A DNA stretch of 64,000 bases from an uncultured Phascolarctobacterium sp. (GTDB lineage Bacteria > Bacillota > Negativicutes > Acidaminococcales > Acidaminococcaceae), in assembly GCA_947630795.1 (NCBI GenBank), contig CANRJC010000002.1, forward strand, positions 62,001 to 126,000, read 5' to 3'. The notes beneath the pieces were generated by a model. That model was not told where the DNA came from. It saw only the letters and a program-made list of their open reading frames with translations, and ran no database searches. A program made the translations under genes and the position numbers. Below are positions 1 to 64,000 of this stretch, in pieces. The first letter of the stretch is position 1. Each line of letters begins with the position of its first letter.

Positions 1-765
1 ACCACCTTGGGCCGGGGCGGCAGCGACACCACCGGCGCCGCTTTGGGCGCTGCTTTGAAGGCCGAGTTCGTAGAGATCTACACTGACGTGGACGGCATCA
101 TGACCGCAGACCCCCGCATCGTGAAAGAAGCCAACATTTTGGACGTGGTCTCTTACAGCGAAGTGTGCCAGATGGCCAACAACGGCGCCAAAGTCATCCA
201 TCCCCGGGCAGTGGAGATCGCCATGCGCAACAATCTGCCCATGTATGTGAAGTCTACCTTCAGCGATGCCCCCGGCACTCTCATCACCGCCTCCGGTCAC
301 AATTTGACCGTGGGGGACGTGCCCATCAACGAAAAAGTGGCCAGCAGCATCGCCCACGAATTGGATCTCACTCAATTCAGAGTGGCCCTCGACCCCCTCG
401 ATGTGGCGGCCGGTCGGCAGCTTTTCGGCGACTTGGCCAAGGCCGGCATCAGCGTGGGCTGTTTGAATTTGTCGGAGAAAGAGGCTATGTTCGCCGTCTT
501 CGATAAAGACGCCGAGCGTACCGAAGAAACTCTCAATGCTGCCAAGTTCTCCTATCAGAAGAACGAAGATTGTGCGAAAGTCACCGTGGTGGGCAGCGCC
601 ATGGGCGGTCTGCCCGGTGTGATGGCCACTTTCGTGGCTGCCTTGGCCGAGAAAAATATCGCCATCCTGCAGACCATGGATTCGGATATCACCATCGCCG
701 CCATCATCAAGCGGGAAAATGTGGTGGAAGCAGTCACCGCCCTGCACAGGGCTTTCAATCTGTAA
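1..765 (+). CDS. lysC: Aspartokinase, 3' part (5' end outside the window)
   Basis: Aspartate kinase phosphorylates L-aspartate in the first step of lysine, threonine, methionine and diaminopimelate synthesis. The reading frame is open from base 1 and shows the kinase signatures [21 protein letters not shown] and [11 protein letters not shown]. Two C-terminal ACT regions follow, the last around [16 protein letters not shown] and [15 protein letters not shown], as in feedback-regulated aspartokinases. About 254 codons are present; full-length enzymes are near 400 residues, so roughly the first third is missing. dapA follows 18 bases downstream behind a strong ribosome-binding site, so this is a lysine/DAP operon. 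The feedback effector (lysine or threonine) cannot be told from this part. Confidence 0.95.
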
Positions 766-783
766 AAAAGAGGAGGGGCTCTT

Positions 784-1674
784 ATGAGAAAACCTTATTT
801 CGGCCGTGTCATCACCGCCATGGTGACGCCCTTCACCGAAAAGGGCGTGGCCTACGACGTTGCCGCCGACTTTGCCGAGTGGCTGTTGGCCAACGGCAGC
901 GATGCCCTTTTGGTGGAAGGCTCTACCGGCGAGCCTGCCACTATGTCTTTAGATGAGAAGCTCAAATTGCTGGAGAGCATCTGCCGCCGGGTGGCCGGCA
1001 AAGCGCCCATCATCGTGGGCGCCGGTTCCAACTGCACCGCCGGCACCATCGACTTCATCAAAGAGATAAAGAAGTTCCCCATCGACGGTCTCCTCATCGT
1101 CGGGCCTTATTACAATAAGCCCACTCAAGAAGGCTACTATCGGCACTTTGCCGCCGTGGCCGCCGCTACCGAACTTCCCATCATCGTCTACAACGTGCCC
1201 GGCCGCACCGGCTCCAACATCGCCCCGGCTACCGTGGCCCGTTTGGCAAAAGATTTTTCCAACATCGTGGCCGTGAAAGAAGCTGCGGGCAGCGTGGCTC
1301 AAACTGCCGAGCTCTTCCGCCTCTGCCCCGAAGACTTCACCATTTATTCGGGAGACGACGGCTTGCTGCTGCCCTTCCTCGCTGTGGGCGCCGAAGGCAT
1401 AGTTTCCGTTTTGAGCAACATCGGCGGCGGCATTTTGCAGGAGCTCATCGCCGCCTATAAAGAGGGCAGAGTAGCCGAGGCCGCCGAGCTCAACAAGAAG
1501 ATGGTGCCCTTGGCCAACTCTCTCTTCATCGAATCCAACCCCATCCCGGTGAAGGCCGCCGTCACCAAGGTGACTCCCTTCAACGCCGGTGAGCCTCGTT
1601 TGCCTCTCACCCCCATCTCTGCGGCTGCCGAGGCAAAATTGGACGAAGCTTTAAAGGTAGCGGGCCTTATTTAA
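784..1674 (+). CDS. dapA: 4-hydroxy-tetrahydrodipicolinate synthase
   Basis: DapA condenses aspartate semialdehyde with pyruvate, the committed step to diaminopimelate and lysine. The 296-residue length is normal for the family. Visible catalytic features are Tyr136 in IIVYNVPGRTG, the Schiff-base Lys165 in IVAVKEAAG, and Thr48 in VEGSTGEPATMS. The usual GTTGE motif reads GSTGE here, a conservative change. The start is fixed by GAGGAGGGG 8 bases upstream. It lies directly behind aspartokinase and the next gene begins 3 bases after its stop, so all three are probably co-transcribed. Confidence 0.96.
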   Translation: MRKPYFGRVITAMVTPFTEKGVAYDVAADFAEWLLANGSDALLVEGSTGEPATMSLDEKLKLLESICRRVAGKAPIIVGAGSNCTAGTIDFIKEIKKFPIDGLLIVGPYYNKPTQEGYYRHFAAVAAATELPIIVYNVPGRTGSNIAPATVARLAKDFSNIVAVKEAAGSVAQTAELFRLCPEDFTIYSGDDGLLLPFLAVGAEGIVSVLSNIGGGILQELIAAYKEGRVAEAAELNKKMVPLANSLFIESNPIPVKAAVTKVTPFNAGEPRLPLTPISAAAEAKLDEALKVAGLI

Positions 1675-1677
1675 ATC

Positions 1678-2085
1678 ATGAGCAAATTGATCGTTGTGAT
1701 CCAATGTGACAAAGTGGTGCATCGCTGCAGCGGTTTTGCCTGTGCAAGAGCTTTTTATCAACGCACGGGAAAATTTCAAGACTACGCCGAAGATGCTCGT
1801 TACATGTCGATGAGCTGCGGCGGCTGCTGCGGGGCAGATGTGGCCGCTAAACTCGGCCATTTAAAGAGAAAGCTGGCCGCTGCCCCCGACTTCGGCAGCG
1901 CCGAAGACATTGTCGTCCATCTTTCGAGCTGCATCACCAGCGTCAATTTTCATCACGGGCCCTGTCCCTTCAAAAATTATTTAGTGAAGCTGATCGAGGG
2001 CAAGGGACTCAGTGCCGTCGAAGGCACTTATGTGTCGAAGAAGGCCGAGGCCAAAAGGGCGCAAGGTATTTACAAAGAGTTTTAA
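1678..2085 (+). CDS. CGGC domain protein, putative metal-binding
   Basis: A 135-residue cytosolic protein with the family-defining Cys-rich block MSCGGCCGADV (Cys47, Cys50, Cys51), an early Cys10, and a C-terminal HLSSC...HHGPCPF segment. The CGGC domain family is thought to bind metal, but no precise function is established. It starts 3 bases after the dapA stop with no clear ribosome-binding site of its own, suggesting translational coupling. A terminator follows, so it is the last gene of the operon. The link to lysine synthesis may be only positional. Confidence 0.85.
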   Translation: MSKLIVVIQCDKVVHRCSGFACARAFYQRTGKFQDYAEDARYMSMSCGGCCGADVAAKLGHLKRKLAAAPDFGSAEDIVVHLSSCITSVNFHHGPCPFKNYLVKLIEGKGLSAVEGTYVSKKAEAKRAQGIYKEF

Positions 2086-2098
2086 AACGCCTATAATT

Positions 2099-2136
2099 AA
2101 GGTGTCTGACTTTGTTCAGGCACCTTTTCCTTTTTG
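2099..2136 (+). terminator. Intrinsic terminator of the lysC-dapA operon
   Basis: AAGGTGTCTGA pairs with TTCAGGCACCTT (one G-U pair) around a short loop and is followed by a T-rich tail. Confidence 0.85.
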
Positions 2137-2167
2137 AAAAAAGCAAAAGCTCTCGAGGCAAGGGGGG

Positions 2168-3478
2168 ATGAAGATGACTACGGCGAAAAAGATCTTGACG
2201 GTTTTAGCGGCCGTTCTTTTTTCTTTAGGCCCGTTTTGCGGCTGTGAGGCAAAAGAGGCGGATCTTTTCGACAAATTTCCCCGGCCGGAAAAATGGACGG
2301 AAAACAATGCAAAAGGCGAGCAAGTGATCCTCAATGCCGACGCCGTCGCCGCTTTCTCACGGCAAGTGACGGAAGTTTCTCCTTCGGTGGCAGATCTTAA
2401 AGCTTATCCCGCCGCCGTAGACGGAGAAACAGTGCGGGCCCTCGTGAGCGACTACAGCGTCCTCGCCGACGATTTCTATCGGGCCGGGCTCTTGGTCAGC
2501 GAAAATTACAAAAATATTTTGCGCAAGCTCACCAACGCCGACAATGTGCCGGCTACGGTGAAGGTGCGCTATGCCCTGTGCGTGCGCAAGGCCAACCTGC
2601 GGGCTCTGCCCACCGGCGAAGGTCTTTTCTACGCACCGGGCGATGTAGACTTCGACGTGCTGCAGCAAACGGTGCTGGATCCCATGGAGCCGGTCATCGT
2701 CCTTCACGACAGCAGTACGTTGAATTTTTATTTCGTGCGGGCCGCCAACTACTGCGGCTGGCTCTCCCGTTTGGACCTGGCCTTCACAGACAGGAACACT
2801 TGGCTGCAATATGCGGAGCCGGAAAAATTTTTGGTGGTGACCGACCGAGAACTTTTTTTGAAGACGGGGGCAGAGCAAGTGCGCTATCAGCAGGGGGCGA
2901 GGCTGCCCGTCAAAGAAGAAACGAACGGCGTGTATAAGCTGAACGCTCCCGTCAGAGGGAAGAACGGCCAGATCGCCTGGGAGCCGGTGCAGATCTTAAA
3001 GAGCAATCCCAAAGTCCATTTGGGTTATCTGCCTTACACGACCAACAACATCATCCGCGCCGCCTATAAATGGTACGGCGCTCCCTACGGCTGGGGAGGG
3101 ATGAAGAACAGCGTCGACTGCTCCAGTCTCATCTACAATGTTTACAGAACGGTGGGGATAAGATTGCCCCGCGATGCGGACCAGCAGGAGACCACCGCCG
3201 GCAGACACTACGAACTGGCGGCAGCGGCCGGCGAAGCGGCCCGTTTGGCCATCATCAATCGGCTGCAGCCGGGGAGCCCCCTTTTCATGCACGGCCACGC
3301 CGTCCTCTATTTGGGCTCCGTAGACGGCATCCCCTATTGCATCCACTCTTTGGGCTCTTGCTACGAGGGAGGCAAGCGCCTGCGGGTGATGCAGGTGGTA
3401 GTGAGCGATCTTGATCTGGAGCGGGCCAACGGGTCCAGCTTCCTCAATGCATTGACCGGTGCGGTAGAATATAAGTGA
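2168..3478 (+). CDS. SH3-domain NlpC/P60 peptidoglycan endopeptidase
   Basis: A 436-residue exported cell-wall hydrolase. The N-terminus is basic-hydrophobic and ends in FCGC, a secretion signal although not a clean lipobox. The middle part (about residues 60-290) fits the bacterial SH3 modules that precede NlpC/P60 domains in this architecture. The C-terminal NlpC/P60 domain has the catalytic Cys near residue 318 in NSVDCSSLIYN and the His near 377 in HGHAVLYLG. Known relatives cleave the gamma-D-Glu-meso-DAP bond of peptide stems; specificity here is inferred. The start ATG at 2168 follows a G-rich ribosome-binding site, with an in-frame ATG two codons later. leucyl aminopeptidase follows 10 bases after the stop. 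Confidence 0.9.
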   Translation: MKMTTAKKILTVLAAVLFSLGPFCGCEAKEADLFDKFPRPEKWTENNAKGEQVILNADAVAAFSRQVTEVSPSVADLKAYPAAVDGETVRALVSDYSVLADDFYRAGLLVSENYKNILRKLTNADNVPATVKVRYALCVRKANLRALPTGEGLFYAPGDVDFDVLQQTVLDPMEPVIVLHDSSTLNFYFVRAANYCGWLSRLDLAFTDRNTWLQYAEPEKFLVVTDRELFLKTGAEQVRYQQGARLPVKEETNGVYKLNAPVRGKNGQIAWEPVQILKSNPKVHLGYLPYTTNNIIRAAYKWYGAPYGWGGMKNSVDCSSLIYNVYRTVGIRLPRDADQQETTAGRHYELAAAAGEAARLAIINRLQPGSPLFMHGHAVLYLGSVDGIPYCIHSLGSCYEGGKRLRVMQVVVSDLDLERANGSSFLNALTGAVEYK

Positions 3479-3488
3479 GGTCAGGGAT

Positions 3489-4991
3489 ATGCTGAATAAT
3501 TTGAGTTTGTGCAACACGGAAAAAGAGGGGGCCGCCTACGGCGACAAAGGTGCTTTTCTTCTCTTTTTGTGCAAAGAATGTGAGGCGGCTCTTCCTAAAT
3601 TGGCTTTGCCCGAAGAAGTTTCGAAGGCGACCACCGCTCTTTTGGCCGCGACCGCCGACCCCTTCGAGATCGGCAAGGTCAGCGTCTGCAGCCTCCTTTG
3701 CGGATCGAACCTGCGGCACATCATCATCGCAGGCTGCGGCTCGGGAAGAGAATGTAAGCCCACAGCTTTTAAGCAGGCAGCGGGAGAGGCGGCGAGAGTC
3801 CTTAAAACAAAAAAGTGCGAAGAAGCGATCGTGCTGGCTCCCATACTTTTAAACCCCAAACGCACGCCCTATCTTGAAGCCATCGCCGAAGGTCTGTATC
3901 TCGGGGCTTACGATTTCACCATCTATAAGAGGAAGGCAGAAAATGCCGTCACCTGCAAAATAAAAATAGTCTCCGCCTGCGAAGGAGCCGAGCTTGCTTT
4001 AAAACGGGCCCTCGTGAAAGGGCAGGCCGTGAGCATGGTGCGTGACTTGGTGAACGAGCCGGGCAACAAGCTGGGGCCGGAAGAATTGGCGGACTTTGCC
4101 CGGCAAGTGGCAGGAGAAAACAGCCTGAGCTGTGAGATCTTAGATCGCAAAGCTTTAAAAGAGCTGGGCTGCGGCGCCCTCTTGGCCGTGGGGCAGGGCA
4201 GCGTTCGGGAGCCCCGTCTCATCGCTTTGCGCTATAACGGGGCGGGGGACGCTCCCTATACTGCCTTCGTGGGCAAAGGCATCACCTTCGACAGCGGCGG
4301 TCTTTCTTTGAAACCTGCCGCCAACATGGGCGAGATGAAGGACGATATGTCCGGCGCAGCGGCAGTGCTGGGAGCGATCAAAGCAGCGGCCGAATTACAT
4401 TTAGCCGTTAATTTATTGGCCGTCCTCTCCTGTGCCGAGAACATGCCGGGAGGAGGAGCTCAACGGCCGGGAGACATTGTCACCGCGGCCGACGGGCAAA
4501 CGATAGAAGTGGTGAACACCGACGCCGAAGGCAGGCTGGTGCTGGCCGATGCCGTTTGGTACGCAGCCAAACAGGGAGCGGCCCGCATCGTGGACATCGC
4601 CACTTTGACGGGAGCGGTCATCACCGCTTTGGGCAAAGAGACCGGCGGCATCATCGCTTTCGACGACGGCTTGGCGGCCTCGATCAAAGAAGCGGGCCGT
4701 TTGGCCGGGGAACTGTGGTGGCAGTTGCCCACGCCCCCCGATCTTCGCGAGGCCATCAAAGGGGAAGAGGCCGATCTTCTCAATTCCACCGGCAGCACCG
4801 TGGGAGGAGGCTGCATCACCGGCGGTCTCTTCATCGGCAGTTTCGTGCCCGAAGAGCTACCTTGGGCCCATTTAGACATCGGCGGCACCGCCAGCCGGGA
4901 GAAAGCGGCCGGTTTCGTGAGCAAGGGAGGTACAGGCTTCGGCACCCTCACCCTCATCAAATTGGCAGAAACTTTGGCGAGCGAAAAATAA
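3489..4991 (+). CDS. pepA: Leucyl aminopeptidase, M17 family
   Basis: A 500-residue cytosolic di-metal aminopeptidase that removes N-terminal residues from peptides. The M17 hallmarks are clear: VNEPGNKLGPEELA before the catalytic domain, GKGITFDSGGLSLKP with metal-binding Lys and Asp, MKDDMSGAAAVLG, and NTDAEGRLVLADA. The N-terminal third is divergent, as usual. It follows the NlpC/P60 gene after 10 bases, so products of wall-peptide turnover may feed it, an inference from position only. The product could also be named cytosol aminopeptidase; the family is not in doubt. Confidence 0.95.
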   Translation: MLNNLSLCNTEKEGAAYGDKGAFLLFLCKECEAALPKLALPEEVSKATTALLAATADPFEIGKVSVCSLLCGSNLRHIIIAGCGSGRECKPTAFKQAAGEAARVLKTKKCEEAIVLAPILLNPKRTPYLEAIAEGLYLGAYDFTIYKRKAENAVTCKIKIVSACEGAELALKRALVKGQAVSMVRDLVNEPGNKLGPEELADFARQVAGENSLSCEILDRKALKELGCGALLAVGQGSVREPRLIALRYNGAGDAPYTAFVGKGITFDSGGLSLKPAANMGEMKDDMSGAAAVLGAIKAAAELHLAVNLLAVLSCAENMPGGGAQRPGDIVTAADGQTIEVVNTDAEGRLVLADAVWYAAKQGAARIVDIATLTGAVITALGKETGGIIAFDDGLAASIKEAGRLAGELWWQLPTPPDLREAIKGEEADLLNSTGSTVGGGCITGGLFIGSFVPEELPWAHLDIGGTASREKAAGFVSKGGTGFGTLTLIKLAETLASEK

Positions 4992-5080
4992 GCGAATAAT
5001 AAGCAAAAAATAAACTGAACATAAGTTGAACATAAGTTAAAAATAAGCAAAAATAAATTTGCTCACGGGAAGAAAAAAGC
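4992..5080. repeat. A/T-rich intergenic stretch with short tandem and dispersed repeats
   Basis: Two copies of AACATAAGTT sit side by side (about 5017-5038). They are bracketed by two near-copies of AATAAGCAAAAATAA (about 4997 and 5042). No hairpin with a T-run is evident, so it is not a classical terminator. Confidence 0.6.
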
Positions 5081-5917
5081 ATGGAAGTTGTGGCCTTTAT
5101 AGGACCAAGCGGGACGGGGAAGTCGCACAGAGCGGTGAATGTGGCCTATGCCCACGGCTGCGATGCCATCATCGACGACGGCTTGTTGATCAGGGGCACC
5201 CACATTTTGGCCGGGGTCTCCGCCAAAAACGAGAACAATAAGATCCAGGCGGTGAAGCGGGCCATCTTCACCGACCCGGAGCACACCCGCAACGTGCAGC
5301 TGGCCCTGGCCAAAAGCGACATCAAAAGATTGCTGGTCATCGCCACCTCCGACAACATGTTGAGCCGTATTTTGGAGAAATTGGGCTTGCCCGAGCCTGT
5401 TGAAAAGGTCTACATCAATCAGGTGGTAACGAAGGCCGAGATCAAAAAAGCCCGCTACGAGCGGCTCCATTACGGCAAGCACGTGGTGCCGGTGCCCAAT
5501 GTGGAATTGAAGTCCCACCTCACCGGTTATTTTGCCGATCTGCCCTACAATCTTTTCGCCGGCGACAGCGGACCGAAGGAAGGGGACAGGAGCATCGTCC
5601 GCCCGCCTTTCAGTTTTTTCGGTAAATTGTTGGTGGCCGACAGTGCGGTGGAAGACATCATCCGCATCATCGCCGACAAAGACGCCAACGTGCTGCGCCT
5701 GAAGAGCATCAGCGTGCGCCGACGCAGCGGTTACGGCAGAGGCATCGTCATCGGCATCGACTTGGCGCTGGTGTACGGGGCGAAGATCTTCGCCGTCACC
5801 CGCGCTCTGCAGGAAAAGATCAAGCAGAGAGTGGAATATATGACCGCCATGAACGTAAACAATGTGAACATAACCGTCCGCAGCTTGGGCAAGCGGCCTC
5901 AGGCGGCGGGAAAATAA
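5081..5917 (+). CDS. P-loop ATP-binding protein with C-terminal Asp23-like domain
   Basis: A 278-residue protein of unknown role. Residues 8-15 are a Walker A motif (GPSGTGKS), and DAIIDDGLLIRGTHI just after it resembles nucleotide-kinase-like P-loop proteins. The C-terminal 75 residues match the pattern of Asp23/Gls24 envelope-stress proteins: RRRSGYGRGIVIGIDLALVYG, then ALQEKIKQRVEYMT and NVNNVNITVRSL. This is a fusion of two modules usually found apart. It is probably cytosolic, possibly at the cell envelope. The ribosome-binding site before ATG 5081 is weak (ACGGGAAG). A small EF-hand-like gene follows after 23 bases behind GGAGAGAG, so the two are probably co-transcribed. Confidence 0.75.
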   Translation: MEVVAFIGPSGTGKSHRAVNVAYAHGCDAIIDDGLLIRGTHILAGVSAKNENNKIQAVKRAIFTDPEHTRNVQLALAKSDIKRLLVIATSDNMLSRILEKLGLPEPVEKVYINQVVTKAEIKKARYERLHYGKHVVPVPNVELKSHLTGYFADLPYNLFAGDSGPKEGDRSIVRPPFSFFGKLLVADSAVEDIIRIIADKDANVLRLKSISVRRRSGYGRGIVIGIDLALVYGAKIFAVTRALQEKIKQRVEYMTAMNVNNVNITVRSLGKRPQAAGK

Positions 5918-5940
5918 GAAAAACACAAAGGAGAGAGAAC

Positions 5941-6306
5941 ATGGTCTCGGATGCCTATAAAGTTCAGATCGCCCGCACTCTTTACAACAACGTCTACCGC
6001 TGCCGCCTGCTGGACAGCGTCGGCAATGTGAAAGGTTTTTTGCGGGTGCTGCCTTCCCTGCCTTTGGACAGGTCGCAGGTGCCCCAGGACGCCCCCAAGG
6101 CCGTGCCCTTCCTCTACGTGATCGTGGAGGATGCGGACATCAACAAAGATAATCTCATCGACTTCGAAGAGCGGACCGCCTATGCTTTGATGCTGCGCTT
6201 CGCCACGGAGACCGTGAACTTCGATCATTGCGAATTCTATTATCCGTCGCCGGCCTTCGTCTTCGACGACAAGAGGGCCGACGAAAACAATCCTTATTTG
6301 ATGTAG
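5941..6306 (+). CDS. Small protein with one EF-hand-like loop
   Basis: A 121-residue protein I do not recognise as a whole. Residues 66-77 (DINKDNLIDFEE) match the 12-position EF-hand calcium loop: D at 1, N at 3, D at 5, I at 8 and E at 12. Only one loop is present, whereas most EF-hands are paired. There is no signal peptide or membrane segment. The start ATG follows GGAGAGAG. Its neighbour is the P-loop/Asp23-like gene just upstream. A function in calcium binding is suggested by the motif only. Confidence 0.65.
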   Translation: MVSDAYKVQIARTLYNNVYRCRLLDSVGNVKGFLRVLPSLPLDRSQVPQDAPKAVPFLYVIVEDADINKDNLIDFEERTAYALMLRFATETVNFDHCEFYYPSPAFVFDDKRADENNPYLM

Positions 6307-6607
6307 CAAGCAGAGCTTCGCCCTTGTCTTGCGAAAAGTTTTCTTCGCCTTTTGAAAGACGGCAGCGAACGCCGCGGCTCTTTGCGAAAAAGCAAAGACC
6401 GCCGCAGAAAAAGCCGTCGGCGAAGAGGGGAGAGGGCGAAGAGGACGAGTGCAAAAAATTATCTTTATTTCGCAAGAAACACACAAAAATTTGCAGGATT
6501 TTTACAATTTATCTAGAAGAAAAAAACGATATAGTAAGTCACAGGGTGCGGCGTCGTCAGGATGCCGGCCGTGAACTTAGCTAAAGAAATTGAGGAGGGG
6601 AAAGTTT
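6307..6607. other. Intergenic region before the TAXI transporter genes
   Basis: No credible gene is seen. There is a GC-rich hairpin near 6378-6402 (TCTTTGC pairs with GCAAAGA) without a T-run. The last 120 bases are A/T-rich and are the likely promoter area for the transporter operon, but no convincing -35/-10 pair could be fixed. Confidence 0.5.
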
Positions 6608-7582
6608 ATGAACAAACTCTTAGTTTCCGCATTGGGCTTGGCTGTGGCAGCCTCTGTAGTAGCAGGCTGCGGTGGCGGCGACAAAAAAGCTGAAGAGAAG
6701 AAACCTGCTGCTCAAAAATTCTTGAACATCGCTACCGGCGGTACTGCCGGCGCTTATTATCCCATCGGCGGCGCCGTTGCCGATATCTTGAACAAGAATA
6801 TTCCCGGCGCCAACGCATCCGCTCAGTCCACCGGCGCTGCCGTGGCCAACGTCAACCTGCTGAAAGAGGGCAAGGTAGAGATTGCTTTCCTGCAAAACGA
6901 TATCGCCTACTATGCAGTTAACGGCACCGAGATGTTCAAAGACAAAAAAGTTCCCAACATCTACGGCTTGGCTACTCTCTATCCCGAGACCGTGCAGATC
7001 GTTACCTTGAAGAAGAGCGGCATCAAATCCATCGCCGACTTCAAAGGCAAGAAGATCGCAGTAGGCGCTGCCGGCTCCGGCACCGAGTGCAATGCCCGTC
7101 AGATCATGGCTGCTTACGGCCTGAAATATGACGACATGAAAGTTCAGTACCTGTCCTTCGCAGAGGCAGCCAGCGCATTGAAAGACGGCAACGTTGACGC
7201 CGCCTTCGTTACCGCCGGCTTCCCGACCGCTGCCATTCAGGATATCGCCACTCAGAACGAAGTTTATCTGATCCCGGTGGATGCCGACAAGGCCGACGCC
7301 GTTATGAAACAATATCCGTTCTACACCAAAGTTGTCATCAAGAAAGGCACCTATGCCAAACAGGATGCCGACTGCGACGCTTTGGCCATCCGCTGCATGC
7401 TGGGCGTTACCGACAAGATGGACGAGAAGACCGCCTATGACGTTACCAAGGCCATCTTCACTCATCTGGATCGTCTGAAACAGTCCCATTCCGCCGCTGC
7501 CGTTGTCAGCAAAGAGAGTGCTATGGACGGCATGTCCGTTAAAGTTCATGCCGGTGCCGACAAGTTCTTCAAGGAAAAATAA
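6608..7582 (+). CDS. TAXI-family TRAP transporter substrate-binding lipoprotein
   Basis: A 324-residue periplasmic binding protein. The signal sequence ends in the lipobox VVAGC with Cys21 as the lipidation site, then a Lys/Glu-rich linker. The mature part has the TAXI pattern: FLNIATGGTAGAYYPIGG, ANVNLLKEGKVEIAFLQND, FKGKKIAVGAAGSGTE and DAAFVTAGFP. TAXI proteins deliver organic acids such as glutamate or 2-oxoglutarate to a fused TRAP permease; the ligand here is unknown. ATG 6608 is chosen because GAGGAGGGG lies 8 bases upstream. A DUF1850 gene and the permease follow. Codon use is cleaner than that of the neighbours, consistent with high expression. Confidence 0.93.
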   Translation: MNKLLVSALGLAVAASVVAGCGGGDKKAEEKKPAAQKFLNIATGGTAGAYYPIGGAVADILNKNIPGANASAQSTGAAVANVNLLKEGKVEIAFLQNDIAYYAVNGTEMFKDKKVPNIYGLATLYPETVQIVTLKKSGIKSIADFKGKKIAVGAAGSGTECNARQIMAAYGLKYDDMKVQYLSFAEAASALKDGNVDAAFVTAGFPTAAIQDIATQNEVYLIPVDADKADAVMKQYPFYTKVVIKKGTYAKQDADCDALAIRCMLGVTDKMDEKTAYDVTKAIFTHLDRLKQSHSAAAVVSKESAMDGMSVKVHAGADKFFKEK

Positions 7583-7631
7583 GCCCATCGCTCCTACGAT
7601 AAAAATATACGACAGTTAGGAAGCTCAGGTT

Positions 7632-8177
7632 ATGCCGTATGTTGAAGACCGGGATTCGGCTGATGCCGCTTCCCGGTCTTTTTTACAAAGACCGATCTTA
7701 ATATTTTTTGCGGCTTTGGCCGCTGTCCTCATCGCCCTTTCCCTCTACGCTCAAGGGCTGGTGGTCTCTCTCACGGGGGAGGACGGCAAGGCTCTGGCTT
7801 TCGCCACCGAGCCGGGGGACAGGTGGCACATCGGCTTCACTCATTCGGTAGAGAAGACGCCGTGGCTCGAATTCTACCGAGTGGACGGAGCGGGCGAGAT
7901 GACTCTCACTCACACCATCTTTCAATCGTTGGGCTGGGGTTATCCTTATTCCGCTGCCGACGGGCCGGTGCGGCAGACAAAAGACGGCCGCTTTCTGCAG
8001 GTGCAGAACCGTCACTATAAAGCGGTGCGCCTCAGAGTGGCCAGGCAGGCCATGCAGCACATCTACCACGGCAAAGATGCTTACGACTTGGTGGGTATCT
8101 TCGGTCACGGCTCTGCCATCGATATCAAGGTGGAGCACCGCTGGCAATATTGGCAGCGTAAATATTTTGCATTGTGA
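7632..8177 (+). CDS. DUF1850 protein of the TAXI transporter operon
   Basis: A 181-residue protein with one N-terminal hydrophobic segment (about residues 24-45), then a soluble domain with GFTHSVEKTPWLEFYRV and SLGWGYPYSA, typical of DUF1850. The family is regularly encoded between a TAXI binding protein and the fused permease, as here; its role is unknown. The ATG at 7632 has only a weak ribosome-binding site (AGGAAG, 11 bases away). A strong terminator hairpin covers codons 5-18. Either the true start is further downstream, near the hydrophobic segment, or the hairpin works as an attenuator. Confidence 0.82.
   Translation: MPYVEDRDSADAASRSFLQRPILIFFAALAAVLIALSLYAQGLVVSLTGEDGKALAFATEPGDRWHIGFTHSVEKTPWLEFYRVDGAGEMTLTHTIFQSLGWGYPYSAADGPVRQTKDGRFLQVQNRHYKAVRLRVARQAMQHIYHGKDAYDLVGIFGHGSAIDIKVEHRWQYWQRKYFAL
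7645..7686 (+). terminator. Intrinsic terminator between binding-protein and permease genes
   Basis: AAGACCGGGA (7645-7654) pairs perfectly with TCCCGGTCTT (7671-7680). An inner CGGC/GCCG stem lies in the loop and T6 follows from 7679. It overlaps the proposed start of the DUF1850 gene. Confidence 0.8.
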
Positions 8178-8208
8178 TTTGCGATTGAAAAGGGGAGGTT
8201 GATACCGG

Positions 8209-10155
8209 ATGTCTGCTCAGGAGATCCCAAAGACTGAGATGACGGCAGAAGAGGTGTTGCAAAAATTCGATAAAGAGTCGAACAAAAGAGAGATGACAGG
8301 CTTATGGGATAAGATCATCTCCGCCATCTGCATCATCTTTGCCTTATTCCAACTTTATACCGCAACTTTCGGCATTTTGGACGCCATGTTGCAGAGGGCT
8401 ATCCATCTGGCCTTCGGCTTCTTGCTGATCTTTTTGCTCTATCCGGCCCGCAAGAGCTGGTCACGCACTGCCATGCATCCTCTGGATGTGCTCTTTGCGA
8501 TAGTCAGTGCTTGCTGCGCTATGTACATCGTGGTGTTCTACGATGAATTGGTGCTGAGGGCGGGGCTCAATAACCAGACCGACTTCATCGTCGGCCTCAT
8601 CGGTACGGTGATGATCTTCGAGGCTGCCCGTCGGGTAGTGGGCTGGCCCATGATCACCGTGGCCTTCGTCTTCTTGATCTACGCATTCTTCGGTCCCTAC
8701 GTGCCGGGCATCTTGGCCCATAGAGGCGTGGGCTTCCAAGAGATGTTCGATCATCTCTTCTATACTACCGAAGGCATCTTCGGCATGCCCATGGGCGTGT
8801 CGTCCACCTTCATCTATCTCTTCATCCTCTTCGGCGCCTACTTGGAGACCACAGGCCTGGGCCGTTTCTTCATCGATATAGCCAACGCCATCGCCGGTTG
8901 GGCCGCAGGCGGCCCCGCTAAGGTGGCCGTGCTCTCCTCCGGCCTCATGGGCACTGTCTCCGGTTCTTCCGTGGGCAACGTGGCAGGCACCGGTTCTTTC
9001 ACCATCCCCATGATGAAAAAGCTGGGCTATCGGCCCGAATTCGCCGGCGCGGTAGAAGCAGCTGCCTCCACCGGCGGCCAATTGATGCCTCCAATCATGG
9101 GCGCTGCCGCCTTCTTGATGGCGGAGTTCGTAGGCGTTCCTTACTTCGAAGTCGTTAAAGCGGCGGTCATCCCCGCTTTGCTCTATTACATCGGCGTATG
9201 GCTGGGCGTGCATTACGAAGCGAAAAAATACGGCTTGAAGGGCACACCGAGAGATCAACTGCCGAATTTTAAAGATCTCGTGATAGAGAAGGGCCACTTG
9301 GCCGTGCCCCTCATCGCCATCGTTTACCTGCTGGTGACCGGCTACACTCCCATGAGAGCAGCCCTCGCCGCCATTTTGCTCACGATAATTTGCTCTTGCT
9401 TAAGAGCTAACACCCGTATCTCTCCCAAACAGATCGTGCAGGGCCTCATCGACGGTTCCAAAGGCGTGCTGGGCGTGTTGATCGCCTGTGCCACCGCCGG
9501 CATCATCATCGGTGTAGTGACCAAGACCGGCGTGGGCTTGAAAGTGGCCACCGCTCTCTTAGATCTTTCCGGCGGCCTGCTGTTGCCGGCCATGTTCTTC
9601 ACCATGGTCACCTCTTTGATCTTGGGCATGGGCGTTCCCACCACCGCCAACTACGTCATCACTTCCACCATCGCGGCTCCCGCTTTGATCCAGCTGAAGG
9701 TGCCGGTGCTGGCAGCCCACATGTTCGCCTTCTACTTCGGCATCGTGGCCGACGTGACGCCGCCTGTGGCCTTGGCTGCTTTCGCCGGAGCCGGCATCGC
9801 CGGCGCCAACCCCATGAAGTGCGGTGTGATCGCCGCTAAATTGGCCATCGCCGCCTTCATCGTGCCCTACATCTTCGTGCTGGCCCCCGAGCTCTTGATG
9901 ATCAACGCCACCACTTTGTCGATCTTATACGCAGGCGCCACCGCCATCGTGGGCATGTGGGGCGTGTCCATCGCCATGATCGGCTTCTGTCAAAATGTGC
10001 TGAACATTTTCCAGAGAGCCATCTTCATGGTAGGCGGCATCTGCATGATCATCCCCGGCTCCGTCACCGACTTGGTGGGCGTGGCCCTCTTGGTGCTGGG
10101 CTTCTTGTGGCAGCGCATGAATAAACGCAAAGGCGCCATCAGCCAAGACGAGTGA
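8209..10155 (+). CDS. TRAP transporter fused permease (DctQ-DctM fusion)
   Basis: A 648-residue integral membrane protein in which the small (4-helix) and large (12-helix) TRAP subunits are fused, the usual form with TAXI binding proteins. Signatures include LPPIMGAAAFLMAE-type loops (here GGQLMPPIMGAAAFLMAE), GSVGNVAGTGSFTIPMM and GMGVPTTANYVI. It uses an ion gradient to import the substrate handed over by the TAXI lipoprotein. The start follows GGGGAGG 11 bases upstream. It ends the transporter operon; a hairpin without a good T-run follows. Confidence 0.94.
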   Translation: MSAQEIPKTEMTAEEVLQKFDKESNKREMTGLWDKIISAICIIFALFQLYTATFGILDAMLQRAIHLAFGFLLIFLLYPARKSWSRTAMHPLDVLFAIVSACCAMYIVVFYDELVLRAGLNNQTDFIVGLIGTVMIFEAARRVVGWPMITVAFVFLIYAFFGPYVPGILAHRGVGFQEMFDHLFYTTEGIFGMPMGVSSTFIYLFILFGAYLETTGLGRFFIDIANAIAGWAAGGPAKVAVLSSGLMGTVSGSSVGNVAGTGSFTIPMMKKLGYRPEFAGAVEAAASTGGQLMPPIMGAAAFLMAEFVGVPYFEVVKAAVIPALLYYIGVWLGVHYEAKKYGLKGTPRDQLPNFKDLVIEKGHLAVPLIAIVYLLVTGYTPMRAALAAILLTIICSCLRANTRISPKQIVQGLIDGSKGVLGVLIACATAGIIIGVVTKTGVGLKVATALLDLSGGLLLPAMFFTMVTSLILGMGVPTTANYVITSTIAAPALIQLKVPVLAAHMFAFYFGIVADVTPPVALAAFAGAGIAGANPMKCGVIAAKLAIAAFIVPYIFVLAPELLMINATTLSILYAGATAIVGMWGVSIAMIGFCQNVLNIFQRAIFMVGGICMIIPGSVTDLVGVALLVLGFLWQRMNKRKGAISQDE

Positions 10156-10194
10156 GTTCAGGCAGACATCGCAAAATATCGACCGATCCTTTCG

Positions 10195-10227
10195 GGCCTG
10201 CTGTCTCTTTAAGAGGCGGCAGGCCTT
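10195..10227 (+). terminator. Probable terminator after the TRAP operon
   Basis: GGCCTGC pairs with GCAGGCC around a 17-base loop. The tail is only moderately T-rich, so the call is tentative. Confidence 0.45.
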
Positions 10228-10329
10228 CGTGTTGCGTTGTTAAGAAAAAACAGAAAAGACAAGGTCGCAAGAGCACGGCGAGAGATAGAAAAGAAAACTT
10301 TTCGAGAGAGCAGTATCTTTGTTATTTTC

Positions 10330-10366
10330 TTGACAATGATATCGATATCAATTACAATATCGATAT
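10330..10366 (+). promoter_or_regulatory. abiE promoter with two ATATCGATAT operators
   Basis: TTGACA (10330-10335) and TACAAT (10353-10358) are 17 bases apart. A perfect palindrome GATATCGATATC (10338-10349) fills the spacer. A second ATATCGATAT (10357-10366) covers the end of the -10 and the start site, 18 bases from the first. AbiEi antitoxins are known to repress their own promoter, so these are likely AbiEi sites (inference). Confidence 0.85.
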
Positions 10367-10388
10367 AAAAGTTAAAGGAGGTGCCAGC

Positions 10389-10982
10389 ATGGATGTCGTT
10401 AGAGAGCTTGCTCTGCTCGCCGAAGCTCACGGCGGTATCATCGAAACAAAAGTGGCCGAACGGCATGATATTTCGCGGACTATGCTGTTCGCTCTGCATA
10501 AAAAAGAAAAATTGCGGCGGATCGCCCAAGGGCAGTACATTTTTCCCGACGATATCCAAGATGAACTGCTATCTTTGAGCAGACGTTCGAAGAAGATCGT
10601 TTTTTCTCATGAAACGGCACTTTTTCTGCATGGTTTTTCCGATCGGACGCCTTTCGAACACACCATCACCATTCCATCTGCTGCCGTCGTATCGCCGGAG
10701 ATACGGGCTGAATGCAAAGTATACTATATCAAGCCGGAGCTCTTCGAATTGGGAAAGACCGTTTTGAAAACCACTCAGGGCAATAAGGTGCCTGCCTATG
10801 ATCTGGAGCGTACTGTCTGTGATCTGATCCGCAGCCGCAGCAGAGTGGGGACAGAAACATTTTTGCATGCCTTGAAGCTTTACGCCTCTTCTCCCGCAAA
10901 AGATCTGCACAGACTTTACGGCTACGCAAAGCAACTTCATGTTGCCAATGTTCTCCGCAGATATTTGGAGGTGCTTTTATGA
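10389..10982 (+). CDS. abiEi: AbiEi-family antitoxin of a type IV toxin-antitoxin pair
   Basis: A 197-residue protein with an N-terminal winged-helix region (IIETKVAERHDISRTMLFALHKK, then LRRIAQGQYIFPDD) and the following AbiEi domain (SHETALFLHGFSDRTPFEHTITIP, AYDLERTVCDLIRS). Known AbiEi proteins are DNA-binding autorepressors that counter the AbiEii nucleotidyltransferase without direct binding. ATG 10389 is chosen because AAAGGAGGTG lies just upstream and the promoter starts only about 25 bases earlier; the frame stays open further upstream but that part is outside the transcript. It overlaps abiEii by 4 bases (ATGA), so translation is coupled. Confidence 0.9.
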   Translation: MDVVRELALLAEAHGGIIETKVAERHDISRTMLFALHKKEKLRRIAQGQYIFPDDIQDELLSLSRRSKKIVFSHETALFLHGFSDRTPFEHTITIPSAAVVSPEIRAECKVYYIKPELFELGKTVLKTTQGNKVPAYDLERTVCDLIRSRSRVGTETFLHALKLYASSPAKDLHRLYGYAKQLHVANVLRRYLEVLL

Positions 10983-11803
10983 GGGGAGTTATGAGTTTGA
11001 AGGCAAGGATAAGGAATATCGCCCGCGAGAAAAAGATACCGGCGCAAGTGGTGCTGCAAAACTATATGTTCGAGCGTTTGCTGGTACGGCTCGCAGCCTC
11101 CGCTTATAAGGAAAAATTCGTTTTAAAAGGCGGCATACTGGTAGCGGCCATAGTCGGGCTGGATAACCGGGCGACGATGGACTTGGACACCACTCTCAAA
11201 AACTTGCCTCTGACACCGGAGACGATCAGGATCGCATTGGAAAAAATTTGCAATATACAGTTTGAAGACGGAGTGACTTTTCAGATAGAAGAACTTTCGC
11301 CCATTCGCAAAGACGACAGCTACGGCGGCTACCGGGTCACGCTGACTGCGCAACTGGACACTTTATCAACTCCCCTGAGCATAGATATATCTACGGGTGA
11401 TGTAATAACTCCCTATGCTGTTCGCCAAAGTTTTTCAGAGCTCTTTGATGAGGAAAAGACCTTTGAACTTTGGGCATATAATATCGAGACTATTATGGCC
11501 GAAAAAGTCGAGACTATTTTGCGGCGAGGCGTCTTCAATACCAGACCCAGAGATTTTTACGATGTTTACATCTTGGCGGTCACCCGGAAGTTTAACAAAA
11601 ATGTATTTGATAAAGCTCTGGCTGCAACGGCAACACATCGAGGAACGCTGGAACTGATCGCAGATACGGTAGGTATCCTAAAAAATATCGAAGAGAGCAA
11701 AGAGCTTCATGAACTCTGGAACAAATACCGCAAACAATTCGGTTATGCACGGGATATAGAATATGCGGATATCGTAGCTAAATTGAAAGAATTAGCGAGC
11801 TAA
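10979..11803 (+). CDS. abiEii: AbiEii nucleotidyltransferase toxin
   Basis: A 274-residue toxin of the AbiE abortive-infection type. It keeps the nucleotidyltransferase motifs: KGG at 50-52, the metal-binding TMDLD with Asp68 and Asp70, DISTGD, and the C-terminal AEKVETILRR...RPRDFYDVYIL block. Characterised AbiEii-type toxins transfer nucleotides, in some relatives to tRNA acceptor ends, stopping growth during phage infection. The ATG at 10979 overlaps the abiEi stop. A second start at 10991 (MSLKARIRN), also behind GAGGGG, is equally possible and fits family N-termini well. No key residue appears lost, so the pair looks intact. Confidence 0.9.
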   Translation: MRGVMSLKARIRNIAREKKIPAQVVLQNYMFERLLVRLAASAYKEKFVLKGGILVAAIVGLDNRATMDLDTTLKNLPLTPETIRIALEKICNIQFEDGVTFQIEELSPIRKDDSYGGYRVTLTAQLDTLSTPLSIDISTGDVITPYAVRQSFSELFDEEKTFELWAYNIETIMAEKVETILRRGVFNTRPRDFYDVYILAVTRKFNKNVFDKALAATATHRGTLELIADTVGILKNIEESKELHELWNKYRKQFGYARDIEYADIVAKLKELAS

Positions 11804-11910
11804 AGGCAGAATAGAGCGGATGAAGTCTTTATTTATGTCTGTTTTGAAGATATGATAAGAGTGAGCTCAAGTTTTCTTTAGCTCTCAACAGCGAAAGGAG
11901 CATAATTTTT

Positions 11911-12189
11911 ATGAACTTGGCAAAAATTTCCGCCAACGGGCAGATAACGGTGCCGATAGAGATACGACGGTTGCTGGGCGTGAGAGCCGACGATAAGATA
12001 CTTTTCTTACAAAATCGGGATGGGGAAGCGGTGGTGAGCAATGCATCGGCTCAAGCCATCCGCAGGGCTCAGGCTGCTTTTTCCGGCGCTGCCGAGACCA
12101 TCGGTGTTGCCGACGAGGCCGATGTACAAGTTCCGGTAGACGAAGTGCGCTCCGTCACGGCCTTGCCGGAGGAACTGCCGTCCATATAA
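11911..12189 (+). CDS. AbrB/MazE-type antitoxin, 3' end rearranged
   Basis: A 92-residue protein with an N-terminal swapped-hairpin AbrB domain (MNLAKISANGQITVPIEIRR, LLGVRADDKILFLQN). The tail EADVQVPVDEVR is the usual end region of this antitoxin family, from which relatives stop within a few residues. Here the frame instead runs on into SVTALPEELPSI, which is the antisense of a phage portal relic on the other strand. The PIN- or MazF-type toxin gene expected downstream is absent. It is therefore an orphan antitoxin left by a deletion. The start follows AAAGGAG. It may still bind DNA. Confidence 0.75.
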   Translation: MNLAKISANGQITVPIEIRRLLGVRADDKILFLQNRDGEAVVSNASAQAIRRAQAAFSGAAETIGVADEADVQVPVDEVRSVTALPEELPSI

Positions 12190-12263
12190 AAGGTAGAGCT
12201 GCTCCCCGCAGTACGAGCCTTGGGAGCGTCCCTCGAGCGAAAGATGCTGCTGAAAATTTCCAT
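12141..12263 (-). pseudogene. Phage portal protein, N-terminal relic
   Basis: On the minus strand an ATG at 12263 behind GGGAGG begins a 41-codon stretch starting MEIFSSIFRSRD and continuing with STFYMDGSSSGKAVTERTS. The pattern, a short amphipathic start followed by a GSSSGK-V-ER-T block, is that of HK97-type phage portal proteins just before their VYACVR segment. After VTERTS the frame continues as unrelated sequence antisense to the antitoxin gene, so only the first tenth of the gene is left. It marks a prophage deletion junction near 12145. Family call by eye. Confidence 0.6.
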
Positions 12264-12284
12264 TTGAAAACCTCCCGAAAGTTT

Positions 12285-12316
12285 TTGTGACATATTTTGA
12301 AAGCATATGATACAAT
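12285..12316 (+). promoter_or_regulatory. Candidate promoter of a small RNA
   Basis: GTGACA (12287-12292) and TACAAT (12311-12316) are 18 bases apart. Transcription would start near 12323 and meet a terminator 40 bases later. Confidence 0.5.
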
Positions 12317-12322
12317 ACTTAC

Positions 12323-12397
12323 TGCAGCAGTCATTCTTCTGTTGTGATATCATGCATGGAGAGGCACCATCCCTTGCCGGTGCCTCTCGTATTTTTT
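12323..12397 (+). ncRNA. Candidate small RNA, about 75 nt
   Basis: The stretch lies between a promoter-like pair and a strong terminator: GAGAGGCACC (12359-12368) pairs perfectly with GGTGCCTCTC (12379-12388), followed by a T-run. No open reading frame with a ribosome-binding site is seen inside. A separate promoter for the next gene begins only after the terminator, so this is not simply a leader. Unrecognised family. Confidence 0.45.
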
Positions 12398-12399
12398 TG
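12359..12399 (+). terminator. Intrinsic terminator
   Basis: Perfect 10-bp stem (GAGAGGCACC with GGTGCCTCTC), 10-base loop, then ATTTTTTTG after CGT. Confidence 0.9.
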
Positions 12400-12400
12400 T

Positions 12401-12428
12401 TTGCGATTTTAAAAAAATGTGCTATAAT
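12401..12428 (+). promoter_or_regulatory. Promoter of the CDCPAC-protein gene
   Basis: TTGCGA (12401-12406) and a perfect TATAAT (12423-12428), 16 bases apart; about 110 bases of leader follow before the start codon. Confidence 0.65.
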
Positions 12429-12472
12429 GAAGTTGCGGCGGATTTTCGAATTCCCGCCGGTCCTTTTCATGC

Positions 12473-12508
12473 AAAGGCGCCCATCTCACCGTGGGTGCCT
12501 TTGTCTTT
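12473..12508 (+). terminator. Terminator-like hairpin in the leader of the CDCPAC gene
   Basis: AAAGGCGCCCA pairs with TGGGTGCCTTT (one G-U pair), followed by GTCTTT. It lies downstream of the promoter and 38 bases before the start codon, so it may act as an attenuator. A GGCGG/CCGCC hairpin lies just before it. Confidence 0.55.
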
Positions 12509-12545
12509 CAGGTGTCAATGATCTATAACTTAGGGAGGAGTGCTT

Positions 12546-12893
12546 ATGCAAAAAGAACTGTTAGCTTCTATCAAGGCCAAAACTCAGGACCTCTTGGCTG
12601 CTCCCAGCTGCAGCAAGGAAGCCAAAGCTGCGGCAGAGACTTGGCTGGCTGCCCTCGGCAGCGGTAATGAAAAAGCAGCTACTGCCGCCTATGCCGCCGT
12701 GTTGCGGGAGCTTATCATGCCCGTCGACGGTCTGCTGGCCTTTGCTTCTTCCCCCAAAGCCGCAGAAATTTTCGGCAAGGAAGGGGCCGCCGCTTTCTTA
12801 AAGCATGCTCAGGAGCTGAAAGCTCAGGGCGCTGCCTACTGCGACTGTCCGGCCTGCACCGCTGTAAAAGCCATTTTAGATCTGGTAGAGTAG
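12546..12893 (+). CDS. Small conserved protein with CDCPAC motif
   Basis: A 115-residue, Ala-rich, probably helical protein ending in AAYCDCPACTAVKAILDLVE; the C-x-C-x2-C cluster suggests a metal or redox site. Similar small proteins occur in anaerobic Firmicutes. I recall database names such as Hsp90 for them, but nothing of the Hsp90 ATPase is present and I do not assign that function. ATG 12546 follows GGGAGGAG. The leader carries a terminator-like hairpin, so expression may be attenuated. A minus-strand promoter just downstream would give RNA antisense to its 3' end. Confidence 0.7.
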   Translation: MQKELLASIKAKTQDLLAAPSCSKEAKAAAETWLAALGSGNEKAATAAYAAVLRELIMPVDGLLAFASSPKAAEIFGKEGAAAFLKHAQELKAQGAAYCDCPACTAVKAILDLVE

Positions 12894-12911
12894 ATCCTCT
12901 TTGCAAGCCTT

Positions 12912-12971
12912 TTATGACAAAGGGACCCATCTCACTGTGGGTTGCAGCGTTATTTTCTTGTTTGGGCACAT
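12912..12971 (-). CDS. Possible 19-residue leader or small protein
   Basis: On the minus strand AGGAGG (12978-12983) stands 6 bases before an ATG at 12971 that opens 19 codons (MCPNKKITLQPTVRWVPLS). A promoter-like pair, TGTTTG and TACAAT 17 bases apart (13017-13022 and 12994-12999), would start transcription about 16 bases before it. A GTG two bases on opens an 84-codon frame antisense to the CDCPAC gene, less likely. Nothing recognisable in the peptide. Confidence 0.3.
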   Translation of the reverse strand: MCPNKKITLQPTVRWVPLS

Positions 12972-12980
12972 CTATTACCT

Positions 12981-13046
12981 CCTAATGTGCTTTATTGTAG
13001 TATGCCGGCAGGCTTACAAACAGTTTAGCACATTAGGATTATTTTT
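12981..13046. promoter_or_regulatory. 11-bp inverted repeat around a minus-strand promoter; also terminator-like on plus
   Basis: CCTAATGTGCT (12981-12991) and AGCACATTAGG (13027-13037) are perfect reverse complements. On the plus strand they end in ATTATTTTT, like a large-loop terminator. On the minus strand they flank a -10 and overlap the ribosome-binding site, like operators. Confidence 0.5.
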
Positions 13047-13066
13047 CACCGCTTAAGCTCTTTGGG

Positions 13067-13092
13067 ACCACGCTACTATGGCGTGGTTTTCT
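13067..13092 (+). terminator. Intrinsic terminator
   Basis: ACCACGC pairs with GCGTGGT around a 7-base loop, followed by TTTTCTCT. Confidence 0.65.
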
Positions 13093-13107
13093 CTATACAA
13101 AGAAAGA

Positions 13108-13128
13108 AGCTCGGCTGCGGGCCGAGCT
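13108..13128 (-). terminator. Terminator of the Fic-like relic
   Basis: AGCTCGGC pairs with GCCGAGCT around CCGCA; on the minus strand TCTTTCTTT follows. Confidence 0.6.
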
Positions 13129-13164
13129 CTCGAAAGTTCGCGACAAAAATCGCGAAAGAAATTT

Positions 13165-13374
13165 TCAGCTGCCTATATAGCGGGATGCCCGGGACGCCCC
13201 GAGGCGTTTGATCTTTCCCTTTTTGACCAGCGCTCCCAGCACGGCCTCCACAGTCGTGGGGCTTACATCGGGGAGCAGTGCGCACAGATCTTTTTAGAAA
13301 GCGGCGTGGGACTGTTGATGACTGCGGCCTCTATGCCAGCCGCTGCGCAAAAAAGAATAATCAAAGCTTCTCAT
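13165..13374 (-). pseudogene. Fic-family protein relic
   Basis: The ATG at 13374 opens MRSFDYSFLRSG, a typical first stretch of Fic-family proteins. After a change of frame comes AGIEAAVINSPTPLSKKIC, and after a second change DVSPTTVEAVLGALVKKGKI followed by KRLGASRASRYIGS and a stop at 13165. The last part is the winged-helix tail seen in many Fic proteins. The central Fic domain with its HPFxxGNG motif is deleted, so about 70 codons remain of roughly 350. The promoter and terminator survive. Confidence 0.6.
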
Positions 13375-13388
13375 GTTATCCGCTCCGT

Positions 13389-13422
13389 TTCTGCATATCA
13401 TTATAAAAGATAATATGCAGAA
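13389..13422 (-). promoter_or_regulatory. Promoter/operator of the Fic-like relic
   Basis: TTCTGCATAT and ATATGCAGAA (13389-13398, 13413-13422) are perfect inverted arms with a minus-strand TATAAT (13405-13400) between them, as expected of an autoregulated promoter. Confidence 0.55.
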
Positions 13423-13424
13423 AA

Positions 13425-13485
13425 GCAAAAAAGTCGGGCTCTTCTGCACATTTATCGCAAAAAAATCATGCAGAAGACCCGACTT
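13425..13485 (-). terminator. Terminator of the DUF4127 gene
   Basis: AAGTCGGGTCTTCTGCA-type arms (13469-13485 with 13431-13448, one bulge) form a long stem; on the minus strand TTTTTTGCTTTT follows. Confidence 0.85.
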
Positions 13486-13558
13486 TAGGGGCAGAAAAAA
13501 TCTTCTCAGGGCGAGGCTTCGAGTGAAGGAAGCTGCGCCCTTTGTATTTGCGTTCTGC

Positions 13559-15130
13559 TCATTTCACTTTCACTTCGGCTTCAAAAAGGCGATGCCAGGG
13601 ATAAGAGAGAGTGAAGTCGCAGCCCTGGAAGAAGGGATAAGAGCGGGCCAGAGCACGGCAGCTGTCGCGGGCGATAGTGAGCGCTTTTCCTTCAAAGGAG
13701 CCCAGCTGATAGCGGGCCAAGGGCAGTCCTGCCTTTTCCGCCGCGGCTGCTGCCTGCTGCCGAGCGTTGCTTTGATAGAACCAATCGTCGATGAGCCGCA
13801 CCGTGAGCAGTTTTCGTCTGTCTGCTTCTTTCATATAGGGCGCCAAGAGACCCTGGGCGATAGCATAACCCACGGCGTTGTCAGCCGTGTTCCAGCCGTT
13901 GTAGGCGGCCAAGCTGTCCAAAAGACCGGCCTTGGCCGCATGGTGCATGAAACCGTTGTCGGCGCCGTTGGAATAACTGATGTCTGCCAAGCTGATGGCT
14001 TTTTTGAGAGCGGCCGCTTTTTGCAGCCGGGCGATAAAAGTTTTGTTGGCAGGACTGGCGAAATATTTGTTGTCATCGGCGGTGGTATTTTTCACCTGTC
14101 CGTCGAAGGGAGTGTTGACGGCCAGCAATAAGTCGGCCTCGGCCGGCGAGGCTGTCATGTGCGCTCCTGCTGCTTCGATCTGCTCCGGCACCGAATCCTG
14201 CAGGCGGGAGTCGCTGTATTGAGGCAGAGTGGCGGCCCCGGCACCGGGGGCATACAGCACGCACACCGACGGCTGCAGGCCCTTGGCTTTGCAAAAGGCG
14301 CGGGCCAGAAGGAGCAGGCCCAATTGATCCACCCCGTCGATGATCTGGAAGTCGTCTTTGGCAAGAGAGAAGGCCGCGCGGGCCAAACGACGGGTCTCCA
14401 TGTGGGTGGCCGAAAGAGGAGCGTTATCGTCTTTGCCGATGGCCAGATAGGGGAAGTTGCCGGCTGCAGCCATGGCGATCAAGCGTTGATTTACGGAAAA
14501 ATTTATCTTGCGGCGCTGCAGCCAATCATGCAAACTCGGGCCGTGGAGGTTGCGCTCCAAGGCTGCCTTCTGCAATTTTTCCGAGTAGGTGAGGCTGTTG
14601 GTGCTCTCTCGGTCCAGCAGCCGACTGTAAGCGAAAATAGCGGGACCCAGCTCGCTGTAATAGGGAGGCTCCACTCGTCCGAAAGAAGTGCGGGGCGTGC
14701 GCATCACCGTAGAAAAAAGATAGATGGGCAGGGGCAGCTTCTTCGGCAGCTCGTGCAGGGCGGCGAGGCGCTGCTCCAAGAGCAAGGGCGACAGGTGATG
14801 GGTGCGGCTGGCGGTGAGGCCTCCGTAGAGAAGGCTGTCGCAGCTGAGCACTGCGGCAGCGGCCAAAGGAGCTTTGTGCTCCAGCCACTGCCACAAAGCG
14901 GCGGCGTCGCCGTCTCTCTCCCCCGAGGCCAGCAGTTTGGCTGGGGGCAAGAGGAGTTCCGCCCCCACGGCTGCCATGGTCTCTTCGGCATAAGCGGAAC
15001 ACACGGGCCTGTCGTCCAAGGGGATGTAGATGATGCGTAATTTGTTTTCGGCGGCAGATGTTGATGAAAGGCAAGTGAAAAGCGCCGTGAACGCAAGTAT
15101 AAAATATTTCAAAAAATTTTTCACAAGCAT
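13559..15130 (-). CDS. DUF4127 family exported protein
   Basis: A 523-residue protein with a signal peptide (basic start, hydrophobic core, STSAA cleavage region near residue 27). The mature part opens with LRIIYIPLDDRPVC, the hallmark of DUF4127, followed by LLLPPAKLLASGERDGD, LSCDSLLYGGLTASR and GKDDNAPLS. The family is uncharacterised; the conserved Asp and His residues hint at a hydrolase but no reaction is known. The start follows AAGGAG 8 bases upstream, and a TATAAT lies on the minus strand at 15190-15185. It is a single-gene unit convergent with the small genes to its left and divergent from thrS. Confidence 0.85.
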   Translation of the reverse strand: MLVKNFLKYFILAFTALFTCLSSTSAAENKLRIIYIPLDDRPVCSAYAEETMAAVGAELLLPPAKLLASGERDGDAAALWQWLEHKAPLAAAAVLSCDSLLYGGLTASRTHHLSPLLLEQRLAALHELPKKLPLPIYLFSTVMRTPRTSFGRVEPPYYSELGPAIFAYSRLLDRESTNSLTYSEKLQKAALERNLHGPSLHDWLQRRKINFSVNQRLIAMAAAGNFPYLAIGKDDNAPLSATHMETRRLARAAFSLAKDDFQIIDGVDQLGLLLLARAFCKAKGLQPSVCVLYAPGAGAATLPQYSDSRLQDSVPEQIEAAGAHMTASPAEADLLLAVNTPFDGQVKNTTADDNKYFASPANKTFIARLQKAAALKKAISLADISYSNGADNGFMHHAAKAGLLDSLAAYNGWNTADNAVGYAIAQGLLAPYMKEADRRKLLTVRLIDDWFYQSNARQQAAAAAEKAGLPLARYQLGSFEGKALTIARDSCRALARSYPFFQGCDFTLSYPWHRLFEAEVKVK

Positions 15131-15184
15131 CTTCTGCTCCTTAAAAAAGCGGGGCCTGCGACTTCAAGCGAAGGCTGCGGCCTA

Positions 15185-15190
15185 ATTATA
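15185..15190 (-). promoter_or_regulatory. Probable -10 of the DUF4127 gene
   Basis: TATAAT on the minus strand about 55 bases before the start codon; the -35 is poorly conserved. Confidence 0.45.
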
Positions 15191-15382
15191 ACGCGATACG
15201 AAAAATTTTTCCAGAGCTTCTTCGAGAAGGACCAGTTTTGAAAGCTTTGCTCTTTCGGAGCGTCTGCTGAAAAAATTTCGGGCGTGTTTGCAAATTTTTT
15301 CTCGATAAAAGGAAGGGCTTACGAAATTTCTGCCTAAAAAGATCCGGAAGCTTCTCCGCCGATAGACTCGTCAAGATGGATA

Positions 15383-15410
15383 TTGACTTTGTTCTCACAT
15401 GTGCTATAAT
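15383..15410 (+). promoter_or_regulatory. thrS promoter
   Basis: TTGACT (15383-15388) and TATAAT (15405-15410) with a 16-base spacer, just upstream of the T-box leader. From 15186 to 15380 no other feature is seen. Confidence 0.85.
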
Positions 15411-15417
15411 TGTCACG

Positions 15418-15685
15418 TAAAGGTAAAGCGAAGGACCAGAGGCGGATCGTCCCGCAGGCAGAGAGCGCTGCCCCGGCTGCAAGCGGCGCGGCGGGGACCG
15501 TTTCAGACCCCCTTCAAACCGGCCCCGCAAGAGTGAGGAGTTGCTCCTCATTGGTAAGGGGACCCGTACACCGGCGTTAACGGTAATGAGAGGGCGTGCC
15601 CGCGCCGCAAGGCGGGGAGCGAGCCAATAAGGGTGGAACCGCGGATATACCCGTCCCTTAGCCGTGCGGCAGGGCGGGTTTTTTA
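15418..15685 (+). promoter_or_regulatory. T-box leader controlling thrS
   Basis: The leader contains the distal stem I elements (AGAGAG near 15460, then GC-rich arms), the conserved T-box AAGGGTGGAACCGCG (15629-15643) and a terminator (CCCGTCC with GGGCGGG, 15650-15678, then T6). Uncharged threonyl-tRNA is expected to stabilise the antiterminator and allow thrS expression. A specifier ACC in CAAACCGG (about 15517) would fit threonine but is not proven. Confidence 0.93.
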
Positions 15686-15724
15686 TTGCCCGAGCCGCAG
15701 AAAAGAGCAAGAGGAGGAAGAAGA

Positions 15725-17635
15725 ATGTCTGTTGTGAATGTTACTTTGAAAGACGGCAGCGTGAAAGGCTTCGCCGCCGGCATCACTTTGCAAGAAGTGG
15801 CCGCCGCTTTGGGGCACAAGCTGGCCAAGCAGGCTCTGCTGGCTCAGGTGGACGGCGTCAATAAGGATCTCAGCGATCGGCTCGACCATGACGCAAAGGT
15901 AGAATTCGTGCTGGCCGACACCCCGGAAGGTCTCCACGCCATCCGCCACACCGCCGCCCATGTGATGGCCCAGGCCATCCAGCACCTTTTCCCGGACGTG
16001 AAGTTCGCCATCGGCCCGGCCATCGCCAACGGTTTTTACTACGATCTGGACAGTGAGCACACCTTCACCCCCGAAGATCTGGCCGCCATCGAGAAAGAAA
16101 TGGCCCGCATCGTCAAAGAAGACCTGCCCCTGAAGCGCAGCGAGCTGCCCAGGCAGGAGGCTTTGGAATTTTTCGGAGCCAAAGGAGAAAAATATAAAGT
16201 CGAATTGATCAACGATCTGCCTGAAGATGCCGTCATCAGCACCTACACTCAGGGCGATTTCACCGACCTTTGCGCCGGGCCCCACTGTCCTTCCACCGGC
16301 AAGGTGAAGGCCTTCAAGCTGCAGAGCATCGCCGGCGCCTATTGGCGGGGCAGCGAAAAAAATAAAATGCTGCAGCGCATCTACGGCACCGCCTTCAACA
16401 GCAAAGAAGAGCTGGCCGCCTATCTTCATATGCTGGAGGAGGCTGCTCGCCGCGACCACCGCAAACTGGGCAAGGAGCTGGATATCTTCGCCATCATGGA
16501 CGAGGGCCCCGGCTTCCCCTTCTTCCTGCCCAACGGCATGATCATTCGGGACGAATTGATCAAATATTGGCGCTCCGTGCACCGCCGCTACGGCTACGAA
16601 GAGATCAGCACCCCCATGATCCTCTCCCGCAAACTGTGGGAGCAGTCGGGCCACTGGGACCATTACAAAGAGAACATGTACTTCACCCAGATCGACGAAA
16701 TGGATTATGCGGTGAAGCCCATGAACTGCCCCGGCGGCATGCTGGTCTACAAACTTCATCCCCATTCTTACAGAGAGCTGCCCATCAGAGCAGGGGAGCT
16801 GGGCTTGGTGCACCGCCACGAATTGAGCGGCGCCCTTCACGGCCTCTTCAGGGTGCGCTGCTTCACTCAGGATGATGCTCACATCTTCATGACGGAAGCC
16901 CAGATCAAAGACGAGATCCAAAACGTGATCCGCCTCTTCGACGAAGTTTACGCCACTTTCGGCCTCAAATATCATGCCGAATTGTCCACCAAACCGGAGA
17001 ACGCCATGGGCGACGACGCCACTTGGGAGCGCACCACCAACGCTTTGAAGGCGGCCATGGAAGACTTCGGCCTGGCTTACGTGATCAACGAAGGGGACGG
17101 CGCCTTCTACGGCCCCAAGATCGACTTCCATCTGCAAGACTCTATCGGCCGCACCTGGCAGTGCGGCACTATCCAATTGGATATGCAGCTGCCGGAGCGC
17201 TTCGACCTCACCTACACCGGCGAGGACGGCCTGAAGCATCGGCCGGTGATGATCCATCGGGTAGTGTACGGTTCTATCGAGCGCTTCATCGGCATTTTGA
17301 TCGAACACTATGCCGGTGCCTTCCCAGCTTGGTTGGCACCGTGTCAGGTGCGCATCCTGCCCATCACCGATAAGCACGCCGCCTATGCCAAGGAGCTGGC
17401 CGCCAAGTTCTTCGACTTGGGGCTGCGGGTGAAGGTGGACGACAGGAACGAGAAGCTGGGCTATAAGATCAGAGAAGCTCAGGTGCAGAAGGTGCCTTAC
17501 AGCCTCATCGTAGGCGATAAAGAAGTGGAGCAGGGCACCGTGAACGTCCGCAAGAGAGGCGAAGGGGATATCGGCGCCATGAAGGCGGAAGACTTCATCG
17601 CCCTTTTGCAAAAAGAGATCGCCGAGAAACGTTAA
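15725..17635 (+). CDS. thrS: Threonyl-tRNA synthetase
   Basis: A 636-residue class II synthetase that charges tRNA-Thr. Domains in order: N-terminal TGS (residues 1-62), editing domain (with HTAAHVMAQAI and the CAGPHCPSTG region), catalytic core with MNCPGGMLVYK, RHELSGALHGLFRVRCFTQD (motif 2) and GSIERFIGILIEHY (motif 3), and the C-terminal anticodon-binding domain. The zinc and editing residues look intact. ATG 15725 is chosen because GAGGAGG lies 9 bases upstream and outside the T-box terminator. It is transcribed alone and ends in a strong terminator. Confidence 0.98.
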   Translation: MSVVNVTLKDGSVKGFAAGITLQEVAAALGHKLAKQALLAQVDGVNKDLSDRLDHDAKVEFVLADTPEGLHAIRHTAAHVMAQAIQHLFPDVKFAIGPAIANGFYYDLDSEHTFTPEDLAAIEKEMARIVKEDLPLKRSELPRQEALEFFGAKGEKYKVELINDLPEDAVISTYTQGDFTDLCAGPHCPSTGKVKAFKLQSIAGAYWRGSEKNKMLQRIYGTAFNSKEELAAYLHMLEEAARRDHRKLGKELDIFAIMDEGPGFPFFLPNGMIIRDELIKYWRSVHRRYGYEEISTPMILSRKLWEQSGHWDHYKENMYFTQIDEMDYAVKPMNCPGGMLVYKLHPHSYRELPIRAGELGLVHRHELSGALHGLFRVRCFTQDDAHIFMTEAQIKDEIQNVIRLFDEVYATFGLKYHAELSTKPENAMGDDATWERTTNALKAAMEDFGLAYVINEGDGAFYGPKIDFHLQDSIGRTWQCGTIQLDMQLPERFDLTYTGEDGLKHRPVMIHRVVYGSIERFIGILIEHYAGAFPAWLAPCQVRILPITDKHAAYAKELAAKFFDLGLRVKVDDRNEKLGYKIREAQVQKVPYSLIVGDKEVEQGTVNVRKRGEGDIGAMKAEDFIALLQKEIAEKR

Positions 17636-17661
17636 AGAAAAAACGAAGCTCTGTTTCGCGA

Positions 17662-17697
17662 CCGCCGGCCTTGCGGGGCCGGCGGCTCTTTCTTTTG
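17662..17697 (+). terminator. thrS terminator
   Basis: CCGCCGGCC pairs perfectly with GGCCGGCGG, followed by CTCTTTCTTTT. Confidence 0.95.
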
Positions 17698-17726
17698 TCC
17701 TGCGGTGCGAAGCTCAACATTTTTTC

Positions 17727-17755
17727 TTGTATATCCGAGCTTTAGATGTTATCAT
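17727..17755 (+). promoter_or_regulatory. Promoter of the acetyltransferase gene
   Basis: TTGTAT (17727-17732) and TATCAT (17750-17755) with a 17-base spacer, about 48 bases before the start codon. Confidence 0.6.
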
Positions 17756-17802
17756 ATAGGGCGAAAAGGCTCGTCCTTAATTTTCCGTGCGGAGGCAAGG
17801 CC

Positions 17803-18261
17803 ATGCTGAAGTATCGCAAAGCCACTTTCGACGATGTGGAGCACATCCATAAATTGATCAACGATTATGCCAAAGAAGGGCTGATGCTGTCCCGCAGCCG
17901 CAACAGCATCTACGAAAATCTGCGGGATTATCTCATCGCCGAAGACGGCGAGAGTTTGGTGGGCTGCGGCGCCCTCCACTTCGTGTGGGACCGCTTGGCA
18001 GAGATCCGCTCTCTGGCCGTGGACCCGGCCATGAAAAAAAGCGGCATCGGCCGCCGCTTGGTGGAGCTTTTGGAAGAGGACGGCAAAGAAAGGGGGGCGC
18101 GGCTCTTCTTCACGCTCACTTATCAGCCGGGCTTTTTCGCTAAATGCGCCTATGTAGAGACGGCCAAAGAACAATTGCCTCAGAAAGTGTGGAAGGAGTG
18201 CGTCTACTGCCCCCTCTATCCCTACTGCGACGAAGTGGCCCTAGTGAAGCACGCCGAGTAA
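17803..18261 (+). CDS. argA: GNAT acetyltransferase, short ArgA-like (N-acetylglutamate synthase)
   Basis: A 152-residue GNAT-fold enzyme. The acetyl-CoA loop is GIGRRLVELL, preceded by AEIRSLAVDP. The patterns INDYAKEGLMLSRSRNSIYEN, FTLTYQPGFFAKCAY and QKVWKECVYCPLYPYCDEVALV, with its Cys pairs, are those of the short ArgA-type acetyltransferases that supply N-acetylglutamate for arginine synthesis in Firmicutes and Proteobacteria. It lacks the amino-acid-kinase domain of classical ArgA, as expected. ATG 17803 follows GGAGG. No arginine genes are adjacent, so the substrate is inferred from similarity only. Confidence 0.78.
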   Translation: MLKYRKATFDDVEHIHKLINDYAKEGLMLSRSRNSIYENLRDYLIAEDGESLVGCGALHFVWDRLAEIRSLAVDPAMKKSGIGRRLVELLEEDGKERGARLFFTLTYQPGFFAKCAYVETAKEQLPQKVWKECVYCPLYPYCDEVALVKHAE

Positions 18262-18378
18262 AGATCGCCCAAATATTTAAGAACGTAAGGAGCTGAGTTG
18301 AGAGGATCGGCACACTTTGCCGAGGCTCAGCTCGGGCTGTGCCTGTCTTGAGAAAAATAAAATGAACTGCCAAAGCAA

Positions 18379-18412
18379 AAGACCTGCCTTTCGACAGGTC
18401 TTCATCTTTTTT
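18379..18412 (+). terminator. Terminator, possibly bidirectional
   Basis: AAGACCTG pairs with CAGGTCTT, followed by CATCTTTTTT. On the other strand TTTTGCTTT follows the stem, so it may also end the convergent hydrogenase-like gene. Nothing else is seen between 18262 and 18484. Confidence 0.8.
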
Positions 18413-18484
18413 ACAGGGCGCTGAAGTTTGAAACTTTCTTAAAAATTTTCGCTCTGTTTTCGACGGGCAGGTTCTTTTGCCGGT

Positions 18485-19978
18485 TCAGCTTTGAGGTGCC
18501 GACTGACAAAGAGCGGGGCAGTTCATCACTTCCACGTAAGCGTATTTTGCTTTGCCGCTCTGTATATCATCTAGCAATTTCACAGCATTCTTCTGCCCAA
18601 CTACTGCACAAGTGCGAAGAGTGCGGCCGTCAAGCTCCAACACATAGTCTTTGCGGCCGGGAGCGGAAGAAAAAGTCTGCAGCTTTTCGGCAGGCAGTTT
18701 TTGCCCCGTAACTTTTTCATAAAGAGCCGTCAAAATAGGCACGACTAAACTGTTGCCAGCCGGGTCCGTGCTACCCTCTGTCTTTTTTGAAAGCAGCTCG
18801 GCCTCGCACTCTTCAGCCCGCAGAGAAAAACTTTTCAGAAAACGCTCTGCTTCTTGCGGAGTGAGCACAGCATCGATCGGTCTCTCGTTTTCACCCGCGC
18901 AAGGGGCCTCGTCAGCCTCGCCTTTTTTGCCCAAGCAGGGGGCCAGTGCAAGGGTGAAAATATTTTTCGCTTCGCCTTTTTTAGCCTCTTCGCCGAAAAA
19001 GAAGAGGGGCGAAGGAGTGGGCGAAAGATATTTTTTAAGCGCGGGATATTTAAAACGCAAAAAACGAGTGAAGACCGGGCAGGCAGAAGAAAAGAGAGGA
19101 GCAGCGTCCTCTTTTTTTAAATTTTCGGCCAATAAAGCAGCCTCAGCTTCGACAAAGCGAGAAGCAGCCTCGCTGCCTTCGGTGACAGAGGGGATGCCCG
19201 TCTTTTTTACAAGCGCCGCCACGAGTGGGGCAGTGACTGCTTCTTTTTTGAGAGCGAAGAAGTCAGCCGCAAGTGAGCGAAAAGCAGGGGGAGCAAGAGC
19301 GAGCACCCGCTTTTTTTCCGCAAGAGCAGTTTCTAACTTTCCAACATCGTCCCGCTCGCTCAAGGCACCGGCCGGACACTGAGAGATGCATTGACCGCAG
19401 AGAGTGCAGGGAGCCTGAGCGATGTTCAGCCCGTCGGCTACGCCCACGGTGGTGAGAGCACCGCTTTTTTGCACCTGCCACACCTTCATGGTCTGCACTT
19501 TGGCGCACACGTTGACGCAACGGAAGCACTTGATGCATTTTTTTTCGTCTCTTTGCAGGGGGAAGGCAGGGTCCCACGGTCTGCCGACGATCTTTTTACG
19601 ATAGGGCAGCTCGCCGATGCCCAAGTCGGCGGCAAGTTTTTGCAATTGGCAGCTGCCGTTGCGGCTGCACTCGGCACAGTCGCACTCGTGCTGAGAGAGG
19701 AGCAGTTGGACCATAGTGCGGCGGGCGGCGAGAGCCCGAGGCGAAGACACCAGCACTTCCATGCCTTCTGCTACTTTTTCCGTGCAGGCCGACACCAAAT
19801 GCTTTCGGCCGGCGATCTCCACCACGCAAACTTTGCAGGCATTCACTTCGTTGATGCCGCCCATGTAGCAAAGATGAGGGATGGGCACCCGGGCCTTGCC
19901 CGCTGCCGCTAAGATGGTGGCGGCGGCAGGCACCTGCACCTTGATGCCGTCGATAGTCAAAGTGACGAGTTTCACCAC
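18485..19978 (-). CDS. Truncated [FeFe]-hydrogenase-like iron-sulfur protein
   Basis: A 497-residue protein laid out like HydA/NuoG: 2Fe-2S ferredoxin domain (Cys37, 48, 51, 65), His-Cys 4Fe-4S site (His97, Cys101, 104, 110), two 4Fe-4S sites (Cys148-158 and Cys191-201), then an H-cluster-like domain. All four H-cluster ligands have counterparts: Cys300 in SSACP, Cys348 in APCLGKK, Cys487 and Cys491 in EVMNCPALC. The proton-relay Cys next to the first ligand is Ala299, the GG of the last motif is AL, and the protein ends six residues after Cys491, so the usual C-terminal helix region is missing. GTG 19978 lies 9 bases after AGGAGG and overlaps the upstream gene by 7 bases. Probably electron transfer or sensing, not H2 turnover (inference). 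Confidence 0.8.
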   Translation of the reverse strand: MVKLVTLTIDGIKVQVPAAATILAAAGKARVPIPHLCYMGGINEVNACKVCVVEIAGRKHLVSACTEKVAEGMEVLVSSPRALAARRTMVQLLLSQHECDCAECSRNGSCQLQKLAADLGIGELPYRKKIVGRPWDPAFPLQRDEKKCIKCFRCVNVCAKVQTMKVWQVQKSGALTTVGVADGLNIAQAPCTLCGQCISQCPAGALSERDDVGKLETALAEKKRVLALAPPAFRSLAADFFALKKEAVTAPLVAALVKKTGIPSVTEGSEAASRFVEAEAALLAENLKKEDAAPLFSSACPVFTRFLRFKYPALKKYLSPTPSPLFFFGEEAKKGEAKNIFTLALAPCLGKKGEADEAPCAGENERPIDAVLTPQEAERFLKSFSLRAEECEAELLSKKTEGSTDPAGNSLVVPILTALYEKVTGQKLPAEKLQTFSSAPGRKDYVLELDGRTLRTCAVVGQKNAVKLLDDIQSGKAKYAYVEVMNCPALCQSAPQS

Positions 19979-21822
19979 GGTCCCTCGCCTCCTTTCTCCA
20001 AAGTTTGGCGGCCGAAGCGGTCGCAGCGAAGACAGCGGGCTGCCTCCTGACACGTTTCTTCCCGACTGAGAGGCAATTCTGCATGAGCAAAAGTATTTTT
20101 GCGCTCGTGAGCGGGCAGCAGTCTTTGTTCGGCCCGGCCCCACGGGGTCTTATCGGCGGCTTCGGCCTCAGGCACAGCCGCGGTGCGGGGCAGGCGGTGG
20201 TCGAAGCCCAAATAAGCGTCGATGTTGGCAGCGGCGACTTTCCCGGCGGCAATGGCGTCGATAACGATGCCGGGGCCGCCTACGCAATCGCCTCCGGCGA
20301 AGAGGCCGGGGCAGCCGGGGATGCTCGTGTCGGCTTCGGCGTCGATGCTGCCCCATTTAACGGGCAGGTCCGATCCTTGTAAGAAAGAGGGGGGTATCTG
20401 CTGGCCCACGGCCACGATGACGGCAGAACAGGGGATGCGCAAAGGGGGAGCGTCCGCAGGCAAAGGCTTGGGCCGGCCGGCTCCGTCCACGGGCCCTACC
20501 CGCTGGGGCTGAGCGATGAAGGCGGCCACCGCTCCCTTTTCGTCTTTTTCGATGGACGAAGGAGCGGCCAATTCTACCAATTCGGCTCCTTCGGCCAGAG
20601 CTGCCTGCACTTCTTCGGGCAGCGCCGTCATGTCGGCGCGGCGGCGGCGATAGACGATGTAGGTTTTGGCCGCGCCCAAACGGATGCAGGTGCGGACGCA
20701 GTCCATGGCCACGTTGCCTCCGCCCACCACCACCACGGTCTCGCCTTGCAGCTTGGGAGGTTCCGTCCCTTCCATGTCCCGCAAGAGGGCCACGGCAGAG
20801 AAGACGCCGGCGGCATCTTCACCGGGCACCCGCAATTTTTTATCGCCGTGAGCGCCGACGGCTAAATAGACAGCATCGAAATTTTCCCGCAATTCGGCCA
20901 AAGCGGGACCGTGGGGCCCGCAGACTTCTGTATCCACTTGCACTTCTACGCCGGTCGCCAAGATGGGAGCTATGTCTTCGTCTAAACGCTCCCGCGGCAG
21001 ACGATAAGAGGGCACGCCGTAGCGCAGCATGCCGCCCAAAGCGGGCTTGGCTTCGAAAACAGTGCAGCTGTGGCCCATCAATTGCAGATAATAGGCGCAG
21101 GTGAGGCCGCCGGGGCCGCCGCCTACCACAGCCACCTTTTTGCCGGTGGAGGGAAATTTAAAGGGGAGAGGCACTTCGGCCCCCCGGGCTCCGTCCACGG
21201 CGCTGCGTTTTAAAGCGCGGATGTTGATGGGAGCATCTATCAGCCGCCGCCGGCAGCGCAGCTCGCAGGGGTGCTCGCAGATCAAAGCGCAGGCGGCGGG
21301 GAAGGGATTATCCTGACGGATGAGGGCCACCGCTTCACTATAGCGGCCGGCGGCAGTCAAAGCGATGTAGCCGGGCACATCCACGTGGGCGGGGCAAAGA
21401 GCGCGGCAAGGCACAGAGCACTCGACTTTGGCGGTGCAGCTGTCCTTCTCGATGTGAGCGAGGTAATCTTCTTTGCTGTTTTGCAAACTTTGCAGCACCA
21501 GTTCCGCCGCTTTGCTCCCCAAAGCGCAGTCGGCGCTGTCGGCGATCACCCGGGCGGTGCTCTCCAGTAATTGCAAAGAAGCGAGGCTGCCTCTGCCCTC
21601 GACGATCTCCCGCAAAAGGTCGGCCGCCTGACCCAAGCCGATGCGGCAGGGCACGCACTTGCCGCAGGTCTGAGCGTGAGCGAGGCGGACGAAGTTCAAA
21701 CAGAGATCTACGGGACAGAGGCCGGCGGGAGCGGAGGCGAGGCGCCGCTCCATGGCCCCGTAAAGTTCGTCTGTAAATTTTTCCGAAGCGTAGGTGGAAA
21801 TCGTTGTCAAGCGACTCTTCAT
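19972..21822 (-). CDS. NuoF-tail / GltD-type FAD oxidoreductase fusion
   Basis: A 616-residue flavoprotein. Residues 1-130 match the C-terminal 4Fe-4S domain of NuoF (CGKCVPCRIGLGQ ... ADCALG), without the FMN/NADH-binding part. Residues 135-600 match the small subunit of glutamate synthase: Cys-rich 4Fe-4S segment (CSVPCRALCPAHVDVPGY, then CEHPCELRCRR), FAD site VAVVGGGPGGLTCAYY, NAD(P) site VVVVGGGNVAMDCVRTC, and GGDCVGGPGIVIDAI. A last Cys pair, ARCLRCDR, lies near the end. Such proteins pass electrons between NAD(P)H, flavin and Fe-S partners. The overlapping downstream gene is the likely partner. No glutamate synthase large subunit is nearby, so it is not a GltD in function. Confidence 0.85.
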   Translation of the reverse strand: MKSRLTTISTYASEKFTDELYGAMERRLASAPAGLCPVDLCLNFVRLAHAQTCGKCVPCRIGLGQAADLLREIVEGRGSLASLQLLESTARVIADSADCALGSKAAELVLQSLQNSKEDYLAHIEKDSCTAKVECSVPCRALCPAHVDVPGYIALTAAGRYSEAVALIRQDNPFPAACALICEHPCELRCRRRLIDAPINIRALKRSAVDGARGAEVPLPFKFPSTGKKVAVVGGGPGGLTCAYYLQLMGHSCTVFEAKPALGGMLRYGVPSYRLPRERLDEDIAPILATGVEVQVDTEVCGPHGPALAELRENFDAVYLAVGAHGDKKLRVPGEDAAGVFSAVALLRDMEGTEPPKLQGETVVVVGGGNVAMDCVRTCIRLGAAKTYIVYRRRRADMTALPEEVQAALAEGAELVELAAPSSIEKDEKGAVAAFIAQPQRVGPVDGAGRPKPLPADAPPLRIPCSAVIVAVGQQIPPSFLQGSDLPVKWGSIDAEADTSIPGCPGLFAGGDCVGGPGIVIDAIAAGKVAAANIDAYLGFDHRLPRTAAVPEAEAADKTPWGRAEQRLLPAHERKNTFAHAELPLSREETCQEAARCLRCDRFGRQTLEKGGEGPW

Positions 21823-22013
21823 GATCTATCCTTCCCTTGACGAAATGGAGCTTTCTTTATCAACAATTATACAAAAAATATTTTCCCGTGACAATGGGCC
21901 CCGGGTCAAAGAGAAAAGAGAGAAGAGCAAGAGGCCGCAAAATTTATTTTTCCTTGCGGGCGCCGCGTGTTATAATGGATGAAACAGAAGAAAGACTTGC
22001 GGGAGGTAGCTTT
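21823..22013. promoter_or_regulatory. Divergent intergenic region
   Basis: Separates the minus-strand oxidoreductase pair from the SseB-macro gene. A TATAAT at 21971-21976 on the plus strand is a probable -10; its -35 is weak. Confidence 0.45.
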
Positions 22014-22976
22014 ATGGCGCGGCCCGATCTGCGGCAAAACGAATATTTGGATGCGGCGATAGAAAATTTTCATAAAGAGGGTTCACAGGGGGCCCTGCAG
22101 GAAGCTCTCGCCGCTCTTTTGGCCGCCATGGAAAGAGGCGGCGGCCTCATCGTGCCGGCAGAGCCTGTGACGCCGGGGCAGGAGCGGGGAGGCTTCAACG
22201 TCCGCAAAATAGAGATCGAAAAAGGACAGCAGGCCCTCATCGCCTTCACTAACGAAAAAGAAGCGGAAAAAGCGCCGGACAGCACGCTGGTGCTCTACGA
22301 CTGCAAAGAATTCGTCAAATTCACGCTGAGACAAGCAAATATCGCGGGGCTGGTCCTCGACCCTTGGGGAAAAAGTTTGGTGCTGAGCTGCGAGCTTTTG
22401 CGAGAGCTGCTCTGCGCCGCCAAACCGAAGAACCACATCTATTTCGAACAATGCGACATCACTGCCTTAAGGACGGAGTGCATCGTCAACGCCGCCGATT
22501 CTTCTTTGCGGGGCGGGGGAGGCGTGGACGGGGCCATCCACAAGGCGGCGGGGCCGGAACTTTTGCAGGAATGCAAAACTTTGGGCGGCTGCCCCACCGG
22601 CCGGGCGGTGATCACCTTCGCCTACGATCTTCCCGCCAAATATGTCATCCACACCGTGGGGCCGAAGTATCGAGGCCGAGAAGAAGACGCCCGGCTTTTA
22701 CGCAGCTGCTACCGCTCTTCTTTAGACTTGGCAGCAGCTTACGACCTGCACAGCATCGCCTTCCCCAGCATCAGCTGCGGTTCTTACGGCTATCCTTTGG
22801 AAGAAGCGGTGCCCATCGCCATGGACGAGACGGCCCGCTGGCTGGCGGAGCGCCCCGACTACGGCATGGCGGTGATCTTCGCCTGCTACGACCAAATGAC
22901 CTACAGCTTTTATCTCGATCACGCAAAAAAACGGGCCGAAGCCCTCGCATCCGCAGAAAAAGGCTCCGGCAAATAA
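22014..22976 (+). CDS. SseB-domain / macro-domain fusion, probable ADP-ribose hydrolase
   Basis: A 320-residue cytosolic protein. Residues 10-130 follow the SseB pattern ([22 protein letters not shown], then [12 protein letters not shown] and [17 protein letters not shown]). Residues 140-315 are a macro domain: [64 protein letters not shown] and [12 protein letters not shown]. The Asn, Asp and GGGGVD loop needed for ADP-ribose binding are present; relatives deacetylate O-acetyl-ADP-ribose or remove ADP-ribose. ATG 22014 follows GGGAGG. An earlier in-frame ATG at 21976 lies on the -10 and is unlikely. Desulfoferrodoxin follows, suggesting a stress setting. Confidence 0.85.
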
Positions 22977-22997
22977 AGAGGAGTTCGCGAGGAGCTC

Positions 22998-23054
22998 TGC
23001 GAAAGAAGCTGCGGCGCTCGCCGCGTTGACTTTTTAAGCGCGGCTTTCGCAAAA
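22998..23054. repeat. Inverted repeat between macro and desulfoferrodoxin genes
   Basis: TGCGAAAG and CTTTCGCA arms enclose a GC-rich centre. On the minus strand the stem is followed by a T6 run, on the plus strand by A6, so it looks like a minus-strand terminator with no obvious gene to serve. Confidence 0.45.
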
Positions 23055-23100
23055 AAGAGCGATCATTTCCCCGGCAGGGGTCAAAAAACAGGAGGAAAAA

Positions 23101-23484
23101 ATGGCAGCAAGAAAATTTTTAGTGTGCAAAAATTGCGGCAACATGGTGGGCGTGCTCCATGACAGCGGCGTGCCCCTGATGTGCTGCGGCCGCAAGATGG
23201 AAGAATTGATCCCCGGCACGTCCGACGGCGCCGTAGAGAAGCATCTGCCTCAGGTGACGGTCGAGGCCGGCAAAGTCCATGTACAGGTGGGCAGCGCTCT
23301 CCATCCCATGCTGGAGGCCCACTACATCGAATGGATCTATGTGGAGACCACCCAGGGCGGCCAGCGCAAAATTTTGCGGCCCGGGCAGGAGCCGGCGTGC
23401 GATCTTCTCCTTGCCCCCGGGGAAGAAGCCGTGGCCGTTTACGCTTATTGCAACCTGCACGGCCTGTGGAAGACGGTCCTCTGA
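23101..23484 (+). CDS. dfx: Desulfoferrodoxin (superoxide reductase)
   Basis: A 127-residue two-iron protein that reduces superoxide to peroxide in anaerobes. The N-terminal desulforedoxin site is CKNC...MCCG with four Cys. The C-terminal catalytic centre shows KHLPQ, VGSALHPMLEAHYIEWIY and YCNLHGLW, supplying the His and Cys ligands and the Glu near the iron. Length and both sites match 2Fe superoxide reductases. The start follows AGGAGG. A VOC gene begins 39 bases after the stop and is probably co-transcribed. Confidence 0.96.
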   Translation: MAARKFLVCKNCGNMVGVLHDSGVPLMCCGRKMEELIPGTSDGAVEKHLPQVTVEAGKVHVQVGSALHPMLEAHYIEWIYVETTQGGQRKILRPGQEPACDLLLAPGEEAVAVYAYCNLHGLWKTVL

Positions 23485-23523
23485 TCCCGATTTTGCCGTC
23501 TTATAAAGAGAAAGGAGAGGACG

Positions 23524-23901
23524 ATGGACTTCACTTTCGCTCATAACAATTTCAACGTGCTGGATCTGGAAAAAAGCCTCGCCTTTTATAAAGAAGCCCT
23601 GGGCCTCACCGAAGTGCGGCGCAAAGAGGCGGCCGACGGCAGCTTCATCCTCGTCTATTTGGGCGACGGCCGCAGCCCTCATCAGTTGGAGCTGACCTGG
23701 CTGCGGGACCGTAAAGAGCCCTATAACTTGGACGAGAACGAATTTCACTTGGCCTTCAGGACCGACGACTACGCCGCCGCCCACGCCAAACACGCGGCCA
23801 TGGGCTGTATCGTCTACGAGAATCCGGCCATGGGCATCTATTTCATCGTCGATCCCGACAATTATTGGCTGGAGATCTTGCCTCCCCTAAGCAAAAGTTA
23901 A
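23524..23901 (+). CDS. VOC/glyoxalase-family metalloenzyme
   Basis: A 125-residue vicinal-oxygen-chelate protein with two beta-alpha-beta-beta-beta halves. Likely metal ligands are His7 (FAHNNF), Glu in HQLELTW, His in NEFHLAF and Glu in YWLEILP, the same four positions as lactoylglutathione lyase. LEKSLAFYKEALGL is the standard VOC helix. A glyoxalase I role in methylglyoxal removal is plausible, and thiol cofactor use is unknown. The start follows GGAGAGG. It sits behind desulfoferrodoxin. Confidence 0.82.
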   Translation: MDFTFAHNNFNVLDLEKSLAFYKEALGLTEVRRKEAADGSFILVYLGDGRSPHQLELTWLRDRKEPYNLDENEFHLAFRTDDYAAAHAKHAAMGCIVYENPAMGIYFIVDPDNYWLEILPPLSKS

Positions 23902-23908
23902 AACTTAC

Positions 23909-23970
23909 GGGCCGTCGCGGACGGCCCTCTGCCTCGGCCTGCCCTCAGAGGGGGACAGGCCGTGTGTTTT
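23909..23970 (+). terminator. Two successive hairpins after the VOC gene
   Basis: GGGCCGTC/GACGGCCC (23909-23927), then CGGCCTG/CAGGCCG (23935-23962) followed by TGTGTTTT. The second is the better terminator. Confidence 0.65.
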
Positions 23971-24058
23971 ATAAGGCTCGAACCGCAAAAAAGCGTGTTT
24001 ATAAAAAGCTTGCTTTTTTGCAGCGAGGCTAGGGCAGGCAGGATATTTTGCGTTTTGC

Positions 24059-24064
24059 TATAAT
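24059..24064 (+). promoter_or_regulatory. Probable -10 of the 530-residue gene
   Basis: A perfect TATAAT about 44 bases before the start codon; upstream TTTTGCG may be part of a weak -35 region. Confidence 0.5.
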
Positions 24065-24107
24065 TTAATGATAGAAGAAAGAAGCGGGGGTCGGCGGACG
24101 ACTGAAG

Positions 24108-25700
24108 ATGGAGCAGCAAGGATACAACATCTACGATGAAGTGGAAGATTTTTACGCCCAGGACCCGGGCTGGGAGCTGGTGTGCTCCCGCCGTTTGACC
24201 GAAGGTTTTTTGCGGGAGCAGGCGTGGCAGGGGAAAGACGACGACGAGCTGTACCGTTTATGGGGCGACTTGTGCGTTTTCTTCCTCTATATCGGCAATT
24301 CCGACCTGCTGCTGGGAGACGTGAGCGCCGCCGACTTCATCGATAACGTGGGCTGGAACGGCCGCAATGTAGCGGGCTTTGCGGTGACGGAGAAAGCGAT
24401 CGCCCGCTATCTGGACTCTGCGGCCGCCTTTTACGCTTATCTGCGGCGGCAGCATCAGGTGCTGTCAGATGCGGAGCCGGCTAAGGCCAAGGCTTGGTTC
24501 GCTACCGAAGCGGGCAAAAAAGCTTACGATGTTTTCGGCGAGCCCCGCGACAAAAAAGCCAGGTTTGCCGCAACAGTGCCCGATCTGCCCTCTAAGGCCT
24601 TCATGGATCTGGAAGGCAGCGTAGGTTCCTGCCTGAGCATGATCGGCGGCACCTTTTTGCAGGGCGACGCCTATGAAGAAGAAAGGGAGAGAGCCGAACA
24701 TCTATATTACGACTATCTGCCGCCCTTTCTTTCCGCTTATCGGGAAGACCCCGGGGAGAAGAACGGTTTCAACGATTATTTCATCTTCGATCACCGCTTC
24801 GCCGAAACAGGTCTCACTCCTTTGGAGATGATAGCGGACGAAGTGGAGGAGGAGGCCGAGAAATGCGCAGCCGGCGTCACGCCGGAAGGCTTCGGCAGTC
24901 AAGAAGATTTCGTCCTCTTCAAAGACAGCGTGGAGGAATTGCTGAAGGCCAAGCGCACCTGTTTCACTGCGGAAAAAATTTTCGGCGAGGGCGATGTCCT
25001 GTGCAAAGATGTTTTCGACGGCACGACTTTCACCGTTCGCCTCGATCTGCCCAAGCCGGAAGATTATAAGAACAGAGTTTTCATCGCTCATCTTTTTTTG
25101 GACCGCTCTGCGGTGCTGAATTCTCTGCAGGGCATCGCCGTCACCGCCGAGCGCAGGAAGGCGTGGGCGGAAACGGTGAAGAGAGCTTACCGCATCTGGG
25201 CCCTAGGCCAAGAGCAAGAGGAGTCGGGCATGGCCGACTTTTTGGCGGCCAACCCGGTGTTCCCCCGGGCCTCTCTTTTATATCACGCCGAGGCCGCGGC
25301 CTATCGGGCCCTGCAAAATTGGGAGCTCCCTAAAGATTACGAGCCTGCTCCTTTTTGCGACGACGACACGGACGAATACATAGAGCACTTCTCCCTGTAC
25401 GAAGGGCTGAGCGTGGATGATGCCGACATCGCCCGGCGGCTGTGGGCCGATTTCAAAGCACTTTTTCCTGCTGATATCGGCAGTGCTCGGCTTTGGGCAG
25501 CGGCGGCAGTCAAGGCCCTTCTTCTCTCATGGGCCCTTCCTTCGCCTCCCTATCCGTCGGCGCTGCTAAGATCTGCGGGGATAAAGAAGAAAGAATTGGA
25601 CGCTGCGATAAATACTATCTTCGATACTCTGGACTTAAAGATCCCCGACGCCCGCTATGCAGGGCAGGAAGTGCTTTTGAAAGAATTGACTTATAAATGA
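24108..25700 (+). CDS. Unrecognised acidic cytosolic protein, 530 residues
   Basis: I do not recognise a family. The protein is acidic, rich in aromatic residues and apparently all soluble, with no signal peptide or membrane segment. Segments that look conserved-type are LWGDLCVFFLYIGNSDLLLGD near the start, KAFMDLEGSVGSCLSMIGGT in the middle, VLCKDVFDGTTFTVRLDLPKP, and FIAHLFLDRSAVLNSLQGIA. A C-terminal DDDTDEYIEHF patch is strongly acidic. The long frame, codon use like its neighbours and a promoter-like TATAAT support a real gene. The ribosome-binding site is weak. A zinc-ribbon membrane protein gene follows 24 bases later. Confidence 0.7.
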   Translation: MEQQGYNIYDEVEDFYAQDPGWELVCSRRLTEGFLREQAWQGKDDDELYRLWGDLCVFFLYIGNSDLLLGDVSAADFIDNVGWNGRNVAGFAVTEKAIARYLDSAAAFYAYLRRQHQVLSDAEPAKAKAWFATEAGKKAYDVFGEPRDKKARFAATVPDLPSKAFMDLEGSVGSCLSMIGGTFLQGDAYEEERERAEHLYYDYLPPFLSAYREDPGEKNGFNDYFIFDHRFAETGLTPLEMIADEVEEEAEKCAAGVTPEGFGSQEDFVLFKDSVEELLKAKRTCFTAEKIFGEGDVLCKDVFDGTTFTVRLDLPKPEDYKNRVFIAHLFLDRSAVLNSLQGIAVTAERRKAWAETVKRAYRIWALGQEQEESGMADFLAANPVFPRASLLYHAEAAAYRALQNWELPKDYEPAPFCDDDTDEYIEHFSLYEGLSVDDADIARRLWADFKALFPADIGSARLWAAAAVKALLLSWALPSPPYPSALLRSAGIKKKELDAAINTIFDTLDLKIPDARYAGQEVLLKELTYK

Positions 25701-25724
25701 TGCGCCCTGCGCAGGGAGAAAAAC

Positions 25725-26102
25725 ATGAAGTGTGATTTTTGCGGCCGGGAAGTTCCGGACAACATCGAAGAGTGCCCCTACTGCCACTATCGCTTCACCC
25801 TCTCGCCTCAAACTTTGAGCCCGGCTGAGCGGGACAGTTTCGAAGGCGTCACCATCGAAGAGGACGGCACCGACAGCGGCGCAAGCGAAAAAGAACAGCG
25901 AGACGAGGGCGAGCGCCCCCCAAGACAGGCGCCTGTCTTTCAGGTGCGCACTTTCGGCTGCAGCGGCGGCTTTCTTTTCACTTTGCTCTTCATCGTGCTG
26001 GTCTTGGCCTTCGTCTTCTTCGTGATGCCCATGTTCTTCGTTTTCGCCCTCGTGGGCGCTGCGGTGGTGGCCCTCTTGCGCTTTTTGGCGGAATTTTTCT
26101 GA
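25725..26102 (+). CDS. Zinc-ribbon membrane protein
   Basis: A 125-residue protein. Residues 1-22 form a zinc ribbon with two Cys pairs (CDFCGREV ... CPYCHYRF). A charged linker follows, then two closely spaced hydrophobic segments at about 80-123, so the protein is probably anchored with the ribbon in the cytosol. No function is known for this arrangement. ATG 25725 follows GGGAG. Probably co-transcribed with the preceding unknown gene. Confidence 0.75.
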   Translation: MKCDFCGREVPDNIEECPYCHYRFTLSPQTLSPAERDSFEGVTIEEDGTDSGASEKEQRDEGERPPRQAPVFQVRTFGCSGGFLFTLLFIVLVLAFVFFVMPMFFVFALVGAAVVALLRFLAEFF

Positions 26103-26305
26103 ACTTTTTTTACAAATGCGGCCAGCAGCGGCCCTCCCTTTGCCCGAAGGACTTCTTTATAATTGCATTGACGGCGGAAAAATTATATAATAATAAATCA
26201 AGCATATGCGAACGGAGCTTCTTTGTTTCTTCTTTAGAGAAGTGTGAAACATAGGAACACAGCGAGCGGAACGAACGGAAAAAATTTTACGGAGGTGTAT
26301 CTTTT
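26103..26305. promoter_or_regulatory. Intergenic promoter area before RNase J
   Basis: A/T-rich, with TATAAT at 26158-26163 and a second cluster TATATAATAATA near 26185; TTGACG lies between them. The exact promoter could not be fixed. No RNA gene is seen. Confidence 0.45.
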
Positions 26306-27970
26306 TTGGCGAAAAGCGCTGCTAAAGTGCAGATCATACCTTTAGGCGGTCTGGGCGAGATCGGAAAAAACATGACCGCTTTTCGGTATGAAGACGATAT
26401 CATCGTCATCGACGCCGGGCTGATGTTCCCGGAAGATGACATGCTGGGCATCGACCTGGTGATCCCCGACTTCACTTATCTTTTGAACAACAAGGATAAG
26501 GTGCGGGCCATCTTTTTGACTCACGGGCACGAAGATCACATCGGCGCCCTGCCTTATGTGTTGAAAGAATTGGAGGTGCCGGTGTACGGCACGGCCCTGA
26601 CCCTGGGCATCTTGGAGGGCAGGCTGAACGAGAACGGCGTGAAAAGCAATAATTTATGGATGATAGAGCCGGGGGAGAAAGTCACCTGCGGCTGCTTCAC
26701 CATGGAATTCATCAGGGTCAATCACAGCATCCCCGATGCGGTGGCCATCGCCGTCCACACGCCCATAGGCACCATCGTCCACACCGGCGATTTCAAGATC
26801 GATCAAACGCCGGTGGACGGGCAGGTCACTCAGTTCAGCAAATTGGCCGAACTGGGGGACAAGGGGGTGCTCTGCCTTTTGGCCGACAGCACCAATGCGG
26901 AGCGGACGGGCTATACTCCCAGCGAAAAAGTGGTGGGGCAGACCTTCGACGACGAGTTCCGCTATGCCAAGGGCCGCATCATCGTGGCCACTTTCTCCAG
27001 CAATGTGCACCGCATCCAGCAGGTGCTGGACGCGGCGGCCAAGTATAAACGCAAGGTGGCCGTCATCGGCCGCAGCATGGTGAACGTGGTGGGGATAGCC
27101 CAAGAGCTGGGCTACTTGAAAGCTCCTGCCGGCACCCTCATCGACATCGACGAGGCCAACGATTATCGGCCGGAGCAGATAGTCATCTGCACCACCGGCA
27201 GCCAAGGGGAGCCTATGAGCGCCCTCACCCGCATGGCCATGAGCGATCACCGCAAAGTGGACATCGGACCCGGCGACACGGTCATCATCTCCGCCACGCC
27301 CATCCCCGGCAACGAAAAGCTGGTCTCCCGCACCATCGATCATCTCTATCAGCTGGGGGCGGAGGTCATCTACGAAAAAAGCGACGGCATCCATGTTTCC
27401 GGCCACGGCAGCCAAGAAGAGATCAAATTGATGCACAATTTGGTGCGGCCGAAATTTTTCATGCCGGTGCACGGTGAATACCGCCACTTGGTGAAGCACG
27501 CCAAATTGGCCAAAGACCTGGGCCTGCCCGCCGAAAATATCGTCATCGCCTCTAACGGCGCCGTCGTGGAATTGACTAAAGACAGCATCGCCGTCGCCGG
27601 CAAAGTGCCCTCCGGCAAGGTGCTGGTGGACGGCTTGGGCGTAGGCGATGTAGGCAACATCGTGCTGCGGGACAGAAAGCAGCTTTCTCAGGACGGCATC
27701 ATGATCGTGGTCATCACTTTGGACCGGCAGGACTGCAAAGTGGTGAGCGGGCCCGACATCGTCTCCCGGGGCTTCGTTTATGTGCGGGAAGCGGAAGATC
27801 TTTTGGAAGAAGCCAAAGAAAAAGTGGAAGAAGCTTTGGATGAATGCCGCAGCGAAGGCGTCAGCGATTGGTCCGCCATCAAGGGCGTGGTGAGAGACAG
27901 TTTGGGGCGGTTCCTCTACGAACGCACCCGCCGCCGTCCCATGATCCTGCCCATCATCATGGAAGTATAA
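26306..27970 (+). CDS. rnj: Ribonuclease J
   Basis: A 554-residue metallo-beta-lactamase nuclease with both endo- and 5'-3' exoribonuclease activity in RNA decay and processing. The metal motif HGHEDHIGALPYV is intact, with VNHSIPDAVAI, HTGDFKID, LLADSTNAERTG (beta-CASP) and GHGSQEEIK/PVHGEYRHL (motifs B and C). The C-terminal dimerisation domain is present. The start is a TTG preceded by GGAGG 10 bases upstream; no in-frame ATG fits. ftsK follows after 39 bases. Confidence 0.95.
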   Translation: MAKSAAKVQIIPLGGLGEIGKNMTAFRYEDDIIVIDAGLMFPEDDMLGIDLVIPDFTYLLNNKDKVRAIFLTHGHEDHIGALPYVLKELEVPVYGTALTLGILEGRLNENGVKSNNLWMIEPGEKVTCGCFTMEFIRVNHSIPDAVAIAVHTPIGTIVHTGDFKIDQTPVDGQVTQFSKLAELGDKGVLCLLADSTNAERTGYTPSEKVVGQTFDDEFRYAKGRIIVATFSSNVHRIQQVLDAAAKYKRKVAVIGRSMVNVVGIAQELGYLKAPAGTLIDIDEANDYRPEQIVICTTGSQGEPMSALTRMAMSDHRKVDIGPGDTVIISATPIPGNEKLVSRTIDHLYQLGAEVIYEKSDGIHVSGHGSQEEIKLMHNLVRPKFFMPVHGEYRHLVKHAKLAKDLGLPAENIVIASNGAVVELTKDSIAVAGKVPSGKVLVDGLGVGDVGNIVLRDRKQLSQDGIMIVVITLDRQDCKVVSGPDIVSRGFVYVREAEDLLEEAKEKVEEALDECRSEGVSDWSAIKGVVRDSLGRFLYERTRRRPMILPIIMEV

Positions 27971-28009
27971 AAAACTTAAGCCCTGCGGGGGCATAAGGAG
28001 ATAGAAAAC

Positions 28010-30607
28010 GTGGCGAACAGAAGGAAGAAAGAAGAAAAAAAGAGCTCGCGCTTAGTGGGAGACATCCTCAAGGGCTGCTTTTTTCTGGCGCTGTGCGCCG
28101 TCACCCTCGCCGTGTGCGGCGGCTTTTGGGGGCAGGAGACGGTGTTTGCCCAAGCAGCCGACGCTCTGGGGACGTGGAGCTTCGCTCTGCCGGTCTTTTT
28201 GGGCTTGGTTAGCCTCCACTTTTTCCAGCGGGATCATCACACCGCCCAAGAAGACGACGGCATCTTGGATATGGAGCAGGTGCGTCAAAGAGTGGATCGG
28301 CGCAAGGAAGAAGAGAAAAAAAGAGAAGTTTTTCGCCGCCCTGTAAAGAGAGAAGAGAGCCCCGAGGCGGTGCGGCCTCAGGCCGAGCCTGCGCCCCGGC
28401 AGAAGAAGGCGCCCTCTCTGCGCGACTACTACGGCAATAAAGAACTGAAAGATTTCAGCAGCGGCGTGAAGCCCAAAAGCATCTTCCGCAGCATCTTCGG
28501 GCAAAAAGCTCCTGTCAAAACAGAACAGCCCGCCAAAGAAGAGCTCATCCCCGATCCGGTGCAGCCGCCGCTGTGGCTGGATGCCGGGGGAGCGGAAAGA
28601 AAAGTGACCCGCCCCAATGTAGATTACAGCCTGCCCAAAGTGGCGGGCAGCGAAGAAAAAACCCCCGAGAGTGAAGAAAAAGCGAAAACAGAGGAGAGAG
28701 ACCTCGTTTTCGTCGATCATAACGCTCAGGCGCCCGCCCCCGAAGAAGGCAAAGAAGGCAGAGAAAAAGCGGCCGCCGCGAGCAAAGAGCCGCCGGGCAG
28801 CTCCGTCATCGTCAATACCTACCGAGACGGAGACAGCAGCGGCCCCCGCTTCACTTACGTAGACAACGACGACGTGCTCACTTTGGCAGGCTCCCGAGAG
28901 GAAGCGCCGTGGCACGCCGTGCCTCAAACTTATGACGAAGGGCCCCGGCCCGCCGTGAAAGATCTGTTGCCCAAACAGCAAGAGGCGGCAGAGAAGAAAG
29001 AAGAAAAAGAAGAAGCGGCGCCTCGGCCCGAGGCGGCACCCGCTGCCGAGCCTGCTGAAAAAGTTGCGCCTGAAGAAAAGACTGAGGCTGCAAAACAGGC
29101 AGAGTCTACAGAAAAAACAGAGCCTTCCCGAGCAACCCCGGGCAGCCCCGCTTCGCCGGGCTACTTGCTGCCGCCCTTAGAGCTTTTGGAGCAACCCCAG
29201 CGGGTAGACCCAGAAATTTACAGAGAAGATATCAGAAAACAGTGCCTTATTTTGGAACAGACGCTGGCGGATTTCAGAGTGAAGGCCAAGGTGACCGCCG
29301 TCACCCGAGGCCCCTCGGTCACCCGCTTCGAGTTGGAGCCGGCCCCCGGGGTGAAGGTGGCCTCGGTGGTGAACTTGGCGGACGATATAGCCCTGCGGCT
29401 GGCAGCCAGCGGCGTGCGCATCGAAGCGCCCATCCCCGGCAAATCGGCCATCGGCATAGAGGCGCCCAACATCAAAAACGATTCCGTTTGCTTCCGCGAG
29501 GTGGTGGATTGCGCCGGCGTAAAAGAGGCGAAGTCCAAGCTCTGCATCGGTCTGGGCAAGGACATCAGCGGCAAGATCATCACCTGCGACCTTGCCAAAA
29601 TGCCCCACATTTTGGTGGCCGGCTCTACCGGCAGCGGCAAGAGCGTGTGCATAAACACCATCATAGCCGGCTTGCTCTATAAGGCTACCCCCGCCGAAGT
29701 GAAGCTGATCTTGGTGGATCCCAAGGTAGTGGAGCTCACCAATTACAACGGCATACCTCATCTTCTCACCCCCGTGGTGACGGAGCCGAAGAAGGCTGCC
29801 TCCGCCCTGCATTGGGCAGTGGCGGAGATGGAGCGCCGCTATCAAACTTTCGCCGACAGCCGCGTGCGGGAGATCGAAAGTTACAATCGGCAGGCAGAGC
29901 AGCCTCTGCCTTACATCGTCATCATCATCGACGAGTTGTCCGACCTGATGATGGTAGCCAAGGCCGATGTGGAAGCGGCCATCTTGCGTTTGGCCCAAAA
30001 GGCCAGGGCCGCCGGCATCCATCTGGTCATCGCCACCCAAAGACCTTCTGTCGATGTCATCACCGGCATCGTGAAGGCCAACATACCTTCCCGCATCGCC
30101 TTCGCCGTTTCTTCTCAGACCGATTCCCGCACCATCCTCGACTTGGGCGGCGCAGAAAAACTTTTGGGCAAGGGCGATATGCTCTATAACCCTATCGGGC
30201 AGACCAAACCGGTGCGGGTGCAGGGAGCCTTCGTGCGGGACGAAGAACTGAACAGGATCGTACAATTCATCATCGCTCAATCCATACCCGTGGATTATCG
30301 AGACGAAGTCACCAGTCAGCCTTTGGAGAGCGACGCCAAAGAGGCTGCCAAGGAGAGAGAAGAGAGCGAACCGGAAGAAAGTCAGGAAGACGAGCTCTTT
30401 AAAGATGCGGTGCGTTTGGTGCTGGACATGGGACAGGCTTCCTCCAGCATGCTGCAGCGCCGCTTCCGCATCGGTTTCACCCGGGCCGCCCGCCTGGTGG
30501 ACACTATGGAAGAATTGGGCATAGTGGGGCACGCCACCGGCAGCAAGCCCCGGGAGGTCATCCTTTCCCGCCAAGAGGCAGAGGAAAGATTTTTGCAGGA
30601 TAATTGA
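28010..30607 (+). CDS. ftsK: DNA translocase FtsK/SpoIIIE
   Basis: An 865-residue membrane-anchored motor that pumps chromosome ends through the division septum. The N-terminus has only two clear membrane segments (about residues 20-70), fewer than the four of typical members. A long charged, low-complexity linker rich in Glu, Lys, Ala and Pro runs to about residue 390. The motor has Walker A in GSTGSGKS and Walker B in [13 protein letters not shown]. The C-terminal gamma domain ([38 protein letters not shown]) binds KOPS-type orienting sequences. The start is GTG behind AAGGAG. The rodZ-like gene follows after 40 bases. Confidence 0.95.
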
Positions 30608-30647
30608 GAGAGCCCTTTGGACCGGGGCAGGGCGCGAGGTGAAAAGC

Positions 30648-31769
30648 ATGAACGACAAGGACAACGTTGCCAAAGTAACAGGGACCGAGACCGCCTCTCT
30701 TGCTTCCATAGGCGTGGGCGAAAGGCTGAGGTATGCCCGGCTCGCCCAAAAGATCACTTTGGAGCAGGTGGAGCGGGATATCCACATCCGCGCCCGCTAT
30801 TTGGCGGCGGTGGAGGAAGAACGGTATCAGGATCTCCCCGGCGATGTGTTCGCCCGCGGCATCATCCGCACCTACGGCAATTATCTGGGCTTGGACGGCC
30901 TCTCCTTGGTCAGCACCTATCGACAGCTCCGCAAAGAGGAGACCGACAGCAGCGGCGCCGACATCAGGCAGACGGACAAAGTGAAAGCAGTGAAAGTGCA
31001 GTTGAAAGACAGGAGCGACGTCGGCAGCGGCAGACCGATGAGGTCGGGCAAAAAGGGCGGCGGCCTGCCTATGAAGCAGGTGGGCTGCGGCGTCGTCATC
31101 CTCTTGCTTTTGGCTGCTCTTTGGTTCTTTACCCCGAGCATTTTAGCTTGGCTGCGCAGTCCTTCCCCTGCTAAAGAGGCAGCTACGCCTCCTTTGCAAA
31201 CGGCTGTGACCGCCGAAGTCAAGAGCGAAACTGCGGCGGCAAAGGCAGGAGCGAAAGAAGAAGCTCCCGCCGCAACGTCGGCAGCGGTCGCGAAAGAAGC
31301 CGGGCCTCAAACTGCAGCCGTTGACGAAAAAGAGCAGGCTCAAGAGCCGACGAGCGCAGCAAAAGAAGAACAGGCCCAAAGCTCGGTTGCAGCTGTAAAA
31401 GAAGAGCAGGCCCAAAGCTCGGCTGCAGCTGTAAAAGAAGAGCCGGCCGAAAGTCCGGCGAGGGAAGCGAAAGAAGAGACAGAGAGCTCTGCTGCAGCTG
31501 TGAAAGAAGAAGCAACTTCTGCGGCAGCTGCCGCCCCGGGGGTAGTGCTGAAGCTCGCCTTCACCGATAAGTGCTGGCTGGCGGTGTACGCAGACGATGT
31601 GAAGGTCTATGAAGGCATGCTCTCCGCAGGCGACAGCCGCACCTTCACCGCTGCCGAAAATATTTCCGTAAGATACGGCGAGATAGCCGCCGTAGAGATA
31701 GAAGTGAACGGACAAAGAGTTCCTCCCACCGGGGAAAAAGGCGTGGCAGACAGGGTCTACACCCGCTGA
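30648..31769 (+). CDS. RodZ-like protein: HTH, membrane anchor, DUF4115-type domain
   Basis: A 373-residue protein. Residues 20-90 are a Cro-type helix-turn-helix (GERLRYARLAQKITLEQVER, YLAAVEEERYQDLPGDVFARG), as in RodZ/YmfM. One membrane helix is near 150-170 (VVILLLLAALWFFTPSILAW). The outer linker is Ala/Glu/Lys-rich and includes a 12-residue tandem repeat (QAQSSAAAVKEE-type, nucleotides about 31370-31445). The C-terminus (LAFTDKCWLAVYADDVKVYEG) is a DUF4115-like domain. RodZ links MreB to the wall machinery. ATG 30648 is chosen because GAGGTG precedes it. Confidence 0.85.
   Translation: MNDKDNVAKVTGTETASLASIGVGERLRYARLAQKITLEQVERDIHIRARYLAAVEEERYQDLPGDVFARGIIRTYGNYLGLDGLSLVSTYRQLRKEETDSSGADIRQTDKVKAVKVQLKDRSDVGSGRPMRSGKKGGGLPMKQVGCGVVILLLLAALWFFTPSILAWLRSPSPAKEAATPPLQTAVTAEVKSETAAAKAGAKEEAPAATSAAVAKEAGPQTAAVDEKEQAQEPTSAAKEEQAQSSVAAVKEEQAQSSAAAVKEEPAESPAREAKEETESSAAAVKEEATSAAAAAPGVVLKLAFTDKCWLAVYADDVKVYEGMLSAGDSRTFTAAENISVRYGEIAAVEIEVNGQRVPPTGEKGVADRVYTR
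31370..31445 (+). repeat. 36-base tandem repeat in the RodZ-like linker
   Basis: Two units beginning CAGGCCCAAAGCTCGG differ by one base (Val/Ala codon). Degenerate units flank them on both sides. Units are multiples of three, so copy-number changes keep the frame. Confidence 0.75.
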
Positions 31770-31823
31770 GCGAAGCGAGAGGGTCTGTGTGCGAAGAACA
31801 AGGCTTGGAGCTGAGAGTGGCAT

Positions 31824-33749
31824 ATGGCTGATTTTTTGCCGATGACGAAAGAAGAAATGGCGGCCAGAGGCTGGGAGAACTTGGACTTTCTCTTCCTCAG
31901 CGGCGACGCTTATGTGGATCATCCGTCTTTCGCTCCTGCTCTCATCTGCCGCATTTTGGAAGCGGAAGGCTATAAGGTGGGGCTCCTCTGCCAGATCGAC
32001 AGTCAGCGGCCCGATAGTGTGAAAGCTTTGGGCGAGCCGCGCCTGGGGGTGCTGGTGTGCGGGGGCAACCTCGACTCTATGCTGTGTCATTATACGGTAA
32101 GCAAAAAACGCCGCATGAAGGATAAATATACCGCCGGCGGCATCACAGGCCGGCGGCCGGATCATGCGGCGATCGTTTATTCCCGTATGGCGAAAGCGGC
32201 TTGGCCCCACCTACCCTGCATCGTGGGGGGCATCGAAGCCAGCCTGCGCCGCTTCGTCCATTACGATTATTGGGAAGATAGATTGCTGCCCTCTCTTTTG
32301 GAAGAGAGCGGGGCGGATCTTTTGATCTACGGCATGGGAGAGAGGCAGATCAAAGAGGCGGCCGCCTACTTGGCGGGAGGCGCCAAAGCCGAGGACCTGC
32401 ACCATTTGGCCGGCACCGCCTATTTGACGGCGGATGTTGCGGCAACAGACGATGCGGTGGAACTGCCTTCTTATGCAGCGATCCTGGCCGACAAAAAACT
32501 TTTCGCCGCCGCTCATCATTTGCTCTCTCTCGAGCAGGACCCCATTCGCGGGCGCAGGGTGGTGCAAAAGGGAAGGGCCGCCTACGTGGTGCAAAACCCT
32601 CCGGCCCTGCCGCTGGCTACGGCGGAACTGGATGCGATCTACGCTCTGCCTTTTGCGCGAGACTGCCATCCTTCTTACGCTCCTTTGGGGGGAGTGCCGG
32701 CTTTGGAAGAAGTGCGCTTCAGTTTGGTGAGCAGCAGAGGCTGCTTCGGCAGCTGCGCCTTTTGCGCCATCCATGCTCATCAGGGGCGCATCGTGCAAAG
32801 CCGCAGCGAAGAAAGTTTAGTGGCCGAGGCTCGCCTCTTGACCGAACTGCCCGGCTTCAAAGGCTACATCCACGACGTGGGCGGGCCCACCGCCGACTTC
32901 CGCCATCCCAGCTGCCGCAAACAATCGCAATACGGCACCTGCAGGGACAGGCAGTGCCTTTTTCCTTCTCCCTGCCCGAACTTGGACGCGGACCACAGCG
33001 AATATTTGCGTTTATTGGCCAAGCTGCGGGCCCTGCCCGGAGTGAAGAAGGTCTTCATCCGCAGCGGTATCCGCTACGATTATGTGCTGGCGGATAAAAA
33101 GCAGGACTTTTTGCCGGCTCTGTGCCGCTATCACGTGAGCGGCCATTTGAAAGTGGCGCCGGAGCACGTGGTGCCCAAAGTTTTGCAAAAGATGGGGAAG
33201 CCCCCCAAAGAAGTGTTTTTGGAATTTTGCCGGCGTTTTGCGGCAGAGAACCGACGCTTGGGCCTGCGCCAATATTTGGTGCCCTATCTCATCAGCAGTC
33301 ATCCCGGCTGCGACTTGCACGATGCGGTGGCCCTGGCGGAATTTTTGCGGGACAGCGGCCTCTACCCCGAACAGGTGCAGGACTTCATCCCCACGCCGGG
33401 CAGCGCTGCCACTGCCATGTACCACAGCGGCATAGACCCAGCCACCGGCGAGCCTGTCTTCGTTGAAAAAGACCCGCACCGCAAAGCCATGCAGCGGGCC
33501 CTGCTCCGCTATAAGGACCCGGCCAACCGCAGTTTGGTGATCGAAGCTCTGCATAAGGCCGGGCGAGAGGACCTGATAGGCTTCGGGCCCAAGTGTTTGG
33601 TGCGGCCCTCGGCGGCAGGAGCCGCAAAGAGCGAGGCCCGGCCGCAAAGAAAAAGGGGCGCGGGGAAAGAAGAGCGGCCTTTTGAAAAAACTTTGCGCCG
33701 CAAAGCCTCGCCTCAACGAAAGCCGGACAAGATATTTACAGGTAAGTAG
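31824..33749 (+). CDS. YgiQ-family radical SAM protein
   Basis: A 641-residue radical S-adenosylmethionine protein. The cluster motif is CFGSCAFCAIHAHQGR (C-x3-C-x2-C). The N-terminal part has FLSGDAYVDHPSFAPALICR and VGGIEASLRRFVHYDYWED, both characteristic of YgiQ. The segment KVAPEHVVPKVLQKMGKP and GLYPEQVQDFIPTPGSAAT continue the family pattern, and the basic tail (KRGAGKEERPFEKTL) is typical. The reaction is unknown. The start ATG has only a weak GAGAG upstream. It lies between the RodZ-like gene and a binding lipoprotein gene. Confidence 0.9.
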   Translation: MADFLPMTKEEMAARGWENLDFLFLSGDAYVDHPSFAPALICRILEAEGYKVGLLCQIDSQRPDSVKALGEPRLGVLVCGGNLDSMLCHYTVSKKRRMKDKYTAGGITGRRPDHAAIVYSRMAKAAWPHLPCIVGGIEASLRRFVHYDYWEDRLLPSLLEESGADLLIYGMGERQIKEAAAYLAGGAKAEDLHHLAGTAYLTADVAATDDAVELPSYAAILADKKLFAAAHHLLSLEQDPIRGRRVVQKGRAAYVVQNPPALPLATAELDAIYALPFARDCHPSYAPLGGVPALEEVRFSLVSSRGCFGSCAFCAIHAHQGRIVQSRSEESLVAEARLLTELPGFKGYIHDVGGPTADFRHPSCRKQSQYGTCRDRQCLFPSPCPNLDADHSEYLRLLAKLRALPGVKKVFIRSGIRYDYVLADKKQDFLPALCRYHVSGHLKVAPEHVVPKVLQKMGKPPKEVFLEFCRRFAAENRRLGLRQYLVPYLISSHPGCDLHDAVALAEFLRDSGLYPEQVQDFIPTPGSAATAMYHSGIDPATGEPVFVEKDPHRKAMQRALLRYKDPANRSLVIEALHKAGREDLIGFGPKCLVRPSAAGAAKSEARPQRKRGAGKEERPFEKTLRRKASPQRKPDKIFTGK

Positions 33750-33831
33750 GAAGAAGCAAGCAGTTATCGGTCACAGACGATGAAGAAGAGCTCTCGCCGC
33801 AGATATCTAAGAGAGAGCTTCACGGGTAGAT

Positions 33832-34827
33832 ATGATGATGAAGAAGATCTTTCTTTGCCTCCTTTTGTGCTTGCTCGCAGCCGGCTGCGGCGGCGAACAG
33901 GAAAAGAAGACCGCTCATTTGGTCCTTTATTCGGAACTGGAGCCGGCCTTGACAGAGGCTATAGTGACGGCATATAATGCGGAGAACAAACATCAGGCCC
34001 AGCTGGCCCCCGTCTACGAGCTGAAAGAAGGGGTTAAGGCCGACCTGGTGCTGGCAGAACAGCGCACCCTGTACGGCCTGAAAGCGGATAAAAGGCTGCA
34101 GGCCTTCGAGTGCCGAGAGGCCGCCAGGCTCCCGGCCGGCTTCAAAGACGAAGAGGGCCTTTGGTACGGAGCCTTCTACGATCCCGCAGTCTTTTTGGTG
34201 AATCAAAATTTCAGCCGCAGCATCGGGCAGGAGAACCTGCACGGTTGGGCCGACCTGCAGAAAAGGCCGGGGAGATTGCGTTTGGCCATGGAGAGCCTCA
34301 CCGACATCCCTTCCACCGGCAACTTCATCGGCGCCCTGGCGGACAAAATGGGAGAGACTCAGGCTTTGAGCTACCTGTTCACTCTCCACGACTTCATCGG
34401 CCACTACAGCCGCTTCCCCTTCACGCCGGTGCGGATGGCGGCGGTGGGAGACGCAGACGTGGCCATCACCCGCCGCAGCTACGTGTTCAAATATTTGGAG
34501 AGCAACTTCCCTGCCTATGTGGTCTACCCCGAGGAAGGCACGCCGGTGAACCTGTACGGCGTGGGGATGCTGAAGGAGAGCAGGGCCGCAAAAGAGTGCG
34601 GCGCCTTCGCCTCCTGGCTGCTGACAGACAGCGACATGAGGAGAGTGTGCCTCAGCCAAAACAGCGGCTACCTTTTTCTTTTGGATCAGCCGGGAGCAAG
34701 AGACGCAGCAGCTAAATTGTGGCTGAACCGCACTTATCTTTTGAACAGCAAACAGGAACTGCTGAAAAACATGTGGCTGGAGCGGGTGCGTTTCAGCCCC
34801 AAAGAAGAACAAGAGGAAAAAGAATGA
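33832..34827 (+). CDS. Extracellular solute-binding lipoprotein (iron-type ABC binding protein)
   Basis: A 331-residue lipoprotein: signal sequence, lipobox LLAAGC (Cys about residue 19), then a type II binding fold with LVLYSELEPALTEAIVTAYN, GLWYGAFYDPAVFLVN, SLTDIPSTGNFIGALAD and VNLYGVGMLK. The pattern fits AfuA-like ferric-iron or related ABC binding proteins. No permease or ATPase gene is near, so its transporter lies elsewhere or it has another role. Three in-frame ATG codons occur in a row at 33832; the ribosome-binding site is poor. It overlaps rimO by 4 bases (ATGA). Confidence 0.8.
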   Translation: MMMKKIFLCLLLCLLAAGCGGEQEKKTAHLVLYSELEPALTEAIVTAYNAENKHQAQLAPVYELKEGVKADLVLAEQRTLYGLKADKRLQAFECREAARLPAGFKDEEGLWYGAFYDPAVFLVNQNFSRSIGQENLHGWADLQKRPGRLRLAMESLTDIPSTGNFIGALADKMGETQALSYLFTLHDFIGHYSRFPFTPVRMAAVGDADVAITRRSYVFKYLESNFPAYVVYPEEGTPVNLYGVGMLKESRAAKECGAFASWLLTDSDMRRVCLSQNSGYLFLLDQPGARDAAAKLWLNRTYLLNSKQELLKNMWLERVRFSPKEEQEEKE

Positions 34828-36176
34828 AGATAGCATTGGTCAGCTTGGGTTGCCCCAAAAACACAGTGGACGCCGAGGTGATGGCAGGCCTCATCGCCGC
34901 CCGCGGCTGGACCGTTTGTCAGGACTCGGCGGAGGCGGAGACGATAGTGGTCAACACCTGCGGTTTCATCGAGAGCGCCAAAGAAGAGTCCATCGGCACG
35001 ATTTTGGAAGAAGCTCAGCATAAAGAAAAGGGGAAGTGCCGCCTTTTGATCGTCAGCGGCTGCTTGGCCCAGCGCTACGCCGACGACTTGCTGGCAGAAC
35101 TGCCGGAGATAGATGCGGTGTGCGGCACCGCCGCTTTTTGCGATCTGCCGTGGGTGATAGAGCAGGCGCTGCAGGGCCGCCGTTTCAAACACCTGCTGCC
35201 CTTAAAAGAACCGGACTTCAAACGCCTGCCTCGGGTGCCGAGCACACCGGCTCATTATGCCTATTTGAAGATCGCCGAAGGCTGCGACAATTGCTGTTCC
35301 TATTGCGTCATCCCCTACATCCGCGGGCCCTACAAGTCGCGCCCCTTGGAAGAAGTGATAGCCGAAGCGGAAGGTTTGGCGGCGAGAGGCGTGAAAGAAT
35401 TGATAGTGGTGGCCCAAGACACCGCCCGCTACGGCGAAGACCTGACGGGACGGCTGCAGCTGGCCGAACTTTTGCGCCGTTTGGACAGGATAGAAGGACT
35501 GAAGTGGATACGGCTCCTTTATCTATACCCGGAAAATATCACCGACGAATTGCTCGAGACCATCAGAACGTCCCAAAAAGTGTGCCGCTATATAGACCTG
35601 CCCCTGCAGCACGCAAGCGACAAAGTGCTGCGCGAGATGAACCGGCGGGACAGCCGCCAAAGCCTAGAAGGCTTGCTGAAAAAAATACGCACTGCCCTGC
35701 CCGACGCAGTGCTGCGCACCACCTTCATCGTAGGCTTCCCCGGAGAAACGGAGGAAGATTTTCAAGAATTGCTGGCTTTCGTGAAAGAGCAGCGCTTCGA
35801 TCACGCCGGCGTCTTCACCTATTCTCAAGAAGAGGGCACCGAAGCGGGAGCGCGGCCGGACCAGATCCCCGAAGAAGTGAAAGAAGAACGCAGCGACAGA
35901 TTGATGGCGGCGCAGGCAGCTATCGCCGAAGAACTGGAGCGGGCGCTGGAAGGCAGAGTGCTGGAAGCGGTCATCGAAGAAGCATTGGGAGACGAAGGCG
36001 ACGGCCTTTACCGTTACGCCGCCCGCAGCTATCGGGAAGCGCCGGAGATCGACGGCAGCCTCTACGTAGAGAGCAGGCAGCCGTTAGAGACAGGCACTTT
36101 CCTGCCGGTGCGGGTGCAGCAGGGCTTCACCTACGAAGCGGTGGCCGTGCCCTTGGCGGAGGAGGAAGAGCCATGA
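34824..36176 (+). CDS. rimO: Ribosomal protein S12 methylthiotransferase RimO
   Basis: A 450-residue radical SAM enzyme that methylthiolates an aspartate of ribosomal protein S12. Domains in order: N-terminal UPF0004 (ALVSLGCPKNTVDAEVM, with the family Cys residues, e.g. VVNTCGFIESAKEES), radical SAM motif CDNCCSYCVIPYIRG (C-x3-C-x2-C), and a C-terminal TRAM domain. SLGCPKN and DAE distinguish RimO from MiaB. ATG 34824 overlaps the stop of the lipoprotein gene; AGAGGAAA lies just upstream. It overlaps cinA by 4 bases, so the three genes are coupled. Confidence 0.95.
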   Translation: MKIALVSLGCPKNTVDAEVMAGLIAARGWTVCQDSAEAETIVVNTCGFIESAKEESIGTILEEAQHKEKGKCRLLIVSGCLAQRYADDLLAELPEIDAVCGTAAFCDLPWVIEQALQGRRFKHLLPLKEPDFKRLPRVPSTPAHYAYLKIAEGCDNCCSYCVIPYIRGPYKSRPLEEVIAEAEGLAARGVKELIVVAQDTARYGEDLTGRLQLAELLRRLDRIEGLKWIRLLYLYPENITDELLETIRTSQKVCRYIDLPLQHASDKVLREMNRRDSRQSLEGLLKKIRTALPDAVLRTTFIVGFPGETEEDFQELLAFVKEQRFDHAGVFTYSQEEGTEAGARPDQIPEEVKEERSDRLMAAQAAIAEELERALEGRVLEAVIEEALGDEGDGLYRYAARSYREAPEIDGSLYVESRQPLETGTFLPVRVQQGFTYEAVAVPLAEEEEP

Positions 36177-37462
36177 ACGCAGAGGTGATCACCACCGGCA
36201 CCGAACTGTTGTTGGGGGAGATCGTCAACGTCAACTTTCCCTATTTGGCCCGCAATTTGAACAAGCGGGGCTTCAATGTGCTGTATGAGACCACGGTGGG
36301 CGACAATCCCCGGCGTTTGGTGCAGGTGCTGGCTGCTGCCCGCGAGAGAGCGGACATCATCATCACCACCGGAGGCTTGGGCCCCACCCGCGGCGACGTG
36401 ACCAGAGAAGCGCTGTGCTCTCTTTGGGGGCTGAAACTTTCTTTCGACGCCGGCGTGTGGGCCGATATAACCGCTTTCATGCAAAAAAGAGGAAGGCAGC
36501 TGACGGAGAACAACAGGCAGCAGGCCATGGTGCCCGAAGGGGCCCAAGTGCTGCCCAACCCGGTGGGCACCGCCCCGGGGCTGTGGCTGGAAAAAGAGGG
36601 GAAGCTCTACATCCTCTTGCCGGGGCCGCCGGGGGAAGTGAAAGAACTGTGCGAGGCCCAAGTGTGGCCCCGTTTGGCAGCCCGCTTCGGGCAAGAGGGC
36701 ATCATCCTCAGCCGCACTCTCCACTTGCGCAACATCGGCGAATCGATGGCCGCCGCTTTGCTGGACAAAGTTATAAAAGAGCAGAGCAACCCCACCTTGG
36801 CTCTTTATGCCCGCAAAGGCGAGATCTTGCTGCGGCTCACCGCCAAAAGCCGTGACGAAAAAGAAGCAGCCGCTCTTTTAGACCCGCTGGAAGAAAAATG
36901 CAGGGCCCTTTTAGGCTCCTACGTTTACGGCGTAGACGACGCCACCATCGCCGCCACCGTAGGGAAATTGCTGCTGAAGCAAAAGAGCACGGTGGCCCTG
37001 GCCGAGAGCTGCAGCGGCGGCTTGGCCAGCAGCCTCCTCACCGATGTGCCCGGCAGCAGCGCCTATTTGTTGGGCAGCGTGGTGTGCTATACGGAGAAAG
37101 TGAAAGAAAAGATCGTGGGCGTGAAGGGCGAGACCTTGGCAAGATTCACCGCCGTCAGCCCCGAGACCGCCTGCGAGATGGCCATGGGCATCCGCTCTCT
37201 GCTGGGCAGCACCTACGGCATCGGCATCACCGGCAATGCCGGGCCGGAGGCCAGCTGCGGCAAACCGGCGGGGCTGGTGTACATCGCCTTGGCCACAGAG
37301 CAGCACTGCTGCTGTCAGCGCTATTTCTTTCAGGCAGACCGCACCGATAACAAGATGCGCATAGCTCAAAGCGCTCTCTCCATGCTGCTGGAAGAATTGT
37401 TGACAAGGGAGACCGGGGGACCAACGGACCTCGAGACCACTCTCTCTATACATGTACATTAA
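36173..37462 (+). CDS. cinA: CinA-family protein (competence/damage-inducible; NMN amidohydrolase)
   Basis: A 429-residue two-domain protein. The N-terminal COG1058 domain starts MNAEVITTGTELLLGEIVN and has TTGGLGPTRGDVTREA. The C-terminal domain has ALAESCSGGLASSLLTDVPG, the active-site region of nicotinamide-nucleotide amidases that recycle pyridine nucleotides. The usual GIAGPGGG motif reads GITGNAGPEASCGKPAG, a divergent form. Start ATG 36173 overlaps the rimO stop, with GGAGGAAG just upstream. In many Firmicutes recA follows cinA; here a helicase gene follows instead. Confidence 0.92.
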   Translation: MNAEVITTGTELLLGEIVNVNFPYLARNLNKRGFNVLYETTVGDNPRRLVQVLAAARERADIIITTGGLGPTRGDVTREALCSLWGLKLSFDAGVWADITAFMQKRGRQLTENNRQQAMVPEGAQVLPNPVGTAPGLWLEKEGKLYILLPGPPGEVKELCEAQVWPRLAARFGQEGIILSRTLHLRNIGESMAAALLDKVIKEQSNPTLALYARKGEILLRLTAKSRDEKEAAALLDPLEEKCRALLGSYVYGVDDATIAATVGKLLLKQKSTVALAESCSGGLASSLLTDVPGSSAYLLGSVVCYTEKVKEKIVGVKGETLARFTAVSPETACEMAMGIRSLLGSTYGIGITGNAGPEASCGKPAGLVYIALATEQHCCCQRYFFQADRTDNKMRIAQSALSMLLEELLTRETGGPTDLETTLSIHVH

Positions 37463-37535
37463 AATAAAAGTGCTGTAAATTATCTTGCAATACTCTGCAT
37501 TAAATACAGAAAATAAAACACACGGAGGAAAATAG

Positions 37536-39128
<1,593 letters not shown>

Positions 39129-39170
39129 AAGAGCGCCGCTTGCAAAAGAGCGGCTGAAGGACGTGTTTTT

Positions 39171-40985
39171 ATGCCGAATATCAGCGGCAACACCAAAGGC
39201 ATCAGGGCCTCCGTCCTGAGCGAACTGGAAACTTTATACGACTACCGCATCGAAGACGGCCAGCTCATCACCGCCGAGCTGGCGATGAAGCTGGCTGCTT
39301 TCAGCACGCAAGTGAAGAGAGAAGCGGCAGTTTATTGCAACAGGGCAGGGAAGATCGTCAGCGTCTCTATCGGCGACGTGGGCACTGTGGACCTGCCTCC
39401 CGTGGAAGGCCGGCGAGGCGCCGGCCGCCTCTCGGGCCTGCGCTGCTTCCACACTCACCCCGGGGGCAGCAGCGCTTTGAGCGGGGTAGATATCTCCGCT
39501 CTCAAAAATTTCAGGCTGGACTGCATGCTGGCTATCGGCGCCGCCCAAGACCCGGCCAAAAGCACTGTGAGCTTTGCGGTCTTAGACGGCTGCAAAGACG
39601 GCGAATATCACACAGACGAATTCGGCCCCATGACTTTGACGGAAGCGGAAAACATCTTCTTCCCCAATTTCATCGCCACCATAGAAAAATTGCTGGCTCC
39701 CCAAGAAGGCTCCCAAAGTTTAGCCGCAGCCCCGGAGCGGGCGGTGCTGGTGGGGATGGACTACGGCCGCCAAGACACGCTGGGCTGGACCTTGGAAGAC
39801 AGCGTGGAGGAATTGAAGCAATTGGCAGACACTGCCGGCGCTGTGGTGGTGGCCAAATTTTTGCAAAAGCGGCCCAAGCCTGACCCCGCCTATTTCATCG
39901 GCCGGGGGAAGGTGAGAGAGCTGGCCCTTTTCGTTCAGCAGGAAGCTGTCGACTTGGTGATCTTCGACGATGAGCTCTCGCCGGCTCAGCAGCGCAATTT
40001 GGAGCAGGCTGTGGGAGTGCGGGTCTTAGACAGGACGGCCCTGATCTTAGACATTTTCGCCCAAAGAGCCAGGACTAACGAAGGCAAATTGCAGGTGGAG
40101 CTGGCCCAATTGCAATACACTTTGCCCCGCATCATGGGGAAGGGGCAGAGCCTCTCCCGCTTGGGGGGCGGCATCGGCACCCGAGGCCCCGGCGAGACCA
40201 AATTGGAAGTAGACCGCCGCCGTATCCGCGAAAGGATCGATTATATAAAGGGCTGCATCGAAAAGGTGAAGAGCGTGCGGGATCTGCACCGGGCGGGGAG
40301 AGAGAAGAGCGAGCTGCCCACTTTGGCCCTCATCGGCTACACCAACGCCGGCAAGTCGACCTTATTGAACACTTTGTGCAATGACGATATCTACGCCAAA
40401 GATCAGCTTTTCGCCACTTTGGACCCCACCACCCGCCAATTGGAGCTGCCGGACAAAAGGCAGGCCCTTTTGACCGACACCGTGGGTTTCATCCAGCGGC
40501 TGCCTCATCAATTGGTGGCTGCCTTTCGCAGCACCTTGGAGGAAGTGACGGAGGCGGATCTTCTGCTCCACGTCATCGACGTGAGCCACGACCTCTACAA
40601 AGAGCAGAGCAACGCCGTGTATCAGGTGCTGAAAAGTTTGGGGGCGGCGGACAAGCCCATCATCACCGTTTACAACAAGATCGACAAACTGCCGGAGGGC
40701 AGCGGCTTGGCCCAGCGTTTGGCTCAAGAAGAGGGCAGCGTGTGCATCTCCGCGAAAAAGGGGCTGAACCTAGACGCCCTCTTGGAGACGGCGGCCGATC
40801 ATCTGCGCCTGCAGAGCTCGGAAGAGAGCTATCTTATCCCCTACAGCGAGGGGAGCGTGCTGAACCGGCTCCACGACAGCGGCACGGTTTTGAGGGAAGA
40901 CTATTTGGCGGAAGGCACTTTGCTGAAAGTGCGGCTGCCTCTAAAAGAGGCGGCTAAATATGCAGCCTATCTGTATGAGGAGTGA
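39171..40985 (+). CDS. hflX: Long-form GTPase HflX with N-terminal JAMM-like domain
   Basis: A 604-residue ribosome-binding GTPase; classical HflX has about 430 residues. The C-terminal two thirds are standard: HflX N-domain with YFIGRGKVRELALFVQQ and GTRGPGETKLEVDRR, then G1 GYTNAGKST, G3 DTVGFIQRLPH and G4 NKID. The first 180 residues are an extra domain with REAAVYCNRAGK (Glu51) and FHTHPGGSSALSGVD (His94, His96, Ser104, Asp107). The spacing H-x-H-x7-S-x2-D is exactly that of JAMM/MPN metalloproteases. The start follows AGGACG. HflX splits stalled ribosomes under stress; the role of the extra domain is unknown. The next gene starts just past its stop. Confidence 0.92.
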   Translation: MPNISGNTKGIRASVLSELETLYDYRIEDGQLITAELAMKLAAFSTQVKREAAVYCNRAGKIVSVSIGDVGTVDLPPVEGRRGAGRLSGLRCFHTHPGGSSALSGVDISALKNFRLDCMLAIGAAQDPAKSTVSFAVLDGCKDGEYHTDEFGPMTLTEAENIFFPNFIATIEKLLAPQEGSQSLAAAPERAVLVGMDYGRQDTLGWTLEDSVEELKQLADTAGAVVVAKFLQKRPKPDPAYFIGRGKVRELALFVQQEAVDLVIFDDELSPAQQRNLEQAVGVRVLDRTALILDIFAQRARTNEGKLQVELAQLQYTLPRIMGKGQSLSRLGGGIGTRGPGETKLEVDRRRIRERIDYIKGCIEKVKSVRDLHRAGREKSELPTLALIGYTNAGKSTLLNTLCNDDIYAKDQLFATLDPTTRQLELPDKRQALLTDTVGFIQRLPHQLVAAFRSTLEEVTEADLLLHVIDVSHDLYKEQSNAVYQVLKSLGAADKPIITVYNKIDKLPEGSGLAQRLAQEEGSVCISAKKGLNLDALLETAADHLRLQSSEESYLIPYSEGSVLNRLHDSGTVLREDYLAEGTLLKVRLPLKEAAKYAAYLYEE

Positions 40986-40995
40986 AGAAAAGATA

Positions 40996-42237
40996 ATGCT
41001 CGATGAGCGAAAGCCAGAAGCAAAGGGCTTGGCGGCGGTAGCGGCTCAGCTGCCCCGCTTGGAAGACATCGCCCTCTTCAACACGGCCAAGGTGCTGGCC
41101 GCTTTCAAAGCAGAACAGGTGTCCGACTATTATTTGAAGCCCAGCAGCGGCTACGGCTACAACGACGTGGGCCGCGAAAAGCTGGACGCCGTCTACGCCC
41201 GCGTCTTCAAGACCGAGGCGGCCTTGGTGCGCAGCCACTTCGTATCGGGCACCCACGCTTTGGCGGTGGCTCTTTTGGGGAACCTGCGCCCGGGGGACGA
41301 GCTGGTGGCGGTGACCGGCGCCCCCTACGACACCATGCAGACGGTGATAGGCAGCCCGGTGAAAACGCCCGGCTCCCTCGTCGACCTAGGGGTCATCTAT
41401 AAAGAAGTGCCTATGGAGGGGAGCAGCGCCGATCTTGCGGCCATCAAAAAAACGGTGACCCCTGCCACCCGCATGGTGCACATCCAGCGCAGCCGGGGCT
41501 ACAGCGCCGTGCGGGAGAGCCTGAGCGTGGCGGAGATCGGCCGCATCTGCGCCTGCGTGAAAGAGATCAACCCGCAGATCATCTGTTTCGTGGACAATTG
41601 TTACGGCGAATTTTGCGAGAAAGAAGAGCCTACGGAGGCGGGGGCCGACCTGATGGCCGGGTCTCTCATCAAAAACCCCGGGGGCGGCCTCGCTCCCTGC
41701 GGCGGCTACATAGTGGGCCGGGCCGACTTGGTGGAGCAGGCTTCCTACCGCCTGACGGCCCCGGGCCTGGGGGCGGAGATGGGAGCCACTTTGGGAGATA
41801 CGGCCCGCGCTTTTTATCAAGGGCTCTTTTTGGCTCCCCACGTGGTGCTGCAGGCGGTGAAGACGGCTATCTTTGCGGCGGCGGTGTTCGAAGCCTTGGG
41901 CTACGAAGTGAGGCCGCAGGCCTCTGTGCCCCGCACCGACATCATCCAAGCGGTGACCTTGGGCACGCAGAAAAAATTGGAAGCTTTCTGCGCCGCAGTG
42001 CAAAATAATTCACCGGTGGACGCCCACGTGCGGCCGGTGCCGGGAGAGCTGCCCAGCTATCAAGACTTGGTGGTGATGGCGGCGGGCACCTTCGTGCAAG
42101 GCGCTTCCATCGAATTGAGCTGCGACGGTCCCTGCCGGCCTCCCTACAACGCCTTCTTTCAAGGAGGGCTCACCTTCGAGCACGGGCGCTTGGCCATCAT
42201 GGCGGCGGCCGAAGAAGCGGGGCCCTGCGCAAAATAA
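40996..42237 (+). CDS. Methionine gamma-lyase-like PLP enzyme (aluminium-resistance family)
   Basis: A 413-residue fold-type I pyridoxal-phosphate protein. YGYNDVGREKLDAVYARVF, VRSHFVSGTHALAVALLG, ICFVDNCYGEF and the Lys-bearing AGSLIKNPGGGLAPCGGY are the pattern of the family often listed as methionine gamma-lyase or aluminium resistance protein; PLP binds the Lys. The substrate is not established. Two starts are possible: ATG 40996 after GAGGAG, chosen here, or ATG 40975 overlapping hflX. The hflX/PLP-enzyme pair is a recurring neighbourhood in Firmicutes. Confidence 0.85.
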   Translation: MLDERKPEAKGLAAVAAQLPRLEDIALFNTAKVLAAFKAEQVSDYYLKPSSGYGYNDVGREKLDAVYARVFKTEAALVRSHFVSGTHALAVALLGNLRPGDELVAVTGAPYDTMQTVIGSPVKTPGSLVDLGVIYKEVPMEGSSADLAAIKKTVTPATRMVHIQRSRGYSAVRESLSVAEIGRICACVKEINPQIICFVDNCYGEFCEKEEPTEAGADLMAGSLIKNPGGGLAPCGGYIVGRADLVEQASYRLTAPGLGAEMGATLGDTARAFYQGLFLAPHVVLQAVKTAIFAAAVFEALGYEVRPQASVPRTDIIQAVTLGTQKKLEAFCAAVQNNSPVDAHVRPVPGELPSYQDLVVMAAGTFVQGASIELSCDGPCRPPYNAFFQGGLTFEHGRLAIMAAAEEAGPCAK

Positions 42238-42257
42238 AAAATGCCCAAGAAAAAACG

Positions 42258-42333
42258 AGCGTCTGTTCTCTTCGCAAAAAAGAAAGAGAGCAGGCGCTTT
42301 TGTTTTTGTTGCAAAGGCCCCTTTCGGGGCCTT
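42258..42333. terminator. Terminator region between convergent genes
   Basis: AGCGTCTGTTCTCTT (42258-42272) pairs with AAGAGAGCAGGCGCT (42284-42298), then TTTTGTTTTTG: a good plus-strand terminator. AAGGCCCC/GGGGCCTT (42314-42333) follows and probably serves the minus-strand transporter gene. Confidence 0.85.
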
Positions 42334-42354
42334 CCTATATTAAAAGGGACATTT

Positions 42355-43578
42355 TTATGCGGCGGGTCTTTGGGGCTCGCCTTTTTGTTTCAAGAGAAGG
42401 GCAAGAAGCAGACTGAAGGCCAAAGCGGCGGCGAAGAAGGAGAGGGTGACGGCGTAGCTTTTGCTGCGCTCGTAAAGCAGAGAGAGGAGCAGCGGGCCGG
42501 CGATGCCGGCCAAGCCCCAGGCGGTGAGGATGCGGCCGTGGATGGCGCTGAGATAGCCGCTGCCGAAGAGATCGCTCAAATAGGCGGGCATGCAGGCGAA
42601 GCCGCCGCCGTAGCAGGTGATGATGAGGTAGATGAGCCCCTGAAAGAGCAGAGCATCTTTTGTGCGGGCCAAAAGAAGAAAGGCGGCTATCTGCAAAGCG
42701 AAGAAGGCGATATAGGTGAAAGGGCGGCCGATGCGGTCGCTGACTGCGGACCACACGAGGCGGCCCAGCCCGTTCAAAAGGCCCACGATGCCCACCATGG
42801 AAGCGGCGGCCAGAGGCGAGAGGCCGACGAGTTCCTGAGCCATGGGGGAGGCCACGGCCAAAAGGGCGATGCCGCAGGTGATGTTGGTGAAAAAGAGCCA
42901 CCACAAAATTTTGAATTGCCACGTGCTCACCGCCTGAGCGGGCGTGAAGCTGTTGTCTTTAAGAAGAGAAGCGTAGTGTTGGGGGGCTGCGGCTGCTGCC
43001 AACGCTTCGGGGGGCGGAGCGAGATAGAGCGAAGAAGAAAGCATCAAGAGAAAATAGACGCTGCCCATGATGAGAAAAGTTTGCACCAAGCCCACGCCGG
43101 CGATCAAAAGCTGCATCACGGGGGCAGCGATGAGGCCGGCGAAGCCGAAGCCCATGATGGCCAGGCCTGCTGCCAAGCCTCTGTTCTTGGGAAAATATTT
43201 CACCAAGGTGGAGACGGGGGCGATGTAGCCGACACCGAGGCCGATGCCGCCGATGACGCCGTAAAAAAGATAGAGCAAAAGCAGGCTGCCCCGGGTGAGG
43301 GCGAGGGCGCTGCCCAGCATCCCGCCGGTGAATAGAGCCGTGGCGATGAGGCCGCTCTTTTTTGGGCCCAGGTGTTCGACGAAGGAGCCGAGGCTGCCGG
43401 CGGAGAGGCCCAAGAAGAGGATGGCGATGGAAAAGATCCACGTAACTTCCTGCAGGGTGCAGCCCAAACGGGCCATGATGGGGCGGGCAAGGACGCTCCA
43501 GGCATAAACGCTGCCGATGGAGAGGTGGATGCCGATGGCGGCGGCGACGATCAGCCATTTGTTTTTTGCTTTTTTCAT
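42355..43578 (-). CDS. OFA-family MFS transporter (oxalate/formate type)
   Basis: A 407-residue, 12-helix major-facilitator protein. The early SIGSVYAWSVLARPI, then AGSLGSFVEHLGPKKSG, GGIGLGVGYIAPVSTLVKYFP and FGFAGLIAAPV are the pattern of the oxalate/formate antiporter (OFA) family. Substrates of bacterial members include oxalate, formate and other small carboxylates; none is proven here. ATG 43578 follows GGGAGG. The leader carries a ZTP riboswitch, pointing to one-carbon or purine metabolism and making formate a plausible substrate. Confidence 0.9.
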   Translation of the reverse strand: MKKAKNKWLIVAAAIGIHLSIGSVYAWSVLARPIMARLGCTLQEVTWIFSIAILFLGLSAGSLGSFVEHLGPKKSGLIATALFTGGMLGSALALTRGSLLLLYLFYGVIGGIGLGVGYIAPVSTLVKYFPKNRGLAAGLAIMGFGFAGLIAAPVMQLLIAGVGLVQTFLIMGSVYFLLMLSSSLYLAPPPEALAAAAAPQHYASLLKDNSFTPAQAVSTWQFKILWWLFFTNITCGIALLAVASPMAQELVGLSPLAAASMVGIVGLLNGLGRLVWSAVSDRIGRPFTYIAFFALQIAAFLLLARTKDALLFQGLIYLIITCYGGGFACMPAYLSDLFGSGYLSAIHGRILTAWGLAGIAGPLLLSLLYERSKSYAVTLSFFAAALAFSLLLALLLKQKGEPQRPAA

Positions 43579-43617
43579 GTGATCCTCCCGAAAATTGTGA
43601 TGAGGCTGCGCCGGGGC

Positions 43618-43713
43618 AAAAAAATACCGCCGGGTGCAGAGGGCGCCCAGACGGTCGGCTGAAAGCCGCTGCGGTCCACGTGGTCGTTTCCACTTATCCG
43701 TCAGTTCCGCAAC
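43618..43713 (-). promoter_or_regulatory. ZTP (pfl) riboswitch with terminator
   Basis: Minus-strand RNA: P1 GCGG/CCGC, conserved loop ACUGACGG, P2 GUGG/CCAC, GUGGA, a CGGC/GCCG hairpin and the hallmark CCGUCUGGGC (43654-43645). GACGG and CCGUC can form the known pseudoknot. CCGUCUGGG can instead pair with CCCGGCGG, followed by UAUUUUUUU, forming a terminator. ZTP/ZMP binding should therefore prevent termination and turn on the transporter. Confidence 0.93.
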
Positions 43714-43735
43714 GAGCTGTGAAAGTTGTATTTTT

Positions 43736-43763
43736 ATTGTAACAGATATCGGGGCGGCGTCAA
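43736..43763 (-). promoter_or_regulatory. Promoter of the ZTP riboswitch/OFA transporter unit
   Basis: TTGACG (43763-43758) and TACAAT (43741-43736) on the minus strand, 16 bases apart, just before the riboswitch. Confidence 0.8.
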
Positions 43764-43822
43764 GAAAAATATTTGTAAAATGCGCAGATGTTGTGGAGAA
43801 AAGGGGAGGGGAGCACAAGATG

Positions 43823-43863
43823 GTGTGGAGCTTAAAGAGCGTGGAGTGTGGAGTGTGGAGTTG
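43823..43863 (+). repeat. Short GTGGAGT-type tandem repeat
   Basis: Imperfect copies of GTGTGGA/GTGGAGT. Related arrays lie at 45454-45502 and 55140-55203, all next to the Rpn cassettes. Confidence 0.7.
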
Positions 43864-43869
43864 AGGAAG

Positions 43870-44034
43870 GCGCCAGCTGAGCGGTTCCGGGCTTCCCCAG
43901 CTCAGTCATTTAAACCATCTGAGTTTTCAAGGGGAAGGAAGCGTTAGGGCGCCCTGCTACGCCGGGCACTTCGACACGCTCAGTGAGCGGCGCTATGTGC
44001 CCGGCTCGAGCAGGATGTACGGATGTTCAAGAGT
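43870..44034. repeat. Mosaic of dispersed REP-like repeats
   Basis: Contains CCGGGCTTCCCCAGCTC (related to 45519-45540), CTTCGACACGCTCAGTGAGC (related to 53994-54013 and inverted at 55209-55230) and CCGGCTCGAGCAG (also at 55270-55282). No gene is seen between 43764 and 44092. Confidence 0.6.
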
Positions 44035-44092
44035 GTGCAGGCCTAAAATTTTGCCGAATTTCAAATAGCACTGTCTATTAAAGTTTAAAGCG

Positions 44093-44121
44093 TTGACTTT
44101 CGCCTTAGGCTTTGTTACAAT
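44093..44121 (+). promoter_or_regulatory. Promoter of the Rpn-associated RNA, copy 1
   Basis: TTGACT (44093-44098), 17-base spacer, TACAAT (44116-44121). Copy 2 has the same hexamers and spacing. Confidence 0.85.
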
Positions 44122-44127
44122 AAAGGT

Positions 44128-44303
44128 GCTTTGAGCCGTCGCCGATCTCGCAAGAAGAGCGGCGGGACCGCAAGGGGTCAGCCCCGTTGTTTGCGGTACA
44201 AACGAATAGAGTAACGATCTAGCCGCTCACCGACAGCGGGATAGAAAACAGTCGGATCGAAGTGAGCACGTCCTTCGCCAATGGCGAGGGATTTTTTGTT
44301 TTT
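44128..44303 (+). ncRNA. Structured RNA upstream of Rpn gene, copy 1
   Basis: About 176 nt, non-coding. Helices: CGCCG/CGGCG with CUC/GAG (44140-44164); ACCGCAA/UUGCGGU (44167-44173 with 44191-44197) enclosing a GGGG/CCCC hairpin; a long single-stranded ACAAACGAAUAGAGUAACG segment; GCUCAC/GUGAGC with inner CGAC/GUCG and an A-rich loop AUAGAAAACA (44225-44267); terminator CCUUCGCC/GGCGAGGG and a T-run. Copy 2 at 53801 changes the first helix to CGUC/GGCG and the inner hairpin to GGGC/GCCC, keeping pairing. Its own promoter and terminator separate it from the nuclease gene. Not a family I recognise. Confidence 0.75.
44272..44303 (+). terminator. Terminator of RNA copy 1
   Basis: CCTTCGCC/GGCGAGGG (8 bp, loop AAT) followed by ATTTTTTGTTTTT. 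Confidence 0.9.
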
Positions 44304-44342
44304 AAGTATAAAAGTTCGGCACCCCAAGTTTTTCTTCTCATT

Positions 44343-44388
44343 TTGTCCCTAAAAATGTATAATAAAAGTACGGTCACGTTAGGGGCAA
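44343..44388 (+). promoter_or_regulatory. rpn1 promoter flanked by inverted arms
   Basis: TATAAT at 44358-44363. TTGTCCCT (44343-44350) and AGGGGCAA (44381-44388) flank it as inverted arms; copy 2 has perfect arms at the same distance. The -35 is weak. Confidence 0.65.
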
Positions 44389-44425
44389 GGTGAGTAAAAT
44401 AAAAAAGCAAAAGGAGGAAAAGCCT

Positions 44426-45403
44426 ATGCCCCGAATGAAAAGGACCGTAAAGGACAGCGTCTTCACTTATCTTTTTAAAGATCCGAGGTACATCCTGCAG
44501 CTCTATAAGTCGCTGCATCGTGAAGACGACAGCACCGAAGAAAAAGATATCGAGTTGCTGACTTTGGCCAATGTTCTGGTCGATGACATCTACAACGATT
44601 TGGGCTTTTTGGTGAAAGGCCGGCTGATCGTTTTAGTGGAAGCCCAGTCCACATTTTCTCGGAACATCGCCTATCGTATGCTGCTTTACATGACAGCAAC
44701 TTTTAAAGCCTACGCCGATAGAGAAAAGATGGACAGCCACTCGCAGAAAGATCTGCACTTCCCTCATGCGGAGGTATATGTTATCTACACGGGGGAGGGA
44801 GAAGTCCCCGCTGTCTGTCGATTTTCGGATCTCTGCGAAAAAGGGAAAGATGAAGACGATGTAGATGTAGAAACGAAAGTCCATGTACTGCGGGGGGATG
44901 CCGCCGACAAAAACGACATCGTGAGGCAGTATGTGCGCTTTTGCAAGATCGCCGATGAAGAGCGGCGCAAAGGCGGCCCCACGGCAGAAACGGTAGAGAG
45001 GATCATAGACCGTTGTATAAAAGAAAATGTGCTTGCAGCCTTCTTGGCTTCACGGCGGAGGGAGGTAGAGGATATGATGGTAGTATTGTTCGATGAAAAG
45101 AAAGTAAGAGAGATCCACGAGTACAATGTCAGAAAGGATGCACTGGAAGAAGGAGTAGAGAAAGGCAGAGCCGAGGGCAGAGCCGAAGGCATGAAGAAAG
45201 GCAGAGCCGAAGGGAGAGCTGAAGGGAGAGCTGAAGGGAGAGCCGAAGGGAGAAACGAAGGAACAGAAAAAGGCATCTCTGCCATGGTAGCCACCTTGAA
45301 AGAATTGTCTTTGGAAAGAGATTTTGCGAAGCAAAAATTAATGCAGCGCTTCGACCTTACGCCCGAGGCAGCGGCGGCGAAGGTAGAGCAGTATTGGAAC
45401 TGA
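44426..45403 (+). CDS. Rpn-family PD-(D/E)XK nuclease, copy 1
   Basis: A 325-residue protein of the Rpn recombination-promoting nuclease/putative transposase family. The nuclease core shows NDLGF (Asp58) and VLVEAQS (Glu72-x-Gln74), the D...ExQ form of the PD-(D/E)XK fold. The C-terminal part has a GRAE-type repeat (nucleotides about 45164-45262) and ends KVEQYW. Rpn proteins cut DNA, and some act in phage defence; some carry an internal start giving a short antitoxin. ATG 44426 is chosen because GGAGG lies 8 bases upstream; a GTG at 44390 is in frame but less likely. The gene follows a structured RNA and precedes a type I R-M operon. Confidence 0.88.
   Translation: MPRMKRTVKDSVFTYLFKDPRYILQLYKSLHREDDSTEEKDIELLTLANVLVDDIYNDLGFLVKGRLIVLVEAQSTFSRNIAYRMLLYMTATFKAYADREKMDSHSQKDLHFPHAEVYVIYTGEGEVPAVCRFSDLCEKGKDEDDVDVETKVHVLRGDAADKNDIVRQYVRFCKIADEERRKGGPTAETVERIIDRCIKENVLAAFLASRRREVEDMMVVLFDEKKVREIHEYNVRKDALEEGVEKGRAEGRAEGMKKGRAEGRAEGRAEGRAEGRNEGTEKGISAMVATLKELSLERDFAKQKLMQRFDLTPEAAAAKVEQYWN
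45164..45262 (+). repeat. 12-base repeat coding for GRAE units in rpn1
   Basis: About seven units of the type GGCAGAGCCGAA/GGGAGAGCTGAA. Units keep the frame. The second rpn copy lacks the array, having a single GRDEG. Confidence 0.85.
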
Positions 45404-45426
45404 AAATTTGCTCAAGGCTGTAATGA

Positions 45427-45454
45427 AAAAGGGACGCTCAGGCGGCCCTTTTTA
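45427..45454 (+). terminator. rpn1 terminator
   Basis: AAGGG-A-CGC pairs with GCG-G-CCCTT around TCAG, followed by TTTT. Confidence 0.8.
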
Positions 45455-45502
45455 GTTTGGAGTTTGGAGCTTATTGAGTTTGGAGTTTGGAGCGTGGAGT
45501 TG
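45454..45502 (+). repeat. Short TTTGGAG-type tandem repeat after rpn1
   Basis: Imperfect repeats of GTTTGGA. It shares GGAGCTTATTGAGTTTGGAG with the array at 55140-55203. REP-like pieces follow to about 45545. Confidence 0.7.
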
Positions 45503-45645
45503 GGCGCCCGCTGAGCTTGTCCCGGGCTTCCCCGGCTCGATCATATGATCAGCTGAGTGTTGGAGGGGGAGGAGAGAGGAGTTGAGAAGCGGGCCGGCGA
45601 TATTTTTATATAAGGAAGAAAAAGGGCAGAAAGGAAGAACTCATC

Positions 45646-45671
45646 AGTCGCTCGGCGGGCGGCTTTTTTTG
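45646..45671 (+). terminator. Hairpin with T-run between rpn1 and hsdM
   Basis: AGTCGC/GCGGCT (one G-U pair) followed by T7. From 45672 to 45790 the sequence is purine-rich (GGGGG-AG tracts) with no gene. Confidence 0.55.
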
Positions 45672-45831
45672 TTTGACGGGGTTGGTAAAATGAGGGGCTG
45701 GGGGATGGGGGAGAGAAAAAATTCGAAGAGAGGGAGGGGGAGGGCAAAAGGGCAGAATTTGTCCAAGTGGCGGAGATAAAGGGCGTTGTGGTATAATGAA
45801 AAAAATGCGGGAAAGAAATGAGGTAGGAACA

Positions 45832-47934
45832 ATGGCCGATAAAACAAAGATCGATGCCATGTGGGACGATGCTCCCATCGACGTCACCGCAGAGGTGAAT
45901 TTTATTTGGTCTATCGCCAACAAACTGCGGGGACCGTATCGCAGCGATAAATATAAAGATGTGATCATCCCCATGACCATCATCCGCCGTTTCGAGTGCG
46001 CCCTTGCGCCCACCAAGCAGGCGGTGGTGAAGCAGTATGAGGCGAATCCCTCTTTCCCCGCTAAGGCGATGTATCGCGTCTCGGGCTATCAATTTTACAA
46101 CAGCAGCCGTTTTGATCTAGGGGAATTGGTGAACGATCCGGATCATTTGGCCGAAAATTTCAAAAATTACATCCAAGGTTTTTCCGTCAACGTGCAGGAA
46201 TTGATAGCGTCCAAAGAAAGAGGCCTGGATTTTTTCGAACAGATCGACAAAATGGACAAGAACGATCGCCTCTACTCCGTGGTGAAGGCTTTTTCCGAAT
46301 TAGACCTTGACCCACGCACCATCGACAACGTGAAAATGGGGTACATCTTTGAAGAATTGATCCGCAAATTTTCCGAAAATGCCGACGCCGGCGACCACTA
46401 CACCGGGCGCGACATCATCAAATTGATGGTGAACATCCTTTTGGCCGAGGGTTGCGATGATATTTTCGACGACGGCAAGGTGATCACTATTTTGGATCAA
46501 GCTTGCGGTACCGGCGGTATGCTCTCCACCGGCTACAATTTCATCAAACGCTACAATCCATCGGCCGACGTGCGCCTCTTCGGGCAGGAGATCAACCCCG
46601 AATCTTACGCTATGTGTTTGGCGGAGATGCTGATAAAAGGGCAGAACGCCGAAAATATCCGCTATCAGGACACCATGAAGGACGATTGCTTCAAGGGTAC
46701 GAAGATGCGTTTCGTTTTGGAGAATCCTCCTTTCGGTCAGGCCTGGGGCGGTAAAGACGCTGCCGAGGGCGTAGAAGCCGCTGTGCAGGCCGAACACAGA
46801 AAAGGCTTTGCCGGACGTTGGGGGGCGGGTCTGCCCGGGTCGGGCGATATGCAGCTGTTGTTTTTGCAATCGGCGGTGGATAAAATGGACGACCGCTTGG
46901 GTCGTTGCGCCATCATCGAAAACGGCAGCCCTCTTTTCACCGGGGGCACGGCTTCCGGCGAGAGCCAAATTCGCCGCTGGCTGTTGGAGAACGATCTTAT
47001 CGAAGCCATCATCGCTCTGCCTACGGATCTTTTTTACAATACGGGCATCGCCACCTATATTTGGGTGTTGTCGAAAAATAAACGACAGGAGCGCAGGGGC
47101 AAGGTGCAGTTGATCGATGCTTCCGGCATCTATCATAAATTGCGCAAGGCTTTGGGGAACAAACGCAACGAGATAGCCCCCGAAGACCGCACTTTTATCA
47201 CCGAACTTTATGCGAACTTTGCCGAGAACGAATATTGCAAAATTTTCAAGAACGAGGAGTTCATCTACCGAGAATATACGGTGATGCAGCCTTTGCAGCG
47301 CAGCTATGCCATCACGGAGGAACGTATAGCCTCCATGATAGCCAAAGGAAGGTTGGCCTATCTTTATGACGAAGCAAAGGTCGATGAACTGGAAAATGCC
47401 GTGGAACTTAACAGCAAAGAATTGAAAAGACTGGAGACTTATCGCAACAACAGGCAGTTATATTATGCCATTCTGGATGCCCTAAAGGCTGCCGTGTCGG
47501 ATGAAGTTTATTACTCACCTGCTGCTTTTATGCCGGTATTGAGTAAAGTGCTGGCAAAGGTCACTACTGATAAAATGCTGCCCTCGCAGATAGCCCCGGG
47601 ACTTTCCGTCATGGACAAGAAAGGGGAGATACAGCGAGATCGCTTAGGGCGGATAATTTATGATAAAGAGACGAAGTCCATCGAGAGGGTGAAATTTGAA
47701 GAGGATATAAATTCTTATATGGCCAGGGAAGTGCTGCCTCATATCCCCGATGCCAAGGCGTTTTTCGAAGCAGACCTCAGTGCCAAAAAGCCGGTGATCA
47801 AGACCGGGGCGGAGATCCCTTTCACCCGTTATTTTTATAAATATCAACAACCCACGCCCAGCGACGAACTGGCGGCCCGTTTTATGGAATTGGAGCTTTC
47901 GGTCTCGGAGCGAGTGGCGAAGTTGTTTGAATGA
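45832..47934 (+). CDS. hsdM: Type I restriction-modification, methyltransferase subunit HsdM
   Basis: A 700-residue N6-adenine methyltransferase. After the N-terminal HsdM domain come the SAM site LDQACGTGGMLSTGY and the catalytic LENPPFGQAW (NPPF). It is longer than most HsdM (about 500-550) by a C-terminal helical stretch ending at SERVAKLFE. With HsdS it methylates a bipartite site; with HsdR it restricts. ATG 45832 follows AGGTAGG; TATAAT at 45792-45797 is a probable -10. hsdS starts 9 bases after its stop. Confidence 0.95.
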   Translation: MADKTKIDAMWDDAPIDVTAEVNFIWSIANKLRGPYRSDKYKDVIIPMTIIRRFECALAPTKQAVVKQYEANPSFPAKAMYRVSGYQFYNSSRFDLGELVNDPDHLAENFKNYIQGFSVNVQELIASKERGLDFFEQIDKMDKNDRLYSVVKAFSELDLDPRTIDNVKMGYIFEELIRKFSENADAGDHYTGRDIIKLMVNILLAEGCDDIFDDGKVITILDQACGTGGMLSTGYNFIKRYNPSADVRLFGQEINPESYAMCLAEMLIKGQNAENIRYQDTMKDDCFKGTKMRFVLENPPFGQAWGGKDAAEGVEAAVQAEHRKGFAGRWGAGLPGSGDMQLLFLQSAVDKMDDRLGRCAIIENGSPLFTGGTASGESQIRRWLLENDLIEAIIALPTDLFYNTGIATYIWVLSKNKRQERRGKVQLIDASGIYHKLRKALGNKRNEIAPEDRTFITELYANFAENEYCKIFKNEEFIYREYTVMQPLQRSYAITEERIASMIAKGRLAYLYDEAKVDELENAVELNSKELKRLETYRNNRQLYYAILDALKAAVSDEVYYSPAAFMPVLSKVLAKVTTDKMLPSQIAPGLSVMDKKGEIQRDRLGRIIYDKETKSIERVKFEEDINSYMAREVLPHIPDAKAFFEADLSAKKPVIKTGAEIPFTRYFYKYQQPTPSDELAARFMELELSVSERVAKLFE

Positions 47935-47943
47935 GGTGAGAAG

Positions 47944-49221
47944 ATGCGGGCGATGAAAGACAGCGGGATAGAGTGGATAGGTGAGATACCGGAGAAGTGG
48001 GAAGTCGGAAAGATAAAGTATCAATTTTCTGTAACATTAGGAAAAATGCTTCAAACAAGTTCTGGCAGTACGTTTGATACACTAGAAAACTATGCATGTG
48101 CTGCTAATATCAAATGGTCGGGATTTGACACTAGCGTCTGCAAAATGATGTGGTTTTCAACATTTGAGAAAAAAGCCTATCTTCTGAAAGAAGGGGATGT
48201 TCTTGTAATGGAGGGGGGATTAGCTGGAACCACATGTATTTACCATAATGAAAACAGTCCCTGTTATATGCAAAATTCGGTAAATCGATGCAGAAACTTA
48301 TCGGGTTACCCAAATAAGCTGTTGTATTACTGGTTATTTCACGTGTTTCATTGCGGTTACATTGAAAGTATCAGCAATAAAGCAACAATTATGCATTTCA
48401 CAAAAGAGAAAATTGAAGGAACGCCGTTAATTATTCCCCCTCTCTCCGAGCAGCGCAACATCGCCGACTTTCTCGATGCTAAGTGCGCAGAGATAGATGC
48501 TCTGTGTGCCGATATTCAAAAGCAAATAGACACGCTTGAACAGTATAAACGCTCCGTCATCAGCGAAGCCGTCACCAAAGGGCTGGACCCCAACGCCGAG
48601 ATGAAAGACAGCGGGATCGAGTGGATAGGGGAGATACCGAAGAAGTGGAAAGTTATTCGTGGCAAGTATGTGCTTAAATACCTACAAAAACCTGTTATGA
48701 CTGATGACGGGGTAGTAACTTGCTTTAGAGACGGAGAAGTTACCCTTAGAAGCAACCGTCGTGAAGATGGTTTCACAATGTCAGATAAAGAAATAGGGTA
48801 TCAAGGTGTTGATATCGGTGATTTAGTTGTGCATGGTATGGACGGTGCTGCGGGATCCATTGGGATTTCCGATTCAAGAGGTAAGGTATCTCCTGTTCTC
48901 AACGTGTTAGATTCAGATCAGGATAAATGGTACTTAATGTATTATCTTCGTGCTGCGGCTTATAGGGAAGTATTTCTAGCTTTAGCTACCGGGATTCGTG
49001 TGCGTTCTTGCGACCTACGGTGGAATAAGTTGGCAGAACTGCCTTTTCTTGTACCGCCTAAAGCAGAACAAAAAATTATCGTTGACCATATAAAAGAAAC
49101 TATCGCAAAAACAGATAAGGTAATTTCGGGCAAGAAAGAACAGCTCACGATGCTAGACGCTTACAAAAAGTCTCTCATCTTCGAATACGTTACAGGGAAG
49201 AAAGAGGTGCCTGCAGTATGA
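47944..49221 (+). CDS. hsdS: Type I specificity subunit HsdS
   Basis: A 425-residue DNA-recognition subunit with two target-recognition domains and conserved spacers. Each half begins with the same segment (MKDSGIEWIGEIPEKW at the start, MKDSGIEWIGEIPKKW near residue 220), encoded by a 48-base direct repeat. SEQRNIADFLDAKCAEIDAL and PKAEQKIIVDHIKETI are the coiled-coil spacers. The recognition domains are clearly richer in A/T than hsdM and hsdR, a common sign of domain exchange by transfer. It overlaps hsdR by 4 bases. The target sequence cannot be read from the protein. Confidence 0.95.
   Translation: MRAMKDSGIEWIGEIPEKWEVGKIKYQFSVTLGKMLQTSSGSTFDTLENYACAANIKWSGFDTSVCKMMWFSTFEKKAYLLKEGDVLVMEGGLAGTTCIYHNENSPCYMQNSVNRCRNLSGYPNKLLYYWLFHVFHCGYIESISNKATIMHFTKEKIEGTPLIIPPLSEQRNIADFLDAKCAEIDALCADIQKQIDTLEQYKRSVISEAVTKGLDPNAEMKDSGIEWIGEIPKKWKVIRGKYVLKYLQKPVMTDDGVVTCFRDGEVTLRSNRREDGFTMSDKEIGYQGVDIGDLVVHGMDGAAGSIGISDSRGKVSPVLNVLDSDQDKWYLMYYLRAAAYREVFLALATGIRVRSCDLRWNKLAELPFLVPPKAEQKIIVDHIKETIAKTDKVISGKKEQLTMLDAYKKSLIFEYVTGKKEVPAV
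47953..48648 (+). repeat. 48-base direct repeat within hsdS (47953-48000 and 48601-48648)
   Basis: The two copies differ at three positions. Recombination between them, or with other hsdS genes, would swap the first recognition domain. Confidence 0.9.
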
Positions 49222-52184
49222 ATGTCATACTTACCGAAAAAGAGTATCAGCGCTTCATGATAGAGCGTTTGGTGAAAGACAACGGGTACATAGAGCGCAA
49301 GGCTGCCGCCTTCGACCGCAATTTCGCCATGGACAAAGAACTGCTGTTTCGTTTTTTGAACGACACTCAGCCCGAGGCCATGGCCGCTTTGCGCAAGATC
49401 TACAAAAACGATCTGGAAGTGACCCTCGTCAACGTCATCAACAAAGAATGCACCAAGGCCAAAGGCAGCTTGATAAATGTGCTGAAGCACGGCATAGAGC
49501 TTTCGCACATGAAGCTGGACTTGATGTACACCAAGCCTGCCACCGCTTATAACAAAACCCTGCAGGCCAAATACGAAAAAAATATCTTTTCCGTGATGGA
49601 AGAAGTGTGGGCCAGCGGCAGCGAGAGGGTGGACCTGGTGCTTTTCCTGAACGGTTTGGCCATCATTTCCGTAGAATTGAAATGCAACCACGCCGGGCAG
49701 GACGTGGGCCACGCCATCTATCAATATCGCACCGACCGCGACCCCAAGGACCGCCTCTTTTTGTTCAAAGCCGGCTGCATCGTTAATTTCGCCATGGACT
49801 TATACGAAGTGTATATGGCCACCAAACTTACGGGCAAAAGCACCTACTTTCTTCCCTTCAACATGGGCAAAGGCGAAGGCGTGCTGACAGGGGCAGGCAA
49901 CCCCATTTTCAAAGACAACTACAGCGTAGCCTACATGTGGGAAGACGTTTTGCAAAAAGACAGCGTGCTTGACCTGTTGAGCAAATACGTTTTTATCGAG
50001 AGCGCAGAAAAGACCGACGAGCTCACCGGCAAGAAAAAGACAGTCGAAGAGCTCATCTTCCCCCGTTTTCATCAGCGGCGGGCGGTGAAGAAGATACTTG
50101 CCGACGTAAAAGAGCACCGCACTTTGCAAAACTATCTTATCCAGCACAGCGCCGGTTCCGGCAAGACCAAGACCATAGCTTGGCTGTCGCACCGTTTGGC
50201 TACTTTGCACGATGCCTACGACAAGATCATCTTCGACAATGTGGTGATCATCACCGACCGCATCGTGGTAGACAGACAGTTGCAGAGCGCAGTCCTCAAT
50301 TTGGAGCACAAAGACGGTTTCATTCGGGCCATGGACGACAGGTGCGGGTCGGAAGATCTGGCGGCGGCTCTGAACGGCAACACGAAGATCATCGCCACCA
50401 CCATCCAAAAGTTCCCCTATATCGTCGACAGCGTGAAAGGCCTGAAGAACAAAAATTTTGCCGTCATCATCGACGAAGCCCATTCCTCCACTTCCGGCAA
50501 AGACATGGCCGCTGTCACCAAGACCTTGGGAGCAGGGGAGAAGACCTTCGAAGACACTCAGGATATGATCGAAGACGAGATCAGGCGGCACGGCAAACAG
50601 CCCAACGTTTCTTTCTTCGCTTTCACCGCCACTCCCAAAGGCGGCACTCTGCAGCTTTTCGGCAGAACGAACAGAAAAGGGCAGAAGGAAGCTTTCGACC
50701 TTTATTCTATGAAACAGGCCATCGAAGAAGGCTTCATCCTCGATGTGCTGCAGAATTATATCACTTATAAGACCTACTATAAGATCAACAAAGAAACAAA
50801 AGAAGACCCTCGCTGCAACACCGCCGATGCCAAACGGCAGATAGCTCGTTATGCCCAATTGCACGATACCAACATCGCCCAGCGCATCGAGATCATCGCA
50901 GAGCACTTCCGCACTTCCGTGCTGTCCGGGCTGGGGGGCAAGGCCAAAGCTATGGTGATCACCGCATCGAGGGCGGAAGCGGTAAAATATCGTCAGGCCT
51001 TCGAAGAATACATAAAGAGGAAGGGCTACACCGACATCAAAGCGCTGGTGGCCTTTTCGGGCAAGGTGCAATTGCCCGACGACGATACCGAATACACTGA
51101 AGCTTCTATGAACGGCTTTGGGGAGCAACAGCTGCCGGCTGAATTCGATAAGGACGAATATCAAGTTCTTCTCGTCGCCGACAAATATCAGACCGGTTTC
51201 GACCAGCCCAAGCTGTGCGCCATGTATGTGTTGAAAACGCTGAAGGGAGTAGCTGCGGTGCAGACCCTTTCCCGGCTCAACCGCATTTGCCCGCCCTATG
51301 CCAAACAGACCTTCGTGTTGGATTTCGTAAATACTTACGATGTTATCACGAGGGCTTTCGCACCCTATTACACCACCACCTTGCTGTCCGATTCTGTATC
51401 TCCCACTGCCGTTTACGATATGGAAGCGGAGATAGACGCCTATTATGTGTTGGACCCCGATGACGTGGAGAAAGCCAACGAGCTACTCTATAAGAAAAAC
51501 AAAGACAGTAAAGATAAAGCTAAACTGCAATACTATCTCGGGCGGGCCAAAAAGAAAGCAGAAGAGCTCCCCCCGGAAAAACAGCACGAACTGATCGTAC
51601 TGATGCGCAATTTCGTCCGCTACTACGAATTTTTGCTGTTGGCATCGTGCTTTGAAGACGTGGAATTACACAAAAAGTATAAATTCATCGTCTATCTGTT
51701 AGCTCTTGTGGACATCAAGGCCCCGGGCGGTGGTTTCGATCTGACCGGCAAGATCAAAGCGACCGATTTCGTACAGAAAAAAGAAGAAGAACATAAGAAT
51801 GAAGGGCTGATCTCAAGACCGGTCATCTATCATCCGTTGCCGGAAGGGTACGGCATTTTGGAAGCAAAAGAGGAAAGACTTTCCGAGATCATCGAAGAGA
51901 TCAATAAGCGCATGGGCAAAAATTTCAACAACGATCTGGGCATCAAGGCCTTGTTGCAGATACGCGATCTCCTGCTGAGTTCAGAAAAGTTGAAGATAAG
52001 CGCCAAAAACAACACCGTCAAAGATTTCGAGTTCTCCTATTTCGACAGCATCGACAATGCCCTCATCGAGGGGTTGGAACAGAACAGAGATTTCTTTTCC
52101 ACACTTCTTTCAGACGATGAGTTGAAGAAACGGGTGTTGGGCATCTTCACCGAAGAAGTTTACAACAAATTGCGCAGCGAGTAG
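49218..52184 (+). CDS. hsdR: Type I restriction endonuclease subunit HsdR
   Basis: A 988-residue motor-nuclease. The N-terminal nuclease domain has VDLVLFLNGLAIISVELKCN (the ExK of PD-(D/E)XK) and DVGHAIYQYR. The motor has Walker A HSAGSGKTKTIAW, DEAH in VIIDEAHSS, SFFAFTATPKG (motif III) and VADKYQTGFDQPKL plus QTLSRLNRI (motifs V and VI). All appear intact. It cuts unmodified DNA at a distance after translocation. Start ATG 49218 overlaps the hsdS stop. No terminator is evident after it. Confidence 0.96.
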   Translation: MNVILTEKEYQRFMIERLVKDNGYIERKAAAFDRNFAMDKELLFRFLNDTQPEAMAALRKIYKNDLEVTLVNVINKECTKAKGSLINVLKHGIELSHMKLDLMYTKPATAYNKTLQAKYEKNIFSVMEEVWASGSERVDLVLFLNGLAIISVELKCNHAGQDVGHAIYQYRTDRDPKDRLFLFKAGCIVNFAMDLYEVYMATKLTGKSTYFLPFNMGKGEGVLTGAGNPIFKDNYSVAYMWEDVLQKDSVLDLLSKYVFIESAEKTDELTGKKKTVEELIFPRFHQRRAVKKILADVKEHRTLQNYLIQHSAGSGKTKTIAWLSHRLATLHDAYDKIIFDNVVIITDRIVVDRQLQSAVLNLEHKDGFIRAMDDRCGSEDLAAALNGNTKIIATTIQKFPYIVDSVKGLKNKNFAVIIDEAHSSTSGKDMAAVTKTLGAGEKTFEDTQDMIEDEIRRHGKQPNVSFFAFTATPKGGTLQLFGRTNRKGQKEAFDLYSMKQAIEEGFILDVLQNYITYKTYYKINKETKEDPRCNTADAKRQIARYAQLHDTNIAQRIEIIAEHFRTSVLSGLGGKAKAMVITASRAEAVKYRQAFEEYIKRKGYTDIKALVAFSGKVQLPDDDTEYTEASMNGFGEQQLPAEFDKDEYQVLLVADKYQTGFDQPKLCAMYVLKTLKGVAAVQTLSRLNRICPPYAKQTFVLDFVNTYDVITRAFAPYYTTTLLSDSVSPTAVYDMEAEIDAYYVLDPDDVEKANELLYKKNKDSKDKAKLQYYLGRAKKKAEELPPEKQHELIVLMRNFVRYYEFLLLASCFEDVELHKKYKFIVYLLALVDIKAPGGGFDLTGKIKATDFVQKKEEEHKNEGLISRPVIYHPLPEGYGILEAKEERLSEIIEEINKRMGKNFNNDLGIKALLQIRDLLLSSEKLKISAKNNTVKDFEFSYFDSIDNALIEGLEQNRDFFSTLLSDDELKKRVLGIFTEEVYNKLRSE

Positions 52185-52290
52185 GGCAGAGATAAGAGCA
52201 TTCTTCTGTGAGTTTAAAGAATTTGACCGTTCTCACCCTCGAAATTTTAAAATTTCTCCGCCGTTTCCTAAAAAAGAGGTGCCACATATC

Positions 52291-52764
52291 ATGAAAAAAG
52301 AAAGCTCCCATCAATCAAACAGCTCGGCAAAGCTGCCGGTCGTTTTCGAAAAGATCGTGATCGAGTCCACCCGCTCCTTCTTTCGTCCCCCCGCCCTCGG
52401 GGAAGAGTTCAAACAGCGCCTCACTCTGATGAAAGACGGCAGCGCCGTCCTCACTCGCTGGTTCATAGAAGAAGACAGCCTCGCTCACTTCCCGGCCCTC
52501 ACCGGCAAAAAAGAGCAGCGCCGCTACCGGGACAAGCCCACCGCCCGGCTGATGGAGCTCATCGCCGCCTTTTTGAAAGAGGCCCCCGATCTCTTCATCA
52601 ACGATGCAGGCACGTGGCAGGCAGAGATAACATATAGCGACGGTGAGAAGCAGTCTTTTGACGGGACTATGCTGGGCGACATAGAAGTGCAGAGCCGCAA
52701 ACTCTCGGCCTTGGCCCGCAAAACTTTGGGCAGCGACGACCTGTGGCTTTTCAGCGGGCTCTGA
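52291..52764 (+). CDS. Hypothetical protein between R-M and toxin-antitoxin genes
   Basis: A 157-residue soluble protein I do not recognise. It has VVFEKIVIESTRSFFRPPALG, ITYSDGEKQSFDGTMLG and ends LWLFSGL, patterns of a small alpha/beta domain. ATG 52291 follows GAGGTG 9 bases upstream. The preceding 100 bases include the palindrome AAATTTTAAAATTT and no gene. A terminator follows, so it is a single-gene unit. Its position in the island suggests accessory or defence cargo, but nothing proves it. Confidence 0.6.
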   Translation: MKKESSHQSNSSAKLPVVFEKIVIESTRSFFRPPALGEEFKQRLTLMKDGSAVLTRWFIEEDSLAHFPALTGKKEQRRYRDKPTARLMELIAAFLKEAPDLFINDAGTWQAEITYSDGEKQSFDGTMLGDIEVQSRKLSALARKTLGSDDLWLFSGL

Positions 52765-52814
52765 TAAAAACGGCCCCTTGACAGCGGCAGAGAAAGACAT
52801 AAGAGCAGAAGAGA

Positions 52815-52856
52815 GCAGCGTTAGGGGAAGGAGACTCCCCTTGACGTTGCTTTTTC
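52815..52856 (+). terminator. Terminator after the hypothetical gene
   Basis: GCAGCGT...GGGGA pairs with TCCCC...ACGTTGC with an internal bulge, then TTTTT. The tail TTGCTTTTTCGTGA recurs at about 52882-52895. Confidence 0.7.
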
Positions 52857-53118
52857 GTGACAGATCTTCCCACTGCAACTTGCTTTTTCGTGATATCTCT
52901 TTGGGATAGTCCCTCCCTTATCGCAAATGAGGCGATAGTGCGCCGAGAATGTTCAAGAGGACGGCAGAAGCTCAGTGTCCGAGCGATTATAGTATATAGT
53001 AGGAAAAGGAGCGGGCGGCGTGCTCCTAATATATAGGAAGAAAAAGAGAAGGCGGCGCAGCGCCCAAATAAAAAACGGCCCTTTGCCAGCGGCAAGATGA
53101 TCACCTCACCTTCCCCGC
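52857..53118. other. Gene-free stretch before the toxin-antitoxin pair
   Basis: No gene seen. It holds a second TTGCTTTTTCGTGAT copy, short A/T-rich tracts (TATAGTATATAG near 52990) and a GGAAGAAAAAGAGAAGGCGGCG block (about 53035-53056) that recurs near 55320-55340 and in part near 45614. Confidence 0.5.
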
Positions 53119-53152
53119 TTGACAGAAACGACTCAGGATAGTACAATGTACT
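53119..53152 (+). promoter_or_regulatory. relBE-type promoter with palindromic operator
   Basis: TTGACA (53119-53124), 17-base spacer, TACAAT (53142-53147). AGTAC-AAT-GTACT (53140-53152) is a palindrome over the -10, a likely antitoxin binding site. Confidence 0.85.
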
Positions 53153-53170
53153 ACAGAAAGGAGTGATACA

Positions 53171-53392
53171 ATGAGCTTTTCGATCAGAATGACTCCGGAA
53201 GAAAAACTCCTCGCCGAAAGTTACGCAAAGCTTCACTCCGTCTCTGTGGGGGAAGCCATCAAAAGAGCTTTTTTCAAACAGTTGGAGGACGAATACGACA
53301 TCTCTGTCGCCGCCGAAGCTTATGAAGAATATGTGGCCGGCGGCAAAAAGAGCCGTCCCGTGGAAGAACTGTGGAAAGAGCTTGACCTATGA
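53171..53392 (+). CDS. RelB/DUF6290-type antitoxin
   Basis: A 73-residue protein with an N-terminal ribbon-helix-helix pattern (MSFSIRMTPEEKLLAESYAK, then VSVGEAIKRAFFKQLEDEYD) and a C-terminal tail (AAEAYEEYVAGG ... EELWKEL) typical of RelB-like antitoxins that wrap around the toxin. It should repress its own promoter through the palindrome over the -10. The start follows AAAGGAG. It overlaps the toxin gene by 4 bases (ATGA). Confidence 0.85.
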   Translation: MSFSIRMTPEEKLLAESYAKLHSVSVGEAIKRAFFKQLEDEYDISVAAEAYEEYVAGGKKSRPVEELWKELDL

Positions 53393-53658
53393 GTTTTCGT
53401 GTAGAAACGACGCCGCGCTTCGACAGAGAATTCAAGAAACTTGACCGCTACACACAGCTCATTATAAAAGGCTGGATGGTGAAGAACCTTATAGACGTCG
53501 ATGATCCGCGCCTGCACGGAAAAGCTCTTACCGCAAACAGGAGCGGTCAATGGCGCTATAGGATAGGCGATCATCGCCTTATTTGTCAAATAGAGGACGA
53601 CAGACTGGTCATTCTCGCTTTGACCGTGGGGCACAGGCGAGAAGTTTACGAGCGTTAG
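53389..53658 (+). CDS. RelE/ParE-superfamily toxin
   Basis: An 89-residue basic toxin. The fold pattern is ETTPRFDREFKKLDRYTQ, a central helix region, LHGKALTANRSGQWRYRIGDHRLICQI and VILALTVGHRREVYE. The Arg/Tyr/His residues of the C-terminal strand-helix (WRYRIGDHRLI, HRREVY) are those used by RelE-type ribosome-dependent mRNA interferases. Cleavage specificity is unknown. Translation is coupled to the antitoxin. A terminator follows at 53687. Confidence 0.88.
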   Translation: MSFRVETTPRFDREFKKLDRYTQLIIKGWMVKNLIDVDDPRLHGKALTANRSGQWRYRIGDHRLICQIEDDRLVILALTVGHRREVYER

Positions 53659-53686
53659 CAAGAAAGCAGAGCCTTTTAAAAGACGG

Positions 53687-53718
53687 GCAGCGATAAATTT
53701 CGCTGCTATCTTTTTCTT
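53687..53718 (+). terminator. Terminator of the RelBE-type pair
   Basis: GCAGCGA/TCGCTGC (7 bp) followed by TATCTTTTTCTT. Confidence 0.85.
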
Positions 53719-53765
53719 CCGAGAAATAACAGGTGCTTTTGCAGGAAAGTTTGACGCAGGTCCTG

Positions 53766-53794
53766 TTGACTTTCGCCTTCGACCTTGTTACAAT
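53766..53794 (+). promoter_or_regulatory. Promoter of the Rpn-associated RNA, copy 2
   Basis: TTGACT (53766-53771), 17-base spacer, TACAAT (53789-53794). Confidence 0.85.
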
Positions 53795-53800
53795 AAAGAT

Positions 53801-53976
53801 GCTTTGATCGATCGTCGATCTCGAAATGGGAGAGGCGGGACCGCAAGGGCTCAGCCCTCGTTGTTTGCGGTACAAACGAATAGAGTAACGATCTGGCCGC
53901 TCACCGACAGCGGGATAGAAAACAGTCGGACCGAAGTGAGCACGTCCTTCGCCAATGGCGAGGGACTTTTTGTTTT
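53801..53976 (+). ncRNA. Structured RNA upstream of Rpn gene, copy 2
   Basis: Second copy of the RNA at 44128, of almost the same length. The first about 40 nt differ most but still form a stem (CGUC/GGCG, CUC/GAG). The ACCGCAA/UUGCGGU helix, the 35 nt after it through ACGAUCU, the GCUCAC/GUGAGC domain and the terminator are nearly or fully identical. The pairing-preserving changes argue that the RNA is under selection. It ends in CCUUCGCC/GGCGAGGG and a T-run. Confidence 0.75.
53949..53976 (+). terminator. Terminator of RNA copy 2
   Basis: Same stem as copy 1 (loop AAT), then ACTTTTTGTTTT. Confidence 0.85.
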
Positions 53977-53989
53977 CTGTCGCACGCCT

Positions 53990-54060
53990 AACGCTTCGAC
54001 AGGCTCAGTGACCGGCGATATACATCCTGCGACCCTCAGCGGGCGCTACATGAGCTCAGC
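53990..54060. repeat. REP-like repeat inserted between RNA copy 2 and rpn2
   Basis: CGCTTCGACAGGCTCAGTGACCGGC-type sequence; a related unit lies at 43968-43990. This piece is absent between RNA and gene in copy 1. Confidence 0.6.
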
Positions 54061-54093
54061 GCAGCAGCTAAGTCGCAAGTTTTTCTTCTCATT

Positions 54094-54139
54094 TTGCCCC
54101 TAAAAATGTATAATAAAAGTACGGTCACATCAGGGGCAA
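54094..54139 (+). promoter_or_regulatory. rpn2 promoter flanked by inverted arms
   Basis: TATAAT at 54109-54114, with perfect arms TTGCCCCT (54094-54101) and AGGGGCAA (54132-54139). Confidence 0.65.
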
Positions 54140-54176
54140 GGTGAGCAAAATAAAAAAGCAAAAGGAGGAAAAGCCT

Positions 54177-55058
54177 ATGCCCCACATGAAAAGAACCGTA
54201 AAAGACAGTGTCTTCACTTATCTTTTTCAAGACCCGCAGTACACGTTGCAGCTCTATAAGTCGCTGCACGGCGAAGATGACGGCGTCGAAGAGAAAGACA
54301 TCGAATTGATCACACTGACCAATGTCTTGGTCGATGACATCTACAACGACTTGGGCTTTTTGGTGAAAGACAGGCTGATCGTTTTAGTGGAGGCTCAGTC
54401 CACATTTTCTCGGAACATCGCCTATCGTATGCTGCTTTACATGACAGCAACTTTTAATGCCTACGCCGACAGAGAAAAGATGGACAGCCACTCGCATAAA
54501 GATCTGCACTTCCCTCATGCGGAGTTATATGTTATCTACACGGGGGAGGGAGAAGTCCCCGATGTCTGTCGATTTTCGGATCTGTGCGAAAAAGGGAAAG
54601 ATGAAGAAGATGTAGATGTAGAAACGAGAGTTCATGTACTGCGGGGAGATGCCGCCGACAAAAACGACATCGTGAGGCAGTATGTGCGCTTTTGCAAGAT
54701 AGCCGACGAAGAGCGGCGCAAAGGCGGCCCCACGGTGAAAACTGTAGAGAGGATCATCGACCGCTGTATCGAAGAAGGAGTGCTGCCAGTTTTTTTGGCG
54801 TCACGCAGGAGGGAGGTAGAGGATATGATGGTAGTATTGTTCGATGAAAAGAAAGTAAGAGAGATTCACGAGTACAATGTGCGCAAAGATGCACTGGAAG
54901 AAGGAGTAGAGAAAGGCAGAGACGAGGGCATCGCGGCCATGGTCGCCACATTGAAAAGGCTTGCCTTGGCGAAAACCGCAGTGGTTCAGGAACTTATCAG
55001 AAGCTTTCACCTTTCTCCTCAAGCTGCCGAGGCGAAGGTGGAGCAGTATTGGGATTGA
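54177..55058 (+). CDS. Rpn-family PD-(D/E)XK nuclease, copy 2
   Basis: A 293-residue paralogue of the gene at 44426, nearly identical over the first 245 residues by eye, with the same Asp58 and Glu72-x-Gln74 nuclease residues. It lacks the GRAE repeat: EKGRDEGIAAMVATLKRL follows directly, and the last 45 residues differ more (VVQELIRSFHLSPQ). The start ATG 54177 has the same GGAGG spacing as copy 1. An in-frame ATG within AAMVATL could serve as an internal start for a short C-terminal product, as reported for some Rpn proteins (inference). It is the last gene of the island before smc. Confidence 0.88.
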   Translation: MPHMKRTVKDSVFTYLFQDPQYTLQLYKSLHGEDDGVEEKDIELITLTNVLVDDIYNDLGFLVKDRLIVLVEAQSTFSRNIAYRMLLYMTATFNAYADREKMDSHSHKDLHFPHAELYVIYTGEGEVPDVCRFSDLCEKGKDEEDVDVETRVHVLRGDAADKNDIVRQYVRFCKIADEERRKGGPTVKTVERIIDRCIEEGVLPVFLASRRREVEDMMVVLFDEKKVREIHEYNVRKDALEEGVEKGRDEGIAAMVATLKRLALAKTAVVQELIRSFHLSPQAAEAKVEQYWD

Positions 55059-55087
55059 AAAGATCGAACAAAAAAGCAAAATGATCG

Positions 55088-55107
55088 GGGACGCACATTT
55101 GCGTCCC
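55088..55107 (+). terminator. Hairpin after rpn2
   Basis: GGGACGCA/TGCGTCCC around CATT; the tail TCTCGCCCC is poor in T, so termination is uncertain. Confidence 0.5.
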
Positions 55108-55139
55108 TCTCGCCCCTGCCTTGCGGCCGGGGCTTATTT

Positions 55140-55310
55140 AGTTTGGAATGTGGAGTGAGGAGTGCGGAGCTTATTGAGTTTGGAGTGTGGAGTGTGGAGT
55201 TTATCGCCGGTCATTGAGCTTGTCGAAATGCCCGGCGCAGCAGAGCTCAACGGGCGGGAGTTCGTTGCCCGGCTCGAGCAGAGCTCAGTGTACGGATGCT
55301 TCTCATATAC
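55140..55310. repeat. GGAGT-type array plus REP-like repeats
   Basis: Tandem GTGGAGT-type units to 55203, then an inverted TTCGACAAGCTCAATGACC unit (55209-55230) and CCCGGCTCGAGCAG (55269-55282). No gene is seen from 55059 to 55452. Confidence 0.65.
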
Positions 55311-55356
55311 TTCTTATGTAAGAAGAAAAAGAGAAGGCGGCGTGCCGGCCGCGGGC

Positions 55357-55400
55357 AAGGGCCCTGCGCAAATTTTAACTGTACTGCAAGGGCCCTTTTA
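55357..55400 (+). terminator. Terminator-like hairpin before smc
   Basis: AAGGGCCC (55357-55364) and GGGCCCTT (55389-55397 region) form a stem with a T-run; smc begins about 50 bases later, so its promoter must lie in TTTTATGATAGAATAAAAC. Confidence 0.65.
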
Positions 55401-55452
55401 TGATAGAATAAAACGGATATGAAATAAAAAAGAAAGAGGCCTGCAACTCTTT

Positions 55453-58400
55453 ATGCGTTTGAGATCATTTAAAACTTACGGCTTCAAATCTTTTGCCGAC
55501 AAGACCGAGCTGACCTTCGATCAAGGCATCACCGCCATCGTGGGCCCCAACGGCAGCGGCAAGAGCAATGTGGCCGAAGCCATCCGCTGGGTGATGGGCG
55601 AGCAAAGCGCCAAATATCTGCGGGGCAGCAAAATGGAAGACGTCATCTTCTCCGGCAGCGGGCAGCGCCGGGCCCTAGGCATGGCCGAAGTGGAGCTGTG
55701 TTTGGATAACAGCGATCATCAATTGCCCCTGGACTTCGACGAAGTGCTGCTCACCCGCAGGCTGTACCGCAGCGGCGACAGCGAATATGCCATCAACAAA
55801 AAAGCCTGCCGTTTAAAAGACATCGTGGACCTTTTGGCCGACACCGGTCTCGGCAAAGGCTCTATGTCCAACATCGGGCAAAACCGCATCAGCGAGATCT
55901 TAGACAGCCGCCCCGAAGAGCGGCGGGCCCTGTTCGAAGAAGCGGCGGGCATCGCCAAATTCCGCCTGCGAAAAAAAGAAGCCTTGCACCGTTTGGACAC
56001 CACCGCCGCCAATATGCAGCGCATCGCCGATATCAAAAGCGAAGTGGAGCGGCAGGTGGAGCCTTTGCGGGAGGCTGCGGCCAAGGCGGAAGAATTCAAC
56101 AGCCTCAGCGCCCGCCTGCGGGGGGTGCGCCTCACCGCCCTGCTGCGCAAAGTGGACAACATCCAGAGCCTCAGAGAGAAGTCGGCCCGGCAAAAGGCCG
56201 CTTTGGAAGATCGATCGGCCCGGGCTGCCGCCGAATTGGCCGCCAAAGAAGCAGCAGCCGCCGGCGCCCGCCAAAATTTGGACGCTCTCACCGCCGACTT
56301 GGACGAATTGCACGAGCGGGCCTTGGTGAAAGAAAGAGAGATAGAGAGCAACAACGGCCGGCTGAAGGTGCTGGAAGAAAGAAAGAGCCAAAGCAGCGCC
56401 CAGATCGAGCGTTTGAAAGAGCGGGGCGCCAAGAACGCGGCCCAACAGGCTGCTCAGGAGCAACTGTGCCGCGAGGCCGAGGCCGCTTGGGCCAAGGCCG
56501 AAGAAGAAAGCAAAAAAGCGGCGGCAACCGTGCAGGAATTGAGCGCCGCCAAAGAAGAGAGCAGCGCCCGTTTGGCAGCGGCCCGCAGGGAAGAAGAAGA
56601 ACGGCGGGACGCTTTCTTCGCCGACACTCGGGAGCTTTTAGAGCAGCGCAACCGCCTCACCGCCTTGGAGCACGAGCAGGAGCAGCGCCGCCGGCAGCGG
56701 GAAGCTTTGAAGGAAGACATCGACGCTCTGCAGGAAGAGAGCAAGAACGCTGCGCAAAACTACAACGACCTTTTGGAGAAGCAGAGCCGCTGCCGCTTGG
56801 ACGGTCAGCAGGCTTTGAAAGAGTATAACGAGCAGCGGGCGCGGCTGCAGGAAGCCCGGGCCGAGGCCGAGGCCCTGGGGAAAAAGCAGCGGGAAGCCCA
56901 AGGCCGTTTGGCTGCGGCGTCCGGCCGGGAAGAAGCTCTGCGCCGTCTGCAGGACGCCTTCGAAGGCTTCGGCTACGGCAGCCGCAACATTTTGAAGGCG
57001 AAGGAGCCGTGGCGGGAAAAGGTGCTGGGGGCCGTGGCCCAATTGGTGAACACCCAAGCCGCCTACGTCACCGCCATCGAGACCGCCTTGGGAGAGGCCG
57101 CCCAAAATTTGGTGACGAAGGACACTGCCGCCGCCAAAGCAGCCATCGCCTATTTGAAAAAGACCGACGGAGGCAGGGCCACCCTGCTGCCCTTGGACAT
57201 TGTGGAAGCCCGCCGTCCCCGCCCCGACGAGCAGCGTTTGGCCCAATTGCCCGGTATCGTGGGCTTCGCTCAAAACTTGGTGACCTATCCCGCCGAGGCC
57301 GAGCCCGCCGTGGCCTTCCTCTTGGGGCGAGTGCTGGTGGCCGAGAACTTAGACGCCGCCTTGAACGCCGCCAAAGCCGGCCGCTATCGTCTGCGGGCGG
57401 TGACTTTAGCCGGCGACACCGTGAATTTGGGGGGCAGCCTCACCGGCGGCAGCAAAAAACAGCGGGAAGGCTATCTCAGCCGCGCCCTGGAGATCGAGAC
57501 CGCCGCCCAAGAAGCAGCGGCTCGGCGAGAAGAAGTGCTGGCCCTGCAGGAAGAGCAGGAAGCCAACGAGGAGCAGGCCCGGGGCCTTGACGAAAAAGCC
57601 GCCGCCGCCTCTGCAAGAGTTGACCGCCTTTCTCTTTTATATAAGGAACAGGAGCAGGAGCTGAAGCGCCTCGCCCACGTCAAAGAAGAGAGCGACGCCA
57701 AAATGTCGGAGCTTTTGGAGCGGCGTTCTGCTTTGGCCAACGAATATCTGGCTAAAAGAGACGAAGTGAAAGAATTGAAGGCCGCTCTCGGCGGCTTGGA
57801 AGAGCGGGACGAAGCCGGCAAAGAGACCATGGCCGCTTTGAAGAAGACTTTGGCCCATTTGGGCAGCGAAGTGACGGCTTTGGAGAATCGCTTGGCCGAT
57901 GCTCAGGCCGCGGCCGGGGCCGGCAGCGAAAAGAGCAAGTATCTGGCTCAGCGTTTGCAAGACTTGCAAGCGGCGCTGCAGGAACTGCAGGCTGCGCAAA
58001 AACAGGACGAAAAAGAAAGAGAACGCTTGGGGCAAGTGCTGGACGAGTGCGACGAAGAAGCAGAGAAAATAAGGCTGGCTTCTAGCATAATACTAGCTGA
58101 TATCAAGCGATTGACCGTCGGCAAAGAAGATTTCCTACGGCAGCGCAACGAAGCCAACGATGCGCTCGCGGCAGCGGAAGCGGCGGTGGCAGAGGCCCGC
58201 AAAGAGGCAGAGCTCACAGAAGGGAAGCTGCAGCGTTTGGCGGTAGATACCGCTTGGCAGGACGCCGACTATCAGCACGCACTGGAAGAATTGGCGAAAG
58301 ACTATAAGCTCAGCGAGGCCGAGGCCCGCATGGAAGACACCGGCCTTTGGGCGCAGACCGGCGACCGCGAGCTTCATAAAGAAGAGAATCGCTTGGAAGT

Positions 58401-59016
58401 GGCCATCGCCAACTTGGGCCCCGTGAACCCCTCCGCCCCCGCTGAATATGCGGCGGTGAAGGAGAGGAGCGAATTTTTGAACAAACAGTACGGCGACTTG
58501 GAGAGCGCCAAAGGCGAATTGGAAGGGATCATCGGCCGCATCGACAAGGGGATGAAACAGCGCTTCGGCGCCGCCTTCGCCGAGATCAACACCCATTTTG
58601 CCGCCTGCTACGCCAAATTGTTCGGGGGCGGCACCGCCCGCCTCTCTTTGAGCGAACCGGAGGACAGTTTGAACAGCGGCATCGAGATCGAAGCTCAGCC
58701 CCCGGGGAAGAAGCTCACCAGCCTCGCACCTTTGAGCGGCGGCGAACGGGCCCTCACGGTCATCGCTCTCCTCTTCGCTCTTTTGAGCTATCGCCCCGCC
58801 CCCTTCTGCATCTTAGACGAGATCGACGCCGCCTTAGACGATGCCAACATCGACCGTTTCGCCGGCTTTTTGCGCGATTATTCCGCCGGCACCCAATTCA
58901 TCGTCATCACCCACCGCAAAGGCACCATGGAGAAGGCCGACATCATGTACGGCGTAACTATGGAAGAGAGCGGCGTGTCCAAGATGCTCTCGGTGAAGAT
59001 CAATGCAAAGGAGTGA
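55453..59016 (+). CDS. smc: Chromosome segregation protein SMC
   Basis: An 1187-residue condensin ATPase that loops and compacts the chromosome with ScpA and ScpB. Walker A is [16 protein letters not shown] (about residues 32-40). A first long coiled coil runs to about 500, the hinge lies near 505-660 ([13 protein letters not shown] ... [14 protein letters not shown]), and a second coiled coil follows. The C-terminal head has [15 protein letters not shown] and Walker [17 protein letters not shown]. In many Firmicutes rnc precedes smc; here the island ends just upstream. The start has no strong ribosome-binding site. ftsY begins 4 bases after the stop. Confidence 0.97.
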
Positions 59017-59020
59017 CAGC

Positions 59021-59932
59021 ATGAGCTTTTTCGATCGCTTGAAGGACGGGCTGAGCAACACCCGCCGCAACTTTACCGACCGCATTCGCGAACTGGCAGG
59101 GCTGGCCGCCCCCATCGACGAGGACCTGCTGGAAGAATTGGAAATGATCCTTTTGGGCGCAGACGTGGGCGTGAGCACCACCCAAAAATTGCTGGACGCC
59201 ATCCGCACTGCCGCCCGCAAAAAAGAGATAGCAGACAGCAGCGAAGTGCTGCCCTTTTTGAAAAAATATCTCACTGAGCTGCTGCGGGAGGAGGGGCAGC
59301 GCACACGCATCGGCCACAAGCCCACCGTCATCTTGGTGGTGGGGGTGAACGGCGTGGGCAAGACCACCACCATCGGCAAGCTGGCCAACTATTTCGGCCT
59401 CTTCAAATATAAGGTGCTCATCGCCGCCGCCGATACCTTCAGGGCCGCTGCCGCCGAGCAACTGTGCGTGTGGGGCGAGAGGGCAGGCTGCGAAGTGATC
59501 AGGCACGGTGAGGGTGCCGACCCCGCCGCCGTAGTGTTCGACGGCATGAAGGCCGCCATCGCCCGCAAGGCGGACATCCTCTTCATCGACACCGCCGGCC
59601 GCCTTCACAACAAGGCCAACCTCATGAACGAATTGAGCAAGATCCACCGGGTCATCAAGCGGGAGATCCCCGACGCGCCTCACGAAACTTTTCTGGTGCT
59701 GGACGCCACTACGGGGCAGAACGCCATCGCTCAGTCCAAAGTTTTCACCGAGACCGCCCACGTCACCGGGGTGGTGCTCACCAAATTGGACGGCACCGCC
59801 AAGGGAGGCGTGGTGATAGCCATCAAAGAAGAACTGGGCCTGCCGGTGAAATGGATAGGCATCGGGGAAGGGCTGATGGACTTCCGCCCCTTCGAGCCGG
59901 AAAAATTCGTGGAAGCGCTCTTCGAGAAGTAA
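59021..59932 (+). CDS. ftsY: Signal recognition particle receptor FtsY
   Basis: A 303-residue SRP GTPase that receives ribosome-SRP complexes at the membrane. The acidic A domain is absent and the protein starts directly with the N domain (FFDRLKDGLSNTRRNF), as in many Firmicutes. NG motifs: VVGVNGVGKTTTIGKLA, DTFRAAAAEQL, DTAGRLHNKANLM, TKLDGTAKGG and GIGEGLMDFRPF. ATG 59021 follows AAAGGAG. Co-transcribed with smc, the common Firmicutes pair. Confidence 0.97.
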   Translation: MSFFDRLKDGLSNTRRNFTDRIRELAGLAAPIDEDLLEELEMILLGADVGVSTTQKLLDAIRTAARKKEIADSSEVLPFLKKYLTELLREEGQRTRIGHKPTVILVVGVNGVGKTTTIGKLANYFGLFKYKVLIAAADTFRAAAAEQLCVWGERAGCEVIRHGEGADPAAVVFDGMKAAIARKADILFIDTAGRLHNKANLMNELSKIHRVIKREIPDAPHETFLVLDATTGQNAIAQSKVFTETAHVTGVVLTKLDGTAKGGVVIAIKEELGLPVKWIGIGEGLMDFRPFEPEKFVEALFEK

Positions 59933-60245
59933 AAAGCAAAACGTCTGCTTGTAAGTGCGAGAGAAAAGCTTGAGCGTGACGAAGAGTTTGCCTGCAAAGT
60001 CCTGATAAAACAGAAAAGCATTCGCAAACGCTCCCGGGAGCAAAGTCCGAGCTATAAAAGAAAACGCCCGCGTAAAAAAGCAGAGCACACCCTTGAAACG
60101 TCGGCCCGAAAGCTCCGAGCACACGCTGTAAAAACCCCGATCTAAAAAAGCAGAGCGCTGCGGGAAAAGTTTGCGTAAAAACGCAGAGCGCTCCGAAAAA
60201 CCCTCGAGCAAAAAAATTTACGCGAAAAAGAGCGTGCGCAAATAT
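59933..60245. repeat. Intergenic region with degenerate AAAAAAGCAGAGCGCT-type repeats
   Basis: Several imperfect units of (A)5-6-GCAGAGC-GC occur at about 60075, 60146 and 60178, mixed with GCAAA/CGCTCC pieces. No gene or RNA is recognised. The minus strand is open across it but has no start signals. Confidence 0.5.
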
Positions 60246-60248
60246 TAT

Positions 60249-60295
60249 GGGAGGGCAGCCAAGTAAAAATACTTGACAGCCCTCTTTCTTTATTT
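60249..60295 (+). terminator. Terminator after ftsY, overlapping the next promoter
   Basis: GAGGGC...CAAGTA pairs with TACTTG...GCCCTC (centre mismatched), followed by TTTCTTTATTTT. The 3' arm contains the -35 of the next promoter. Confidence 0.7.
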
Positions 60296-60301
60296 TATAA
60301 T
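60273..60301 (+). promoter_or_regulatory. Consensus promoter of the ylxM-ffh-rpsP-trmD operon
   Basis: TTGACA (60273-60278), 17-base spacer, TATAAT (60296-60301): a perfect consensus match. Confidence 0.93.
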
Positions 60302-60327
60302 GGCAGATGTTGAAGAGAGAGATGCCT

Positions 60328-60678
60328 ATGTCTTTGGAAAACGGACTGGACCAGCGGCTGCGTTTGGCTCGCCTCTGCGATATCTACGGCGGCCTTTTGA
60401 CCCCCAAGCAGCAGGACTGCCTGCGCCTTTTGGTGTATGAAGATCTGTCCCTGAGAGAAGCGGGGGAAGAACTGGGAGTGTCCCGCCAAGCGGTGTACGA
60501 TCTTGTGCGGCGGGTGGAGCAGACCTTGGAGCGCTTCGAAGGGAAGCTTCGCCTTTTAGAGCGGCGCACGCAGATGGAAGATGAATTGCGGCAAGCGGCC
60601 CAGCTGGTGCGCAAGGGAGAAGGGGCCGCGGCCCTGGCTCTTTTGGAGAAGTGGAGCGGCGCCGCCCGCGGCGAGTGA
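60328..60678 (+). CDS. ylxM: YlxM-family helix-turn-helix protein
   Basis: A 116-residue protein with a sigma-70 region-4-like helix-turn-helix (LTPKQQDCLRLLVYEDLSLR, then EAGEELGVSRQAVYDLVRR). YlxM is encoded next to ffh in Firmicutes and Mycoplasma and is thought to assist the SRP pathway. Transcription starts near 60308, so ATG 60307 cannot be the start. ATG 60328 is chosen with GAAGAGAGA upstream; ATG 60322 is possible. It is the first gene of the operon, and ffh follows after 40 bases. Confidence 0.88.
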   Translation: MSLENGLDQRLRLARLCDIYGGLLTPKQQDCLRLLVYEDLSLREAGEELGVSRQAVYDLVRRVEQTLERFEGKLRLLERRTQMEDELRQAAQLVRKGEGAAALALLEKWSGAARGE

Positions 60679-60718
60679 AAAAAATTTCGTTTATTTTTCG
60701 TAAGATAGAGGAGAACTC

Positions 60719-62068
60719 ATGGCTTTTGAAAGTTTAGCGGAAAAATTGCAAAAGGCCATAAAAAGTTTGCGGGGCGTGAAAAAGCTGAGCGAAGAAGACC
60801 TGAAGGCGCCTCTTCGGGAAGTGCGGCTGGCCCTTTTGGAGGCCGATGTCAACTTCAAAGTGGTGCGGGACTTCATCGCCCGGGTGAAAGAGCGGGCCCT
60901 GGGAGCGGAAGTGGGGGCCAACCTCACGGCCCAGCAGACCATCATCAAGATCGTCAACGAAGAACTGATCGAACTTTTGGGCGGCAGCGAGACCAAGCTG
61001 ACCGTGGCGGTGCAGCCTCCCAGCGTCTACATGCTGTGCGGCCTGCAGGGCGCAGGCAAGACCACCACCGCCGCCAAATTGGCCGCCTATTTGAAAAAGA
61101 AGAAGAACAAAAAGCCCCTCTTGGCAGCCTGCGATATCTATCGTCCCGCCGCCGTCACCCAATTAGAGGTGCTGGGGCAGCAGATAGATGTGCCCGTTTT
61201 TGCGATGGGCACGGAAGTGTCTCCTGTGGAGATCGCTCGGCAGGCCCTGGCCAAGGCCCGCTTTTTGGCCTGCGACACCGTGATCATCGATACGGCGGGC
61301 CGCCTGCACATCAACGAAGAATTGATGGAAGAGCTGCGGCAGCTGAAGGCAGCGGTGCAGCCCACGGAAAGTTTGCTGGTGGTGGACGCCATGACCGGCC
61401 AAGATGCCGTGTCGGTGGCTTCCAGCTTCAACGAACAGCTGGGCATCGACGGCCTCATCGTCACGAAACTTGACGGCGACGCCCGGGGCGGCGCCGTGCT
61501 CAGCGTGAAGGCGGTCACCGGCAAGGCGGTGAAATTGGCGGGCACCGGCGAAAAGCTGGATGCTTTGGAAGCCTTTCACCCGGACCGCATGGCCGGCCGC
61601 ATCTTGGGCATGGGCGACGTGCTCACCCTCATCGAAAAGATCAGGGACGAGACGGATCTCGCCAAGACCATGGAGCTGGAAAAGCAGCTGCGCAAGAACG
61701 AATTCACTCTGGAACAGTTTTTGGAGCAGATGCAGCAGGTGAAGAAGCTGGGCTCGTTGGAGACCATCTTGGGCCTCATCCCCGGCATGGGGGGCCTCAG
61801 CCAAAAATTGAAAGAGGCTAACTTCGACGAAAAAGAGCTGGATAGGATCGAAGCCATCATCCGCTCCATGACCGTTCAGGAAAGACGGCGGCCGGAGATC
61901 ATCAACGGCAGCCGCCGCAAACGCATCGCCGCCGGCAGCGGCATGCGGGTGCAGGACGTGAACAAGTTGCTGAAAAATTTCGAAGAGAGCCGCAAAATGA
62001 TGAAGAAGATGCAAGGTGCAGCCAAGTTCGCCTCCAAAGGCGGCTTCAAACTGCCTTTCATGCATTGA
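60719..62068 (+). CDS. ffh: Signal recognition particle protein Ffh
   Basis: A 449-residue SRP54 GTPase that binds signal peptides on ribosomes. NG domain: LCGLQGAGKTTTAAKLA, DIYRPAAVTQLEVL, DTAGRLHINEELM, TKLDGDARGGAVLS. The C-terminal M domain (MEQMQQVKKLGS-type helices, MTVQERRRPEIINGSRRKRIA and RIAAGSG) binds 4.5S RNA and the methionine-rich signal groove. The start follows GAGGAGA. Works with FtsY, encoded 0.8 kb upstream. Confidence 0.98.
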   Translation: MAFESLAEKLQKAIKSLRGVKKLSEEDLKAPLREVRLALLEADVNFKVVRDFIARVKERALGAEVGANLTAQQTIIKIVNEELIELLGGSETKLTVAVQPPSVYMLCGLQGAGKTTTAAKLAAYLKKKKNKKPLLAACDIYRPAAVTQLEVLGQQIDVPVFAMGTEVSPVEIARQALAKARFLACDTVIIDTAGRLHINEELMEELRQLKAAVQPTESLLVVDAMTGQDAVSVASSFNEQLGIDGLIVTKLDGDARGGAVLSVKAVTGKAVKLAGTGEKLDALEAFHPDRMAGRILGMGDVLTLIEKIRDETDLAKTMELEKQLRKNEFTLEQFLEQMQQVKKLGSLETILGLIPGMGGLSQKLKEANFDEKELDRIEAIIRSMTVQERRRPEIINGSRRKRIAAGSGMRVQDVNKLLKNFEESRKMMKKMQGAAKFASKGGFKLPFMH

Positions 62069-62100
62069 TAGATCATTAAATACATCAAGGAGGTGAAAAC

Positions 62101-62394
62101 ATGGTAAAGATCCGTTTGAAACGCATGGGCGCCAAAAAAGCTCCCTTCTACCGCATCGTCGTAGCCGATGCCCGTTCTCCCAGAGACGGCCGCTTCATCG
62201 AGAGCCTCGGCTATTATGACGCCACCACACAGCCGGCGGTAGTGAAGATCGACGGCGAGAAGGCTTTGGCTTGGTTGGGGCAGGGCGCACAGCCCACCGA
62301 CACCGTAAGGTCGCTCTTCAGCAAGGAAGGCCTTATGAAGAAATTCGCCGAGGCCAAGGCAGCAGCCAAGGCCGAAGCCAAGGCTGCAAAATAA
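62101..62394 (+). CDS. rpsP: 30S ribosomal protein S16
   Basis: A 97-residue ribosomal protein: [38 protein letters not shown] and [16 protein letters not shown] are the family pattern. The Ala/Lys tail is common. The start follows AAGGAGG. S16 is needed for 30S assembly. Standard place after ffh. Confidence 0.98.
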
Positions 62395-62409
62395 CGAGAG
62401 GTGTTTGGC

Positions 62410-62637
62410 ATGAAAGAATTAGTGGAAATTATGGCCAGATCTCTTGTGAATGATCCCGATGCCGTAGAGGTGGAGGAGGAAGTGAGCGGCACCGCCACTA
62501 TCCTCCGCCTCCATGTTGCCTCGGATGACATGGGCAAGGTCATCGGCAAACAAGGCCGTATCGCCAAAGCCATCCGTACCGTGATGAAGGCCGTGGCTAC
62601 CAGAGAAAACGTAAAAGTCATCGTGGAGATCAGCTAG
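62410..62637 (+). CDS. khpA: KH-domain RNA-binding protein KhpA
   Basis: A 75-residue single KH-domain protein (YlqC family). The RNA-binding GxxG loop is GKQG in MGKVIGKQGRIAKAIRTV. In other Firmicutes KhpA pairs with KhpB (Jag) and influences cell division and RNA stability. ATG 62410 is chosen with GAGAGG upstream. Lies between rpsP and ylqD, as usual. Confidence 0.94.
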   Translation: MKELVEIMARSLVNDPDAVEVEEEVSGTATILRLHVASDDMGKVIGKQGRIAKAIRTVMKAVATRENVKVIVEIS

Positions 62638-62658
62638 AGATAAAAGGTAGGTACAGCT

Positions 62659-63063
62659 ATGGACAAGATGATAGTAAGGATCCCCGTGGCCTTGAAGGCC
62701 AAGGTGACGGAGAACCTGAAAGCGAAGATCATCGGCGATCTGGAGAGACAGATCAAAGCAATGGAGTCGGACCTGCAGCAATTCGAGGTCCAGGCCAATA
62801 AGGCCATGCGTCAGGCCGCAGGCGATCTCAGCGTGCTGCCTGCCCTGCGGGCCCAGATCGAAGAAGAACGCAGCAAAAGGACCGAGGCCAAAAAGGCAGC
62901 CCAAGAACAATTGGAGAGGGCTCGCAGTTTGGTGAACGGCGCCGAAGTGGGCCACGGCACCTTGGAGCGGACCGTGGAGATCGAAGTGGGCACCGATCTG
63001 GAGTCTTTGATGCAGCAGGAGATCGTGCTGGAAGACGGCAAGATCATCGCCTTCAGAGAATGA
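62659..63063 (+). CDS. ylqD: YlqD-family coiled-coil protein
   Basis: A 134-residue protein of unknown role. A central coiled coil (LERQIKAMESDLQQFEVQAN and IEEERSKRTEAKKAAQEQLE) is followed by a small beta-rich end (VEIEVGTDLESLMQQEIVLEDG), matching YlqD. The gene occupies the usual YlqD place between khpA and rimM. The ribosome-binding site is AAAGGTAGG. Its stop overlaps the rimM start. Confidence 0.85.
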   Translation: MDKMIVRIPVALKAKVTENLKAKIIGDLERQIKAMESDLQQFEVQANKAMRQAAGDLSVLPALRAQIEEERSKRTEAKKAAQEQLERARSLVNGAEVGHGTLERTVEIEVGTDLESLMQQEIVLEDGKIIAFRE

Positions 63064-63566
63064 GCATGGATAAGCGTATAGTGATAGGTAGGATAGTCGC
63101 TCCGCACGGTGTGCGGGGCGATATTCGTATCCTGCCGCTGACGGAGAGACCGGAACAATTTTTGAGCTTGACTTATCTCCTCCTCCCCGAAGGGCGCAGG
63201 CTGACGCTGCAGCACGCCCGCTTTCACAAAAACATGGTGCTGGCAACTTGCAAAGAGCTCACCACCATGGACGAAGCGGAAGCGCTGCGGGGGAAAGAAG
63301 TCTCTATTTTCGCAGAAGACCTGCCTCCTTTGGCCGAAGGTGAATTTTACGTGGCGGACCTTATCGGCCTTGCGGTAGTCGACGAAGAAGGAAGGCCTGT
63401 GGGCCGCTTCAAAGAGGTGCTGAGCACCGGCAGCACCGATGTCTACGCCGTGGCTGTTACCGACGGGCCGGATGTTTTGCTCCCCGCTCGGGAAGAATTC
63501 GTCCGCAGCATCGACTTAAAGGCGAAAAAGATCACGGTGCGGCTGCCCCGGTGGCTGGACGATTGA
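63060..63566 (+). CDS. rimM: Ribosome maturation factor RimM
   Basis: A 168-residue 16S rRNA processing factor that binds S19 and helps assemble the 30S head. N-terminal domain: VIGRIVAPHGVRGDIRILPL. The C-terminal PRC barrel includes GEFYVADLIGLAVV, VGRFKEVLSTGSTDVYAV and LPAREEFVRSIDLKAKKITVRL. Start ATG 63060 overlaps the ylqD stop; ATG 63066 two codons on is equally possible. trmD follows after 18 bases. Confidence 0.95.
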   Translation: MSMDKRIVIGRIVAPHGVRGDIRILPLTERPEQFLSLTYLLLPEGRRLTLQHARFHKNMVLATCKELTTMDEAEALRGKEVSIFAEDLPPLAEGEFYVADLIGLAVVDEEGRPVGRFKEVLSTGSTDVYAVAVTDGPDVLLPAREEFVRSIDLKAKKITVRLPRWLDD

Positions 63567-63584
63567 AAAAGGGAGAGGACGAAG

Positions 63585-64000
63585 ATGCACTTTCTTTTCA
63601 TCACTCTCTTTCCCGAACAGATAGAGCAGGGCGTGGGCCACAGCATTTTGCAGCGGGCCGTGAAAAAAGGCCTCATCACCGTTTCCTGCATCGACCCCCG
63701 CAGCTTCACTCACGATAATCACCGCACGGTGGACGACACTCCCTGCGGCGGCGGCGCCGGTATGGTGCTGAAGCCGGAGCCCTTCGTGGCCGCCATCCGC
63801 GCGGCCCGAGAAAAATTGCCGGGGGCGCCGGTGCTGGCCCTCAGCCCCGCCGGCCCCGTCTTCAAGCAGCAAAAAGCCAAAGAATTGGCCCAAAGCGGCC
63901 GGGACCTCATCCTCCTTTGCGGCCACTACGAAGGCTTCGACGAGCGCATCTATGCTTACACAGACGGCCGCCTCTCTTTAGGCGATTTCGTGGTGACCGG
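63585..64000 (+). CDS. trmD: tRNA (guanine-N1)-methyltransferase TrmD, 5' part (3' end outside the window)
   Basis: The first 138 codons of the enzyme that methylates G37 of tRNAs next to the anticodon. Visible: FITLFPEQIEQGVGHSILQRAV, IDPRSFTHDNHRTVDDTP, CGGGAGMVLKPEP (PYGGGAGM in most, Cys for Tyr here) and LLCGHYEGFDERI, part of the trefoil-knot SAM site. The start follows GGGAGAGG. The frame is open to the last base. Usual last-but-one gene of this operon, with rplS expected next. Confidence 0.95.
   Translation, partial: MHFLFITLFPEQIEQGVGHSILQRAVKKGLITVSCIDPRSFTHDNHRTVDDTPCGGGAGMVLKPEPFVAAIRAAREKLPGAPVLALSPAGPVFKQQKAKELAQSGRDLILLCGHYEGFDERIYAYTDGRLSLGDFVVT

Follow-up and report, generated by a model that had tools for sequence, protein, structure and literature searches.

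A ZTP riboswitch ahead of a probable MFS formate importer that tends to replace pyruvate formate-lyase or FocA in Negativicutes

Riboswitches of the ZTP class sense shortage of the one-carbon cofactor 10-formyl-tetrahydrofolate (10-formyl-THF). In the window analyzed here, that is, the whole 64-kb stretch of DNA under study, a riboswitch of this class precedes a gene encoding a transporter of the major facilitator superfamily (MFS), which raises the question of what such a protein carries and how its transport could serve a cell that is running short of 10-formyl-THF. No transporter was among the common targets of the ZTP motif named in 2010 (PMC2864571), and the pairing was not found by a full-text literature search made without the gene tables of Kim et al. 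2015.

Scanning the whole window against Rfam returned a single match above the gathering threshold, to RF01750 (ZMP-ZTP), which spans the full length of the model (1-86) with a score of 59.1 bits against a cut-off of 39 (E 4.8e-7; Table 1). The initial annotation had recognized a full ZTP aptamer on the minus strand by its ACUGACGG, GUGGA, and CCGUCUGGGC elements and had suggested this covariance-model scan as a check; the matched region contains these elements, and the assignment is further borne out by covariation and by conservation across the class. In 32 orthologous leaders the aptamer core is invariant, standard pairs account for 94.7% of pair cells, and each of the eight base pairs in the main P1 helix varies on both sides somewhere in the set, while none of 500 shuffles paired to as high a degree and slid registers came nowhere near it. 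The leader RNA is an ordinary ZTP riboswitch. Upstream of it lies a sigma-70-type promoter, the one promoter-type site found versus 0.2 expected in shuffles, and the transporter gene begins 60 bases downstream of the aptamer. As the flanking genes on both sides are on the opposite strand, the transporter is the sole gene of the transcription unit (43763 to 42355, minus strand). Elsewhere in the window, a plus-strand ORF of 337 aa (44390-45403) ends in a C-terminal run of GRAEGRAEG-type repeats and had no Pfam match at 1e-10, and type I restriction-modification genes occupy 45796-49221 of the same strand, with an HsdM-like gene (N6_Mtase and HsdM_N) first and, judged by eye, probably a two-domain specificity subunit after it.

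Table 1. Features of the riboswitch-transporter unit in window coordinates
Feature	Position	Strand	Basis
Sigma-70-type promoter TTGACG-16-TACAAT	43736..43763	-	consensus matches 10/12, TG before -10
ZTP/ZMP riboswitch aptamer (pfl motif)	43638..43718	-	RF01750; covariation in orthologues
Pseudoknot 5' strand GACGG	43698..43702	-	sequence
Pseudoknot 3' strand CCGUC	43650..43654	-	sequence
Terminator stem-loop, mutually exclusive with pseudoknot	43626..43655	-	predicted fold -17.1 kcal/mol
Terminator U-run, 7 U	43618..43624	-	sequence
Ribosome-binding site GGGAGG	43584..43589	-	sequence; 5 bases ahead of ATG 43578
OFA/MCT-type MFS transporter, proposed formate importer	42355..43578	-	ORF 407 aa; PF07690; NF049980

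All five pairs of the GACGG/CCGUC pseudoknot are formed and invariant in the 32 orthologues. This pairing had been taken for an unusual, compensated variant; compensation is evident, as 100 of 127 parsed Negativicutes ZTP aptamers have A-U at the variable pair, 27 have G-C, and none has a mismatch, but the same counts make A-U the usual state in Negativicutes rather than an oddity. The strand CCGUCUGGG finds its partner either in the pseudoknot or in a hairpin ahead of the U-run, in which ACCG.CUGGG pairs with CCCGGCGGU (43655-43626). The proposal that the 3' part of the aptamer can form a terminator stem in this way agrees with the fold predicted here and with predictions for 55 orthologous leaders, about 44 of which show the alternative pairing. 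The fold of this leader taken alone is no better than that of shuffles (z -0.67), a point that counts against our reading of the locus, and a scan of the region for simple terminator patterns was negative. Because the predicted terminator overlaps a pseudoknot strand and because of how the class behaves, the architecture would be that of an ON switch, with a ligand response presumed by analogy with other members of the class. The same ON-switch architecture is at work in the ZTP riboswitch of F. ulcerans (PMC7484762).

At least one ZTP riboswitch is present in 93 of 100 Negativicutes genomes, counting the source genome, which has only the one described here. The source genome, that of a gut bacterium, is Phascolarctobacterium-like: among named genomes, one from an uncultured Phascolarctobacterium comes closest to it, with 94% protein identity. 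Across these 100 genomes the first downstream gene was recorded for 128 ZTP riboswitch loci, three of them without a readable downstream ORF. The gene encoded AICAR formyltransferase at 48 loci and this transporter at 38 (36, plus two assigned from misread frames); pfl followed at 28, fhs at seven, a cyclodeaminase/cyclohydrolase-like gene at two, and pflA and folP at one each, the last (L196, G074:C2:150076-153252) placing dihydropteroate synthase, a folate-synthesis target, behind the riboswitch. Starting instead from 80 named loci of the transporter subfamily, the ZTP signature was detected upstream in 55 of 56 Negativicutes loci and in none of 24 from Bacilli and other phyla, and checks with Rfam found the riboswitch in eight of eight Negativicutes loci tested and in none of seven tested outside Negativicutes. 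In G043, an apparent exception to this linkage, the contig ends just upstream of the transporter gene. Two changes of the riboswitch label are needed on the transporter tree, and in the simplest reading the riboswitch was gained once and lost once, in the Mitsuokella lineage. In the same tree, the Acidaminococcus intestini transporter (L050, 556-1740) falls among Selenomonadaceae, a placement consistent with a putative horizontal gain. Tandem ZTP aptamers stand ahead of the transporter at two loci, L119 (G083:C17:139565-139764) and L109 (G093:C6:30609-30816), and could possibly give a steeper response.

The source genome encodes formate-THF ligase (Fhs), and a search of it found no pyruvate formate-lyase (Pfl), FocA, or formate dehydrogenase alpha subunit (Fdh-alpha). 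The presence of Fhs does not discriminate between genomes, since 97 of 100 have it. The distributions of Pfl and FocA do: Pfl or a strong FocA match occurs in 7 of the 38 genomes with the transporter versus 50 of the 62 without it (Fisher p 1e-9 with kinship ignored; p 0.003 at genus level). Within genus g12 there are two genomes with the transporter and no Pfl and seven with Pfl and no transporter, and within g13 three have the transporter without FocA and eleven have FocA without the transporter. This pattern of gene presence and absence suggests that the transporter tends to substitute for Pfl or FocA, in two cases by an exchange inside a single genus. Weighing against a role in formate supply, Pfl coexists with the transporter in five genomes, and in nine none of four formate routes (Pfl, FocA, Fdh-alpha, and the ZTP-linked transporter) was detected. 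The nine are G005, G015, G018, G033, G042, G046, G049, G059, and G082, several of which are incomplete.

Relatives of the transporter that lack the riboswitch also keep company with formate genes. A formate-dehydrogenase-type gene lies within 4 kb at 17 of 24 riboswitch-free loci outside Negativicutes; the two neighbours scanned as representatives score above the curated cut-offs for Fdh-alpha and the FdhF/YdeP type, as does FdhD for its own model. Of 30 further Bacillaceae loci, 28 have a formate-dehydrogenase-type gene no more than 1.5 kb away, and the remaining two have fdhD by itself. The Bacillaceae dehydrogenases concerned mostly belong to the FdhF/YdeP type, for which activity is not as well assured as for Fdh-alpha, and this too counts against the formate reading. 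In Mesobacillus maritimus (L074) the gene directly upstream of the OFA relative (3985-5263) is purT (2743-3973), which encodes the formate-dependent GAR transformylase. Linkage to formate dehydrogenase is a sign that formate is handled and says nothing about the direction of transport. We infer that formate is the substrate because the other ZTP targets in Negativicutes make or use formate or 10-formyl-THF, because the transporter tends to replace Pfl or FocA, and because its riboswitch-free relatives adjoin formate-dehydrogenase-type genes, fdhD, or purT; import would be the expected direction given an ON switch and a need for 10-formyl-THF. Formate import had been suggested in the initial annotation, and these three lines of genomic context lend it backing.

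The protein itself has PF07690 (MFS_1) as its sole Pfam match (115.6 bits; gathering 33.4), and its structural model has the MFS fold (pLDDT 89). The OFA-family label it had been given holds for the superfamily only, as both sequence and fold place it nearest to the monocarboxylate transporter SfMCT and only then to OxlT. Scoring 368.2 bits, it passes the curated cut-off (320) of NF049980, the NCBI model for L-lactate MFS transporters. This match, and the fact that SfMCT, the nearest solved structure and the homologue studied in most depth, transports L-lactate, are counted against formate, and they recommend the best-surviving alternative, namely uptake of L-lactate or pyruvate by the transporter, through which the riboswitch would raise a carbon supply that Pfl turns to formate. 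We consider this unlikely, as Pfl is absent from 33 of the 38 transporter genomes, including the source genome; the riboswitch-free relatives adjoin formate-dehydrogenase-type genes or fdhD, with no lactate gene among ten other neighbours scanned; and the SfMCT residues L28, L145, F359, C362, and H250 are V, F, L, W, and V here. These pocket and proton-site replacements make the protein look like a monocarboxylate transporter with a pocket of its own. Nor is the substrate of SfMCT transferable to it, because SfMCT disfavours one- and two-carbon acids: unsubstituted acids under three carbons did not compete with L-lactate (PMC6573034), a finding that is also counted against formate. The L-lactate label that NF049980 confers on the subfamily looks doubtful. 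The same model names a formate-dehydrogenase-linked relative (L080, 4001-5266) 'L-lactate MFS transporter' at 466 bits. At ten pocket positions the ZTP-linked members do not vary, apart from one gap, and nearly all riboswitch-free relatives match them there; Trp354 or any other pocket residue as a mark of the riboswitch-controlled members was rejected, since relatives without the riboswitch have the same residues.

Somewhat less probable still is transport of a different small monocarboxylate or of a one-carbon precursor, such as acetate, glyoxylate, or a folate precursor, or export of an intermediate. Formate is a substrate deduced from context, and at a Phycisphaerae locus (L057, 166-4938) two tandem OFA copies lie downstream of an acetate-CoA ligase, which hints at another monocarboxylate and is counted against formate; this alternative would, however, leave unexplained both the exchange with Pfl or FocA and the formate dehydrogenase and purT neighbours. 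We regard it as highly improbable that the protein is an OxlT-like oxalate:formate antiporter. The two share a superfamily, and the carboxylate-holding Arg272 and Asn268 of OxlT are conserved as Arg273 and Asn269, but the Arg272/Lys355 pair is broken, with Trp354 in the Lys355 column and Val in place of Gln34 in the ZTP-linked members. In OxlT, Lys355 holds the second carboxylate of oxalate, and OxlT sends formate out of the cell (PMC10070484), the opposite of what a shortage of 10-formyl-THF calls for. The transporter also fails both NCBI oxalate/formate models (141.3 bits for TIGR04259, curated cut-off 335), and oxalyl-CoA decarboxylase exceeded its cut-off in none of the 100 genomes, source genome included, so that exchange of oxalate is not supported. 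Least credible of all is that the leader has lost its activity or responds to a different ligand, for although its ligand response is taken from the class, its core is invariant and P1 covaries in 32 orthologues, and the aptamer is retained in all close orthologues with readable upstream sequence, bar one lineage.

Taken together, our analysis makes it probable that the locus switches on formate import at the level of transcription when 10-formyl-THF runs short. Under such a mechanism, a shortage of 10-formyl-THF would stall the AICAR transformylation step of purine synthesis and cause ZMP/ZTP to accumulate; binding of ZMP/ZTP to the aptamer would hold the GACGG/CCGUC pseudoknot, prevent formation of the terminator, and allow the transporter gene to be transcribed; and the transporter would then import formate for conversion to 10-formyl-THF by Fhs. 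In the source organism, which lacks Pfl, FocA, and formate dehydrogenase, the transporter would probably be the main controlled source of formate. More broadly, we think it probable, with a little less assurance than for this locus, that Negativicutes place a dedicated MFS importer of formate, which replaces Pfl and FocA, under the control of the ZTP alarmone, and that in Negativicutes and Bacilli the subfamily called 'L-lactate' by NCBI transports formate. If this is true, the ZTP regulon comprises scavenging as well as synthesis, and transport joins the responses that the ZTP alarmone governs. It would also suggest how gut anaerobes without Pfl obtain the one-carbon unit for purines, namely from environmental formate, and it offers a concrete substrate prediction for a large transporter subfamily that the NCBI model would name, probably wrongly, as lactate transporters.

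Compared with known systems, the leader has the full aptamer, pseudoknot, and overlapping terminator in common with the ZTP/ZMP class (RF01750) and differs in having a transporter as its target. The predicted importer shares its fold with SfMCT (PDB 6G9X; Foldseek TM 0.86, about 25% identity) and keeps the SfMCT residues Arg280, Asn276, Tyr119, Tyr331, Phe335, and Tyr383, while departing from it at four lactate-pocket positions (L28V, L145F, F359L, C362W) and at the proton site (H250V), and with Glu in place of both D257 and D378. With OxlT (PDB 8HPJ/8HPK) it likewise shares the fold, as well as Tyr35 and Tyr124 in addition to Arg272 and Asn268, and it differs in the replacement of Lys355 and Gln34 throughout the ZTP-linked members. 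With the FocA/FNT formate channel it would have the passage of formate in common, although the two belong to unrelated protein families.
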